64,000 nucleotides of DNA from Diphasiastrum complanatum (lineage: Eukaryota > Streptophyta > Lycopodiopsida > Lycopodiales > Lycopodiaceae). The first letter of the stretch is position 1. The number at the start of each line of letters is the position of its first letter. Below are positions 1-64,000 of this stretch, one piece after another. The position numbers and the translations under genes were made by a program. The stretch covers positions 51,983,698-52,047,697 of the forward strand of contig CM055097.1 of assembly GCA_029204225.1 (NCBI GenBank). The letters run 5' to 3'. The notes beneath the pieces were generated by a model. It worked only from the letters and a program-made list of their open reading frames with translations, ran no database searches and was not told the origin of the DNA.

Positions 1-572
1 AGATTAGCAAATATGTTCTTCAATAGAGCATGGATGCTAGATGGAGAAAAGAACTTTGGGTAAAACTTTTTGTTCATGATCTATGGATAAACTTTTGATA
101 ATTTAAAATAAATGCGAAAGCCATATAATAAATCTTAGAGCGGTTCTTCTCATCAATGATGTTTCTTTTTAGGTGGATTGACAGGAGAAGGGGAGAACAT
201 ATGGGGTGGGCGGAGTGCGGATGTGCTCCCTAATGGTTAAAAGCAAGTTGTTTGGGCAAGAGGCCGATGGTTTAAGTGCTCGGGGAGATGGGTGGGTGGG
301 TTTTGCCATGTGACAAAAAAGGGCGAGGGAGTGTTAAAAAAGATATGCTCCTGTCCTTTAAAGCCTTAGTTTTGTTTTTTTTTTGGGGAGGGGGGGGGGG
401 GAATTTCTTTTTTGATGGGAACTTTTTTTTGTCTCCTTTAAAAAAAAACTTAATTTATGGGGAGCCAAAAAGCCCCTTCACTTTTTTTGTTTTATGGAGA
501 GTGGGGGTTCACATTTTTAGTGGATTTATATTCATATTTTTTTATGAAGGTTTACATATAAGAAAAGTGTAT

Positions 573-767
573 GGTGTGTGTGTGTGTGTGTGCGTGCATG
601 GGGAGGGGTAAATATTGATATATTTACTTTTAATGGAATGGAGACACCCCCTTGTTTTACTATATGTACACACACACACACACACACACACATTTTAACC
701 CTTCTTCATTTTTTTTAGGGGCCGATGGAGGGACCTCCCTCCCTCTATGGCTGGTTTGGTCGGCCTG

Positions 768-846
<79 letters not shown>

Positions 847-1160
847 GAGAGAGAGAGAGAGAAGTGGGGCACCAGTGGGAAAGAGTGAAGGAGAAAAAAG
901 CGACCTCTAGACTCTATACTTCATACAATATTATCTCATCCACAAAAGGTTTTTTATATGGAGATGTGTGTGTGTGTTGCGCACAGACACACACACGCAC
1001 AAACAAACACGTGCACACGCACACACACACACACCAACAAACACGTGCACACACACACACAACAAACACGTGCACACGCACACACACACACACACATAGG
1101 CATGTGTGCGTGCACACACACACACTCACATGTGTGTGCGTGCGTGTGTGTGCATGCATG
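573..1160. repeat. Microsatellite cluster (GT/CA and GA)
   Basis: Separate simple-repeat tracts sit here: GT at about 573-592, CA at about 667-692, GA at about 771-863 with short interruptions, and a CA/GT mosaic at about 964-1160 in which a unit containing ACACGTGCACACGCAC recurs. The CA half followed by a GT half makes an imperfect inverted repeat. The open frames across it (HTHTHT, REREREE and VCVCVC runs) are repeat artefacts. Nothing gene-like is visible in 1-572 either; that stretch has poly-G and poly-T runs. Confidence 0.95.
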
Positions 1161-1457
1161 TGTGATCACTTACAAGAATTGCATGTGATATGCCACGAGT
1201 TTCTACAAGCATATTATGACATTTCTAAGTCTACAATCTATATGCAAGTTGTATACTACCAACTAGACCTGAGAAACCGATATAGCTCGAGTTTTCTTCT
1301 AGGGCCAAATTTAGGCATTTACATTATGAAACAACATACTTGCATAGAAGAAAAAAAAAATTTGTAGCAAGCTTAAAGTCAAGATAGATGATTTTTCATT
1401 TTCAACACTCCTCCTAAAAACAATCTATGTTGACTTGAACATGGATCTTGGTATTAT

Positions 1458-2163
1458 TGTGAAGAATTGCCAAAAATGGCAAATCTAGCTTGATCAAAAA
1501 CCATGTAGAATAGTGTAAATTGTGTACACAAGTGGGGTCCCACACATGTGAGGGCCATGATGCCACATGGGAAAACCCATCCTAATGTAGGTTAGGTCAA
1601 GTCAAGAGAAGTTTGGTCATGTCTATTTGGTGTCATCCCTACTTTATAGGACCTACACCTAAGTTTAAGGTGAAAATTTGACCAACTAGCTACCTACCAA
1701 GCATAACTCTAGGAAATAGACTAGGGTTTCATTTTAGGTCAAGGAGAGTGAGTTAACTTCCTTATTACATGCTGGAAATCCACCTAACTTCAAGAAGGAA
1801 GTCGAATTTGCTATGTATTCCCTCTCTCCATAGTGAGAAGATAGAAAATTTTTGGAGCTCATTGGCAATCTCAAGCTAGTTCACTATGTACATTGAGTTT
1901 TTGTGATCCAAATGAAACCAAATCAATTTCTACTTGTTTCTCAGGTTGAAGGCCATACTACAGCCTGTAGTACACACGTGTGAGCTCGGATTTCAATGTT
2001 TATCAATGCTTTTTGATTGTTAATGCTTGTTGTTTGTCAAATTGCCAATCTAGATCAACTTTTTTTGTGTCTAGTTTTTTGATAGATTGTTAAGCAAGCA
2101 TCCAATCACTCTTGTGGATATTTTGTAGATCCATTTATGGTCCTAAAGTACAGTACTTTCACA
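1458..2163 (+). repeat. 5' LTR of Copia element A
   Basis: The right edge is well supported: the sequence ends in TTTCACA and the next 12 bases are the primer-binding site TGGTATCAGAGC. The left edge is inferred from a TGTGAAG that would be the inverted partner of that end. The intact Copia at 32617-38477 uses the same TGTGAA...TTCACA ends and a similar LTR length (653 bp), which supports about 706 bp here. No 3' LTR of this element was found, so no target duplication can be checked. Confidence 0.6.
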
Positions 2164-2175
2164 TGGTATCAGAGC
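2164..2175 (+). promoter_or_regulatory. Primer-binding site, element A
   Basis: TGGTATCAGAGC is complementary to the 3' end of plant initiator tRNA-Met, the usual Copia primer. It follows the LTR end directly and gives the element's orientation. Confidence 0.85.
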
Positions 2176-2597
2176 CAAGTACAAGAGCATAAGCCATTGA
2201 TCTAATGCAAATCCATTTTTAGCAAGTTTTGGTGCTAAAAACTAGTCTTGAGAGGGCAAGCTAGAATCTTGATTTTGGTGAGGAGATTTGATCCCAAACT
2301 TGGTAGGGGTCCAAATCCTTACTGTCCACATGTGTGGGCACCTCTGAACCTGCATTTAATGCATGGTATTCATTTGATCCAAAAAAATTCAATTTGTGAG
2401 CTATTGGTGTAATTTTGTGGAGATCCTAGAATAATCTACCAAGATCATTTGCCATTGATTAGATTTGAATTTGTTTCATGGAATCTAATTAATCTAGGCT
2501 GAGTTCAAGTCCTATTAAGGTTAAAACAGGTCTTAAAAGTACACCAAGAAGGAAGAAAGAGATTAAGTCATTTTTTTTGTCCAAAAATAGCCAAATT

Positions 2598-2950
2598 TTG
2601 CAAGATTTGATTGTAAGTAGATTTCACATCATCTTATCTTCATTCCAACTTTGTGAGGGAGTGTTAGAACTGAGATTATAAGTCCATTTTTTGGATTAGA
2701 AATCTTATTTGAGTGAAAAACTACAAGAGGAGAGACCTTAGTGAGTTTCTAGAGACAATCAAATCCATTTCTTGGCAAGATTTGTTTGAAAGTAGTTTTC
2801 ACTTCATCTTATCTTCATTCCCAGCTTTGTGAGGGAGTGATAGAACTGTGATTATAAGTCCATTTGTTGGATTAGAAATCAAATTTGAGTGAAACACTAC
2901 AAGTGTGAGACCTTTGTGAGTTTCAAGTCAATCAAATCTATTTCTTGTTT
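2598..2950 (+). repeat. Tandem duplication in the element A leader
   Basis: A segment of about 177 bp occurs twice between the primer site and gag. GCAAGATTTG, TTTGTGAGGGAGTG and TAGAACTG all recur in the same order with moderate divergence. The copies differ by scattered substitutions and small indels, so the duplication predates most decay of the element. Confidence 0.8.
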
Positions 2951-2968
2951 GTAGAAGTCACTAGTAAG

Positions 2969-3622
2969 ATGGCATCTGCTGGAGCATACCTTGTAGAAAC
3001 TAGTGAGAGGTTGAATTCTACAAATTATGCTATTTGGAAGGTTAGAATGGAGTCACTATTGGTGCTCCAAGACCTTTATGAGTTCTTGATTGAAGATGAA
3101 GATGAACCTCTAGGTGCACATGAGTTAGCTAGATACAAGAAGAGATCTAGGCTTGCACTTCATTGTGTGAAGATGAATGTGAGCAATGATTTGTTGAGAG
3201 AAGTATCAACTTGTACTAATGCTAAAGAGGCTTGGGAGTCTTTAAAATCAATCTATGAGTCTAGCAACACTTCTAGAGTTCTTATGCTTAGAAATCAAAT
3301 TTTGCAAAGCATGAGGAGAAGTGAGGAGAGTGCACAAGATTATGTACTCAGAATCAAGTCTCTAAATAGGGAGTTGGCTTCCATTGGAGAGAAGATTCAT
3401 GATGGAGAGCTTGTACAGATTGTCCTTAATGGTCTAGGAGATGAATTTGCAAATTTGGTCCAAAGTTTTGCCATCCAAGACGCTTTGCCAACTATAGAAA
3501 AACTTCACAGTGTATTAGTGGCTGAAGAGTGTAGGATGCTCCATGCAAAATCTAGGATGAGTTCCTTGTCTTTGCAGGATGGTGATGAGAAAGCCAATTT
3601 CTCATTCAAGGGCAAAAAGAAG
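2969..3622 (+). pseudogene. Copia element A gag, 3'-truncated
   Basis: This is the capsid (Gag, UBN2/DUF4219-type) part of a Copia polyprotein. The start ATG at 2969 is chosen because MASAGAYLVETSERL aligns with the MATNGGYMLESNDRL start of the intact element at 33879. The line TNYAIWKVRMESLL and the later LVQIVLNGLGDEF are shared family positions. The frame is open for about 218 residues and then runs into sequence that belongs to an oppositely oriented Copia copy at about 3622. The zinc knuckle, protease and everything downstream are missing. The last 20 or so residues of the open frame are antisense of the other element and are not real Gag. Confidence 0.85.
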
Positions 3623-5722
3623 ACCATGATCCCTTTGATAGAATTAGGATCATCTCTTTTCCTTGTTTCCAAGGGTACATGAACAAAACAAGCACATCCA
3701 AAAACTCTAAGGTGATCAACCTTAAGTTTCTTCTTAAACAAGACTTCATATGGTGATCTTCCTGCAAGCGCATTATGAGGTAATCTATTGCACAAATAGT
3801 TTGCACAATTAATTGCTTCTCCCCAATATTCAATAGGCAAAGAAGCTTCAACTCGGATTGCTTTAGCACATTCACATAGAGATCAATTTTTTCTTTCAAC
3901 AACTCCATTTTGAGATGGAGAATAAGCACAAGAAAACTCTCTCTTTATCCCTTCACTCTCACAATAATCATAGAACTTGTTGGAGATGTATTCACCTTCT
4001 CCGTCACATCTTAAAGCTTTAACTTTGAAAGAAAAGTGTTTCTCAACATAAGCTTTGAAGACAAAGAAGTGATCAAATACCGTAGCTTTTGAAGAAAGTA
4101 GATACAACCAAGTATATCTTGTAAAATCATCAATGAAGGTGACAAAACAAGTTGCACCACCAATACTTTTAGAAGAAGAAAAATGAACATCCAAGTGAAT
4201 TAGTTCCAAAGGATGAGTAGTCTTAATAAAAGACTTTTGATATGGCTTTCTATGTGATTTTGCAATAGCACAAGCCTCAAAGGCTTGATATCCTTGGAAA
4301 GTGATCTTGGAAGGCCAATAGCCTTATCATTCTTGATCATAGAAAACAAAGACTTAAAGTTAGGATGCTCCAACCTTCTATGCCATAACTCCTCCTTAGA
4401 CAAAAGAGCAACTTCACAAAAGTTTGCATTCTCATAAGAATTCAACTTGAAGATTCCACCATATCTAGATCCATTAGCTAGGATCTCATTATTTTTCTTG
4501 ATAAAGCAAGTATTGGAATTGAATTTTACATCACAACCACTAGTAAGCAACTTTCCAACACTAATCAAGTTCTTTGTAAGCGTAGGAACAAAAAGAACAT
4601 TGAAAAGTGATAGAACTTTAGAAGAAGAAAGTTTCAATGGAATGTTGCGGATACCTTCAATAGAGCACTCATGATCATTTGCAGTATAAATAGATCTTTT
4701 GAGTCCTTTATAAGGTACAATAGAGTCAAAAAGACTCCTTTGAACAGCACATATGTGAAGAGGCTCCACTATCGATGTACCAAGCTTCATCTTTCTTGAA
4801 GAATGATGAAGAAAAGCTTAACACCATGAGTGATCCTTCTCCATCACTTGCAATAAAATCTTCTTCTTTCTCATTAGAGAGATTTGCTTGTTTGAGTTGG
4901 TTTTTTTTTTTGAAGCAATTAGAGGCATAGTGCCCCTTCTTGCCACAAAAGAAACACTTGACTTTCTTCTTCTTGGTCTTTGAAGTAGAAGGATGAGATG
5001 AGTCATCCTCTTCACCATCTTTGTCTCTTTCCTTGCCTTTGTCTTTGTTGAAAGCTTGAGAAAACTGGTTCTTGCCCCTTCCTTTATGCTTATCCTTGAC
5101 AAAGAGAGCTTTGTCACTTCCAATATGCTCGAGTTTGTTCATCCTAGACAGTTTGTAACTTTGCCTAGCTTCTTCAAAGATGAGAATTCCTTGAAGAGTT
5201 TCCAGATTGGGCAACTCCTCCTTCATGGCAAAGGATTGAACAAGATTATCATAGTCATCCATTTAGAATGACTTGTACTAGATCATCTTGATTGATTGTA
5301 ACACCAACACAAGCAAGCTCTCTATGAAGATCTTTTACTCTCAAAACAAATTTGATGCACTCTCCTCACTTCCTTGAAAACTTTGAAAATTCTGATTTCT
5401 AAGACTGAGTATTCTAGAAGTGTTCTTAGCTTCATAGATGGACTTAAGTGCATCCCAAGCATCTTCAACAGTGGTGCAAGATCCTATTTCTCTTAGAATC
5501 TCATTAGAGACATTCATCTTAATGAAATGTAAAGCCATTCTAGCTCTCTTCTTGTACTTTGGTATTTCAAACTGTGCCACGAGGCTCCTCCTCAATACCA
5601 AGTACTATGTCTATATCATCTTGGAGTATCAAAATAGACTCCATCCTTACCTTCCATATTGAGTAATTAGAGGTACTTAGTCTTTCACTTGCTTCTAGGA
5701 GATATCCTCCCACAGATGCCAT
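3622..5722 (-). pseudogene. Copia element B gag-protease-integrase relic
   Basis: This is a minus-strand Copia polyprotein broken by frameshifts. In order from 5722: a Gag start (MASVGGYLLEASERL), Gag body, a CCHC zinc knuckle (CFFCGKKGHYASNC), the protease active site (WYIDSGASSHM), a pre-integrase domain (LWHRRLEHPNF), the integrase core (FVTFIDDFTRYTWLYLL, then QNGVVERKN) and the post-core segment with LCNRLPHNALAGRSPYEVLF. It stops at about 3622, inside the segment where the intact element reads KGIFVGYS, and meets element A head-on. RT, RNase H and 3' LTR are absent. It belongs to the same broad family as elements A and F. No LTR was identified in 5723-5990. Confidence 0.88.
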
Positions 5723-6008
5723 ATTGTGAAGACTTCTTTGTTATTGGACAATTATATGTTTGAGCTTGTTTCAATCAGACTTACTGTTGTCACTCTCTTT
5801 CACTGTAGGTATTTTCAAGGATGTGCTACTTTCCTATGTGAAAAACTTGCAACTATATTTGAGATAGATCTCAAATATTTCACAAAACAAGATTTTCTAT
5901 ATTAGTCTCTCAAAATGGATTGAGGCACTTACACAAGTTTGAATTCTACTTCTGGCACGTGTTAGATGCTTCCAAAGAAAATACTAATGATTCACATAAG
6001 GCTCAAAG

Positions 6009-7139
6009 GTGTTTAATAACATCAAACTTTGTCTTGATCTTCAGTTTCAATGGTATAGAAAGAAAGACAAAGCACTATGTTCCATAGGCTTCAAACCTCT
6101 ATTTGCTGAATCAAATATCTATATCAAACATGTCCAAAATGAAATAGTCATTTTAAATGTTTATGTTGATGACACGCTTATCTTCTCAAGAAGAGATAAG
6201 TTGATTTCAGATGTCAAAAGAGACACTTATGAAATATTTGAGATCGCTGACCTAGGAGAAGCTAAAATCTATCTAGGCTTGCAGATTGTGAGAGACTTTG
6301 AATGTGATAAGTTGTATCTTCACCAACAAAAGTACACTCAAAAGATCATTGAAGAATTCAACATGCTCGAATGCAAAGGTGTACATACTCCCATGATACC
6401 TGGAACAATACTGCGTAAGGCAAATTGTCCGCAGACTCTCGAGGAAGAGGAACGAATGGCCAAAACACCCTATCGTAGGCTGATTAGATCATTGTTATAT
6501 CTAGCAAACAACACCAGACCTAATATAGCGTTTGCAGTATACAGGTTGAGCCATTATAATCAGAACCCAGGATCATTGCATTGGAAGTTGGCAATGAGAG
6601 TACTACAATATCTCCAGAAAACGAAAGACTATGGACTGTGTTATTCGAAGGAAGCTGGATTTCACATTAAATCTTACTGTGACGCAATCTGGGCATTCAT
6701 GAAGGATGATAACAAAAGTATTTCAGGAGGTTGTACTCTAGCATCTGGTGCAGCCATACTCTGAATAAGCAAGAAGCAAATAGCAATAGCTCAATCTTCC
6801 TGTGAAGTGGAATATGTAGCAGCAGCCAAGATGGCAAACGAGCTGATCTGGATCAAACAAATGTTGGAAGAATTTGATGAATCTATTTTTGAACCTTACG
6901 TCTTGTTAATTGGTAACACTTTAACAATCTATCTTACGAAAGATCCTGTATTTCACTAAAAAACGAAGCACATAGCTATCAAAAATCATGTGATTCGGGA
7001 CTCAGTCGAGAAGAAGATACTGAAGACAGTCTTCATACCCACAGAGGAAATGACAGCTGATATCTTTACGAAACCATTCAGTAAGGCTTTGTTCGAGAAG
7101 CAACGAAGAAGATTGGGATTCATCCAACTGCCACTTTGA
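6009..7139 (+). pseudogene. Copia element C, RT C-terminal part and RNase H
   Basis: This is the 3' end of a different Copia family. The RT active site is VYVDDTLIFSRRD, followed by the usual DLGEAKIYLGLQI block, the VHTPMIPG connection, and RNase H blocks RPNIAFAVYRLS, YCDAIWAF, QSSCEVEYVAAA and ADIFTKPFSKA. Two in-frame stops disable it: one at 6762, where related elements have Trp before SKKQ, and one at about 6957 in the FH.KTKHI block. The 5' end (gag through the RT fingers) is missing. The frame ends at 7139, and a purine-rich stretch GAGAGGAAG then abuts the 3' LTR. Confidence 0.9.
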
Positions 7140-7147
7140 GAGGAAGC

Positions 7148-8026
7148 TGTAGAACAACTGATCAGACAGATCTTGATTCTACTAACAAAGCGCGCAGTTT
7201 ACTTGACAAAGGATGAGAAAGAAACGAATGCGAACTCGAAACTTCTTTATTCGTGATCAACCTCGAAGGATTCACGAAATTTGTCTGTAGTCAACTCGAA
7301 AGATTCGCCAACGATTCGTGAAATAGTTTCTTGTAGAAGCTCGTGGCTTTCTCGTCGAAGCTCGAAAGATTCGCGAACAGAATCTTGTCACGGAATAGAT
7401 GTCGCAAAATTTTCGTGAACAATTCGCGAAATCTTCTGGACTCTTCTCCAAGCTCACCTGTCGCGAAAGTGTCACGAACAGTTCACGAAATATTAGGATT
7501 CTTCTTCAAGCTCAAGAATTGTCATCTGTCACGAAAAGACAAGTGTCACGAATAATTCGCGAAACACAAAGCTGAGACGAAGAGATAGACTGTCGAGAAT
7601 AATTCGCGAACAAAAATTATTTGACCCTAGAAACATAGCGTCTATTTGAATATTAACCGTCGTAAACAATTAGATATCTACTGTTACAGCATTGAAAGGC
7701 CAAAAGAACTGTTAATAAAAGGCCAAAAGACTTGTCTTGTAGCAATATAAATACATGTGCACTACTCGTTGTAACTCACTCAATCAAAGACACAACAGCA
7801 AGATCAAGAGATGTATATTGGTCAATCAGATTCAGAGTTATAAAGATTTGTTTTTGATCAATAGTACTTCCGCATATAATTTTTGCACACATATTTAATC
7901 AGAGTTAATACTGTTCTATTAGTAAATAGATCAGATACAATCCCGATTGAAGACACTGATATTAGTTTGATTTATTCAAACTTTCATCGTGTTCTCTGTG
8001 GAAGAATATTTACTATTTTTCCTACA
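7148..8026 (+). repeat. 3' LTR of Copia element C
   Basis: The LTR starts TGTAGAACA after the polypurine tract and ends TTCCTACA, giving TGTAG/CTACA inverted ends. It is 879 bp. It is related over most of its length to the solo LTR at 43855-44628, which confirms both edges. The upstream half is packed with TTCnnGAA palindromes, many of them TTCGCGAA. A likely TATA box (ATATAAATA) lies at about 7744. The 5' LTR is absent. Confidence 0.85.
7271..7610. promoter_or_regulatory. Array of TTCnnGAA palindromes in the LTR
   Basis: Eight TTCnnGAA sites lie within 340 bp of the U3 region: TTCACGAA at 7271 and 7482, TTCGTGAA at 7315 and 7412, and TTCGCGAA at 7370, 7423, 7556 and 7603. TTCnnGAA is the core of plant heat-shock elements, and the heat-activated Copia element ONSEN carries such sites in its LTR. 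Heat response here is an inference from the motif only. Confidence 0.5.
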
Positions 8027-8678
8027 GAACCTACCATGCAAACAGTTCATCCAAACAAAGACCTTCCTCGCAAAACACCCATCCAATTATTACTATTTTT
8101 GTCGAGAATCGAAGAACAAAAAATCTCAAAATAAGGACTTCAATATCGATAGTGTAGTTGAAGGGTCATCTCTTGACAGAGTTTGAATGGGGGCAAAGGT
8201 GGCACAAGGGCCTGCCTTCCAACCAACACTATAACATAATCAATGAAAAGAAGATTTTGAGTTGATACTAAAGAAAACAATTTCGCTGTAGTGTATTATG
8301 ACCATGTAGCAAGCTTGGCAAATGCGTATTTAGCTGTTCTCCAACAAGTGCCAACATACAAAAATGCTCACACACACAAACTCCAGCTCACACATAAATA
8401 GAGCTCAATGCCAATGCCAGCGTTTACATATAATATGACTTCTGTCTTTGCCTTACTAATGTTCTCAATCTGATTGATCTACCACAAAACTATGAATGTG
8501 CCTACATAGTTCATAGAGTTTCAGAAGAAATTGTAAGAAAGGTGGTTGAATTGTAGGTAGGATCAAAATGTTGGCAGCAGCAGAGCTGCTGCTTGGTTGA
8601 TCGATAACCCTGCCTTGTGCAAAACCATCAATTGTTTGGATCAAAAATGTGATGTTGAGCATGGATGGATGGATGGAT
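8027..8678. other. Spacer downstream of the lipoxygenase gene
   Basis: This contains the 3' flank of the lipoxygenase gene (minus strand). I see no conserved coding stretch and no clear AATAAA signal on the minus strand close to the stop codon. Confidence 0.5.
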
Positions 8679-9432
8679 TCAAATAGAGACGCTGTTAGGA
8701 ATACCCCGACTGGTTACACCAGGACCTGAACGGGGTAAGAGCAGCTGGTAGGGATGAACGCCTGCGCCATATCTGTTTTTCAGTTTAGGATTTTTGTTTC
8801 TTTCATTAATTGTGGTCTCTATAGCCTGGAGTTGGGCTAGGAATTTATCTGATGCTTCCTTGACGTTTTTGTCGCAGATCCAGGCAGCGTCTCCTCTGTG
8901 TCCCAAGTATTCCTCATCTTGTGAGTGAGTCGAAAGAGTTTCCAGCACAGCCATCACGGTTGTTGCTTGAAGTTTGCTGGGAATCGTTGCAAGGTAGAAG
9001 CGTTGTGGGTCGTGTACAAAATGATTGAATTCTGGGTCGTTCTCATTAGGAATGTGCTGTCGGGTTAAACATGGAAGATATGGAATATATCCTGCATGAA
9101 GAAATTGCCCAAAATTCACAGCAGCATGTTGTCCTGACACCACCCATATCATGATCGTTAGAATCTCAGTTAAATCGTCAACATTTCGGAGCTTGGGCCA
9201 CCATGGCTCCTCGGCTTTGTCGGCATGACCCTTGGTTCGTATTTCTGTCCACCATTGCTGCAATTCGCTGTCGTTATTGATAGCATCCGGATGAGTATAA
9301 TAGATTGACAAGTAATCTTTCACCCAAGATTTGATGGCAGTCCATATGAGTAATCCATCTGCTGCATAAGGATAGTCTTCAATCACTAGCCTTACGCCAG
9401 ATGGGTCACTTTGATCTTCTAAAGCCATCCCC
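8679..9432 (-). CDS. Lipoxygenase exon 9 (aa 678-928): catalytic C-terminus
   Basis: After acceptor TTGTACACAG the exon reads [20 protein letters not shown], then [15 protein letters not shown] and [12 protein letters not shown] with iron ligands His780 and Asn784. It ends GIPNSVSI, whose carboxyl-terminal Ile928 is the last iron ligand. The stop is at 8679-8681. The open frame 5' of 9432 is intron. Confidence 0.96.
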
Positions 9433-9644
9433 CTGTGTACAAACCCAAACTGAAATGAATGCTCTACGAAAGTTGTTTGCAAACTTCAAAGACACGTCTG
9501 TCCTAATTACTTCTCCTCAGGTCATTTGTAAAATTTTGATGCTTGTAAGAACGCTCCCAAATCAGCTTGGAAGAGAAGCATTTGTACAATTTAACCGCTT
9601 TTTTTGCCTCTCACCTCACAGAATACACGACTCGTCTTGTGATT

Positions 9645-9682
<38 letters not shown>

Positions 9683-12600
9683 CTTCTAAGCAGATCCTTT
9701 GGTAGGCTCTCAGTATTGAATTGCCACATTCGGCCATATGCTGCTGAGCTCATCTCCACTGCATACTTCCCTGGGGTGAAGCACTTTTCAATGATGCCAT
9801 CTGCACTTATAAGATTCTGTCTTGCAACTGCATTTATTTCCATTGTATACCTCAAATGGGGTTGCAGCAATCTTGCAACTGGGTGCAAGACGCTCAATTG
9901 ACGATGGGTTGCAATTACATACGGTTCTGTACAAGCATGAGTCTGCAGCCTGTTTAACAAACCAGAATCGCTAAGACATCTAGCTCATAAGCAACAAATA
10001 GTTAAAAGTTGGTAAATTCCTACAAGATTTATAGTATAACATATTGTAGCAGGAAAGTAAATTAGACAAACTCTCTCAAACTGGAGAGCTCGCGATCTCA
10101 CCAATGTGTCACGAGCTGGTGGTAGCCCATATGGTTAGAAGAAACGTGAGCTTTAGCTAATTGCCAAAGCCATATACCAGTAGCATCTTCTGCAGGAGTT
10201 AGAACAGTGCTGCTGCTTACCGATTCAGAAATCGATGCAGGTAAGCTCAATTCAATTGCAATAGGTCTCATAATACCAGAGGCATGGAGGAGGATAGTGC
10301 GACTGGCATATGTCTTGTGCCCTTCTAAAGCATTAATCTTGTCAATAAAGGGCATGAACACATCGTAATAGTCCACAATAAACAACTTTCCCTCCTCGAT
10401 TGCCTGTTTATGAATGTTTGAATATTCTTAATACTAGAATCTCTGACAAGAAACGATGAGCTCTCTCACATCTATACTGCAATATCATTCGCTAATGAAA
10501 ATTCAAAACTTCATCATACAGATAACAGGGTAGAGAACCGGAAAGACGACCTCCTCAATTGACAATCCACCAAGTTGAGGCGTGATATGCTCAGCTTTGA
10601 AGCTTGATGGTCTCTGATCAACCTGGCTCACAGGGGGAAAGACCTAATATGCACAACAAGGTATAGTCAGCTCTCTTTTCAACAAGAACCCAATTGACTG
10701 ATTACAAAGCCTTCAGACTACATCAATGAAGATGGTTCAGAATAATATGTTTCACATAAAGCCTAATTACTCTTGAAGCTCTTCACCTTTAGTCGCTCAA
10801 TCTTTGATGGGCTTACACCAGCTAGGAATTGTCGTCCAAATTCAAAATCACGCATCCAAACGAATTTATCTCCTGCATGGACACAGTGCTTCTGGCGTCA
10901 CTTTTTGCTTGAGGGTGTAATCTGCAACTATTTCTGATTAGTACATAGAAGTACGTGTAGAAACATCAAAGAGCGTACAGGAAGGATCAAGCATATGTTC
11001 GATTTTAGACTGCACTTGTTTTTATTGCTCTATCATGATTATGTACAACATTTACACTCAGATAGGCATAAACAATTAGGGAGCACGATGATCCCAGGTG
11101 TCCTTTTTTCCGAGCAACCGAGACTTGAGCCTGGCTCTAGTGGACAAGGTCGCTACTCTAATTGAACTCGACTACTCCAAGGGACGAGCATATGTTTTAA
11201 AGATATACTTCAATCCGTCTATGCAACACCAAATAGAATGGGACCTTTGTCAAATGTCATCTTTTACATGTAGGAGCTCGGGCCTGCTTGTCAAGAATAT
11301 AAATCTCGGATGTGAAGAAGTATGGTCCAACAAATATGTCTAACTGAAAATCACGCCTCCTGCTACGGGTGACTTGGCGCTCTTTTCTCGCAAATCTAAA
11401 GCATAAATTTGCTTTGTGCTGAAAAATATACACGAGATTGCGTTTATGTGGGATTAACTGTTTGCTCTTCTAACATCTTAGTTTAACCCAATATAGAAGC
11501 CCTTTCAGTAAAGCTTTCAAATGCCCATTTCACCATTTTAAAACTTAACCCAAGGGCGTTGGCTCAGTTGATTAGCTTAGCATCCAAAGTTTCTTTGGTC
11601 CCAAGTTTAAGCCTCCCCTTGGAAACCAAGGAGCATTTCAAAACTCAAACAACAATGAAGTGAAAACTGCCAACAAAATAAGGCAAAAATCACTTACCCT
11701 ACATCCCACCACCAACTAATCTAGCAAGACTTTGGTAACTACACGATGCCATTGTATACCCAGTAAGAAACACAGTCCTGGTAATTTTCCTAAGAGATGC
11801 TTCGGGCAAATGTTTTAGAAGCCTTTCCCTATATTTTGTACAAGAGGATTTAAAATGTTTGACCTGTTTATGAAAAACTGGCTTGAACTCTGAGAAGGTC
11901 GGGTAGACTTACACTTGTTTCTTGAAATTTTATAATTGGCATAAACCCAGAATAACCATCCCTGATTAACATACATATATGGAAATGGGCCAGGGCAGGC
12001 TATTTAAAGCTTAATATGACATCCTTTTTCCTTGCGACTTATATAAGGGACACTCCTTACGACTTGAAGGAGATTTTATATTGAATATTTGGGCATTCTC
12101 TGGAGACTAACATAGTGATCAGCTGAAAGGGTGTTACCAATTACCATTTTTAATGTACAAGAAACACGAGCTGCATACTTTTCAACAAGTAAACTGCTCC
12201 CTAAGGACTCTTCTCCTCTGAAGAAATGCAAATCTTAACAAATTTTCGTTGGTAACTTTTCCATTTGCCTTGTGCCAGCTACGTGGGCATCATTTGAGAC
12301 TCATTTCCCTCGATATAAAAACCTTGATTGGCTTACAGTTTAAAGTATCATACCAGTTACTGCATAGTATACTAACTGCTCACTCCTAAACACAGACAGC
12401 TAAGCACTAGAAACAAATATTTTTGGCACAAAAGTGGCATTCCAGACACAGTTGTCACGTAACATTCTCCATTTACCTTGTGGGTTCTTGCTAATTGGCA
12501 GAGTTCTAGCACGAATGCATTGGAAAATCTGTTTTATGGGCCAGATGACCTGGTAATTCGATTGAGAAGTCTACCACAGCTGTGGATAATAATAAGCCAA

Positions 12601-15600
12601 AACTCAGTAAGTTGAGCAAGCTCTTGCTCAAGTGATGAGATATAAATTTTCCTTTTCTCTCTGCAAAGGAGGGACTTCATTAGTAATGTATGAAAGAAAT
12701 GTGGATTTATATTTGAAATAGGGATGTATCTGTGCATCATGGGGTTGATGGTCTAAGACTTTGCAAGTAAACTCTATAAAGCTGAAGATTGCACGTCTCT
12801 TTTGTTATGTAGGATACTATCCACAATTTATGTTGAAATATAAAAAATTACATGCTGATTACCATGGAGCATGCCCTAGTTCCACCATTCAAGCTACTTC
12901 ATGATTCAGGTAGATCTTTGTCAACCTTTTTTCCCACAATTAAAACCATATTTTTAAGCTTCGCCTTCTGGGATCTACTGAACAAAATATACGCATCCAA
13001 GAAAGCACTTACTGTGAAGTATTTCTGGCAAAGGATACTGGATAAGATGGATGATGTCACTTCCAGATTCCTTCAATCGCTTCACAAGCTGTGATAGATA
13101 CAACTTGTCCCAGAATATTGTTCTCTCAATGAGTTTGCCAGGTGTCTTCAAATGTATACCCTCATAGTAAAGTTTGTCAATCTCATCAAAGGAAAGGAAA
13201 TTGTTCACTGATTCTTTGAAATGGTCGATGAGTGCCGGCACAAGTGCATGAACAATGCCTTTGATTTTACCAGGCACAAAGCTACCAGCTTTTATTTGCT
13301 CAAAATCTTCATCTCGTGGCACATATACCTTCTGCCTTGCTGATGGGAGCCTGCTCTCTGCCAGAGAATCTGCAAGAAAAGTCGGGATAAGTTTAAAGTT
13401 CATCACACTTTCTAGCTTAAAGGTTACCTTAACATATTTATCCAGTATTTAAAATAGTAAACTTGAAAATAATCTCAGTTTCACCCGTATGGCGTCATAG
13501 TGCTTGCATAAGGAGAGTGTGAGCCATTATCAATACTCATTTTGATCCTCAGAGTCAAAGCAAGCAAGGAATCATATGTATTTCCAAAAATTGGAAACGG
13601 CAGATTTGCTTTTAAAATGCATTCGGTTATGGAACGTTTCAAGAAGAATTCATTTCAAGTATTCCAGCTTTTTGGATATGCATAGCAATCTCAATTCTTC
13701 AATATTGGTACATCAGCTAATAAAAATGTAAACCACAGCAAAAACTATGAAGCTTGCACTATGCTAGTTTCCTTACCTGATTGCATCAATTAAATCCAAC
13801 AGACATCCGGTGTGTCAATGGAAGGGCAACACCTAGACTTAACCAAACACAGTTAGTATATCCCACTTTCCGACTCTACTTCACTGGCCAATAAAAGGTA
13901 CATTCTTTTGCTTCAGGAAATATTCTAATTAACCCTTCCAGCCCTTTTGTATACGAGTTTTCCTTACTCACATGTACAATCAGCTTGACAATTCAATTGT
14001 TGGACTAGTACATCAAGACTTTTGTACTTCAGTATATTCAGGATATTTGTTGGTCAGAACCTGAAATGCTACCAACATGGGAAGCAAAGGATGGCAAAGC
14101 TCTTGCCATCGTATCCTTGAATTTGAAAGACACTCAGATAACTCATGTATACTATATCACTTCAAAAGAAGCATGGGACACTTTGACAAGCATTTATGAA
14201 ACGCCAAATGTTTCGGCTCGTCTCTTCCTGAGAAAGAAGGTCCTAACCCTAAAAATGAGTGAAGGAACCTCAGTCAGTGATCATCTGAAAAAGTTCAAAT
14301 AGTTGTTGAATCAACTTGCTGCTATAGGTCCGTCTATTTCAGAAGAGGACTCTATGATGTCTCTTCTAGCCAGTCTTTCATCCTCCTACAACAATTTGGT
14401 GTTGCTCTTGAGCAATAATCCTTCGTTGTCTCTCCAAAAGCAGACAACAAGCCTTTTAGAAGAAGTACAGAGAAAGAGCTTATCTATGACGAGTACCAAG
14501 TCAATGGACTCGTACTTCAATATTTACATTCCAAGAAGAAGAACTTCAAGGACAAGAAAATGAAGGTGGAGCAGCCAGATTCAACACAACCACAACAACC
14601 GCAGAACAGTCACCAACAACAACCTGCCAAGACTAAACTCTTCTGTAGAAACTGCAAGAGAGCTAACCACAACACCAAGGACTATCGGATCCTCAAACAC
14701 AATGAAGCGAGGAAGAAGATGCAACAGCACCAAGGAGCCTTTGACTCTGTCAAAAATTCCCAAGAAGATGAAAAGATGCTGATGGTACAAGATCAACCAA
14801 GCAAAGATGCCTACGAATGGTATCTCGATTTAGGTGCTTCACAACACATGACACCATGTAAGGACCTATTCTCTACTCTCACAGTTTCCAGATGGCATCA
14901 TTAGTTTGTTGAAGCTAGTTGGAGCTTCTAGTGAAGCCCCAGCTCCCAAATCATGCGGAACCCCTGCTTGGATCCTGATTTTCATTTGGTCGCTTTGCAG
15001 TGACTTGAACGGATTCATGGAATGAACCAGAGCTAAATGCCTTTCATTGAATTTTGTTTTGGCCTTTTCCCAACGATCTGGAAAGGGACATTCCCCCCAC
15101 AAAACTCATCTTGGAAACGAAAAACTTTTCAGAAAGGTATGAAGGGGACTGGGTCTCCTCTTTAAGACTGCTTTGATTTCAAGCATATCCCCAAAAGAGA
15201 AATTTAGTCACAATGGGTGCATTCCTCTCCTATCTATAATTAGCATATGAGCAAAAGGGCTAATCTACAAAATTCTTTACAACAAGCAAGAATTAACATA
15301 AAACTTACTTTATGACTTTGATACCAGCAAGAACAAGAACCTAAACTTGAACATTAAGGAATATTAAAATATTTATCTAATGAAGCGCAACTAGGAAAAA
15401 CTTGACAACAACTATACATGAAGGAATTTTTATTTTTGCCACTAAAGGAATAACCACTATTGAAAGTTGAAAAGAAAGGAAGTAGAGCATCAATTAACCT
15501 AAAGAACAATTTTACAAATTAGAATTTAAATATGTAAAGTAGATGCTTGGAAGGGAACCAGAAAAATGAAGGTACAACACAACTTCTTAATAGGCAATAA

Positions 15601-18600
15601 ATCATAAACTCAAACAAACTTCAAAAAAAATTTGAAACAAGACCTAGGTAGAGGAAAGGAGAATATCTAGGTGAACTAGAAGCAAGTGATTAGCCCTAAT
15701 AAGCAATAGACTAAGAACTCAAACAAAATTCCAACAAACAAAAAGGAGGGAGCCAAAAAATTATCATGAAACAACAAGAACCTTACCAACATGACATTGA
15801 GTAAGAGATGTTAGTTTTGATTAGTAAAATATCAGATAACACACAACATAACAAAGGAGACATGTAAGAGAATTTGTGTGGTAGCTGGATTGGATGAAAA
15901 CATTGTCAAATCAATGGAAACCAAAAGAAAAGAGTATCTTACTGTGTAACCAACATATTCAGGCAAGAGTCGTTAAAAGAAGTGGCGAAGAAACTGGTGC
16001 CGTACATGACAATCATTTCAGAAGATGAAAATGGATACAAGGGGATACACATCAAATATGAGGACGACAAAAGAGAGAATCTGAACTGGTTGAAGAATCC
16101 AGAATGTCTTGTATGAATTCAGCCATTTCTTCTTGGGAGATTTTCTCTTTTAGCATAACTAGAGTACATATTTGATAGTGTGTGAAAATAAGCAACAATC
16201 CTCTATCATATTATTGCAATAGCAGTCTGACCAGCCAAAAAGCCTTCCATTCAATATATTATGTTCATTCACAATTTATATTTCAGTTTTTCAATGTAAT
16301 ATTCCACTTTACAGTAACTCTGTGCGCGTTGGCAAAGTAATGGACAATTTCTTCTTACCAGACCTCGTCTCCTCAGCCAATTACTTGAGATTGATTTTAA
16401 TGTCAGAATAAATGAAACCTTCACATTAAGAATTCAGCAGATATAGCTTCTAGCATTAGCAAAAGCATAACTTACTGACAACCTTAGACATGTTCTCCAA
16501 CCACACATTTTGTGCTAGCTACAATACCAATCACAAAGAGCAGGTGGAAGACCTCAGACACCAGCTGGCTATATCGAGGGATATATGATTGCAAGAAGCT
16601 AATTTGGGGCAGGAGTCCTTAGATTGAATTGTCAGGAGTATCATTATATCGTCCTATAAGACAAAGATGCTTTCTCTAAGACAGGTGAGGCCTAGAGAAC
16701 AGTAAGTAGCCTTGTAATTTGGTTTACTGGTGTTCTTTCTAGGGGAACCTCTTCCTAGTATTGCTTAAAAGTACAGTGATAACTAACAGATATATTTTAC
16801 AGTACAATAAAAGAAACAGTACAAACCGCCAGAGACTTATTTAACAAACCTGTTTTTGAGGGAGGACGACCAGTGCGACACCGTCTTGGATAAGGCCTTT
16901 CTTTGCTTCCACCAACTGTTGCCCTTTTCAAGTCCTTACCTTTGTCTGGATTCCCAAGGTCATTATAGACATCATAGTCATAGATACGCTCATGAGCTTC
17001 ACGAATGCCTTTTCCTTCGCCCTGCAAAGCCTTTAGCTCACTTCTACGAAGATCAAGAAGGCCTTTAGGAGTTGCTGATGGCAAGTATACCTGCAATTGG
17101 GAATTTGAATTAAAACTCAGTGGCGACAATGGTGTGTAATGACCTTCATGATCAGATTTCCATCATCGTACTTCAAGGTCAACATTAGAAATCCAAGTTA
17201 ATAATTCAATGATTATTTTCTCTATACTTCAAGCTTTCAGTTCAGCTATAAGGCTCATCGCTGAAATCAAATTCAGAAAAGGGTTCTTACATCCATTTTT
17301 CTTTATGCCTCGTAGCCCATGTATTCTTACACAGAGAACTCTCCCTCTCCCTTTCCCCTCTCAAGAATATTACAATAATGTCAACAATTTGTAAAGTACG
17401 TGTAGATGTTTATCTGTCAAGTATGAGCTTTTACATATCTATCTCTGCACCTCAAGAAAATGTGTCATCTAGTCATCTTCTTTAACCAAGAAGGAAAACC
17501 TCTTTTTAACCTCATTTGAAAAGAAGACCCGTTTCAAAGCACCATCCTTTAGAGGTTGCACCCAAGAATAACAAGGAAAGTAAACACTGCCACTTTTCAA
17601 TCCTTCAACAGTGACGCTCTCCAAGAAAAATTCGCTCTGATGCTTGTTAACTACTACTATGGCTCCTGGTTTACCAAAATTTTCATTGACAATTAACTGA
17701 GTGACATATTTCACTCTATCTGCAGACACTGAGGCCTTTTGCAACCAGTTCCCAAATGCTGACTCTTGGTTCCGTTCGCCCAACCCTGTATCTGCAAAAG
17801 AAAATGCAGAGTAAGAACTCTTAGAAAATGAAATCTACTTTCCAATTGCAAGATTCTAGAAAACACTAGCAAGAACAATAGCAATTATCAAACAAGAAGC
17901 TATTCAAGCTTCACACAACATAGAAGGACTTCAGTGGCACACTCCAAGAAGAAAGAGATGAGGATCTCAAGTTCTTCTAGGAATAGTGAAGTTGAATAAG
18001 ATATTATACTGTAAATAAAAAGAACATTTTTGTTTCTCTGCTCAAAGAATGTTGATGCTAATCTAATTTTATTTGTCCACTCTATTTGCTAGATCATCTT
18101 TTATACTTACCATTACAAGTGTCACTACTATATAGTCGTCCTCAATCCTAACTAGCTTACTTAGTCCAAATACCAAATACTACTTTCTAATTAATGAACT
18201 AAAGACATCAATATTGAGAACATAGATGTGTTATGCTAGCCCTCCCACCTAGATATGTTATCAAATATAGAGATTAATGTTTTTTAACTTTGTAGCTTGC
18301 CTCCACATTTTACTGAATCAAGGGCAAGTTTACAGCATGTCCCAAGCTCCCACTGGAAGTAACTTGTCCAGGTCCACACGTCCGCACGCCGAAACTGCAC
18401 AACAAAGTCTTCTTACAGCTTGATTTATCTAAAGCTTTCCAACAGATCAAAGCTGGTCCTATTTTCGGGCCTCTTTCTGGAAACAAATTTCTAGGCACGT
18501 GCATATCTTTTGCTGCACACTGCAAATCTATTTTGGCCTCAAATTAACAGTTTGAATCAACCTCCTCATTGGATTTTTTCTAGAGATGTGGGCTTGCTCA

Positions 18601-20470
18601 TCATCCCAACACACAAGCACATGACAAATATGTGAAAAAATCATCAGTACTGAACACTCTCCTTCAGTGATCATTTATTTATATGACTACCCAATACAAC
18701 CTATAGTCCAATATCACACGTACAAAGACTCCCAAAAGCTGATGAAGAGTCATTTGGAAGCTCTGGATATCCTTCAGGTCTTCACAAGTCCATATAGCAA
18801 ATGGAACTTGATCTTCATGGCTTTGATCCAGTTGTATCTCATCGTGCAACCAATTTTGTAGAAGTCCCAACTCCACATTCATGTAGCTTTTATCAAGCCA
18901 ATCACCAACACAAACCATTTGCCACAATGCAAACACACATGATGCACAGCCGTATCCAGCCAAGCTGGTACTTCCATAATACATCTTGCCAAATACTTGC
19001 CTTTCTCTGGCACTGCACGTGTAGTTATCATACAACAGAGCAGCATCCCCTGAAGAAATCTTCACCCGTATATGATGCATGTGTAAACACTTCAAACTCC
19101 CCAAATCATATTCTTTACACAAGTTTCAAAACTGGCCTCTTGACAAATCTACTTTTCCACACACATCACCTACATCTTGCTTTGTCAAACACAACAAATC
19201 CGAAGTTTTATTTCCTTTATTGTCATTACACATACAGCCAGCTTCTTACATTTTGTTGTTTTGTTACACATGGATTCATGTAACACACCCAAATCAATCC
19301 TTTCCCTATCCACTAATGCATTAGTTTCACACCCAGTTGATTAGTATTCACAACATCTTTATTGGCAAACATGATTTCACCAGCACTTTCATTCACATCA
19401 TTTTCACCATCAAAGTTCTTGTAGATTTTAGGCAATAGGTGTAGGTTGTTCGTAGGTGTGTGTAGGGTCTACTTGCAGACAGATATAGTCTTGTGCGGGT
19501 TACTTGCGGATGGATAAAAAGTGGGTCAATCCAATCTCTGCAATAAGTAGGCACTTTCCGTTGAAGGTGTGTTGTAGATATATATAACTGTGACATGACA
19601 GGTATAGACTATTTGTGGATTTGGATGATCAATTACGCATATTATCACTTTATATTGAAATCAGATACACTTCAAGAAAACCAATACTCACAATCCCTCT
19701 CTCACTTCACGTTCCCTGCACTTTCTATCTCTTATATAGCATCTTCTATTTCTCTCAGTCCCATTAACTTCTTAAGGAGAACAAACCATGGCTTAGATAA
19801 AGCCTTAGGTCATTAAATCTGATATCATTGTGTTGGTAAGGCCATAGTTTAATGTCATGATTTCTCCCTGCACCAAATTTTGCACACAATCGTATTACCT
19901 CAAAGATACAGGATAACTTCAATGCCTAATCATGAAATAAGAATGCAAGAAGAAGCCAAGCTAAACACCACTCATCAGCAAATTCCATAAGCACTGGTTC
20001 CGTTGCCGAGTACATCAAAAAATTAAATTTAAATAGCATAAATTGAAAAGTTTAAAATGCGTACCAAGATCAATGTCTGTGCTTATAAGCTGTATATATA
20101 TCCTTTGACAAAAGGTGTCAGAGAAAGTATCCACTCCACTAGAGATCATGTTATCCACTGCCACGAGAGGATCTGCCCCACCGAAAATAATCTGGCCCAA
20201 ACTTGGGGAGCTTTTCTTCTTGATAACGACTTCCGCTTTTAAAACCACTACAGCAGGTAGTTCCAGGTCCCCAGACGCAGACTTTGTGCTGTCTATTGCT
20301 GAGATGGTTACATTTTTTCTTTCAGCTGATCGCAGGATACTATTCCTTCTTTTGTATGGTGTTGCTGGCCTGAAGTTCCTTTGTAAGTGAAGAGCATTTT
20401 TGCAGTCTGTATTCCAGGATAGCTCTACAGAATGGGGGAAATCCAAGAGATTCCTAAATGAAAGTGCCAT
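8679..20470 (-). CDS. Plastid-type 13S-lipoxygenase, nine exons
   Basis: Non-heme iron dioxygenase that adds O2 to linoleic or linolenic acid, the first step towards oxylipins such as jasmonate precursors. Nine exons, join(20470-20065, 17791-17511, 17090-16850, 13369-13013, 10872-10787, 10643-10551, 10403-10102, 9949-9683, 9432-8679), give 928 codons plus stop, all with GT-AG sites and consistent phase. Residues 1-60 are Ser/Arg-rich and acid-poor, like a chloroplast transit peptide; a PLAT domain follows to about 230, then the catalytic domain. By alignment with soybean LOX-1 the iron ligands are His588, His593, His780, Asn784 and the C-terminal Ile928. Ala631 at the stereocontrol site predicts S products. 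Cys645-Phe646 at the 556/557 determinant predicts 13-oxygenation. Product specificity is inferred. No stop or frameshift is seen, so the gene looks functional. Confidence 0.93.
9650..9680. repeat. GA microsatellite at the exon 8 donor
   Basis: This is a pure GA run on the plus strand (CT on the gene strand). It starts three bases inside intron 8, so length changes could affect the 5' splice site or pairing with U1. Confidence 0.9.
9683..9949 (-). CDS. Lipoxygenase exon 8 (aa 590-677): ligand and specificity residues
   Basis: After acceptor TTAAACAG the exon reads [19 protein letters not shown]. His593 is the second iron ligand. Ala631 (VARQ) and Cys645-Phe646 ([11 protein letters not shown]) are the stereo- and regiospecificity positions. 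The donor AG/GTTC is followed at once by a CT run, the complement of the GA microsatellite at about 9650-9680. Confidence 0.93.
10102..10403 (-). CDS. Lipoxygenase exon 7 (aa 489-589): first iron ligand
   Basis: The acceptor is ATAAACAG. The exon encodes [29 protein letters not shown] and [21 protein letters not shown]. His588, just before the Trp split across the junction, is the first iron ligand by alignment. The donor is TG/GTGAGA, phase 2. Confidence 0.94.
10551..10643 (-). CDS. Lipoxygenase exon 6 (aa 458-488), short
   Basis: This 93-nt exon follows acceptor TGCATATTAG and reads [20 protein letters not shown] then LGGLSIEE, matching EFPPVSKLDP...EHI..NL.GL. It is phase 0 on both sides. 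The donor is GAG/GTCGTC. Confidence 0.9.
10787..10872 (-). CDS. Lipoxygenase exon 5 (aa 429-457), short
   Basis: This 86-nt exon was found from splice phase and homology. The acceptor is CCATGCAG and the coding text is [20 protein letters not shown], equivalent to WMTDEEFAREMLAGVNP of other plant enzymes. It ends IERLK in phase 0 before GTGAAG. Confidence 0.9.
10873..13012 (-). other. Lipoxygenase intron 4 (2.1 kb)
   Basis: Spliced between donor GTAAGT and acceptor CCATGCAG. Apart from the SINE-like piece at about 11548-11640, I recognise no gene or repeat in it. Confidence 0.8.
11548..11640 (+). mobile_element. tRNA-derived SINE-like fragment
   Basis: The stretch starting at GGGCGTTGGCTCAGTTGATT resembles a pol III box A region (GGCTCAGTTG), and about 35 bases later GGTCCCAAGTTTAAGCC resembles a degenerate box B. 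This layout is typical of the tRNA-like head of plant SINEs. No poly-A or oligo-T tail and no target duplication could be fixed. Confidence 0.4.
13013..13369 (-). CDS. Lipoxygenase exon 4 (aa 310-428)
   Basis: The acceptor is TTCTTGCAG. The exon encodes [23 protein letters not shown], the family's xxVYVPRDExF block, then a helical stretch ending YPLPEILH. The donor is ACA/GTAAGT, phase 1. The preceding intron 3 is 3.5 kb and carries a Copia fragment. Confidence 0.92.
14060..14904 (+). pseudogene. Copia gag-protease fragment in lipoxygenase intron 3
   Basis: This is antisense to the host gene. It encodes a Gag segment ([31 protein letters not shown]), a stop at about 14302, a second Gag segment with [20 protein letters not shown], a CCHC knuckle ([14 protein letters not shown], imperfect) and the start of the protease as [15 protein letters not shown]. 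The usual active site is DSGAS, so Ser is replaced by Leu. Coding similarity ends at about 14895 and no LTRs are attached. It is a dead fragment, probably without effect on splicing. Confidence 0.85.
14905..16849 (-). other. Rest of lipoxygenase intron 3
   Basis: AT-rich intron sequence. Only the plus-strand open stretch at 15898-16116 stands out; no other feature was seen. Confidence 0.6.
15898..16116 (+). pseudogene. Unassigned coding-like stretch, antisense in intron 3
   Basis: An open frame of 72 codons without an upstream ATG reads [20 protein letters not shown] and then [20 protein letters not shown], ending KNPECLV-stop. Its composition (Lys/Glu-rich with aromatic positions, no low complexity) looks like real protein, in contrast to the surrounding intron. 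I do not recognise the family. It may be a captured exon or the remnant of a mobile element. Confidence 0.35.
16850..17090 (-). CDS. Lipoxygenase exon 3 (aa 230-309): domain linker
   Basis: The acceptor is CAATTGCAG. The exon encodes [19 protein letters not shown], then [17 protein letters not shown] and [16 protein letters not shown], the strongly conserved entry into the catalytic domain. Most family members read RRGRTGRP, so the Cys here is a small deviation. The donor is CAG/GTTTG, phase 1. Confidence 0.94.
17511..17791 (-). CDS. Lipoxygenase exon 2 (aa 136-229): PLAT domain
   Basis: The acceptor is CTTTTGCAG before 17791. The exon encodes [34 protein letters not shown] and [12 protein letters not shown], the core of the PLAT/LH2 beta-barrel that binds membranes or lipid. 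It ends FFSNE with a GTTAAA donor in phase 0. Confidence 0.93.
17792..20064 (-). other. Lipoxygenase intron 1 (2.3 kb)
   Basis: Spliced between GTACGC and CTTTTGCAG. It holds one 147-codon sense-strand open frame (18679-19122) but no recognisable transposon. Confidence 0.75.
18679..19122 (-). other. 147-codon open frame inside intron 1, unassigned
   Basis: It lies on the same strand as the host gene, between exons 1 and 2. The predicted product is rich in Cys, His and Trp ([20 protein letters not shown]) and ends in a hydrophobic tail. I see no domain. It could be a decayed captured gene piece or chance; an open frame this long is unusual in this AT-rich intron. Confidence 0.25.
20065..20470 (-). 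CDS. Lipoxygenase exon 1 (aa 1-135): transit peptide and start of PLAT
   Basis: The ATG at 20470 is the start that keeps the Ser/Arg-rich leader. The exon reads through [15 protein letters not shown] and the PLAT strand [11 protein letters not shown], which matches LELISTDIDP of other plant lipoxygenases. The donor is GGTACG after 20065, phase 1. The longer open frame seen here reads on into intron 1. Confidence 0.9.
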
Positions 20471-20486
20471 TTTTGTACTTATACCT

Positions 20487-21213
20487 GAAAAAGGATAAAA
20501 CCTGATTGTGAAAAGCTACCTCTGTACATTCCTTCCCAAGGATTTAGATAAATAAAATGTAGGACTTTCAACTTTCAAATAATGCAGGAGGGTGTATAAC
20601 TTGTAAACCGTGTTAAACAGGCAAGAGTTCAATCGCAGGGAAAACCCAAAAAGAACGACAGCAAGAAGGACTGCTGTGACAATAGAAACCTCTTATGAGA
20701 TTATATTTAACTTGGTAGTTTTACAAGCACGGTCCTGTCACCTTAGGAGGTCTCTGCAATTTTTTTGCTTGAAAAGACTTGTCCTTGGTGCTTTTACATG
20801 AAGTTTCTGTTAAATGCACTTTGCTCTGGAAACAATTACCAACCAAAACTTAGAGGATGAAAGAGTGATATCAGGCGATCTATACATCATACCTGAAAAC
20901 CGTGAAAACTGGAAAGGTGATTAACAAGTTCTTTTGCAAAGCTCGTGGGAAAATGGTCAAATGAGACATAATGATGAGATAGCGTCGACATTAATATTTG
21001 CACTAAGAAGGCTATATGTAAAGAATAGCAGAAAAAGTATCTATGCCGCTCGACCATTATTCTCTAGGATTGCAAGAGCATAGGCAGTTTGAGGAAACAT
21101 GTAGTCAGCCGTTGATAGTACGATACAAACTAGTAGAAGTACCGATGTGAGGATGTGAAAGAAGAAATGTGTAGAAATCTATTCAAATTGGTAGAATCTT
21201 GATATTGATTGCA
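20487..21213 (-). other. Probable 5'-UTR intron of the lipoxygenase gene
   Basis: Seventeen bases upstream of the ATG lies a good acceptor (CCTTTTTCAG before GTATAAG). A donor-like AAAGGCAG/GTGTTG lies at about 21213. This suggests an untranslated first exon above 21214. Another TTTTCAG at about 20895 is an alternative. No transcript evidence is available. Confidence 0.4.
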
Positions 21214-21929
21214 ACACCTGCCTTTGACGAGAATTTGCAGCTTAAAGAAGCTCCTTGGAGAGTTTATCCCTGTTAGCACTCCTTGCTCTTGGACTGAGAT
21301 CTGGTGGCATTCTATTGTAGACTATCAGCACGAGAATCCCGCAGCTTTTTCTGTAGCTCCATCTGCCAAGTAGGAGGCAGAGATTTAATCTTAAAGTGCG
21401 ACAGTCGCGTATGCCCCCGACTCCCGAGCAGAAGCTACCTAGTAATGGGTCAATCACTATTGCGATTACGATAAGGAATTGGGCGAAACATAGCCGTCGA
21501 ACCCCTAGTCGATCACGGAAAGGTATCAGAGAATGTCTGTATACAGAAATCCTCAAATTTGGCATATGGGTTTTTCACACTAAACAGGCCTGTTGGCAAC
21601 GTATCCTAGCGCGACGGTGGGCAACGACGGTGGGCAAGCACAGCACACCACCACACTAGGGCCGATCAAATCTTAACAGCATATGCCGTATGATATGATG
21701 TTTTCTGTTGTGGTAATTAGTAATTAGGATTGAGAAGCCTAGCTATCTAGCTATTGAAACAGTATGCTAGATTCTTAATTTCTTATTTATCACATCGCTA
21801 ACCTTCCTTGGATGCAGATCTTGGGAGGTCGGATCAAGCCTCACATCTCCAGCACCACGACCAGCACCAGCACCATCACCAGCAGCACGATCACCAGCAG
21901 CAGGAATGAAGGAAAGATGAGTCAGCCAA

Positions 21930-22078
21930 CCATCCATAAATATACTCATCAGGCTTCAACAATGTGCAGTGCATCTGTGCTTTTTTACTAATAGTGTTAC
22001 TACCACTGCAAGGGGGCCCCCGAGATTCCAATGCCCATCCATCCCGATTCCCCCTCTCTCTCTCTCTCTTCCTCTCTC
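21930..22078 (-). promoter_or_regulatory. Possible lipoxygenase promoter
   Basis: On the minus strand a TATA-like GTATATTTATGG lies at about 21935-21950, with a GA-rich tract about 100 bases upstream (the CT run at 22053-22078 on the plus strand). Both features are common in plant promoters. The position fits a gene with an untranslated first exon near 21.2-21.9 kb. Confidence 0.3.
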
Positions 22079-22186
22079 GATGCTTCTATACTTGTATTAC
22101 GCACAACCAAAGGGCAGACTACTATTTCCTCGTGCTGCTTCTGTTCCTGAACCTGCTGCTCAGCTGCTGATAGTGATAGGGCTATA

Positions 22187-22187
22187 A

Positions 22188-22224
<37 letters not shown>
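22187..22224. repeat. AT microsatellite
   Basis: A TA run of about 36 bases, flanked by further TATA and GTATATG words. Confidence 0.9.
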
Positions 22225-22228
<4 letters not shown>

Positions 22229-22779
22229 GTATACAGTATGACATATTTATTGTAAAGTCAACACAGACAGCACGTTCTGGTAAGCCAGAGCAATGCAGTG
22301 GACTGTGGACCTGTGCTATTGATTTTGAGCAGTTTTGAGATCTGACCAGGTATCGTCTACCGTCATCGCTGCCTGTTTATAGCATTTGTAAAGTGTTAAG
22401 TGATAAAATCTTCAGAAATATGAAGCAGATTGTTGAGATTTGCGTGATCAGTGAGAATTCTACGGGAGTAAAAATTTGAGAGATACTGTTTGTTTAAGAT
22501 TGTGACTGACACAGAAATGAAGCTATTTTAGAGCTAGCTGCTATACTACGTTGAAAAAACGTGCCCGTGCCGGCACCTGTCATTTTGAAAGTCCTGAATT
22601 GTGAGTCAAAGTCAAGTGGAGGCTGGACTGCTGCAGCTCCTGTCAACTTTGGCGACCAAGGCTTTTCTAACACGTGGGCTTATGTGTAAATAGGCCAGGC
22701 CCAGCCAGTACCTCTTTAACACAATTAACTTGTTCCATTATGCCGCGTGGAACACGTGAAATGAGAACATATATATTTA

Positions 22780-22866
22780 GGACATGACAGCTTCTAATCT
22801 TAAGGGTATGGGTATGCATCTCTTACGACATGACAGGTTCTAATCTGAAAGGTATGCATATCTTAC
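22780..22866 (+). repeat. Imperfect two-copy tandem repeat
   Basis: GACATGACAG(C/G)TTCTAATCT, followed by an AAGGGTATG-like run and CAT(C/A)TCTTAC, occurs twice, as units of about 47 and 40 bp. The first copy has an extra GGTATG. Confidence 0.8.
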
Positions 22867-23830
22867 AGACTTACAGCTGAGTGTAGGTACCTGAAAAATT
22901 AAGAAACAAAATTTCACTTTGTACCAAATATAGACACAATCTTTACAATGGTTGTTTGAATGCCCACCCACTGCTAGTGTAGGGGAAACCTTTTTGAGGT
23001 TTCTTTCCAAAAACCGATATGTGAAAAAGTTCTTCGGCCTATATTGAGTGGCAATCTCTTACTTGCCGGTTTTTTTCTATAAAACTCAAGATTTATGACA
23101 TAAAAAATCTTGAACAATTTTTATCATGCCGATTTTTGAGAAAAGATGCCGGTCCCATTCTTGAACTATGCTGGCTTTCCCGAACATTGACCCAGTGCCC
23201 ACCACAAAAGAAAATGTCAAAATCTTTTTGTCAAGTCCCCAATAGAGTCGGGATAAAAGGAATAGCCATTATATCTTTACCATGAGTGAACAAACACCTA
23301 TTATAATGCATAATGTGTGTCATGAAAACCTAAAATAGTAAACAAATTTGTTTTCAAGATTATACACTAGAGTGACAACTAGATTCATGAGAGATCCCAC
23401 ATTATTTGTCAATTATTCAAATATAGTCTTATCTTGGGAAGATGCTACTTCTTTCCCACCTTATGTCACAACCATATAGTTATCAAAAGGAGTAGGAGGC
23501 AACTTTTGTGAGAGAAGCATCAAAATTTTCTCTTTCCATCAAAAATTCCATATTCCATTGTTACTTTTTGTGTTGGAAAAGCACTTATGCAACATTTATT
23601 CCATTCATAAGAGCCACAAATTCTTAACATTCTATTCATGAGAGCTATTTACTTTTGAGATTCTTAGAGTACATCGATGAAAGCTTTATGTTTTGAGGGC
23701 TAGAAATTATAGCCAATCGAATTTCTAGAAGATTATGAGGTCCTATTATTATGCCGTAGGTATTGGCGGTCCTCCAACTCAATCTGAACCATTGATTCAT
23801 GTAAGATTTGAGTAGTCACACATTATTTGT
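22867..23830. other. Spacer without recognised features
   Basis: AT-rich sequence with several short near-repeats but no open frame of interest and no transposon domain. Confidence 0.5.
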
Positions 23831-23888
23831 AGGGGAAGGCCCCCGTCCGGGGGCCTTCTACGATTGAAGGCGCCCGAGGCCTTCCCCT
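23831..23888. repeat. GC-rich nested hairpin island
   Basis: In an AT-rich spacer this 58-bp island is mostly G and C. GAAGGCCCCC (23835-23844) pairs perfectly with GGGGGCCTTC (23849-23858) across a GTCC loop. AGGGGAAGGCC (23831-23841) also pairs with GGCCTTCCCCT (23878-23888), and GAAGGC (23866-23871) pairs with GCCTTC (23879-23884). The arms can therefore form competing cruciforms. Confidence 0.9.
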
Positions 23889-24140
23889 GCCGTGATAACC
23901 AACATATTTTTTTTTCAAATAAACTTTTCTAATTTTAAAAGTTTAATGTTACTCTTGCATGTTTCTAAATATAGTAATTTTGTATGTCTGCAAAATTCCC
24001 AAAATAGCAAGCCCTAAATTTATGTGTATATCCAGTTTTTCAAAAATAGCAATAAATACATGATGCAATTTTTATAAAAATAGCAAATGAACCTTACAAG
24101 ATTGTAAAGCGCTTTTGAGAATTTCTAAAAATAGCAAAGG

Positions 24141-24161
24141 TACCTTACAACTTGTAAGGTA
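24141..24161. repeat. Perfect 10-bp inverted repeat
   Basis: TACCTTACAA and TTGTAAGGTA are separated by one base. A related CCTTACAAGATTGTAAAG lies about 50 bases upstream, so the small palindrome is itself part of a repeated motif. Confidence 0.85.
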
Positions 24162-24580
24162 TTTATTGCTCTTGTAATTCTCAAATAGTAATTTCAAGTG
24201 CAATATTATGCCAATTAAGGCAACCTCCAAATACACTCTAGAAAATCTGGAGGTGGTTACATAAAGGGGAATGCATGAGTCATTGGAGACATTAGGTGCA
24301 TTAATGACTAACTTCTAAAAGTTTTGTAACTTTTGCTTATATAAATGGCAGTTTTTGGAGTTTTGACACTCCTACATGTCACTAGAAATACTATTACCTT
24401 ACATAAATGTTTAGTGAAATGCTATGTTACTTTTTAAAAGTAAACATAACATGTGCTATGAAATGGTTCAAAGTATGATCTTATCCAATAATTGGTTCTA
24501 TGAATTGTCAACAATTTAGCTAACAATGTGCACTCGTTATGGTCACATATATTCTCCGTTATCATTTTCATGATAAAGAT

Positions 24581-24640
24581 GATAGTTCTTAGTCAACAAT
24601 GATCATTCTTAGTCAACAATGATCATTCTTAGTCAACAAA
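24581..24640 (+). repeat. Three-copy 20-bp tandem repeat
   Basis: GAT(A/C)(G/A)TTCTTAGTCAACAA(T/A) occurs three times with an exact 20-bp period. Confidence 0.9.
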
Positions 24641-24719
24641 AAATAGAAAGTGAGTAGGTGGTAAAATCAGCCCATTTGTGCTCTCCTTAACTGATCTAAA
24701 CTTGAAAAACATGTTAGAT

Positions 24720-25110
24720 TGATCGATGATCTTCCAAACCCCATGCCAAAAACTCTAGTGTTTGAAATGTGCCACAAGACTTTCCTTCTCAAGCACCAAT
24801 GCCTCATTCGAGAATTTTGCATGACTTGACTACCGAAAACACAAATAGTAGTAAATTTTTATAGATCTCTATCCTTGACGTATCATGAAGAATACCATGA
24901 TTCTCCATCTTAAACTCGACTAAATTAAAAAAAAAATTATGAAACTCCATTTCATTATGTAATGTGAATACAATATCATCACCATAAATAGATCTACCAT
25001 GTAATGTGTGACATAATATCTTTCAAATTCACTTTGAACTGCATCCACAAACTCAGTACATGATATTTTGTAGTATTTTTACGAACTAACCTCTGAATGC
25101 TCCACACCAA
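24720..25110 (-). pseudogene. Very decayed Copia RT region (tentative)
   Basis: On the minus strand GDDIVFTLHNEMEFHNF followed by LVEFKMENHGILH resembles the YVDD...EF.M.DLG.L block of Copia reverse transcriptase. Frames are broken and no other domain is attached, so this is a weak call. Confidence 0.3.
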
Positions 25111-25174
25111 GGCTTTGATAACTAGATTGATTGATAACTAGGTCTTGGTGACTTGACTCTTGCTTTTCTACACT

Positions 25175-25318
25175 GTTAGAAATCCATAAATCATAATATG
25201 GATGGACAGACTAGGATTCGAACCCAGGACCTCCCTCATACCGGATGGGATGCTCTACCACTGAGCTATCTGCCCTGTGTGATAGTTCTCTCTAGAGTGT
25301 GGATTGATATTTCAACAC
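25175..25318 (-). repeat. TRIM 3' LTR (144 bp)
   Basis: Its ends are TGTTAGAAATCC and GATATTTCAACA on the plus strand. It is about 90% similar to the other copy by eye, with two small indels. Confidence 0.88.
25205..25276 (-). other. tRNA-like sequence in the TRIM 3' LTR
   Basis: The 72-nt sequence folds as a cloverleaf. The acceptor stem GGGCAGA/TCTGTCC has seven pairs including one G-U. The D arm is GCTC...GAGC. The T arm is CTGGG-TTCGAAT-CCTAG. The anticodon stem has one mismatch and the loop TCCGGTA has C instead of U at position 33, with CGG in the anticodon place. Box A (TAGCTCAGTGG) and box B (GGTTCGAATCC) match the pol III consensus. It is probably not a working tRNA but could drive pol III transcription. 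Confidence 0.75.
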
Positions 25319-25330
25319 CCCTCCTCAAGC
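25319..25330 (-). promoter_or_regulatory. TRIM polypurine tract
   Basis: The minus strand reads CTTGAGGAGGGG immediately before TGTTGAAATATC, the start of the 3' LTR. This is the expected plus-strand primer. Confidence 0.75.
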
Positions 25331-25421
25331 CACACTTGGTTAGGGTCCTAGCTGTCACCTGCCCCACAACTTGGGCCACCTAACCATGGCTTTGACACCA
25401 TGAACTGTTAGCTCTAACTTG

Positions 25422-25434
25422 GCTCTGATACCAT
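25422..25434 (-). promoter_or_regulatory. TRIM primer-binding site
   Basis: TGGTATCAGAGCC on the minus strand is complementary to the initiator tRNA-Met 3' end and touches the LTR. A degenerate second copy of this motif plus TGTTAG lies at about 25388-25412. Confidence 0.85.
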
Positions 25435-25576
25435 GTTAGAAATCTATAAATCATAATATGGATGGACAAACTAGGATTCGAACCCAAGACCTCCCTCATA
25501 CCGGATAAGATGCTCTACCACTGAGCTCTGTCCTGTTTGATAGTTCTCTCTAGAGTGTGGATTGATATTCCAACAG
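25435..25576 (-). repeat. TRIM 5' LTR (142 bp)
   Basis: It is bounded by TGTTAGAAATC and GATATTCCAACA on the plus strand. It has the same internal order as the other copy. Confidence 0.88.
25465..25534 (-). other. tRNA-like sequence in the TRIM 5' LTR
   Basis: The 70-nt version has acceptor ends GGACAGA and TTTGTCC, D arm GCTC...GAGC, and an intact box B GGTTCGAATCC. It lacks the two bases between acceptor and D arm (TA at positions 8-9), so box A is weakened. Confidence 0.7.
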
Positions 25577-26212
25577 ATACTAAGTGATTACGTAGCCAAA
25601 CATAAAGTATTGAATTCTCAGACAGTTTCTACCAGTTACAAAAGCAATACAGAGATGCATGCATTCTGACACAAACTGAACGCAATAAGGAAATAGTATT
25701 GATTCAAAAAAACAAGATCTAATGCTAATGAGCGCAAAACAATAACGGATAGAAACTGCGCACTTTAAAGCTATCTCAGAGTAACTGAGAATAAGTCTGA
25801 AATAAGCGACTCTGCTGATAAGCAGTACTGCAATAGCAACTCTAAAATAAATCTCTGAAAGACTGAGCTAGAATGCTCAAGAGAGTTCAAGCTTGAAAGC
25901 TTGATAGAGAGCTAACTACAATACTTTCTGATTGTGAACGATCTGCTTGATAAGAGCGAAGGAAGCATTGTGTAATAACACTCAACTCCTTCACAATTCA
26001 CAATCTCATTGACTTGATATTGAGATGTATGAACAATTGATTTATACTAAGTAATTAGGTCGTCAAATGTGATTGCTAGTTGGCTGGAGTTCGTTGGCAT
26101 TCATCCAGTTCTACTCAGAAGTTGCTTGCTGACAAGCGGTGACAATTGATCGTAAATTTGTCTCATAAATGAATGTAAACTGTCACTCTGCATAAATGAA
26201 CGTAAACTGCCA
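25577..26212 (-). other. Probable R/U5 part of the Copia D 3' LTR
   Basis: This lies between the TRIM and the tandem repeats. A minus-strand TATAAAT occurs at about 26035-26042. The far LTR edge could not be fixed, and no open frame is convincing. Confidence 0.4.
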
Positions 26213-26530
26213 CAGGTGAAAAATGTGACACTGCATTTTTACTCGTAAATCTTGACAAGTGAAAAATGTGAAAAAGGCGACACTGCATTTTTACACGTAA
26301 TTTTTGACAGGCGAAAAATGTGAAAAAGGCAACACTGCATTTTTACACGTAATTCCTGACATGAGAAAAATGCGAAAAAGACAACACTGCATTTTTACAT
26401 GTAATTCTTGACAGGCGAAAAATGTGAAAAAGATGACACTACATTTTTGCACATAATTCCAAACAAGCAAAAAAATGCGAAAAAGGTGACACTATATTTT
26501 TACACGAGATTCTTGACAGGCGACACTATC
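26213..26530 (-). repeat. Tandem repeat in the Copia D LTR (about six copies, 52-58 bp)
   Basis: The unit contains GACAGGCGAAAAATG, then GAAAAAGGCGACACTGC, then ATTTTTACACGTAATTC. Copies diverge by 10-20%. It sits upstream of the minus-strand TATA box, in the U3 position, where many Copia LTRs carry repeated enhancer units. Confidence 0.85.
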
Positions 26531-26714
26531 GGGTTTGTAGAGAGAGAAAATGCAACATTGTTGTCAAACTCCGTGTATTTCTGTAGACTGTATAAAAACA
26601 CTTGTAATTTTGCAGACTGTAAAAAACACGAAAAAAATCGCAGAACTGGATAAGCAGTTGGATGAAGATTAAAAATCAATTAGTCGATTAGTAGGAAGGA
26701 GAATAATCCAACAC

Positions 26715-27420
26715 TCTCTCTTAATCTGAATCCATGAACGCCTTGACCTTTAAACTTAGCACAAAACTTTCTGTGTGCATCCAAGCTCAATGCTTTGGTA
26801 AAAATATCTGTTGTTATATCTTGCGTTCGACAGTACTACAATCTGACCTCTTCGTCGAGAACTTTGCTTTTGACAAAGTGATACTTCAGTTCAATGTGCT
26901 TACTCCTAGAATGAAATCTAGGGTTGGCTGACAAGGCAACGGCACTTTGATTATCATAAAATAATAATGTCGGAGCAGATTGATTCAGACTGATATCGGA
27001 AAGTAAGTTTCTCAACCAAATTGCTTTCTTTGTAGCTTGTGAGGCTGCGATATACTCTGATTCTGTACAAGATAGAGCTATCGAATATTGCTTGCGATTA
27101 TTCTAAGAAATTGGACCATTGTTGAGGAAGAATGTAAATCCAGAAGTGGATTTACCAGTGTCTACATCTCCTACCCAACTTGCATCTGTGAAACCAATGA
27201 GTAAATTGTGGTTGTCATTGTCAACTGCTCCATAACAAATGCAAAAGTCCATATTAGCTCGAAGATATCTCATGACTCTAGTAAGAGCCTTCCAATGTGT
27301 TACACCAGGGTTGGTCATATTTAGACTGAGAGAGCTGACTGCAAAAGCTATGTATGGCCTGGTACAGATCATTGCATACATAAGAGATCCTATAATAGAA
27401 TGGTAAGGATACTCACGCAT
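26715..27420 (-). pseudogene. Copia element D RNase H
   Basis: The minus strand reads YHSIIGSLMYAMICTRPYIA, then FTDASWVGDVDTGKSTSGF, SCTESEYIAASQATK, FYDNQSAVALS, RFHSRSKHIELKYHFVK and TTDIFTKALS, the full RNase H order of a Copia element, with stops at about 27103 and later. It is followed by TGTTGGATTATTC, the probable 3' LTR edge at 26714. Confidence 0.88.
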
Positions 27421-27574
27421 CTGCTCATTCTCTTACTTGAATTGTTTGAGGACACTAGTCCTTTGACAATTTGAGACCTAGTTCCATTGGTGAGAGAGCT
27501 AACTTGCAATTAATCAGATTATATCTGACTAACATATTGTAGATGTACCTCTATTGATTAATGTACATCAACTT

Positions 27575-28627
27575 TCAATTTTTGTCTCTGTGGATTTGAA
27601 TACCAAGGCTGAAATGAGCTTCGTCCAGATCAGTCGCCTGGTTCTTGATAAGAGATGAATACTCTTTATCCATAGCTTTTTTCCAAAGATCAGAATCTGG
27701 CTGACTGAGTGCCTCTTTGACAGTTGTCGGCTCATGAAGAAGGTAGGCTACAGACTCGTCGATATACCTGATATGTGGTCTGCTAGCTCTTGATGATCTT
27801 CTGAAAAATAGAGGAAGTTGATCATTTTCATCATACTTTAGTTGCTGAACTGCAAAATCATCATCTTCTGATTCGTCGTTGATTTGTTGTTCGTCAAGAG
27901 TAGATGAGCTTGGTCCTTCAAGGGGAATAGTCGACTGAGGAACTAGAAAGTTCAATATGTTAGGAGAATTTGACAGGTCGGCTACATGGGCACTGCCTTT
28001 TCCTTTGAGGTCGATAAACTGATCTTCGGTGAAGATGATATCCCGGCTAGTGAATATCTTCGACTCGATGGGATCAAACAGCTTGTAGGCTTGATCTAAA
28101 GTAGTGTAGTTGATGAAAATACATTTGATACTCTTGAAGTTGAGTTTCTTCTTGAGATCGTGAGGAATTTGTGCATAAGTAGTACATCTAAAACCTCGTA
28201 AGTTTGATAAAGAAGGTTTGGTACCTATCCAAACTTCGAATGGTGTTTTGTCTGAGAGACCTTTAGTAGGACATATGTTCTGAATATAGGTTGCTGTTGA
28301 AACAGCTTCAGCCCAAAAGGATTTCGGAAGTGTCACATGTGATAACATGCACTTTGCCGATTCGACTAAGGTCCTGTTCTTTCTCTCAGCAAGATTGTTT
28401 GACTGAGGTGAATAGGAGGTAATGTATTGTTGCTCAATGTCGTTGTTAAGGCAGTACTCCTTGAATTCGGTGGAGATATATTCTTCCCTGTTATCTGATC
28501 TCCATGCTTTGATTTGTTTGCCAGTTTGATTTTCAGCATACTCTTTGAATTGTCTGAGCTGTTTACTGGAGAATTCGTCAATAAAGGTAATGAAATACTT
28601 TGCATCTAGCAATGAAGGAGTTTGCAT
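27575..28627 (-). pseudogene. Copia element D integrase, RT deleted
   Basis: A 350-codon frame holds the integrase core (AWRSDNREEYIS, SYSPQSNNLAERKNRTLVES) with a weakened first part, the post-core segment LSDKTPFEVWIGTKPSLSNL, SRDIIFTEDQF, an acidic linker, SSRASRPHIRYIDE, and the start of the RT domain at EALSQPDSDLWKKAMDKEYS. The text then jumps to LDEAHFSLGIQIHRDKN, which belongs after the YVDD site. The RT core is therefore deleted in frame. Confidence 0.88.
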
Positions 28628-29083
28628 CGGTCCACATATATCTGTATAAACAACATCTAATAGACCTTTTGCTACATGCCTATGACTTGATCTAAAGGAA
28701 TCCTAGTTTTCCTTCCAAGGATGCAACTATGGCAGACAAGGAGATCGACTTTGCCAAAAGGATAGTCGAGATCAAGAGCCATGGATTGTCTGGACATGTT
28801 CAAAACAGATGCCTCGTTCTTCAAAATCTTGAATAGCAACTATTATTTCTTTCCAAACTGAGTATTGAACTTTGGATTCTTTTCCAGAATAATTTGATAA
28901 AAATCTACGAGACTTGGATCCTCCAATGCGTGGTTTAGAAGGAATTTTTTTTTTATTTGCAAGCTTGTCATCTTTCTTTATTTTAACATGGCCTTTATGT
29001 AAGCCTGCTTTAGACAAAACTTCTTCTAATATGGAAATGACTTGTTTTGAAGATGACTCTAGTTTGGTATTCCACGCAAACAA
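28628..29083 (-). pseudogene. Copia element D pre-integrase remnant
   Basis: Minus-strand text LDYPFGKVDLLVCHSCILGRKTRIPLDQV is the C-terminal part of the pre-integrase zinc domain. A Lys/Ser-rich segment before it is in another frame. Gag and protease are not recognisable, and no 5' LTR is seen to the right. Confidence 0.65.
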
Positions 29084-29740
29084 TATATGGAGATATATAA
29101 TTTTTTCTAAATTTTCTAGGATCCTGCAAGAAGGTTTCGCGAAACTTTCTAGAATCTTTCTAGCATATTTTTGAGAATCTCTCGAGAATCTCTACACCTA
29201 CTTTTTTGTATTCCTCCATTAAAGATGATGGCCACGTGAACACTATTCACACGTGTGTCCGCCCACATATCAAAACGGATATTGTTTCTTATTTATTTAT
29301 TTCTTTTCTTTTCACAAACTATCTTCCGTCATTACGATCGATCTGTCAAATCATAGTTTGAAACTCTGAGCCGTGCATGTCCTCAATAAATGGAAATGAC
29401 AGATGTCATGTCACCATGCCACATCATTATCCCTTCCACATCGCTACTACATAACATAGTTATTTTCCATTTTTCTTCGTCAAACTTTTTTCCTACGATT
29501 ACATGTTTTTCTGCGCTCACTCTCTTTGTGATCAAAGCGATCTTTTACACTCTATTGCGATCTGCAGAGCTGTCGTCAATCATTCGACGCAATGGCTTCT
29601 GCACCACTGCGTGGAGTGTACAAATATGAACATTATGAATTGGAACTTTTGTATCTACTCTATCTCTTGATATGTTTGTACTTTTCATCATGTCCTTTGT
29701 TGTCTACAAACAAAAGTGCTTTGAGTTGGCACCATGAGAA
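29084..29740. other. Spacer without recognised gene
   Basis: It contains repeated TCTAGAATC/GAGAATCTC words at 29110-29200 and ACGTG-type motifs near 29230-29260. No coding domain was seen. Confidence 0.5.
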
Positions 29741-30341
29741 ACGTTAATTATTGGTCTTTAAAACTCTAGCTAATTGCCACTCAATCTTGAAATCACCACT
29801 TCCAAAAACACATAGTCGATTTCCATCCATGTGATTTTTTATAATTCCAAGATAAGATGTTTTACTAAATATCCATGACAATATGTCATGGTCTTCTTTT
29901 AACACCTGTAAAAAGAGCAAAAAAATATTTAGTCATAATTTGAAAGTACTCCCTTCATGATTGTTAGAGTAACTCTTTCCATTTTTTGTCCTTTAATAAT
30001 CTCTGATTCATCCAACTTTAGAACCACTATCAACTTACTATTTACTTCTCGTTTGTAATGCTACAAAACTCTATTAAGAGTCTCAACAACTTATTAATAT
30101 CAATAAACCAATTGTTTGAATTGTCATATTGTAAAGATTTTTCCTTTGAGTAGTATACTTCATTGATATGAAATGGAATACCTAGTATCTTTTGCATGCT
30201 TTTGTTTGACATGTCTCTTTTTATTTTCAAATGAAACGGTCGTGGGATTGGAAACTTCTTGATACTTACTTGTACAAATGCTTCCTTGATCATTTTGAAC
30301 ATGGTAGCATATGCTTCTATACCAATACTAGAAAATTGCAT
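29740..30341 (-). pseudogene. Unassigned coding-like region
   Basis: On the minus strand a 99-codon frame (30341-30042: KKFPIPRPFHLKIKRDMSNK, then INKLLRLLIEFCSITNEK) is followed in another frame by LIVVLKLDESEIIKGQKMER. After an acceptor-like TTTTTACAG it continues with VLKEDHDILSWIFSKTSYLG and then RLCVFGSGDFKIEWQLARVL. The amino-acid texture is protein-like, but I recognise no family and frame changes suggest decay or unseen introns. Confidence 0.35.
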
Positions 30342-30720
30342 GCACCTTGAACTAAAGTGTTGTCCAAAATTTTTCCAACCTCATTCATAATGTTATATGT
30401 AATTGTAGCCTGTATTTTACTCATTCTACTTGTGCTCAACATTGATTTTATTGACTTAGAAGTCGTAAAAGAACCTAATGACTTCCCAATGAAATTGGCA
30501 TATTATGTGAAATGGTCTTGAGTTGCATAACAAATATCATTGTTAGAAGAAGGTTGGCTAGAAAATTTGTGCAGACACGGTATTAATGTTATAAAGCACA
30601 ATACTAAAACTTCTCCTAGAAAATGGAGACAAATAGATATTTGACATAACTTGTGATTGTATGAAAGCAAAAAATTTCAGACAACATTAAGGACAAAGAG
30701 TAACGGTAACACTTGAATGC

Positions 30721-31876
30721 TTAGATCCTTCTTTTTCGGTGAGCCTCTCTCGATGAAAGATCACAAATATCTGTTGTTGGCAATTGTCTTGTTTTATTAT
30801 TATTTTTCCTCTTATTCAGAAAGTCCATATCAAATCCTTTTCCAATGGATTGGGGATCAAAGGGTCCAGGGCTCTGAGGCATCACAAAAATCTCTTGTGC
30901 CCTCAAAGGATCGGAATCATCAAACATGTCCATGAATGCCTGCGTATTTGATGAAGTGGTTGAGTGTCTGCTGGGGGGGAGGAAGCTTTGGCAGCTGTGA
31001 TTGGAATTGTTGATCCAACGTTCACAGACTGATCTTGTGAGAAAGTAGAGGCGATGGAAGCATCAGTGGACTTGGGAATAGGAAGTGTAGAGCAAGTAGT
31101 AGTAAGCGGTTGTAGTGCAGCTGACTATGATGACGTGACGTGGGAGGCAAGTCAGGAATTACGACTTCGCTACGTACTTGTCGGTGACTAGATGCTTGTC
31201 TAGAAGATTCAGTAGGTTCGACATCTTCGTAGACAAATAGGACTGAGGCAAGATCAAACTGGACCCATGGAACTTATTAATCAGGTAAAAAGCGGAGATG
31301 GTAGACAAAAGAGCGCCAACAGCAAGTTGTTGCTTGGTGTTACTCTTGATGGCTCTCTTTAGCTCACCAAATACCATTTTGAACCAGTTGTACGGCTCCA
31401 AGGGTTTCTTGTCAAATTTATAGTTTGACTCAACTATGTGGTGAAGGATCTGCGAGAAAATGCGGTCTTTCTTGAGGTTGCCAACCATCAGGAAGTTGTT
31501 GAGGAGCTGCGTAGCCGCATGGATATTGGTAGGATCTCGGATGGAGTCTAGCAAATAACCATCATTGGTCCAGTATAACTCAATGGTCGTATCAATGAAA
31601 GGCTTGTATTCTTGGCATGCTTGTGGTTAGGTGAGGACTGGGTGCTGAATGATATTCCTATGGATTCAAGGGCGGTTTCAGTGACACCATGCACCTTGTG
31701 GATAGCCCCCTGATATAAAATTTAAATTTTTCCTCGACCCAGGTGCTAAAGGCAAAAGTTATAGAATCCATATTATTTTTTTTCAAAAAGGCGTGCTCAT
31801 GGATCCCCATTGCGGTGAGCAGAGGCCCAGCAATGTTCATCCATTGAGCCACCATGCTTGTGCTAGGAAGTATCAT
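30721..31876 (-). pseudogene. Unassigned protein relic between gypsy end and 30.7 kb
   Basis: Three minus-strand frames follow one another. The first is 31876-31658 (MVAQWMNIAGPLLTAMGIHE, TFAFSTWVEEKFKFYIRG). A frame-shifted link leads to 31554-31159 (LLDSIRDPTNIHAATQLLNN, EPYNWFKMVFGELKRAI, LAVGALLSTISAFYLINKF). A Ser/Thr/Pro-rich stretch leads to 30933-30721, ending SSREAHRKRRI, a basic tail like a nuclear-localisation signal. Together they look like one decayed gene of about 380 residues. It follows the gypsy integrase in the same orientation, so it could be an extra ORF of that element or an unrelated host fragment. Confidence 0.4.
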
Positions 31877-32039
31877 GATGTTCGGCTTTTCTCACCATTC
31901 TTTTTCCTTCTTTTTTTTTTTTTGTTTTACTATCTTTTTCCAAACAAAAAAAAAAAATCAATCAAGTAGTGAAAAACAAAAAATTGTAAAACAACAAAAG
32001 TGAAATTGACAAGGTGTTGGATCAAACTAGCTGAACTGG

Positions 32040-32616
32040 CTGAACTGGCTACCAAAACTTGCATAGTCGACTGCCATTTACCGGAGTATCAAATCATTTT
32101 TTCATCCAAATGTTCTAAAATAACTACTCCATAGTTCAATATCTCTTTGACCTTGTACGGTCCTTCACCCGTAAATTTAAATTTGCCTTTGATCAGTTTC
32201 GTCTTATACATCAGTGCTAGATCTCCTTCCTTCAGATATTTTTAATGTAATCGGTGATCGTGCCATGCCTTGCGGCAAGCTTTCTCTGCTGCTAATGCAT
32301 GAAATGCCATCAATCTGGTCTCAAAATTTTTTGTAAAGCCTGATAACGCATTTGTAAGGATTTTGGTTCATCCAACTATTCCATTGCTGCTATGCGTAAG
32401 GATAGTACTAAGAATTCAATCGACACAACTGCATCTTGGCCATAGACAAGATGGAATGGTGTTTGATTCGTACTACCTTTGTAAGCTATTTTGAGTGCCC
32501 ATAATGTTGCATGCAGTTTATGTTCCCAATCAGAGCGGCTTGCTTCCACCATTTTTGTCATTTTGTTGTAGAGAATCTTATTGGAAGATTCATCTTGACC
32601 ATTACCCCTCGGATAA
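32040..32616 (-). pseudogene. Ty3/gypsy element E, integrase C-terminal half
   Basis: On the minus strand the frame resumes at YPRGNGQDESSNKILYNKM, continues DWEHKLHATLWALKIAYKGS and TPFHLVYGQDAVV, and ends with GDLALMYKTKLIKGKF and GPYKVKEILNYG, the integrase C-terminal domain. It joins directly to the integrase text that starts again at 38478: the Copia element F is inserted between the two halves of PYY/P. A premature stop follows EHLDEKMI. Confidence 0.9.
32612..32616 (+). repeat. Target-site duplication, left copy
   Basis: GATAA abuts the 5' LTR; the same five bases follow the 3' LTR at 38478-38482. Confidence 0.95.
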
Positions 32617-33269
32617 TGTGAAAAATTGTCAACTAGTAGTATTTTCCTAACTTGAGATTTTGTAGGCCTATGGCCAAATAAAAGTTAGAGATAGGTTCAT
32701 ACATGTATGTAGAGGCCCAAAGTATGTGTACACTACTTTTGAGGTCACATTAATTAGAGGAGGTCGAGTGTGGAGCTCTTCTATTGGCTCATAATTTGGT
32801 GCATTCCTATTTGACCAAATTTCTAGGTAGATGGGTGAATCCTATTGGACCCCAATTTTAGCCTATCATAAGACAAGTGGCCAAGAGGCACTATGGCTGC
32901 TATAAATAGCCATCTCCACGAGTATGTACACATCTCATTTTCATTCTATTGAATGAATGTTATGCTCTTTGAAGATCCATCTTCTTCTCTCTCACTTTTT
33001 TGTTCATATCTTGCATTCTAGCCACTAGAATTGTGATTTCTTTGTTGCTATGGCTTCACACGTGTGAAATGCAGGTTGTAGGCTCTGAAGTACGGACAGG
33101 GACAGCAAGTTTCTGTTTGTGGAAGCTTATGATCAGATCTTGATGTTTAGTTGATGTTTAGTATGCTTAACATCACAATTTCTATCATTTTTTCAATCTA
33201 GATGTGCATAACTTCCATGGCCAAGATCTTTATGAAACTTTAGCATCTTTTGGATCTGAGTTTTTCACA
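32617..33269 (+). repeat. 5' LTR of element F
   Basis: It starts TGTGAAAAA and ends TTTTTCACA, a 9-bp terminal inverted pair. A TATA-type CTATAAATAG occurs at about 32900, followed by the probable R region and an ACACGTGTGA palindrome at about 33058. Confidence 0.97.
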
Positions 33270-33281
33270 TGGTATCAGAGC
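33270..33281 (+). promoter_or_regulatory. Primer-binding site of element F
   Basis: TGGTATCAGAGC, complementary to initiator tRNA-Met, touches the LTR end. Confidence 0.95.
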
Positions 33282-33878
33282 ATTAGGCGGCCAAATGTGC
33301 AGGTTTTGCCAGATTTAGAAGAGATTTGTGGGCGAGTTTGCTTTTGTAGCATTCCAATCAAGTTTCTAGCTAAAAATCTTGTTGATTTATGTGTAGAAAT
33401 TGGATCTTTGTGATCAAAACATCATTTGTATGCATTTCAATTGAAGTAGGGCGAATTCCCTCTGTACTTATCAGAATAAGGAGACAAAATTTGTTTTGGA
33501 AAGAGGGAGATGCAAGATCCAACAAGATCCTATTAGTTTTCCATTCTAGCATATAGTTTTTTGATTCAATTTCTTGCTTCTTCATGTCAAAAACTTCAAA
33601 ATTGATGTAACCCTCTGATTTTCAGTTTGCTGAATGATTCAAGAGTGTATTTCAATCTTAGGAGTGAGGGAAAAGCAAGTATATTGAGGTTTGGTCTTGG
33701 TTTGATCAAGAAATCATAAAACTAGTGGCTAAAATTGAGGAAAAAGTGAGGAAAAGAGAGAAAAAGTAAGGTTTTAGGTTCCAAATCTTTGTGATTTCTT
33801 CTTGTGTTTCATTTGTTGATTCAAGAGAGTGCTTAGTGCATTGGAACAGGTCAAAGATCAGAGATCAATCATTGCAAC
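33282..33878 (+). other. Untranslated leader of element F
   Basis: About 600 bases between primer site and gag ATG. The packaging and dimerisation signals would lie here; none can be named from sequence alone. Confidence 0.7.
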
Positions 33879-36800
33879 ATGGCTACAAATGGAGGCTACA
33901 TGTTGGAAAGCAATGATAGGCTTACCTCCCTCAACTATTCTACTTGGAAAGTAAGGATGGAGTCTTTGCTTGAGATGAATGAGTTGATGGATATTGTTGT
34001 AGGTGTGGAGGAGAGACCTTTGGCACCTCAAGAACAATTGAGGTATGACAAGAGGTCAAAGAAAGCCCTTCACATGATCAAGATGAATGTGACAAATGAG
34101 CTTATCAAAGAGGTTGGTAAGTGCACATCATCTAGTGAAGCTTGGGAAGCCTTGAAGAAGGTTTATGAATCCAAGTCTACTTCTAGAGTGTTGACTTTAA
34201 GAAGGCAAATCTTTTCTTGTATGCAAAAGAAGAGTGAGAGTGGACATGCTTTTGTTTTGAGAGTTAAAGCATTGAATGATGAGTTAGCATGCATTAATGA
34301 TGGCATAAATAATGAGGAGCTTGTTCAAGTGATTCTCAATGGCTTGTTGGATGATCATGCTAATCTTGTTCAAAGTTATGCTATCCAAAAATGTTTACCA
34401 AGTGTTGGAGACTTGCAAGAGGTCTTGTTGGCTGAAGAATTCAGGTTGCAAGCAAGAGTGGGAGCATCTTCTACATCTCAAGGAGGAGAAGAGGAGGCAA
34501 TGTTCTCTAAAGGCAAGTTCAAGGGCAAAGGTAAAAGCAATTGGTCTAAAGGGCAAGACCAAGGTGAGCACTCTACTTTTGGCAAAAAGAAGGATAGATC
34601 TAAGCTAAAATGTTTCTATTGTGGAGTCAAAGGGCATTTTGCTAGTGATTGTTTTAAGAAAAAGAGGGATCAAGGGGAAAAGCAAACCAATCTAACTATT
34701 GATGAGGGTGGGGATGAGCTTCTTTCAAATGATGCTTTTGTTATGTCATCTTGCTTGTTGGCTAATCATGGAGACATTGATCCTTGGTGGATTGATAGTG
34801 GAGCCACTTCTCATATGACATATCATAAAGAGTATTTTTCATCTTTAATGGCATTTGATGGTGATAGGAAGGTAATCTATACCGCAAATGATGGTGAGTG
34901 TACAATCAAGGGGATTGGCACAATTCCTATTTCACTTTCTACAAATAGGAATATAGAATTGAAAGATGTTTTGCTCATTCCATCCATTACCAAGAACTTA
35001 CTTAGTGTAAGCCAAATGCTTGACAAAGGATTCAAAGTTGAGTTTGATGGTGATGCTTGCTTGATCAAAAAGGGGTGTAGTATCATTGCAAAAGGGAAAA
35101 GGCAAGGGAAATTGTTCAAGCTTGATGCATGTGTTGTTGCTAACCAAGTTGGATGCATGGCAAATGAACAAATGTCAATTCAAGAGGTATGGCATAAAAG
35201 GATGGGACATCTCAACTACAAGGCCTTGGAGGTAATAGCCAAAAAGGAGGTAGTAAGGGGACTTCCCAAGTCTCTTACTTGCTTGAATCATGTTTGTGAA
35301 GAATGTGCTTTGTCTAAATCACATAGATTGCCATATACTAGATCTATATCTAGATCTAAGATGCCTTTTTCTCTCTTGCATTCGGATATTCATGGTGTTA
35401 CTACAATTAGCAATGGAGGTGCTAAGATGTATGTAACTTTCATTGATGATTTTAGTAGATTTTGTTGGGTTTATCTACTAAAGAGCAAGGATGAGGTGTT
35501 TGATGTGTTTGTCAAGTTCAAAGTTGCTATTGAGACTCAATTTACAACCAAAATCAAATGCTTGAGGAGCGACAATGGTGGTGAATACATTTCTAACAAA
35601 TTCAAAGCCTTTTGCGATGAGCATGGGATCAAGAGGGAGTACACATGTCCAAGAACACCACAACAAAATGGAGTGGCCGAGAGGAAGAATAGAACCTTGT
35701 GTGAGAGTGCAAAGGCAATGAGATTGAATGCTAATCTTCCTAAACCTTTTTGGAGTGATGCTTTGTTGTGTGCAAATTTCCTATGCAATAGATGGCCAAG
35801 TGTTGTATTGGAAGGAAAAACCCCTTTTGAAGCTTTGTTTGGTATGAAGCCTAATGTCAAGTTTCTAAGAACTTTTGGATGCATTTGCTACTTCAACATT
35901 ACTCTTGATGATAGAACTAAGGAGGATCCATCTTCAAGAAAGGGCATTTTTGTTGGTTATAGTGAAGTAAGCAAAGCATATAGGATTTATGTTCCTTCAA
36001 TCAAGAAAGTGTTCACAAGTAGGGATGTCATTTTTGATGAAAGTAACATTCCAAAAGTTGTTTCAAGTGATGATGGTGTTGTTGCAACTAATGTGCTTGA
36101 TGACAATGGAGTTGATGACACATTGGATGTGGATGTTGAAGAAGCCTCTTCAAGTCAAATTCCAAGGAGAACTCCAAGGCATAAAGTGAAACCCTCAAGG
36201 CTCACTTATGATAGCAAAGGTAAGCAAGTGGTGGATGGATCCAACTATGCTTTCCTAACTTCTTTTGATGTACCTTCATGTGTAGATGAAGCAAGGCAAA
36301 AAGAGGAATGGATCCAAGCAATGGATCTTGAGTTTGAAGCACTTATGAAGAACAACACATGGAGATTGGTGGAGCTTCCAAAGGGCAAAAGTGCAATTGG
36401 ATGCAAATGGATCTTCAAGGTAAAGACAAATCAAGATGGATCTATCAACAAGTTGAAGGCAAGGTTGGTGGCTAAAGGTTATGCTCAAGAGCATGGCATT
36501 GACTATGAGGAAACCTTTGCACCCGTGGCAAAGATGGTGAGCATAAGAGTAATCATTTCCCTTGCAACTCTTTATGGATGGGATCTTTGGCAATTAGACA
36601 TTTCTAATGCTTTCTTGAATGGTGATCTTGAAGAGGAAGTCTACATGGAGCAACCCGAGAGCTATGTTTCTCATAGCAAGCCTAATCATGTGTGTTTTCT
36701 ACAAAAAAGTTTGTATGGTCTTAAGCAAGCACCAAGGAGTTGGTATGCTAGGCTTAACTCTTTTCTACTTTCTCAAAACTTCACTATGAGTGAGTATGAT

Positions 36801-37829
36801 CATTCACTTTACTTTAGAATTAGTGCTAATGATGTTACAATCCTTCTAATTTATGTGGATGACATTATTTTAAGTGGAGGGAACAAGGAAGATATAGAAG
36901 ATATCAAGAAAGCACTAAAAAAGGAATTTGAAGTGCATGATCTTGGTCTTTTGAGCTATATCTTAGGAATAGAAGTAATTAGAACTTCTCAAATCACTTT
37001 TATTTCACAAGAGAAGTATGCTATTTCTATTCTCAATAGATTTCATATGGTAGATGCAAATCCTATTGATACACCTATGGAATCACATGTAAAGCTAACT
37101 ATAAGAGGTAATGAAAGATCCTTCGAGGACATTACTCTCTATAGGAAGCTAATAGGTTCTCTTATATATCTAACCATCACAAGACCTGATTTATCTTATT
37201 GTGTTGGTAGATTAAGCCAATTCATGCAAGATCCTAGCATAGAACATTGGAAACTAGGAAAGAGGATCTTGAGATACATCTCGGGAACAAAAGATTTTGG
37301 CATTGTTTATAGAGGCTCATCACCTAACTTATTTGGTTTTTCAGATTCAGATTTTGCAGGAGACCTTATGGATAGAAAATCCATAAATGCACATGCTATT
37401 TTCATAGGTGATGGAGCTATCTCATGGATGTCGAAGAAACAAGCAACTATATCACTTTCTTCTAGTGAGGCCGAGTACAAAGCTTTGACATCATGCACAA
37501 AGGAGATGGTGTGGATCAAGAGGATGATTATGGAGCTTCATTTGCTGGATTTTTCAGAGAGTCCAATCATCTTTTGTGACAACCTTTCAGCCCAAAGTCT
37601 AGCAAGCAATCCGGTTTTCCATGCAAGGAGCAAACATATCGAGGTGGCTTACCATTTTGTGAGAGAACAAGTGTTGGCAAAAGAGATCAAGCTTGAACAT
37701 GTCCCATCAAAGGAATGTGTGGCTGATATCTTTACCAAAGCATTGGGAAAGGACTTATTTTTCAAGCATAGAACAAGTCTTGGTGTACTTTCTAAATCTA
37801 TGCTAAAACTAGTTGAAGAGGGAGTGTGA
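33879..37829 (+). CDS. Copia gag-pol polyprotein, intact (1316 aa)
   Basis: Domains in order: Gag (UBN2-type, 1-200); CCHC zinc knuckle CFYCGVKGHFASDC starting at Cys245; aspartic protease DSGATSHM with Asp306; pre-integrase WHKRMGHLNY at about 438; integrase with the D,D35E triad at Asp503, Asp565 (SDNGGEY) and Glu601 (NGVAERKN); RT from TFAPVAKM and WQLDISNAFLNGDLEEEVYM to the YVDD site at Asp994-Asp995; RNase H with DSDFAGDL, SSSEAEYKAL, CDNLSAQS and HARSKHIE; end ADIFTKALGKD. There is no frameshift or stop, so proteins are probably made as one precursor and cut by its own protease. The TGA stop overlaps the first bases of the 3' LTR. The start ATG follows the leader and begins the conserved Gag text. 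Confidence 0.97.
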   Translation: MATNGGYMLESNDRLTSLNYSTWKVRMESLLEMNELMDIVVGVEERPLAPQEQLRYDKRSKKALHMIKMNVTNELIKEVGKCTSSSEAWEALKKVYESKSTSRVLTLRRQIFSCMQKKSESGHAFVLRVKALNDELACINDGINNEELVQVILNGLLDDHANLVQSYAIQKCLPSVGDLQEVLLAEEFRLQARVGASSTSQGGEEEAMFSKGKFKGKGKSNWSKGQDQGEHSTFGKKKDRSKLKCFYCGVKGHFASDCFKKKRDQGEKQTNLTIDEGGDELLSNDAFVMSSCLLANHGDIDPWWIDSGATSHMTYHKEYFSSLMAFDGDRKVIYTANDGECTIKGIGTIPISLSTNRNIELKDVLLIPSITKNLLSVSQMLDKGFKVEFDGDACLIKKGCSIIAKGKRQGKLFKLDACVVANQVGCMANEQMSIQEVWHKRMGHLNYKALEVIAKKEVVRGLPKSLTCLNHVCEECALSKSHRLPYTRSISRSKMPFSLLHSDIHGVTTISNGGAKMYVTFIDDFSRFCWVYLLKSKDEVFDVFVKFKVAIETQFTTKIKCLRSDNGGEYISNKFKAFCDEHGIKREYTCPRTPQQNGVAERKNRTLCESAKAMRLNANLPKPFWSDALLCANFLCNRWPSVVLEGKTPFEALFGMKPNVKFLRTFGCICYFNITLDDRTKEDPSSRKGIFVGYSEVSKAYRIYVPSIKKVFTSRDVIFDESNIPKVVSSDDGVVATNVLDDNGVDDTLDVDVEEASSSQIPRRTPRHKVKPSRLTYDSKGKQVVDGSNYAFLTSFDVPSCVDEARQKEEWIQAMDLEFEALMKNNTWRLVELPKGKSAIGCKWIFKVKTNQDGSINKLKARLVAKGYAQEHGIDYEETFAPVAKMVSIRVIISLATLYGWDLWQLDISNAFLNGDLEEEVYMEQPESYVSHSKPNHVCFLQKSLYGLKQAPRSWYARLNSFLLSQNFTMSEYDHSLYFRISANDVTILLIYVDDIILSGGNKEDIEDIKKALKKEFEVHDLGLLSYILGIEVIRTSQITFISQEKYAISILNRFHMVDANPIDTPMESHVKLTIRGNERSFEDITLYRKLIGSLIYLTITRPDLSYCVGRLSQFMQDPSIEHWKLGKRILRYISGTKDFGIVYRGSSPNLFGFSDSDFAGDLMDRKSINAHAIFIGDGAISWMSKKQATISLSSSEAEYKALTSCTKEMVWIKRMIMELHLLDFSESPIIFCDNLSAQSLASNPVFHARSKHIEVAYHFVREQVLAKEIKLEHVPSKECVADIFTKALGKDLFFKHRTSLGVLSKSMLKLVEEGV
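37814..37824 (+). promoter_or_regulatory. Polypurine tract of element F
   Basis: TGAAGAGGGAG directly precedes the 3' LTR and overlaps the last codons of RNase H (EEGV). Confidence 0.8.
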
Positions 37830-38477
37830 AAAATTGTCAACTAGTAGTATTTTCCTAACTTGAGATTTTGTAGGCCTATGGCCAAATAAAAGTTAGAGAT
37901 AGGTTCATACATGTATGTAGAGGCCCAAAGTATGTGTACACTACTTTTGAGGTCACATTAATTAGAGGAGGTCGAGTGTGGAGCTCTTCTATTGGCTCAT
38001 AATTTGGTGCATTCCTATTTGACCAAATTTCTAGGTAGATGGGTGAATCCTATTGGACCCCAATTTTAGCCTATCATAAGACAAGTGGCCAAGAGGCACT
38101 ATGGCTGCTATAAATAGCCATCTCCACGAGTATGTACACATCTCATTTTCATTCTATTGAATGAATGTTATGCTCTTTGAAGATCCATCTTCTTCTCTCT
38201 CACTTTTTTGTTCATATCTTGCATTCTAGCCACTAGAATTGTGATTTCTTTGTTGCTATGGCTTCACACGTGTGAAATGCAGGTTGTAGGCTCTGAAGTA
38301 CGGACAGGGACAGCAAGTTTCTGTTTGTGGAAGCTTATGATCAGATCTTGATGTTTAGTTGATGTTTAGTATGCTTAACATCACAATTTCTATCATTTTT
38401 TCAATCTAGATGTGCATAACTTCCATGGCCAAGATCTTTATGAAACTTTAGCATCTTTTGGATCTGAGTTTTTCACA
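37825..38477 (+). repeat. 3' LTR of element F
   Basis: 653 bp, the same text as 32617-33269, followed by GATAA. Confidence 0.97.
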
Positions 38478-39723
38478 GATAATACGGAGTACTAAACCGA
38501 TGAATAGCAAAAAAAGTCTTCCAACAAACACTTAATTGTTTCATTTACAAAGTGTGTTCCACGATCACTGACGATCTCGATAGGACATCCAAACCTAACA
38601 ATAATGTGTTCATAAAGGAATTTAGCCGTAGATTTTGCATCTGCAACTCAAATTGCTTTCGCTTCGACCCACTTTGTCATATAATCAGTTGCAAGAATGA
38701 TGTAACGAGCTTGAGATCTTGTTGTCGCAGGATGAATAGGACCAACATATTCAAGGCCCCATTTCTTGAACGGTGCTTGCGATAAACAGGATGCAAAGGT
38801 TCATAATTTTGCTTTGTAGGACGCCGTGAACGTTGACAAACATCACGTGACTTAATATAATTTTCTATATGATCCATTGTTGATGAATCATCATCCTCTT
38901 TTTGGACTACTGGCTTGATAGTCCAAGTGATTGGATCGACTTTGACTGCATGCTCATGATTCTCAAAAGTAATTTTCCCGGTGCCCTAGTTATGAACTAC
39001 TTGTGCAACTCGTAACCATGGACGACCCAATAAAATATGATATACATCTGGTGCATCGGATACGTCCATTACTACAAAAGTAATGAAAAACTGCACTCCA
39101 GCAATTTTGACAGATATATCTTCAACGATCCCTTTAGGACGGACTGTCGTTTGATCTGCTAGTTTTATGGCAAAAGTGGTAGGTTTCATCTTGGTGAGGC
39201 CCCACTTCGCACATGCTTTGTCGAAATCAAGCTAACTCCCGAACCTAAATCTATCACGGTTGCTTCTTTACCAAACTGTCTATGTTGTATCGGCAAGGTG
39301 ATGTTTCATTGCTCACTTTCACAAGCTCAACAGGTACTGGATCAACTAGAATTTCTTTCTGCTTCTGAGCTCTGGTAACAACCATCAAAGGTACACTTGG
39401 CTCAATAGGCTGAACTATTGGTCTTTGCTTGATCATAATCATATTCATTGGGGCAGTAACCGGTGGTGGTTTTGGTCTTGTTCGACAATTCTTGTAGCAA
39501 TGGCCATAACCGCATTCACGACAAAAAGGAACAAACTTGTCTTTATTCGGACATTCCGCAACTCTGTGGTTCTCTCCGCACGCAAAGCATCCAAATTGAT
39601 TGTAAATGGATTTCCAAAATCAAATACAAGGTGGATGGGAGTATCGACATGCATAAAGGCCGATGGGTTGCAGAGGATTTTTGCAAATCCCTAACATTGA
39701 TTATTTTGAGGCTTTCAGCCTAG
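38478..39723 (-). pseudogene. Ty3/gypsy element E, gag end, protease and integrase N-terminal half
   Basis: Reading the minus strand downward: a zinc-knuckle-like CRECGYGHCYKNC at 39523-39485 (one residue shorter than the canonical CCHC spacing); a Gag-protease linker; an aspartic-protease-like fold ending HILLGRPWLR (39189-38986); then, after a stop, ENHEHAVKVDPITW and the integrase zinc region YIKSRDVCQRSRRP, and the core LVTSFLQLII with frame changes, up to HRFSTPYY at the Copia insertion point. RT and RNase H, normally between protease and integrase, are missing, so the element lost about 2 kb before or independently of the Copia insertion. Confidence 0.82.
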
Positions 39724-39849
39724 TCGCAAAACATTCTTTGATCAAATTGTTACTCTCATTTGTTGTTGTTGTTGACCTTGAGATATATCATTTCTCGATG
39801 GAGTTATTGAGGAGGATATTTGTATGATCTAGCAATAAGGTTACGTAAT

Positions 39850-40130
39850 CAATGGCAAGGAGAATCAAGTGGTACATCCATATGATGTATATCTAGATTT
39901 GGTTGCAGCAACATACAATAGAAGAGTTCTAATTGAAGACTGCTTGACTACTGGACTGAAAGTAGCAATGTAGTCGATATTCGAGATGCCACATATTTAA
40001 ATGAGAATAGAGGGCTCCACTAGTAGCTTGAAGAACCCATTTGATTTCTAGTACTTTTGAATGAGATTAGTTGAACTAAAATGGCTTGTTGGTAGTAGCT
40101 TTAAGTGCTTATAGGTGTCTTCAAGATTTA
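39850..40130 (-). pseudogene. Copia RT relic
   Basis: Minus-strand text GISNIDYIATFSPVVKQSSI followed by RTLLLYVAATKSRY matches the GIDY.ETFAPVAK..SIR.LL..AA block at the start of Copia RT, with KSNGFFKLLVE before it. Frames are broken and no other domain is attached. Confidence 0.65.
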
Positions 40131-42540
40131 GTATTCCATGTTTAGAGCTAAATGCTAGTTTGAGCTAGTTGTTGCCTGTTACAAGCCTCAACTCCTAGCC
40201 CACATACATCTTTGTCCATATTATATCTTATTGTCACCATGAGTCTTTCACATTGTGCCATTCATGAGTTGAGGCATGCATTGAGCTTATTCATTAAACT
40301 TGGGTTGGCATTTTGCTTCAAGCCTCCACCTTGCATCCCAGATGATCAATGGTGTTCCACATATTTTAAAGCATCAATGTGCTTTTGTCAACAGACATAG
40401 GTGGCAAGATGATGCTTCTCTAGCATGAGCAAAACACAAATGAAAACCTCACAAAAGAATTTGGTCCAATTTTTAGGGCATCATCTAGGATAATTGTACT
40501 CTTGTTTTGTTTGCAACAAAAAAACATGGGTTTGGAAGCATAAAGGGCGTTATGGTCATAAAAGCTCATGGGCTCTCAAATCTGAACTTAGATTAACCCA
40601 TGCATGATGTGTGTCCAAAAAAGAGTAATAATAAATTTTTTGGTGAACAAGCCATCGCTGGCCATCTCGATGGAGCTTCATAGCATGGTACATTTTACTC
40701 CTGAGACCCCTTGTTGGGGTTTACACTTTTTGGGGGCCGTGCCTTTGAGATATATACCTCAAGGTCAGCCCTAAAAAGTATATAGCCCTTCTAACTAGCC
40801 TTTACCTCTCAATTCCAAACTCAGACGAGGATTGAAGTTGGCGTGCGGCGCCCTACTGGCCATTAGGGTGGGCAAGGTGGCGACAAGGTGTTACATACAC
40901 CCACCATAATGGCAGGTGGGGGGCCATTAAAGGATTGTGTCTGCCCCTATGATTGGCTGAAAATTGTAAATCAGCCTCAAGCAAAGTTAACTTGGCCCAT
41001 CATGCAAAGCATAATAATCAGCCATTAGCACAAGAGCATAATGCACCAATGCAAAAGAGTGGGCACACAAGTGCATAGCGCAGCAATGCAAAAGAGGCAA
41101 AACATTATATGATGTTTAATCCTTTACAAAATTAGCAGGCAGGATCCTTAAAGCTCTAAATCAGTGCCTCCCTTTTTGAAACTGATCTCTTGGGCTCTGG
41201 CCTTTTGAAGGATTTGCAATTCATAGAGGTACGTACCTGCTTTTTCTTTCTTGCAACTTTCCTTAAAAGTGACGTACATACATACAATAATAATAATAAA
41301 AAAGAGAGGTATGTTAATGCTTATCCAAATCTTCAAAATCACTCCATATCTGCGCTGTTGTTCGTTTCTGTGATTAGTGATTTGTGGCGGAAGAGGAGCA
41401 GCATATGCGATAGCAGGAGTGACAGGCAAGGCGTGATTGGAGGTATCACCTCAACCAATGTAAAGTTATCCTCCCACAGAGAAAAAAAGGAGGAGCTGTC
41501 TGGGATATGGCAGCTGACAAAGAGTGGGCCATTTTCTTTATTCCTGTCTTTCAAAGAGAATTCGATCAGAGGGAGATAAAGACAATCGACGCGGGCCAGG
41601 CCAGGCCAAGTCCTCCCCCCTCACTCACCCAAGCATATGTTGCTGTTGCCGTTGGATATAACGCACGAAATGAAACAAGGCAAATGTCAAAAGTTAGGGA
41701 AAGGATATGTCCAAGAGAAAAAAAGGTTAGGGAAAGGATATGCAAGAGAAAATGCAATATATATATACAACCCAAAAAAGCTATGGAATGATATGTCAGC
41801 CATCAAGAGAAGATTACTTTTATATTTTGTCTCCCATAGTTTTTTTTTGCAAAACCTTTGATACTATTTAGATATCAACAAAATGTATAGAAGAAGCGTC
41901 TAGAGCAATCATAACTCCCTCAAGTTCGCCGAGGTTATCTAGTGGTACCAACAATGTTGAGAGTATATCAATGCTCTAATGGACTGGGTAATGGGTGGTT
42001 CCCCAAACTCGATCTCAAGCATCCATTCACTAAGATTTAAGCTCATACATATTAAGAACTCATAAATTTTGTGATTTCCTTTATTTTTGCCACATTGAGC
42101 ATAGTAATTCAAGCTATTATCGCAATTACTTTGACAAAGCATAACTATGTACAGATGCATAGTACCCATATTTTACCCTATAAAACATTAAAACCATTTT
42201 TGAGTCCAAAGCAAAAATCTGATGATCAAAACATTTCACATCAAAATTCAACATGATAGACTTCATACCAAAACAAACTCGATGAAAAGGTATAAACTTT
42301 CACACTATATTGCATCACACACATTCGACAAAAAAGTCATTGTATTTTGATTGAAAAACTGATGTCGTGAAGAGTTTATTCTCAAAGCAAATTACTATCC
42401 AAAAATAATGAGTACGAAAGCTCATAAATTAGCATATAAATTTGGAACAACTAAAATAAAATATCACATAAGATTGTTCTAATTGCATTCCAAACTATCT
42501 ATAAATTGAAGTTGTTCATAGATGAAAAAGGTAACCATAA
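40131..42540. other. Spacer without recognised gene
   Basis: Open frames are short and show no family motifs. A 30-bp near-tandem repeat (GTTAGGGAAAGGATATG plus AAGAGAAA) lies at about 41692-41755, and CA-type words near 41280. Confidence 0.45.
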
Positions 42541-42862
42541 CCACGATCTTGTGTCGCGCCTTCCCCTTTATCATCTTTTGCCCCTTCCTCTTGCCTCCTT
42601 CCATCTTCTTCCTCGTCCTTCTCTCCATTTCTTCCTCCTCGTCCTCCTGCGGTAGTCGCTTCCTCCCTGCTTGCTGATCACTTCTAATTTGTTGCTCCGC
42701 CCTTCCTTCCATCTTCTAATCTACCTCCTCTAATGTCTGCTCTCGTCTTATCCCCTACATGTTTCGTCCTCTCCTCTTCATCCTCAAGACCCTTTGGCTT
42801 TCCCTCCTTTGTAGTCTGCCTTGCCCTCCTTTTTGCATTCAATTTAAGGTTTGTATGACTCT

Positions 42863-43308
42863 TGTTATTGTTGTCGCTACTTCGGACATGTTGTAGCTGC
42901 CTGTCTGTTTTTTGCTAAGAGGCCTACTCAAATATTGGTGCTTCCTCTCTTTCCCCTCATGCCTTGAAGTCTTCATCCAACAGTTTGCCCTTACCAGCTC
43001 TCTAGGCTGGATTATCCTATGTCCATGGACCTTCCACCTTTGGAGGATTGGTTTCGGTTAACAGCACTTTGTTTGCCTCTTCTTTGCTACTGCCTTTGCA
43101 GCTTTCCTCTAATCTTCCTCAACATGCTTTGCATATTGATGCTACTGAAACTTCTTCTCATGCCTCTTTGACGGTCTTTAAGGGGAAAAAGCAAAATGCG
43201 AATGCCTCTTCTTTCCACAATAGGCTGATCTCCATCAAACGTGATCTGAGAGCTAAGACTCTAGCTTTTGTAGTTTCCAAATCGGCTTTTCTTGTTGATT
43301 CTGTCTAA
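42863..43308 (+). pseudogene. LINE ORF1 remnant
   Basis: A CCHC knuckle CYCCRYFGHVVAAC is encoded at 42863-42904. In another frame an open end follows (43048-43308), rich in Ser and Lys and closing AFLVDSV-stop. The position directly before the ORF2 endonuclease fits ORF1 of a plant L1-type LINE, whose product binds the element RNA. A CT-rich leader lies at 42540-42860. Confidence 0.6.
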
Positions 43309-43343
43309 GAGTCTCAGGCACCGGCTCCTTCTGAAGCTTTGAT

Positions 43344-43854
43344 ATGAATATCTATTCTTGGAATGTTAGAGGCTTGAATGCCCCGATTCACCGAAGTTGC
43401 CTTGCATAGGTGCTCGCTACCTATCCTTGGCTTGAATGTGATTATTGCCCTCCAAGAAACCAAGCTGCGGGGCTTTAATGAATGTTGTCTGGTCGAGAAA
43501 CTTGGTGTTGTCTATCATTATGTTGCTTCCCCGGCGCAAGGTACCCGTGCTGGTGTTCTAACCCTTGTGTCACATGATTGGCAGGTGCTCTCTAGTCAGG
43601 TTCATCCTGCTGGTAAGTGGACTCTTCTGAGACTGTGCAAACTGGGATTCACCTTATCTGTCCTCAAACTCTATGTTGTTTCCTACACTCCTCACCCTAT
43701 TGACTTTTGGGCCTCTCTTCCCCCTATACAAGATGACCGGCTTATTGTCCTTGGTGATTTTAACATGTATATTGATCTTGTCGATGGGCCTCACTATCTT
43801 TCTTCCCCTGAGCTTATTGTTTGGCACTCCTTTAAGCTTCCCCACTCTCTTGTG
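43344..43854 (+). pseudogene. LINE ORF2 endonuclease, first part
   Basis: The start MNIYSWNVRGLNAP is the classic opening of the apurinic-type endonuclease of plant L1 elements. A frameshift near 43380 leads into VIIALQETKLRGFNECC (catalytic Glu), GTRAGVLTLVS and RLIVLGDFNMYIDLVD (catalytic Asp/Asn). The ORF begins 35 bases after ORF1. It is interrupted at 43855 by a solo LTR. Confidence 0.87.
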
Positions 43855-44628
43855 TGTAGAACACTTGATCAGACAGATCTCAATTCTACTAACAAAGTGT
43901 GCAGTTTACTTGACAAAGGATGAGAAACGAACGCAAACTCGAAACATTTCTATTCGTGATCAACCTCAAAGGATTCGTGAAATTTATCTTGCAGTCAACT
44001 CGAAAGATTCGCAAAATAGTTTCTTGTAGAATCTCGTGTTTTTTTGTTGTTGAAGCTCGAAAGATTTGCGAACAGAATCTTGTCACGAAACATTTTGTTT
44101 CTTGTTCAAACCTCAAATGACATGAAATTGTCGCGAACAATTCGCAAAATCTTCTGGATTTCTTCTTCAAGCTCAAAGTTGTCATCTGTCATGAACAATT
44201 TGTGAAAGACGAAAATGTTGCGAAGAGACAAGTGTCGCGAACAATTCGCGAAACACGAAGCTGTAATGAAGAGATGGCCAAAAGACTTGTAAATAAAAGG
44301 CCCAAAGACCTGTTCTGTAGCAATATATATACATGTGCACTACTCATTGTAACTCACTCAATCAGAGACACAACAGCGAGATAAGACAACAAGAGATGTA
44401 TATTGATGATTCATTCAGAATTATAAAAATTTGTTTTTGATCAATGGTTTCTTATTGTCTAAAATTGTCTTAAGTTGTCTCTTATTTCCGCACGCATATT
44501 CAGTCAAGGCAAATATTGTTCTATTAGTACATAGATTAGATACAGACCCAATTGAAGACACTGATATTAGTTTGATTTATTCAAACTTTTGTGTTCTCTG
44601 TGGAAGAATTATTACTATTTTTCCTACA
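43855..44628 (+). mobile_element. Solo Copia LTR (element C family)
   Basis: It starts TGTAGAACA and ends TTCCTACA like the LTR at 7148-8026, is related along its length, and is flanked by TTGTG (43850-43854 and 44629-44633). No internal Copia DNA remains, so LTR-LTR recombination removed the body. It is 774 bp and lacks a block of about 100 bp that the other copy has around 7612-7700. Most TTCnnGAA sites are degraded. Confidence 0.93.
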
Positions 44629-45510
44629 TTGTGGATGTCCAACAAGTCCTTCAGGACTTCTTCCATCATACTTGGATTAACGTTCTGCCTAGTCCCTCCT
44701 TTCGGTCGTCTAGGCTGGACCGTTTTTATATTTCATCTTTCGATTCTTGGCTTTGCCTCCTACACTCAAAAACCCATAAATTCGTTGTTCTTTTCGATCA
44801 TAGTTCGATCCTTCTTAAATGCCACTTTTTGAAAGCCCCTAACTTCCCCTTCACCTCTCCCTATGTGATAAACTCTTCTCTCCTTCGTTCCCCTTTTGTC
44901 ATCTCTAATCTCTCCTGAATCACTATTGTAGGCTCTTCTTTTTAGGACAAGCTAGATAATAGTGTGGCTTTCCTTTGTGGTGTTGGCCATTCATCTCATT
45001 GTTCTCTCTCGGGCCAAAGTGCTGGCAATGACTCTTTTGGCAAGTATTGCTCACTCTCGGCTGGTTTCTTGAAATGCCCAAGCTTTTGCCCAGCTTGAGC
45101 TTCTCTGCCAGTCTATCCTTCATTGCCTAGACACTCATGCTGTTGTGGGCCTTATGCCCTGTTCTAAGCTCACCTGGCTGAGGGAGGGAGATCTGGCTTC
45201 TTCCTTCCTTTTTTGCTCTCTCCAACATAAGCATGAGGCTTCTTTGTTCACTCCCTCTCCATTTTGAGGCCTCCCTTACTGACTTTTTTGCTATGGTTCA
45301 AGCTTTTGTTTTCTAGTTTCAGGCTCTGTCCTTTCCCTCTCAACTTCATGATAATAGGCTTGCTTCTTTCTGTGTAACTAGCTCTACTCTTTCGTCGAAA
45401 GCCATCTCCTCTCTAGTTGCTCCCATTGAACTGCATACGACCCTTCTCACCTTATCCCTCGGTAATTGTCGTGGCCCTGATAGTATCATCTCGGAGTTTT
45501 TATTTGGCTT
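44629..45510 (+). pseudogene. LINE ORF2 continuation: endonuclease end and start of RT
   Basis: After the solo LTR the text resumes with VDVQQVLQDFFHHTWINVLP, RSSRLDRFYISSFDSW and FDHSSILLKCHFL (usually SDHSPILL, so the catalytic Ser is lost). Later LSLGNCRGPDSIISEFLFGF corresponds to the APGPDG..EFYK start of the RT domain. The element is cut at about 45510 and the RT core is absent. Confidence 0.8.
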
Positions 45511-45547
45511 TTAGCCACAAATTAGTCTAGGCCTTCTTTCTATAGTG

Positions 45548-45636
45548 CAAAAGTCAACAATTACAAAAGTACAACTAAAGTAGACAATTACATCCTAGTA
45601 TGACTAAAGTCAACAATTACAAAAATACGACTAGTA
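45548..45636 (+). repeat. Three-copy repeat of about 29 bp
   Basis: GT(C/A)(A/G)ACAATTACA followed by TA(C/T)(A/G)ACTA(A/G) recurs three times. It may be the U3 repeat of the LTR of the minus-strand Copia to its right. Confidence 0.75.
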
Positions 45637-46150
45637 GAGTTCAAAACTATCTGCCATTACCCTTTTCAAAATGCCATCCCTTTTTCTAAGTAACAACTTA
45701 GAAAAATGTTTATTGCACTGTCAATTTCAAATTGTCAGGGCATTACCGTCCACAAATAAGTATATATAGACTTTAACAGACATGTCTAATCCAAGTCATA
45801 TAACTAAACCCATCATACCATTTATATTAGAAATAGTCGAAGTGTAACGAAAGGTTTAAACAAAAAGCAGTACACTTCAAAGGAAACCTCGTTAATGAAA
45901 GTTAAGCATCAACGAGTAGTAAATTCATGATCATTTCATAGCACTTCAACTCTTCATACCCATTAGTAGCAAGAACCCAGAGTGTTGAATGTCATGTCGA
46001 CTTTTGCTCTGCTTTAATTATCCATGTATTTATGCAGACTATTTGATTATACGAGTAAAACTACAACTGTTATAGTGAATGGATATTTACATAGTTCAGG
46101 AGTACTCAGAAGATGAATTCAGGTGAGTATGAATAAAATTAAACTTGAAC
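45637..46150 (-). other. Probable LTR region of the next Copia relic
   Basis: On the minus strand the RNase H relic ends and TGTTCAAGTTTAATTTT begins at about 46150, preceded by a purine-rich AAGGGAGAG. This looks like a 3' LTR start. Its other edge was not found. Confidence 0.4.
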
Positions 46151-47010
46151 ACTCTCCCTTAAGCTTAACTACTAGGATCCTAAATGAAATTTAACATATT
46201 TTCTAAGGCAACATGCTTTTCCCTTGACAATGGCTTTGTCAAGATGTCAGCCAACATACTATCGATATGATAGTAACTTAATTCGACATCTTTGTTCTAA
46301 GCTTTCTCTCTAAAAAATAAACTTGAACTTCAATATTCTTAGTTCTAGAGTGAGTTCGTGAGTTCAGAGATAGAGTGATACAACTCTGATTTGTTGCAAT
46401 AGAGTATAGTTGGACTGATCTAAGAGTATTTCAGATCCTTGAGTAATCTTCTAAGCCAAATGATTTCCTTCATTGTAGAGGTAGTTGTGACATATTTGGA
46501 TTCGGTGGAGGACAAAGAAATGTGTTTCTACTTTCAATTTTTCTATGAGATGGGTCATCCTGCTAGGAAACACAGATAGCCAGAGATGGATTTTTTAGTG
46601 TCCACATCTAGCCCAGTCTATCGACTTGCAGTCTTCCAAGCCGTACTTGTGGAGCGTACTTGTGGAGTACATTATAGATACTTTTCTTGGCTTATCATAA
46701 TCCTTCATTGGCTCTGTCTCTGGTTATTTCCAAGCCAAGAGGATAGTGCACTGGACCCGAATCAGTCATCTGAAATTCCTTCGACAATAAAGACTTCGTA
46801 CCTTGTAGTAGCTGATTCGAATTGTTGATGATTAGAGAATCATCAATGCATAATGCTATTACAACATAGCTTGAACCTCTATGCTTGAGATATACATTAG
46901 AGTCAATTGAACAAGAAGTAAAATTGTGCTACAACAAGAATCGATTGATTCTATCAAACCAAGCCCCTTGGAGCTTGCTTTAGCTCGTAGAGAGCTTTCA
47001 ACAATTTGCA
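46150..47010 (-). pseudogene. Copia relic: RT end and RNase H
   Basis: Minus-strand fragments in order: VCKLLKALYELKQAPRGLV (RT), ALCIDDSLIINNSNQLL (a changed YVDD site), HISLSSTESKYVTTTSTMKE, IIWLRRLLKDLKYS and MLADILTKPLSREKHVALEN. Stops and frameshifts are frequent. The Val of the YVDD motif is Ile and the Tyr is Cys, so this copy is dead. Confidence 0.82.
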
Positions 47011-47060
47011 TACTTTATGCTCTTGGCCTTGAAGGACCAAAACTATGAGGTATAATAAGT

Positions 47061-48171
47061 GTGAGTTTGGTTATCAATATACCATTTTTAGTATCATGTA
47101 CCTAATCTAGCAGCTCTCATAAATCTCCAAGCATTTGTGTTCTCTATTTATACATGTATGGGATCAGAGCGAAAACAAATGAATGTATGAAATGTAATGC
47201 ATGGTAATCTGAACATGAGAATAAAAATATGTACAATCACATTTATCAGACAAGTAAAGACATAGCAAACTAAGCGTCAAGTGTCTATGCAAATTGATTT
47301 GGTAATCTTAGTATTGTATTGTCAGTCTTCATACTTATATGAAAAGTCCGTGCAACACGTGAATGCTCACTATCAATGTATATTACAATTTTGTTATTGA
47401 ATAAGATACCTTTCAAGAATCATTCCAAAGTAGCTTAATGTGTGACTATCGCTTACTAAGCTCTCTCTTTTATTTTTGAATTCTCTTCGATATGGTTCAT
47501 ACTAGCTCATGATATTTGTTTGTTCTATATTGTTCTACAAATCTCTTATTCACATTGCTGATTGACTGATTGAGCTAACCAGCTACTATTAGAACTACCA
47601 TGGTTGTCTACAATGCCTCAACTACTTTCAAATCACAGACTAGATCAATCATCTAATAGTATTGTTAACATTGATAACAAATTTGCTAAACAAATTTATA
47701 ATCAACCTAGCCCTCCTATAGTTTTTGGAATGAGGAATTGATTCAATTTTTTGAGAAACTTAAAACTTTAGTTGTTTCAGCTCTAGTGTTACAAATTGCA
47801 AATCCGATTACTATCGCAATTGCTTGTGCTCGGCTACATTTCATGTACATACAACATTTTAACTCAATCTAATTGACTTCTTGCGTTCAGTTATCGTGTC
47901 AATTTGAATGTGATGCTTCTTTGATTTATTGCTTTAAGCACTTTCATCTCTCAGGTCTCGTATAGGTTTGTCTGAACATATTACAAGAGTTCTTGAGTAC
48001 AAAAGAGCCCTATAAGAAATGCCACATAGGACGAAAGAATTCGTTGAAATTAAAAATTATGATACAAAAAGTGCCTACCCACATTAATTAGAATGCAAAA
48101 CCATTTTGGTTATAGTTACAGTTACAGTCATGGTTAACTAAGGTTTCAATCGGGAGAAATCATCCCTTGAG
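47061..48171. other. Spacer without recognised gene
   Basis: AT-rich, with no convincing open frame. A primer-site-like GGGATCAGAGCG at about 47160 is isolated. Confidence 0.45.
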
Positions 48172-48440
48172 AGGGGGGCAAGAATTGAAAAAGAAGAGTG
48201 CCAACTACATTACACTATAGATTGAGCAAACTTGAGAAAAAAAAAGTTGGACATTATTATAACATTTGCATCAATTAGCAATCACCATCTTCAAATGCTA
48301 CATAAAATGCTTACATCTCTCGAGAGAAAAGAGATAAAAAATAAGAGCACCAATCCCATTACACAGATTGAGAGCAGCATGACATTATTTGAATCCAAGA
48401 GCAATCTGAATCTTCAAGTGCTACGTGAAATGGTAAAATG
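48172..48440 (+). repeat. Diverged two-copy tandem repeat
   Basis: A unit of about 120-145 bp that includes AGAG(T/C)(G/A)CCAA, ACATTATT, a CATCTTCAA/AATCTTCAA block and TGCTAC(A/G)T(A/G)AAATG occurs twice. The open frame through it (71 codons) reflects this repeat and has no known domain. Confidence 0.6.
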
Positions 48441-49470
48441 GTACTGAGAGATGTATAAAGATGATGTGGAAATTGCATCTATTTATTTTTGGTTGAACTA
48501 AAATTGTTTTTAATCTGCTTTGCCTTCTTACAATGAAAAAATTTCATCTCCATATAGATCTTCCTGAAGAATATGCTCCTTTTCTTAAACTAGAATCAAA
48601 GGCCAGCCTCATAGACATTTACATCTAAACTAAGGCTTGATCAATGTTCTAGAATTCACTGAACATGTATTTTAGTCTTTGAAATTCATCCAATACAATT
48701 TGAAAATGATATAACTGGCAAGATATATGTGACATCATTACAATGTTTCATATGTCGGTGACACTAATACTCTAATTATGTAATGATAAATGAAAACATA
48801 GTTTAAACTAGTTGACATTCAACTTTCTTACCCCTTCATAATAAATTATAGTTCTGTAGTATACTAAATAGGCACGTAAGGAACGTTAGGAACGCCATTC
48901 TGTATGTGTTCTGTACATATTTTAAAAAATACATTAAAATCATTTTTTGTTTTGAATTTTTTTTTTTTCGAAATGTAGGCTGACTGTAGCTCAAAAATCC
49001 TAAAATAATGCCCGAAAAATCCATTGAAAAATCAGCAACCTTAAAATCCAAAGTAATTCAAATCAAACGCATAGCTCAACAGCTTAAATTGGGCTTCAAG
49101 AAGAGAGAACAGGCTTTAAAAAGATTCAATGGCCTTCAAGAATAGGTCATTGACTTCAAGAAAGGCAACTAGCTTTATATTGCTGAGCTACAAATCAATC
49201 TGAGGTAACCGGCTTCTAGAAGAGACAATATGCTTTAGAATCATGCTTCAAAATTGGGCAACGATCTTCATATTTCACAACCACAGATCCATCTACAGTA
49301 ATGAGCTGCAAGAATAGGCAACAAACTTGATCAAAATAGATTTAATCATGATCCATTTTGTACAAAAAGCAAAATTCATTGCGTTCGTACAAATGATACA
49401 TTCTGATTTCTATGACATAAATACAACTTAAAACCATACAAAGGAAGTGACAAACGAATAGAGTGGTTAG
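48441..49470. other. Spacer with degenerate CTTCAAGAA repeats
   Basis: At 49090-49330 words such as CTTCAAGAA, GGCAAC and GGCTT recur every 30-50 bases, a strongly diverged minisatellite. No gene was recognised. Confidence 0.5.
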
Positions 49471-49479
49471 CATGCAAGT

Positions 49480-50178
49480 AACAATTGTGGCCTGTCTGTC
49501 TAATCACCTCAGGCGCCATCTAGTACGGTGTCTCTTTCATTGATTTTGCTTCTGATAATCACTTGAACAGATGAGACAATAGGTGCAAGCTGAAATAAAA
49601 ACTTAGGTGAATTCAAGAGTCCATTCACGCATTCTTACCACAATATTGGGATGAGAGAGATTTTTGAGCAATCTGGCTTCTTCCTCCAACTCTCTCATCT
49701 ATGCCTAGAGTTTAAACAGGTCCAATACATCGCGTGACGATATAGCGAGCTAATTATCTATCCTCTTTCCGGAACTTATTGCAATACTCATTGAAGCTCA
49801 TAAATCAAAGGCATTTACTTACTTGGGTCTTTTCTTTGGTAACAATATTGGCAGTGACAAGGACCTGCATTGTACAATATGCCAATAATTGATTCCATGG
49901 AATGTTTGCAAACAAATATCAAATCTTTACAACACCATCTCTACATGACTTTACATGTTTTCTCATGAATCAACTAAAATCTACAGAAGTGAAGTGATAT
50001 AAACCTGCTTGACGGCAATAAGCTCACCAAAGTCCAGATCCAAGCCCATATACACTCTTCCATAAGTACCAGAGCCAATGAGCTCCCTCTTGTGCCATCT
50101 GAGGGTGCAAGGAGGTGAGACTCCGTTGGATATGTGTTGCACCACACCGTCCATCGTTGCTATTTTCAAAGTTTACTC
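49480..50178 (-). pseudogene. ANP/NPK1-like MAPKKK gene, broken
   Basis: Exon pieces on the minus strand join with proper splice sites. 50169-50005 reads LRWHKRELIGSGTYGRVYMG and GELIAVKQ (P-loop and the ATP-binding Lys) and ends at CAG/GTTTAT. 49864-49823 (14 codons) reads VLVTANIVTKEKTQ with GTAAGT. 49698-49639 (20 codons) reads MRELEEEARLLKNLSHPNIV. After that the kinase middle is gone: no HRD or DFG. At about 49560-49490 AKSMKETPY-stop-MAPEVI and RQTGH appear, the activation segment with Trp changed to a stop. ANP/NPK1 kinases activate MAPK cascades in cytokinesis and stress. The deletion and stop make this copy inactive. Confidence 0.86.
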
Positions 50179-50529
50179 AAAATGTCCACCACCAGCTACA
50201 TCTACCACAGCTTTCATTCATGGATCTTCAACGTGCTTCTTCAAAGAGCTTAGCCTCTTTTCAGGAAAAACGAAAGCAAGGATCCGAATGGAAAGACTAT
50301 ATAGAGTTCACAAAGTATTAGAACTTGTTTCTACGTGTTGCTTCAAGAAAGCTTGAATTTATTGAACGTCTGGATAAAAGTGGAGGGGCACCTGTAGAGG
50401 GGGTCCTCTCACCTTATCTTCTTGTGTACTCTCTATTGAGTAATGAGCTCACTGTTCTCTCTCCTTTCTTTCTATATTTCCTATGGTGAATGAATGATGT
50501 GGCTTTGATCTCTTTCTTCTTTTTCTCAT

Positions 50530-50541
50530 GGTATTAGAGCA
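50530..50541 (+). promoter_or_regulatory. Copia-type primer-binding site (variant)
   Basis: TGGTATTAGAGC follows a sequence ending TTTCTCA and differs by one base from the initiator-tRNA site. The LTR upstream may start near 50393 (TGTAGAGG), giving about 137 bp, but no second LTR was seen. Confidence 0.4.
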
Positions 50542-50937
50542 GGGATTTAAAAACTTTGCAATAGCAATAGAATTATGAATCATTAATGCTGGCAAAAAAT
50601 TTTAGGTCAAAGTTTTGTAAAGTTAATAGAGAGCATCAATTGCTTGCTGATATCCATGTAAAAATGCAATTGAATGGTGATATCTCATCTTGCGTGTGAA
50701 AAACAAGGATCAACACGTAGGCTGTCCTCATGAAGCATTGATTTAGTTTAAATTTTTTGGAGACAGCCTGTGGAAGTGCGCCGACACTATCTATGAAGTG
50801 GCATATTGCAACCCGAGACTTTCTCTGATCATTGTCCATTGATGATTGCAACCTGAAACAAGTGATTGTGAAAGATGAAGGAGCTCGGTCTTTCATTTGA
50901 GGATTCGTCCCTGAGCAACATACAATGTTTATTTGCA

Positions 50938-51066
50938 AATGGTAGCCAAACCGAATACAACTCTGCCAACCGTGAAGAAATCATTGATATCTTGAGCATC
51001 AAATGGTAGCCAAACCGAATACAACTTTGTCAGCCTTGAAGAAATTGTCGATATCTTGAGCATCAA
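50938..51066 (+). repeat. 64-bp tandem duplication
   Basis: AAATGGTAGCCAAACCGAAT through TGATATCTTGAGCATC-type text is present twice in direct succession with a few substitutions. Confidence 0.9.
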
Positions 51067-51157
51067 TCGATGGGTCTTGGAATCTCTGATTAATCTCTCA
51101 ATAGCCCATTGTAGCAGACCAATTTTCTTTGGAAAAGCACGATTGAATGTAATGCTA

Positions 51158-51205
51158 TAGACAGATTTGAAGAAGTTCATGTAGACAGATTTAAAGAAGT
51201 TCAAA
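51158..51205 (+). repeat. 24-bp tandem duplication
   Basis: AGACAGATTT(G/A)AAGAAGTTCA is repeated back to back, giving VYMNFFKSVY-type repeats in the antisense frame. Confidence 0.85.
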
Positions 51206-51462
51206 TACCAGCGTGAAGCAAGAAGTTTAAGGATTAGATCAATAGCATATTCAACACCATCGTTGCAATGAAAGTGGTGGGCTTGCACAACAAGGAGCTA
51301 GGAGGAAGAGGGTTTCCTCTAGGCGGCGGAGCACTACAAACAACAGAACCCAACGTGTAGCTTCTCAGGCTCCAAGTAGAGATTCAAGTAGATATGTTGC
51401 CCGCTAGAGCTATGTACAGACTTTGTGAGATAAAAGTTAAATAGGGACTCTCCCGTGGGGTG

Positions 51463-51465
<3 letters not shown>

Positions 51466-51554
<89 letters not shown>
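51466..51554. repeat. Compound GT/GA microsatellite
   Basis: About 22 GT units run directly into about 21 GA units without interruption, so it is likely to vary in length between individuals. A shorter GA run follows at about 51580. Confidence 0.97.
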
Positions 51555-51559
<5 letters not shown>

Positions 51560-51589
51560 CAAATGCTTCAAGCGAATGCTAGAGAGAGA

Positions 51590-52597
51590 GAAAAATGCCA
51601 CATCATTATTAAAAAAATTGATGATCTAGATTTTCGGTTTTTTTAAATGATGACATGGAATTTTCTCCTTTAGCCTTATAATTATAATAAAAAGATCCAT
51701 ATTCCATACAACATCCCAAATTTTGTTCAGATACTCAATTAATATGTTTTCTCTGCCATGGAAAGAATGGGTTACTAGGTTATTGTGAAAGATTAAAAGA
51801 ATATGGTAATGCATTTTCAATGGGAAGAATACATTGTTTACATGATGTAATTAGACGTATATCTTCAGAAGGACAATATATTGTGAATAAAATTGCTAGA
51901 GAACGAGGAAAACCTTCGAAATAATAGTGAACTATTACAAAAAATCATAGTGAGTACAATTGAAAGACATTGATTAAATGAAAATTGATTTGGATTATGT
52001 CCGTTCGACATACTCACAGTTATTGAAAGATGTTGATTTGATAGCTAAAAAAAAAAACAAAAAAACGAAAGCGAGTGATCAACACAAATATTTTTATAAT
52101 TTGTCATCAATGGGAGACTATCAAAAAAGAAGAATTTATGCATTTAAGTAAGTTTTCAGCTTTCGATCTTTAGATTCTTTTTTTCTTTCAAGAGTTCAAA
52201 TTGTTTTTGCATACTTATAATATTAATCATTTATTATTATCTTTTCTTTTTTACAGATCTGCATTGATTGGGAATCAAAATGTGAAAGACAATGCTTCTA
52301 TAGACAAGTCTTTGGGATCTGTGTTGACAATTAAATCAACTGAATCATTGATGACCAATAATCGACACAATCGTGTTAAGCTACAAATTGTTGATGCATT
52401 AATAATTGGAGTACAAAAATTCATTGACAATACTATATAGTCCAAGGAGCATGTGATTTTGCTAGAATAAGTAGAGAACTAAATAAACGAGGCGTGCCTT
52501 GCCGACATAATCGATTATAAAGATGCGATAATAATTTGTGTGATCGAGGAAGACGTACACTTCCTTCACTGTTGCAGGTAAGGGCATCTCAACTATT
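51590..52597. other. Spacer without recognised gene
   Basis: Short open frames only; the one ending at 52440 has no domain. Nothing else was seen. Confidence 0.4.
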
Positions 52598-52812
52598 ACC
52601 TTAATTTTGAAGATCGGTAGAAATACCATCCTTTGAGATTATATGTCTGAGTACTACCCCATGGGTGACCCAGATTTGACACTTATCAGGGTTTAGGAAA
52701 ATTCCAAATCTACAGCAGCGAATGAAGATTTTCTCCAATGTGTCAAGGTGTGTAGCGGCTGAGGAATGTACACCCAGATCGTCGAGATAAATCTCGACAA
52801 TATCACAAGGGA
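52598..52812 (-). pseudogene. Ty3/gypsy reverse-transcriptase fragment
   Basis: The minus strand reads EIYLDDLGVHSSAATHLDTL, EKIFIRCCRFGIFLNPDKCQ and VVLRHIISKDGIST, the YLDD catalytic block and following RFGI.LNP.KC...LGH..S..GI region of gypsy RT. It is a short scrap without flanking domains. Confidence 0.85.
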
Positions 52813-54370
52813 TGGAAAAATCTCACTGACAAGCAAGAGCAACATTTCATAGAAACACACAACATGGTGGCCTCAATGGTAAACACAGATATATCTTTCA
52901 ACTATTTCAATGGTTTTATCGACAAGCAAAAATATGACATCAAGTTTAGAAAGGCATGCAAATTTATACATCAAGGGAGGTAGATTGACAAACACAACAT
53001 TGTACCATATATTTATGATTGTATTGAAAGAATACATTTTCATGAAATACTCCCTAGCTTTAGCAATACCAAAATCATCGAGAAATGAAGATAGCACGAT
53101 ATCCGGATCAGTACTTCAAGAAGCTAAAGCTATTGTGTGAAAGGAATTACAATTTTTTTTAAAAAAAACTAGATTGCATGTTTGTATCGAATCTGTGCGA
53201 ATGATCAAAACAACATAATCATTCAAAAAACTATGCACAACAATGATATTATGATCTAAACATGGATAAAAGTAATAAATAAATAAAAATATTATGTTTG
53301 ATTTGAACATATATTTATATTCAATTAGATTTAGTCTCCATTGTACATGTGTCACTAGCATGGATTAACAAATAAATGTGCCACTGAATATTGAAATATT
53401 CCTACCACACTACAGCTTTACAGGTGTCCAAACAAAATATTTGATGGCGAATATTCTTGGATAATATTTGAAAACCATATATCGAACTTGTGCATAGAAT
53501 AGATTGTGAGACATCTCTCTATCACATTGTGCGCACATATTTGATATTGTCCAAAATGCCTGTATTAAGCTATACCAAGCCATAACACGTTAATCAAACT
53601 TTTCTATGCATCACCCAAACGATTCACGATTCATTTTTCACTTTCACTAGTAGAAGAGAGCGTGGTTTTTTGGATTCTAATCTCTTTTTTTATGTTCTAT
53701 TTTGCTTTCCTAAGCCTACTTAGGTGCTTTGAGTGTCATTTCAGTGTGATTAGAGCTATTCCAAACTGTTGATGGCTTGAGACAAAATGCAGCATGGTAG
53801 AGTTAGAATCATTATTCAACAATTTCAGATGCTTAGACATAATGTATTTTTGTGCAATCTTCCTAAAGCAGCGAACGTTGTGCTGACTCCTACGACTTCA
53901 CCTTGCATCCCATACCCAACGGAGGAGGATTATCAGAATCTCATCAAATCTTAGGTGCAGGCTACCATTAGAGGAGTTTTGAGCACCAAACGGGCCCTTT
54001 GTCAAGATGTTGTTTTTGACTTTTCAACTATTCGATGTACACTTGGCCCAATTACATATTTACACCTGTGAAAGACCGTAACATTGTTTGTCAGTCAAAA
54101 AAAATTTGGAACTTTCCAGTCATATTTTTATACAATTCAAAACTCCCGTCGGGCCTTGTGATTGGACCGTAATTGCTGCCCGTGAGTTTCCTGAGTGCCC
54201 AGGACCTAACACTTGTGGTAAAATTAAGTCTATTTTGATCTAACCGTAGTTAGAGTAACATATATGATTCATGAAAGACCGCCATCATTTATTACAATTT
54301 TGGTTTTTTATTTTCATATTGATTCATCTACTTTTAGTTTCAAACTCAATTGCTCATCTTCTTTTAGCTT
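52813..54370. other. Spacer without recognised gene
   Basis: AT-rich. No domain was found in frames on either strand. Confidence 0.4.
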
Positions 54371-54374
54371 TGCA

Positions 54375-54766
54375 ATGGCTTCCGAAACCCGTAGACCACG
54401 AAGCAATATTGTCTCAGTATTTGTTTGTAATGAAAAAGACTCTGATGGCTCTTGGATACCACGTATTTACAAAAAATCTCAATGAATGCTCATGCATCCC
54501 TCATCAAGAGGTGTTTTTGGTAAAAAGAGAATATGGATTATAGGAGCTTTTGGAAAGGTAGAATTTTAGACTTCAAAATTTCACCTGGTGGTCGATCCAT
54601 TTCAGAGGTTTTGGTTCAACATGTTTACATGCATAAGGAAATTATAATGGAAGGCGTAAGTTCAAATGACAGACTCAAATGCAATTGTAAGTTTTGGAGA
54701 ATTTTTTGCTTTGAGCTTTTCATTAAATCATGTAGGCATGTATCTGAGTATTTAATTGATATATAG
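54375..54766 (+). pseudogene. SWIM-type zinc-finger protein relic
   Basis: From ATG 54375 a frame reads MASETRRPRSNIVSVFVCNE and KDSDGSWIPRIYKKSQ-stop. In another frame, from 54533, it reads GRILDFKISPGGRSISEVLV and then DRLKCNCKFWRIFCFELFIK, KSCRHVSEYL. The CxC...CxH arrangement (Cys-Asn-Cys, later Cys-Arg-His) fits a SWIM zinc finger, found in FAR1/MuDR-type transposase relatives and in some plant regulators. Stops and a frameshift suggest decay, unless introns were missed. Confidence 0.5.
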
Positions 54767-55412
54767 TTTTATGTGTGCAAATTTGTATCCATCAAGCATA
54801 ATCGAATGGCAACTTATACAATCTCTTGTCGGCATCATCATGGACGTTATTTATTCTGATATTGATCTTCTGCAATACAAGAACCGCTCCACGAGATCAC
54901 TTTTGAATTCTTGTATTTTCTTCTATGATTCATCTTACACACCATCCAGTTTAGGTGGAAAATTAGAGGCGATATCATTACCCTCTTTCTCAAGCAAAGA
55001 ATGGATTCTTCCGGATTCCACCATAGCAGAGAGCTTCCGATCAATATTTTTTATGGACATTCAAAATTGTATGAAATGTAGCACAGGTTCAAAAAACAAT
55101 AGATTGCATTGGTGTTTGCCTTTTGCAATGTTTATAGATTTTTTTGTTGCATGTAATATTCGTAGAACAACGACAATGATTATTTGCAGTGACTTAACAG
55201 ACGATATGTTATCAAGCCTCCTTGATGATCAATGGGATAAAAAGAGTAATGGCAATATTGAGTGCATACTTAATAGATCGTCAATGAAATTTAGATATCT
55301 TATAGAAAAACAAGTGCTTTCTTTAACATTTTATTATAGAAGATGGTCCAAAGTTTGCAATGAATGGAAAGCATTGGATTGGGATTTTACAGTGTATCAT
55401 CAAGATCAATAG
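54756..55412 (+). other. 218-codon open frame after the SWIM region, unassigned
   Basis: The longest open frame of the right-hand third. It overlaps the SWIM frame by a few codons and has the same direction. It is rich in Ser, Ile and Phe (SSYTPSSLGGKLEAISLPSF; IRRTTTMIICSDLTDDMLSS; LTFYYRRWSKVCNEWKALDW). I recognise no family. Its position suggests it is the C-terminal part of the same decayed gene. The uninterrupted length in AT-rich DNA argues against pure chance. Confidence 0.4.
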
Positions 55413-56790
55413 AAATCCAAGTGAAGCAAAATAATTCTACTATTGCAACAATTGAGGTGGAGGAAGATTAGACACTCGATCACATTTGATCAAGGCTTAC
55501 CTTGCTACAATATGATATTCCTGAACACTTCTGTTTTTGAGTCAATGAGAGATTGGTAGGTGTATGTGTGTTTTCTTTAATACACATTTGAAATGACTTT
55601 CAATGATTTTATTTAGACTTATTTTAGTGTTTTCGGTATTGCAAGATTTCATTTAAAATAATCTTAATGTTGATATTGTTTAACAAGTTTCTTTGATGTA
55701 CATGTAAGATCGAGACAAGAAAATCGCATACAGTGCAAGGAATTATTTAGAAGCGTAGAAATTGTCGAAACCACATAAACATTGGGATGGTAGACGTGCA
55801 ACATCAATGTACATTTCAAAAAAAAAAAATACAAAGCAGTCTCAGATGACTTCAAGATTTCATCGAACAATTAGTATTTAGTATTTTGGAAAATGTACAT
55901 TGTTTTTAAAATCAAAATAATATATTTGTGGCTTTCAATAATAGCCCACTTTCTATTTGCCTATATCTGTTGTTCTATGCATCATCATGTGATGATATAT
56001 TTCTATGTATTTGTCAGAACTTATATTTCAATATTTACATTCCATCATAGGTGCTCGAGGCAGATCCTCAAGCACTGCAACTCGCTATCCACAAAACCCT
56101 TGGCAGCTTCATCTGATGCACCTTCATGCTTGTAGGGCCTTGCAGATGATAGTAAGATTTCCAACATTTTGTGCCAGTACTGATGAATAACATTTGTTGA
56201 TACCTCAGGACATTGGAACTGCAATTTAAAACATCGAGTATATGTATGTACTAGCCAATGTTTAAAAAAATATAAATACACAAAGTTAACATAATATCAT
56301 CAGGATACTGGAAGTTGAGAAAAATACCTCATAAGTACTAGCATTTGGAGGTTACACCATATACCAATCCAAGAACAATTTAACATTCCAGATTGAAAAC
56401 CATTTGCAACTGAAAGCATCGTCTTGTTGCGAAGATTGAGAAATCACAGTGAAAAATTGTTAAATTATAATTCAATATAATTCTAAACTTCATGCCATCA
56501 TATAAATAAAGAACGTGAAAAGATCCTTTTTACCTTTGCATCAACAATCTCTATGCTAGTATTTACAATCAGCCCATTTGGCCTGGGCAATAGCTCCACC
56601 ATCTTCTTGTACATGGACTTAACAGTGGAATGGGTGGCATGCAAGGAATTCATTGTCATGCACATGGGTGTGCAGCTTCCAGTAGAATCCACTTTCATAG
56701 ATATGACATGCACGCTCCAATGTTTGCTACAAGCAAATGACAAGCAATATAATATAGTTGCTCTATCTCGTGCATTCCCTTGTCTTCCGT
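55413..56790. other. Spacer without recognised gene
   Basis: Short frames only. No domain or repeat stands out. Confidence 0.4.
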
Positions 56791-56929
56791 TGTCTTGATT
56801 GCTAGAATGATATCTGTTCTGTGATATGTAGTCGTGTGTCTAGGATCCTGTAAGCTTCCGCATAAGAATATTCATAGAAATGAATACTTTTGCGATACAC
56901 TAAACCTGTTCGAGACATGGTATCAGAGG
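56791..56929 (+). mobile_element. Short LTR plus primer-binding site (possible TRIM remnant)
   Basis: TGTCT...AGACA ends enclose about 127 bp (an alternative start at 56781 gives 137) and TGGTATCAGAGG follows directly at 56918, one base off the initiator-tRNA site. The length is in the TRIM range. No second LTR or purine tract was found, so it may be a solo piece or the edge of a longer element. Confidence 0.4.
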
Positions 56930-57015
56930 ATTCTATTTTTGTAGTGGGATTGTTGATTTTTTTTTATTCCTAAACTATATTGTATTGCTAAACTATGTTT
57001 TTTTGTTGAATGTAG

Positions 57016-57382
57016 CTTAGTGATTTTGGAAGACACATGACCACGGCCGAGTACAAACAAGGCTACGATCATGAATATGCTGGCATTAAAGCTTTTATGG
57101 AATCCCATGGATTGCATCCAATCAAAAATTCTTAACCTTTATTGTTTTGTGATTGTTTACTTTGTGGTTTACAAGTAAGTGTAATCTCAATTTTATCGAA
57201 TCTTTGATTCTATTTTGTAGAGAGGCTCTACATCTTCAAGCGTTCGTGATGTAGAGGAAAATATTGAGGAGGAAAATGTGGAAGAGAACGTGAACGAGAG
57301 TGAAGGGGAGTTCGAAGATGTGGACACCAACATAAACCTACAAGACGAAGGAAGCAAGGAGGGAGGAAGTTATGATGAATAG
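57016..57382 (+). other. Two possible exons of an acidic protein
   Basis: After an acceptor-like GAATGTAG, 57016-57135 reads HMTTAEYKQGYDHEYAGIKA and FMESHGLHPIKNS-stop. After TATTTTGTAG, 57221-57382 reads RGSTSSSVRDVEENIEEENV, then NESEGEFEDVDTNINL and GGSYDE-stop, a strongly acidic C-terminus. A GTAAGT donor lies at about 57175, so the two may be exons with the first stop lying in exon sequence, which would make it a pseudogene. Acidic tails like this occur in hAT-related DUF659 proteins among others; no assignment is made. Confidence 0.35.
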
Positions 57383-57535
57383 AACTTTAAAATTGAAGTT
57401 AAGGCCTTGTAGAAGGCAACAAATGAAGGGGGAATTCATTCCCTCATCAATGTACTCTTTTTGAAATCAATATAATGTTTTGCCACTACATCATTCTTGC
57501 AAAAATGTTGAATGCATATATTTTTAATTCATGAA

Positions 57536-57668
57536 TGCAAATGTATAGTCTATTGAATGCACATCTATTGAATGCAAATGTATCTATTGATGAATTCAAT
57601 GCAATGTATAGTCTATTGAATGCACATCTATTGAATGCAAATGTACCTATTGATAATTTCAATCCAAT
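57536..57668 (+). repeat. Two-copy 64-bp tandem repeat
   Basis: TGTATAGTCTATTGAATGCA through GCAAATGTA(T/C)CTATTGAT-type text is duplicated, with half a further copy on either side. Confidence 0.88.
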
Positions 57669-58145
57669 GTATCTATTTTAGCACATGATTTGCATGCTAG
57701 AATGCACAATGGAGAGTAATGGAAACCACAATACGATGCATCAATAGATAACACATTAAAATATAAACTAAATATCAATGAACCAAAATAAATGTGAATT
57801 TGTCTTTACTATTGTATCTCCATTGTTTTGCAATCTTTGCTTTTCCTTTTGCATGCACTTGATCTTTCAATCCTTTGCAATGAAAGCTCTTTTTCCATTT
57901 TTAATATCCAAGCCTACATCACAAACAAAAAAGATCTCAAAACTTATACTAAAGGATTATGATCACAAAACAAATACAACCAACATCCATCAATGGACTA
58001 AAAACACAAAACACTATCAATATCCATAAAAAAACTATCAATATTCTCACTCACATTTACCCCCATATCATCCTCACTCCCGTCTTTTCTCTCTTTTTCT
58101 CTCTCTCACACAAAAGAAAAAAGAAGTCGACATCTAGTTTAGGAG

Positions 58146-58164
58146 TGAACCACATGTTGGTTCA
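58146..58164. repeat. 7-bp inverted repeat
   Basis: TGAACCA and TGGTTCA flank a CATGT centre, 30 bases left of the larger palindrome. Confidence 0.8.
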
Positions 58165-58194
58165 TGCGCCAAATTTTTTTTTTGGTCAAAAAAA

Positions 58195-58232
58195 TTTGCG
58201 TGGATTATCCACACGTGGATAATCCACGCAAA
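58195..58232. repeat. Perfect 18-bp palindrome with G-box centre
   Basis: TTTGCGTGGATTATCCAC and its exact complement GTGGATAATCCACGCAAA are separated by AC. The centre contains CACGTG (58212-58217). It may be a cruciform, a miniature foldback element or a bZIP/bHLH target. Confidence 0.93.
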
Positions 58233-60240
58233 ATCTAGAGAGTTGGTCGCATTGAGTTCCTCTTGACAAAGCAAGACTGAAGCTCTTTAAAGCCTTTATT
58301 CATAATCCAACAAGGTAAAGTACAGTTGAAAAGTAAAATATAGTACTAGAAAGTACCATAAAGCATAACCACTTTCAAGACATCCAGCTGATACCTGGCA
58401 CCATCCCACAAAACAAAACTACTCAAGTTAGTTCGGTGAGGAAGACAGGTGTCAGAGCTGAACGACAGTTGTTATTCATGTCCAAAAAAAATTATACTAC
58501 TTAATAGCTTTGAATAACGATTTAAAGCATAGTCCAGTCTTCCCATACAGATGATTTTTTATCGATAAGCCAAGCTATCATATCACCATATCAGGACGAG
58601 TGCCATGTTGATCAACTTACGGTCAGTTGGTCCGTATCAGTTCATTTTAATTTAAGAAGAGCATGAAAAGTTTACAGAGTTTTGCTTAGCCAAAAGACCT
58701 GGTGTGAACACATGTGCTAGTATCAGAGCAAATCCATGCTATACTGATCCAAGTGACCCTTACAGTGTACAGTATGTCACGCACTGTTGTCCATACTCTT
58801 GAGCATACCCATGCTTTCCAGTTGTATCTCACCAAAAGTCTAAAGTAACACTAATAGAGGAAAGGTAAAGTGTTACCGTGAATGTTATATCAAAATGATA
58901 TAACATCCACGGTATCAGGACATTGTATAGGAAAGATGTGATTAATAGAGAGTAAGAGACTACCAATGTTTATACTGGGTAGTAGGGCAGATCCGTGTCA
59001 TTCTACTCCCTTAGTATAAACTATGATTCTTACGCATATCCATGCTATCTAAGATCATAATACTAGATTCCTTACTATTACTTATGGTGAAAAATTCTTA
59101 TTTTAAGGTATTTTAGTCTGATTTGAGTGTGGTCTTATGTCATTACTTTACTTTCGAACAAGGGAAGTAGAAAAGCGGAAAGAAAAAGTGAATTTGTGTA
59201 GAGTAAAGGTATATCATAGCCTTTATGGAACCAAAACTACCATAATTACCGAAGTTGTGAAAAGTCTATTTAAACTCGAACAGTGTACCTGAATGGTTGT
59301 AGACGTAGTTTCTTGAGAGGCAGCCATAGTAGTTTTTAAGCAAATGAGTTCTTACTCTTTCAAATCATAAGCAAGCCAAGAAACCGTGGAGTGAGCATAT
59401 TGCTACAAAAAGTTATGTAGAAAGCACTTTACAAGACATCTCCTGACTATGTTAGTTAACTTGCATTGTAGAGATCCAGTTGGTTGCATACCTTTCAATA
59501 GTGAGTAGTCGGTTCAAGAAAGAACCAAGTAATATTCTGACAAAGCCGGAGCAGTATAATGAAGCTACAGCATGAGATATCATTGGCTTCATACTATGAG
59601 ATCAAAAGATCTATGAACACTTGTAAAGAGAGCACGTATGTAAGAGCTAAGCTTAAATGTGTCCATCCTTCCATTGCTGGTTGGAGGAGGCTTTTAAAGT
59701 GAAGAAGTCTATAAACAGATAGCATAAGTCACGTGGTCCATTGCTGGACAGTTAGCCATAAATGAATTTACAGTATTAACATTTGAAGAGGAGATCACTC
59801 TCCTATCCATCGCTGAAACAGCAGGGCACCCAACCAAGTAGAAGCAACCAATCAACTCTAGAAGCTTCACCCCCAAGCCAAGGAACAAGATGCATGAACG
59901 TAGAGTGAAACTCTGGCAATGAATCAATGATCACAATCACGAGTAGGGCGAGTTTGGCCTCTTCTTATAGAGCCGTAAGCATCCTAGGCGCATAGCCCTA
60001 AGTTCCCTATACATAGATTCACCTAGAATAGAGTCCTATGCATGGACCACCTATTCATATAATTGTTATTGATAACTCTACACATGCATACACTGTCTCA
60101 TACCTTGTTTGAATTCTATTTAGTGTTATATGGGCCTCACAAGGATATTAGTTACTTTCGGGTCACATCCAGTATGACATGGCATAACTAACAGCTTGAT
60201 TTATTGGAGTATCGTGAAATCCTACTTACTGGTCATGGAC
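58233..60240. other. Spacer with a dispersed GCATATCCATGCTAT-like motif
   Basis: The word GCA(A/T/G)A(T/C)CC(A/G)TG appears near 58735, 58803, 58985 and 59034, each followed by similar TAT/TTC text, like subrepeats of an LTR or leader. No gene was recognised; the 72-codon frame at 59709-59927 has no domain. Confidence 0.4.
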
Positions 60241-63200
60241 ATAACATTCTTCCCTCCTTAAACTATTTCTATCCTTAGAAACTCTTTAACAGGAAAGAAT
60301 TATAGTTCCTTTAACTTTCAATATTAACCGAGAAAATCAATATCCTTAGTCTAACTTTCATATCAAACAAGTAGTTAGAGATAGACCTATTTCAAATCGT
60401 TATCTATGCTCTGGAGTACAACTCAGGTTTGAAAAAGTACACTAAGCAATAAATTTCTCAACTGGGTTATATTCACCATAACTTAGTAGAATCACCTTCA
60501 TGTAAGACACTTACATGAAACATTGGGTGAGATAACCTAACTTTTTAGATTAAAGTTAAAGAAATAATAAAATAATTATAATTACAGTCTGAAATTATCC
60601 ACAACTCTGACAAATAATTCATAAGCTTTCAAGTACAAATATCCTTAGAATCCAAATTCTAAGATATGATAATTCATTCAATTAGAATCTCTAAGAGAAT
60701 CATTAAGATATAGAATGATTAAAACTCAACTCTAAGTATCCCATATACTCTTTTGAGTTAAATTCTCATGTTTCTAGCACCAAATGCAAGAATAAATAGC
60801 ATTCATTCATCTTAATAGACTTGTCTGTCTCCTAAGATAACTGGAGATCCAATTCAAATGAAGAACTGTACTCAAGCATATGCAGACCATAAACTGTATT
60901 AGAATAATATCCACTAGAAAAATTAAATTCTCCTCAAATAAAATAACTCGTCTTGTGAGAATATCTGTGAGATCCATAGGTCCTCAAATATAACACTGGA
61001 GTAGAGAGATTCAAAAAACACTGATTCTGATTCTTACTCAAATAATAGATCAAGAATCAATCATCAAACTTAAGAATCATTACAATTTCTTATAATCCTC
61101 TAACAATAATTAAGTATCTAATTATGATTCGTCAACCATAAATATTTAGATTCATATAATTCGTCAATCATAATTTCCTGAAATCCAAATCATACTTAAT
61201 CATTTACAAGATATTGGAGTATATGTCTAACATATCTCAGGAAAAGTAAGAGTCATTCCAAAATCTTTTCATTAAGAAAATACTGGATTTAGGAATACTT
61301 TCTGCCAGGATTCTTAAACTGAAGTGCAAGATTCAAGGTCTATAAATCACTGGTAATTAAAGACTGAACACATACAAAATGACAATCATCTTCAACTACA
61401 AAACTTTAGATTACAATCCAAAATCACATCTATATATCCAAAGTCCTGCTGAATATCAATTCAGTTGTTATTCTTGGATTCATTATGATTCGTTATCCAT
61501 TTGAGCTCTCTGGGATACAATCACTAATGAGCTGAGTCTATTCCTTAACTAAGGAATATTCTATCCCAAGAATATTGTATATCCAATGCACACAATTTTT
61601 AATTGATGAACCAAAATGATTCACTAATCATGCGTCTTACAAGAAATATAATTCAAAAGCCACATCACACTGATCGTTTTACCAATTAACTTCATCCTGG
61701 AGTAATCAACTACTTAAGTTAATTGCCAATGATTCAGAAATCTCAAATGTCTAGGTGAAGAATTCAATTATACTAGTATAACACCACATTTAGATCCTTA
61801 CCCAAATCATTTATAAGTTAATCCATAAATCTTCTATATAAAGTTTGTTAACTTTGCAAGCATCTGTCAAAACAATACTTGATCATATGTTCATGTTCAC
61901 CGACTAGGTTAAGTGCACCAAATAATTCTAGTAACCAGGAATACACAGTAGATTCATACAAAATTAATCGTGCACATATGTGAATAATCTCATTGTGAGC
62001 CAGTACATAAACACATTCTTATCTGACAGATTCTTCCAAAACCCACATATGTTACTCACATATCTCACTGAGATCTTGTAACTCAGCTACACAATATTTT
62101 CTATTTCTCATGAGTAACTAACATATTCTAGAAATCTCTGAGACGAATAAAACTCATTCTTAGCGAGTTTCCAATCCTACTTACCTCTAATTACATAATT
62201 TCTCCCACTGATTAACCCCTCTCTGATCCTAGTACTTAAACTAAGATTAGGTTGATCCAATATAGAGCTCTCAGACTTGAAAACTTACTTTTATTCCAAT
62301 CAAAATGGAATTAGTAACCTTTGACCTTTTATTGTACTACTTATAGATAATGATTCAAATTCCAAATCTGTTCTAGTTCCAGATTGTCCACACAATCCCT
62401 AGAGAATTTCTCTTATTTCAAAAAGTTCCAATTGGGCATCTTACTCTGAATCTATCCGAAATTCCTTTTAGATCCAATCTCATTTCTATATCGCAGTTGG
62501 TTCTCTTTTGAAAGTTATGCAACCAACAGATTCCCAAATAGAATTTTATCCCACCACTTCACCCCTCCTTTTAAGAAAATTATAAATTTCCATAAAAGCT
62601 AACTGGAAAGATGATATATGAAAATATCTAAATCTTAGAAAAGTCAGTAATAAGTGTTTCCACTAAAGGATTCACCCTATTACACACAGGACTTTTTCTT
62701 CAAATATTCTCACTCTGAGTGATAGAAACTACTATTACATCGAAATCCATTTATGCAACAGAGATATTCAATGGTTTAAGAAATTGAAACATTTTAACCT
62801 TAGAATTTATCTGAATTCCAAGTCTATTCACACAAGTAGTAGTTTATATGACATAACAGTCTTCTAGAAGAATAACTTCATGCTGGAAAGAATCATATAA
62901 ATCAGTCTGATATCCTATATTTGAGAAATTACTAAGAAGTAAAGGATTAATTAAGAAAGCGAGAAATAGATTTGAGGGCCTCTGATTTTGTAAATAATGA
63001 GATACCACATTGGGATCTAGATTAAACCTCAAAATTTTCCAAAATACCCCACATTTGATTGAATGGTTTTCATCTTTCCCATATCGTGACTAGGTACTAA
63101 ACACACCATTGATCATCATATCTTTATAGTCCTAGAAGTTTCTTTCCAAAATCACTGACATCCCATACCATCAGCTTTTCCTTCCAGAAAATTCTTAACC

Positions 63201-64000
63201 GCCTTATCTGATATTCTAGAGATCCACGGATCATCTAGCTGTCCTACAATCATTATAGAAGTTATCTCTTGTTTCCAAAACATTGGAGAATCCCATTTAT
63301 TTGGATGATTGGCATGCCTATCAGATATATACCCAAAATTCACATCTGACTATGTGACTTAGACAAAAGAATTAACATGGTTCACTATTACACTCTGAAC
63401 CTTTCTGGTTATTGACAAGCTTCGAAACCCTACTGATGCATCAAGTCTAGGGACAAGCTTCTACCAACTAACAGATCCAATGTAATCCACGTATCAGATT
63501 CCACTTCTAAACCTCACAATTGACATCCAAAACTGCGGATAACTCAATGGTTACGAAGATATCAGTTACGAATTCATCTGAATGAATTCTAACTAGGAAA
63601 TTAATAACCAGTATTAAACAATTATTTACAGGGATTACCAAAATCCTAACTGCAAAATACATTTTTCGATCACACTTACTACCTCTGATGTCCACTCTTC
63701 TTCCCTCCTTAGAATTTTCAGTTCCCTGAAAACCTATTTCAGCTAAGGTACCAAGAAGACGTAACGACATTAGTAAATGTTTTAAAAAAATTAATTACTA
63801 TAGGAAAAAGTCCAAAACAATTTCATTTCTGTCTTATACCTGGGTTGAAAATAATTCACCATAGGATTTTACTGGAAATGAAATCCGTTATGTAATTCTT
63901 ATTATTACAAATTTTCCAATAAAATTGGACTATTTTTTTTTTATTGACTGATTTGGCATTACTCCATTAATATTGACAAAACCTATCCAAACATAGAATA
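60241..64000. other. AT-rich region without recognised gene
   Basis: Nearly 3.8 kb without a convincing open frame. Minus-strand frames at 63152-63343 and 63507-63770 are the longest; neither shows a motif I can defend. The region may be an old LTR element that has lost its reading frames. Confidence 0.45.

Follow-up and report, generated by a model that had tools for sequence, protein, structure and literature searches.

A TRIM family with tRNA-like sequence in its LTRs in Diphasiastrum complanatum, and a likely Copia helper indicated by hybrid insertions joined at the primer-binding site

The window, the whole stretch of DNA analysed here, comprises 64,000 nucleotides of Diphasiastrum complanatum (assembly GCA_029204225.1, contig CM055097.1, positions 51,983,698 to 52,047,697 of the forward strand). 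Its features are a TRIM, a fragment of a Copia LTR one base away from it, a full-length Copia, parts of another Copia and part of a lipoxygenase gene (Table 1). The family of the TRIM is called T throughout, and X is a Copia family found fused with T in hybrid insertions. An open frame of 1330 aa in the full-length Copia covers gag, integrase and RT domains, and the identical LTRs and target site duplication (TSD) of this element mark it as a very recent insertion. The best matches of the lipoxygenase fragment were lipoxygenases that we take to be of plant type, soybean-type seed enzymes among them.

Table 1. Positions of the features in the window (position 1 is its first letter; 5' and 3' LTR follow the sense order of the TRIM)
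Feature	Position	Strand	Remarks
Whole TRIM (T), 402 bp	25174..25575	-	LTR ends TG...CA common to other genomic copies
5' LTR, 142 bp	25434..25575	-	
3' LTR, 144 bp	25174..25317	-	
Core between LTRs, 116 bp	25318..25433	-	
Primer-binding site (PBS) TGGTATCAGAGC, plant initiator-Met type	25422..25433	-	Exact match
Polypurine tract (PPT) GAGGAGGGG, adjoins 3' LTR	25318..25326	-	
tRNA-like sequence, 3' LTR	25203..25275	-	Rfam RF00005 52.4 bits; ARAGORN tRNA-Thr ggt
Box A TAGCTCAGTGG, 3' LTR	25268-25258	-	Counted by hand from the sequence
Box B GGTTCGAATCC, 3' LTR	25224-25214	-	Counted by hand from the sequence
tRNA-like sequence, 5' LTR, 2 bases missing before box A	25463..25533	-	Rfam RF00005 33.1 bits
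Last 49 bp of X LTR, opposite orientation, one base from TRIM	25124..25172	+	96% identity to LTR_X 403-451
Full-length Copia	32617-38477		653-bp LTRs 100% identical, PBS TGGTATCAGAGC, TSD GATAA
Parts of another Copia	2164-6764		PBS region matches TRIM core over 17 nt
Lipoxygenase C-terminal part, open frame	8682-9485	-	

The first-pass annotation, made from the letters of the window, had described the TRIM as a miniature LTR element with a tRNA-like gene inside each LTR. The direct repeats and core were found with the lengths it gave, and the PBS and purine tract are present too; the element is real, but its span had been placed one base off. Rfam likewise recovered tRNA-like sequence in both LTRs in the sense direction. 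Boxes A and B, claimed for each repeat, are present in the LTRs, but box A of the window's 5' LTR is damaged: two bases are absent just before it, so this copy is itself impaired. ARAGORN called a tRNA in the 3' LTR only. Single-strand folding of the tRNA-like regions did not by itself stand out from that of shuffled sequences (z -1.08 and -0.39); the Rfam score is the basis of the tRNA call. The PBS is one that we take to be complementary to the initiator tRNA-Met. The window copy is old and damaged. Eight substitutions and a 2-base gap separate its two LTRs, whereas the median LTR divergence of 32 T copies (this one included) is 1.4%, and its flanks (GTATC and GTGTA) show no exact TSD. Identical 25-base flanks on both sides of T recur at 20.94 Mb of the same contig (C6), so the insertion sits in a duplicated stretch.

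Searching the assembly (1.74 Gb; 23 contigs of 42 Mb or more) with the element gave at least 48 matches, counted from the 40 scored of 1234 first-look candidates. These further matches, and the LTR ends common to the fetched copies, mean that T is not a chance arrangement. Other copies are mostly 404 bp long, and most read GAGGGGGGG at the purine-tract position. For the TSD count, loci sharing their 15-base flanks were merged, so that duplicates with changed flanks may remain, and 10 of 64 entries that lacked two clean T-LTR ends were set aside (at least four of the 10 show only part of a locus that was counted elsewhere: L026, L036, L047 and L059). Both ends could be read in 54 insertions: 44 of these have an exact 5-bp TSD, 4 match at four of five bases and 6 do not match. 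By class, the TSD is exact in 35 of 45 simple elements and in all solo LTRs (2), T-only arrays (3) and hybrid arrays (4).

The reading as an LTR element, proposed from the window copy, is thus borne out by the ends, PBS, purine tract and 5-bp TSDs common to other copies. The annotation had looked to further copies with shared ends, to exact 5-bp duplications and to solo LTRs, and all of these turned up. It had also named what would speak against it, namely copies that are tandem tRNA or SINE duplications lacking PBS, purine tract and shared ends, and the copies in the genome are not of that kind. Tandem duplication of a tRNA gene or SINE with no LTR biology would go with the recurrence of tRNA-like units at 260-bp spacing in the arrays, but it is refuted by the TSD and end data, with TG...CA ends, PBS, PPT and solo LTRs all present, and we give it practically no credence. 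A tRNA-headed SINE, which has no LTRs and inserts by target priming, was rejected on the same features (LTRs, PBS, PPT and 5-bp TSDs).

In 20 loci taken from a set of 40, 43 of the 44 LTRs passed the Rfam gathering score for tRNA. ARAGORN assigned Thr, Pro or Ile depending on the copy and the anticodon arm has 11 bases against 9 in the model (three alignments), which makes a working tRNA from T unlikely. Box A TAGCTCAGTGG is exact in 60 of 80 LTRs and box B GGTTCGAATCC in 70 of 80; motifs of Helenus type, TRGCY and YGG in box A and GGTTC in box B, were found. On these motifs and by analogy with Cassandra, the boxes probably serve as an internal pol III promoter, a role that the first-pass annotation had proposed and that the sequence makes plausible. 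T might instead be an ordinary pol II TRIM, mobilised by X in the same way, whose tRNA-like stretch is a passenger (an old SINE or captured tRNA gene) with no role in transcription. That reading, which we consider unlikely but worth keeping in mind, agrees with the variable ARAGORN calls, with the lack in 30 of 32 copies of a TTTT that could end a pol III RNA within the element (TTTT is also absent from 43% of shuffles), and with the finding that conservation is no higher in boxes A and B than in the remaining LTR (permutation p = 0.82), a comparison that cannot decide the matter because the family is too young. It sits less well with the passing of the Rfam gathering score by nearly all LTRs, with the exact boxes kept in most copies and with the conservation around the boxes described for Helenus families in the accessible text of PMC10886601.

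T is too short to encode mobility proteins. Examination of T copies with long spacing led to a locus (L071) in which a T-LTR is followed by X-internal sequence, a 452-bp X LTR, the T core and a second T-LTR, with GATAC on both sides. Six of seven separate pieces of this internal sequence matched Copia-type domains (gag, Pol_BBD, rve and RVT_2) and the seventh matched nothing; by these domains X is a Copia. In L086, a canonical X carries the PBS TGGTATCAGAGC, the PPT AAGGAGGG and the TSD ACATT, read from its flanks. Its 5' LTR begins TT for TG, and a T element with the TSD ATTCT is inserted in its gag region. The X LTRs in L083, L086 and L089 gave no Rfam match, and the 15 matches obtained in four loci lay in T-LTRs. 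Across the LTR/PBS junction T and X have 15 nt in common, 12 of them in the PBS and 3 at the LTR end; comparison of the two detected no similarity beyond these 15 nt, and T as a deletion derivative of X was rejected on that ground. The full-length Copia of the window was considered as a helper and rejected: apart from chance-level matches, it shares with the T core only the 12-nt PBS, and its LTR and both internal ends gave no match over 500 bases in 90 fetched loci.

Junctions between T and X were counted in genome-wide pattern scans (up to 3 mismatches). The border of a T-LTR with X-internal sequence gave 65 matches, 47 of which remained after removal of 18 X-type LTR ends (17 ending TGCTTTC and one ending GGTTTTCC), and the reversed control gave 0. 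With a 220-bp junction query, 40 of 45 among the matches listed spanned the junction whole or nearly so at 90-100%. The reciprocal border, X-LTR with T core, gave 55 matches (control 0), 21 of them with an X end, including two with an altered core start. The other 34 end in TTGATTTCCTACA (10), close to TTGATTTCCTACA (6), in TTGTTTTCCTTCA (4), T-like (7) or otherwise (7); with so many lacking an X end, PBS joins may extend to other Copia families or to T subfamilies.

At the PPT the result was different. Genome-wide, the pattern for an X-PPT followed by a T-LTR gave 24 matches, none with a T-LTR start: 23 read the start of a sibling LTR, TGTTGGAATRTAAATG, and one (on C10) is a single base closer to the sibling than to T. 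As far as this pattern reaches, we rejected an X family carrying a T-LTR at the 3' end. The pattern for a T-PPT followed by an X-LTR gave 0 matches genome-wide. Positive controls for the PPT patterns are partial, with some 36 X-PPT/X-LTR places listed and the T-PPT/T-LTR borders counted in the fetched loci. In those loci, where assignment was by nearest match and the choice of loci on T biases the table, the LTR before the PBS and the sequence after it were T and T in 62 cases, T and X in 4, X and T in 3 and X and X in 1, with one side unassigned in 6; across the PPT border they were T and T in 49, X and X in 4 and X and sibling in 2. Many junction places are duplicates of one insertion, and at least 14 distinct outer 5' insertion sites were found among the T-LTR/X places whose flanks were read. 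Two stretches, C5:37.5-38.0 Mb and C5:65.2-65.7 Mb, hold 15 T-LTR/X junction places, four of which have flanks that were read and are nearly alike, so that a segment holding one hybrid looks to have been amplified locally.

Both exchange types occur within 12 kb on one strand at 12 places, seven in the order T-x-X-t and five in the order X-t-T-x; one variant is found in two of the five, both on C4, which are probably duplicates, and a thirteenth paired place involves a third LTR type. Nine of 10 hybrids with both ends located have an exact TSD. These are six of the seven T-x-X-t places (C2 GATAC, C17 ATTAC, C4 TATCT, C6 ATATA, C14 ATTGC and C3 GGGGC), the one X-t-T-x place tested (C2 ATGCC) and two more hybrid arrays (C5 TAGAT and C3:51.36 GTGCT); the T-x-X-t place on C21 has none (TGCTT and CATGA). 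The hybrids on C4, C6, C14, C3:78.62, C21 and C2:58.59 were read at their ends only, and at C4 and C2:58.59 the LTR begins TC for TG.

T and X are also joined outside the PBS. In the 90 fetched loci, X gag meets the first base of a T-LTR (C3:51.36 Mb) or, with an 8-base overlap, base 74 of the T core (C5:40.59 Mb); LTR_X base 35 meets T core base 91 (L012), X pol meets the first base of the T core (L084) and a T-LTR meets LTR_X base 142 (L043/L048). Most of these joins either sit inside or next to an array with PBS joins as well, or have one end that is not clean; they may be deletions or other template jumps. At two further loci (L087 and L088), an X-like LTR fragment comes after T and is fused to the initial 85 bp of the T core, which run into a broken tRNA-like stretch.

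In LTR retrotransposition, plus-strand strong-stop DNA is primed at the PPT and spans an entire LTR together with a PBS templated by the tRNA primer; pairing at the PBS then carries it over to the minus-strand DNA, at its 3' end. We think it probable that T RNA is made by pol III and is packaged and reverse-transcribed in trans by X, with exchange of plus strands at the PBS and integration of the hybrids as units; from the junction sequences, X is the likely helper of T. The decayed tRNA gene in each T-LTR would provide boxes A and B as the internal promoter. T RNA would be packaged in trans in particles made by X, primed at the common PBS by the same tRNA as X and reverse-transcribed by X enzymes, and its DNA would be integrated with the 5-bp TSDs that are observed. 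If T and X RNAs were enclosed in one particle, the strong-stop DNA of one could land on the minus-strand PBS of the other, joining a T-LTR to X-internal sequence or an X-LTR to the T core. With both transfers in trans, the products would be the linear heterodimers T-x-X-t-T and X-t-T-x-X, integrated as units, and trans transfer within T alone would yield T-only arrays. The succession of reverse-transcription steps is our reconstruction from the junctions, orders and TSDs observed.

Trans transfer entails that LTRs switch partner at the PBS and that each PPT keeps its own LTR, which fits the asymmetry between the two borders, and the occurrence of both predicted orders supports the heterodimer model. 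Alternatively, the hybrids could come from recombination of DNA, with short homology joining copies or extrachromosomal circles of T and X and no reverse transcription in a shared particle. The 15 nt that T and X have in common lie exactly at the junction and would suffice for microhomology joining, some T/X joins elsewhere have overlaps of 1, 3 and 8 bases, and the solo LTRs show that LTR recombination does occur. The PPT/TGTT border also has short homology, however, and no exchange was found there in either direction; both heterodimer orders are present, and the hybrids whose two ends were located are units integrated as a whole, nearly all of them with exact outer TSDs. We therefore judge DNA recombination a rather improbable source of the hybrids. 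A stronger form of the shared-particle reading, in which a pol III transcript is regular cargo of a pol II Copia particle and whole LTRs are exchanged in trans with X, is put forward tentatively, as a proposal that could as readily fail as hold.

The likely Copia helper and the trans transfer at the PBS are the new part of this account, the Helenus type itself being already published. PBS-joined hybrids offer a route to a helper from sequence data, even where TRIM and helper have no LTR or coding sequence in common. We take the PBS/PPT asymmetry to be a trace, left in the genome, of plus-strand transfer from one template to another, and trans transfer offers a mechanism for tandem TRIM arrays. 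In T, the presence of a putative pol III RNA in Copia particles can be put to the test. If the proposed account is true, LTRs with a tRNA promoter have been moved ahead of Copia internal sequence at dozens of places, and T would become the first pol III-class TRIM whose helper had been recognised through hybrid products. For annotation, tRNA-bearing LTRs can inflate counts of tRNA genes.

The first-pass annotation knew of no described family of this type; one had in fact been published, since the accessible text of Kojima 2024 (PMC10886601) describes Helenus elements as TRIMs with tRNA-like sequence in their LTRs. By structure T is of the Helenus kind, set beside it here by description: it is a TRIM of less than 1000 bp with two LTRs, tRNA-derived sequence inside them, a PBS after the 5' LTR and a PPT before the 3' LTR. 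The 5-bp TSD given for plant Helenus is exact in most insertions of the T family, with the window copy lacking one. The only plant host named in that text is Selaginella moellendorffii (LTR 120 bp, core 85 bp), and its author states that pol III transcription of Helenus was not validated. Helenus helpers, Copia or Gypsy, were inferred there from PBS and internal similarity and from TSD length, whereas the helper of T is proposed from hybrid insertions with one Copia family. The literature searched, which left most subscription papers and Repbase outside (an entry for T may exist), gave no seed-plant case of Helenus type and no TRIM/Copia hybrid of the T/X kind, and the available part of a meeting report naming Helenus gives no plant case.

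Cassandra, as described in the accessible text of PMC7215508, resembles T in having small-RNA-gene sequence in the LTR, tandem LTR-core arrays and, in its published search pattern, the same string TGGTATCAGAGC after the LTR. Cassandra carries 5S RNA, whereas T carries a tRNA: in the window, the 20 loci and 4 further loci, Rfam placed tRNA only, and no 5S RNA, above the gathering score. The autonomous partners of Cassandra are called unknown in that text. The plant TRIMs and tandem TRIMs of Gao 2016 (PMC4717578) are like T in size, structure, tandem arrays and 5-bp TSDs, and the text available describes larger Copia-related elements for some flowering-plant TRIMs. Those putative helpers were found through LTR and internal similarity, which T and X do not have, and the word tRNA does not occur in the main text of that paper, whereas the LTRs of T contain tRNA-like sequence.

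Non-autonomous elements with an assigned autonomous partner include Dasheng, paired with RIRE2. Arrays and complexes have earlier been attributed to LTR recombination or template switching, in the accessible portions of PMC7215508 and PMC1950507. The Triticeae complexes of Sabot and Schulman 2007 (PMC1950507) involve the Squiq and Opie families with a switch between R regions, as set out in the part of the paper available, whereas in T and X two unrelated elements are joined at the PBS. RLG_Cereba and RLG_Quinta resemble T and X in that a non-autonomous element has been assigned to an autonomous partner; according to the accessible text of PMC11302176, those two share LTR, PBS and PPT motifs, whereas T and X share the PBS junction only.
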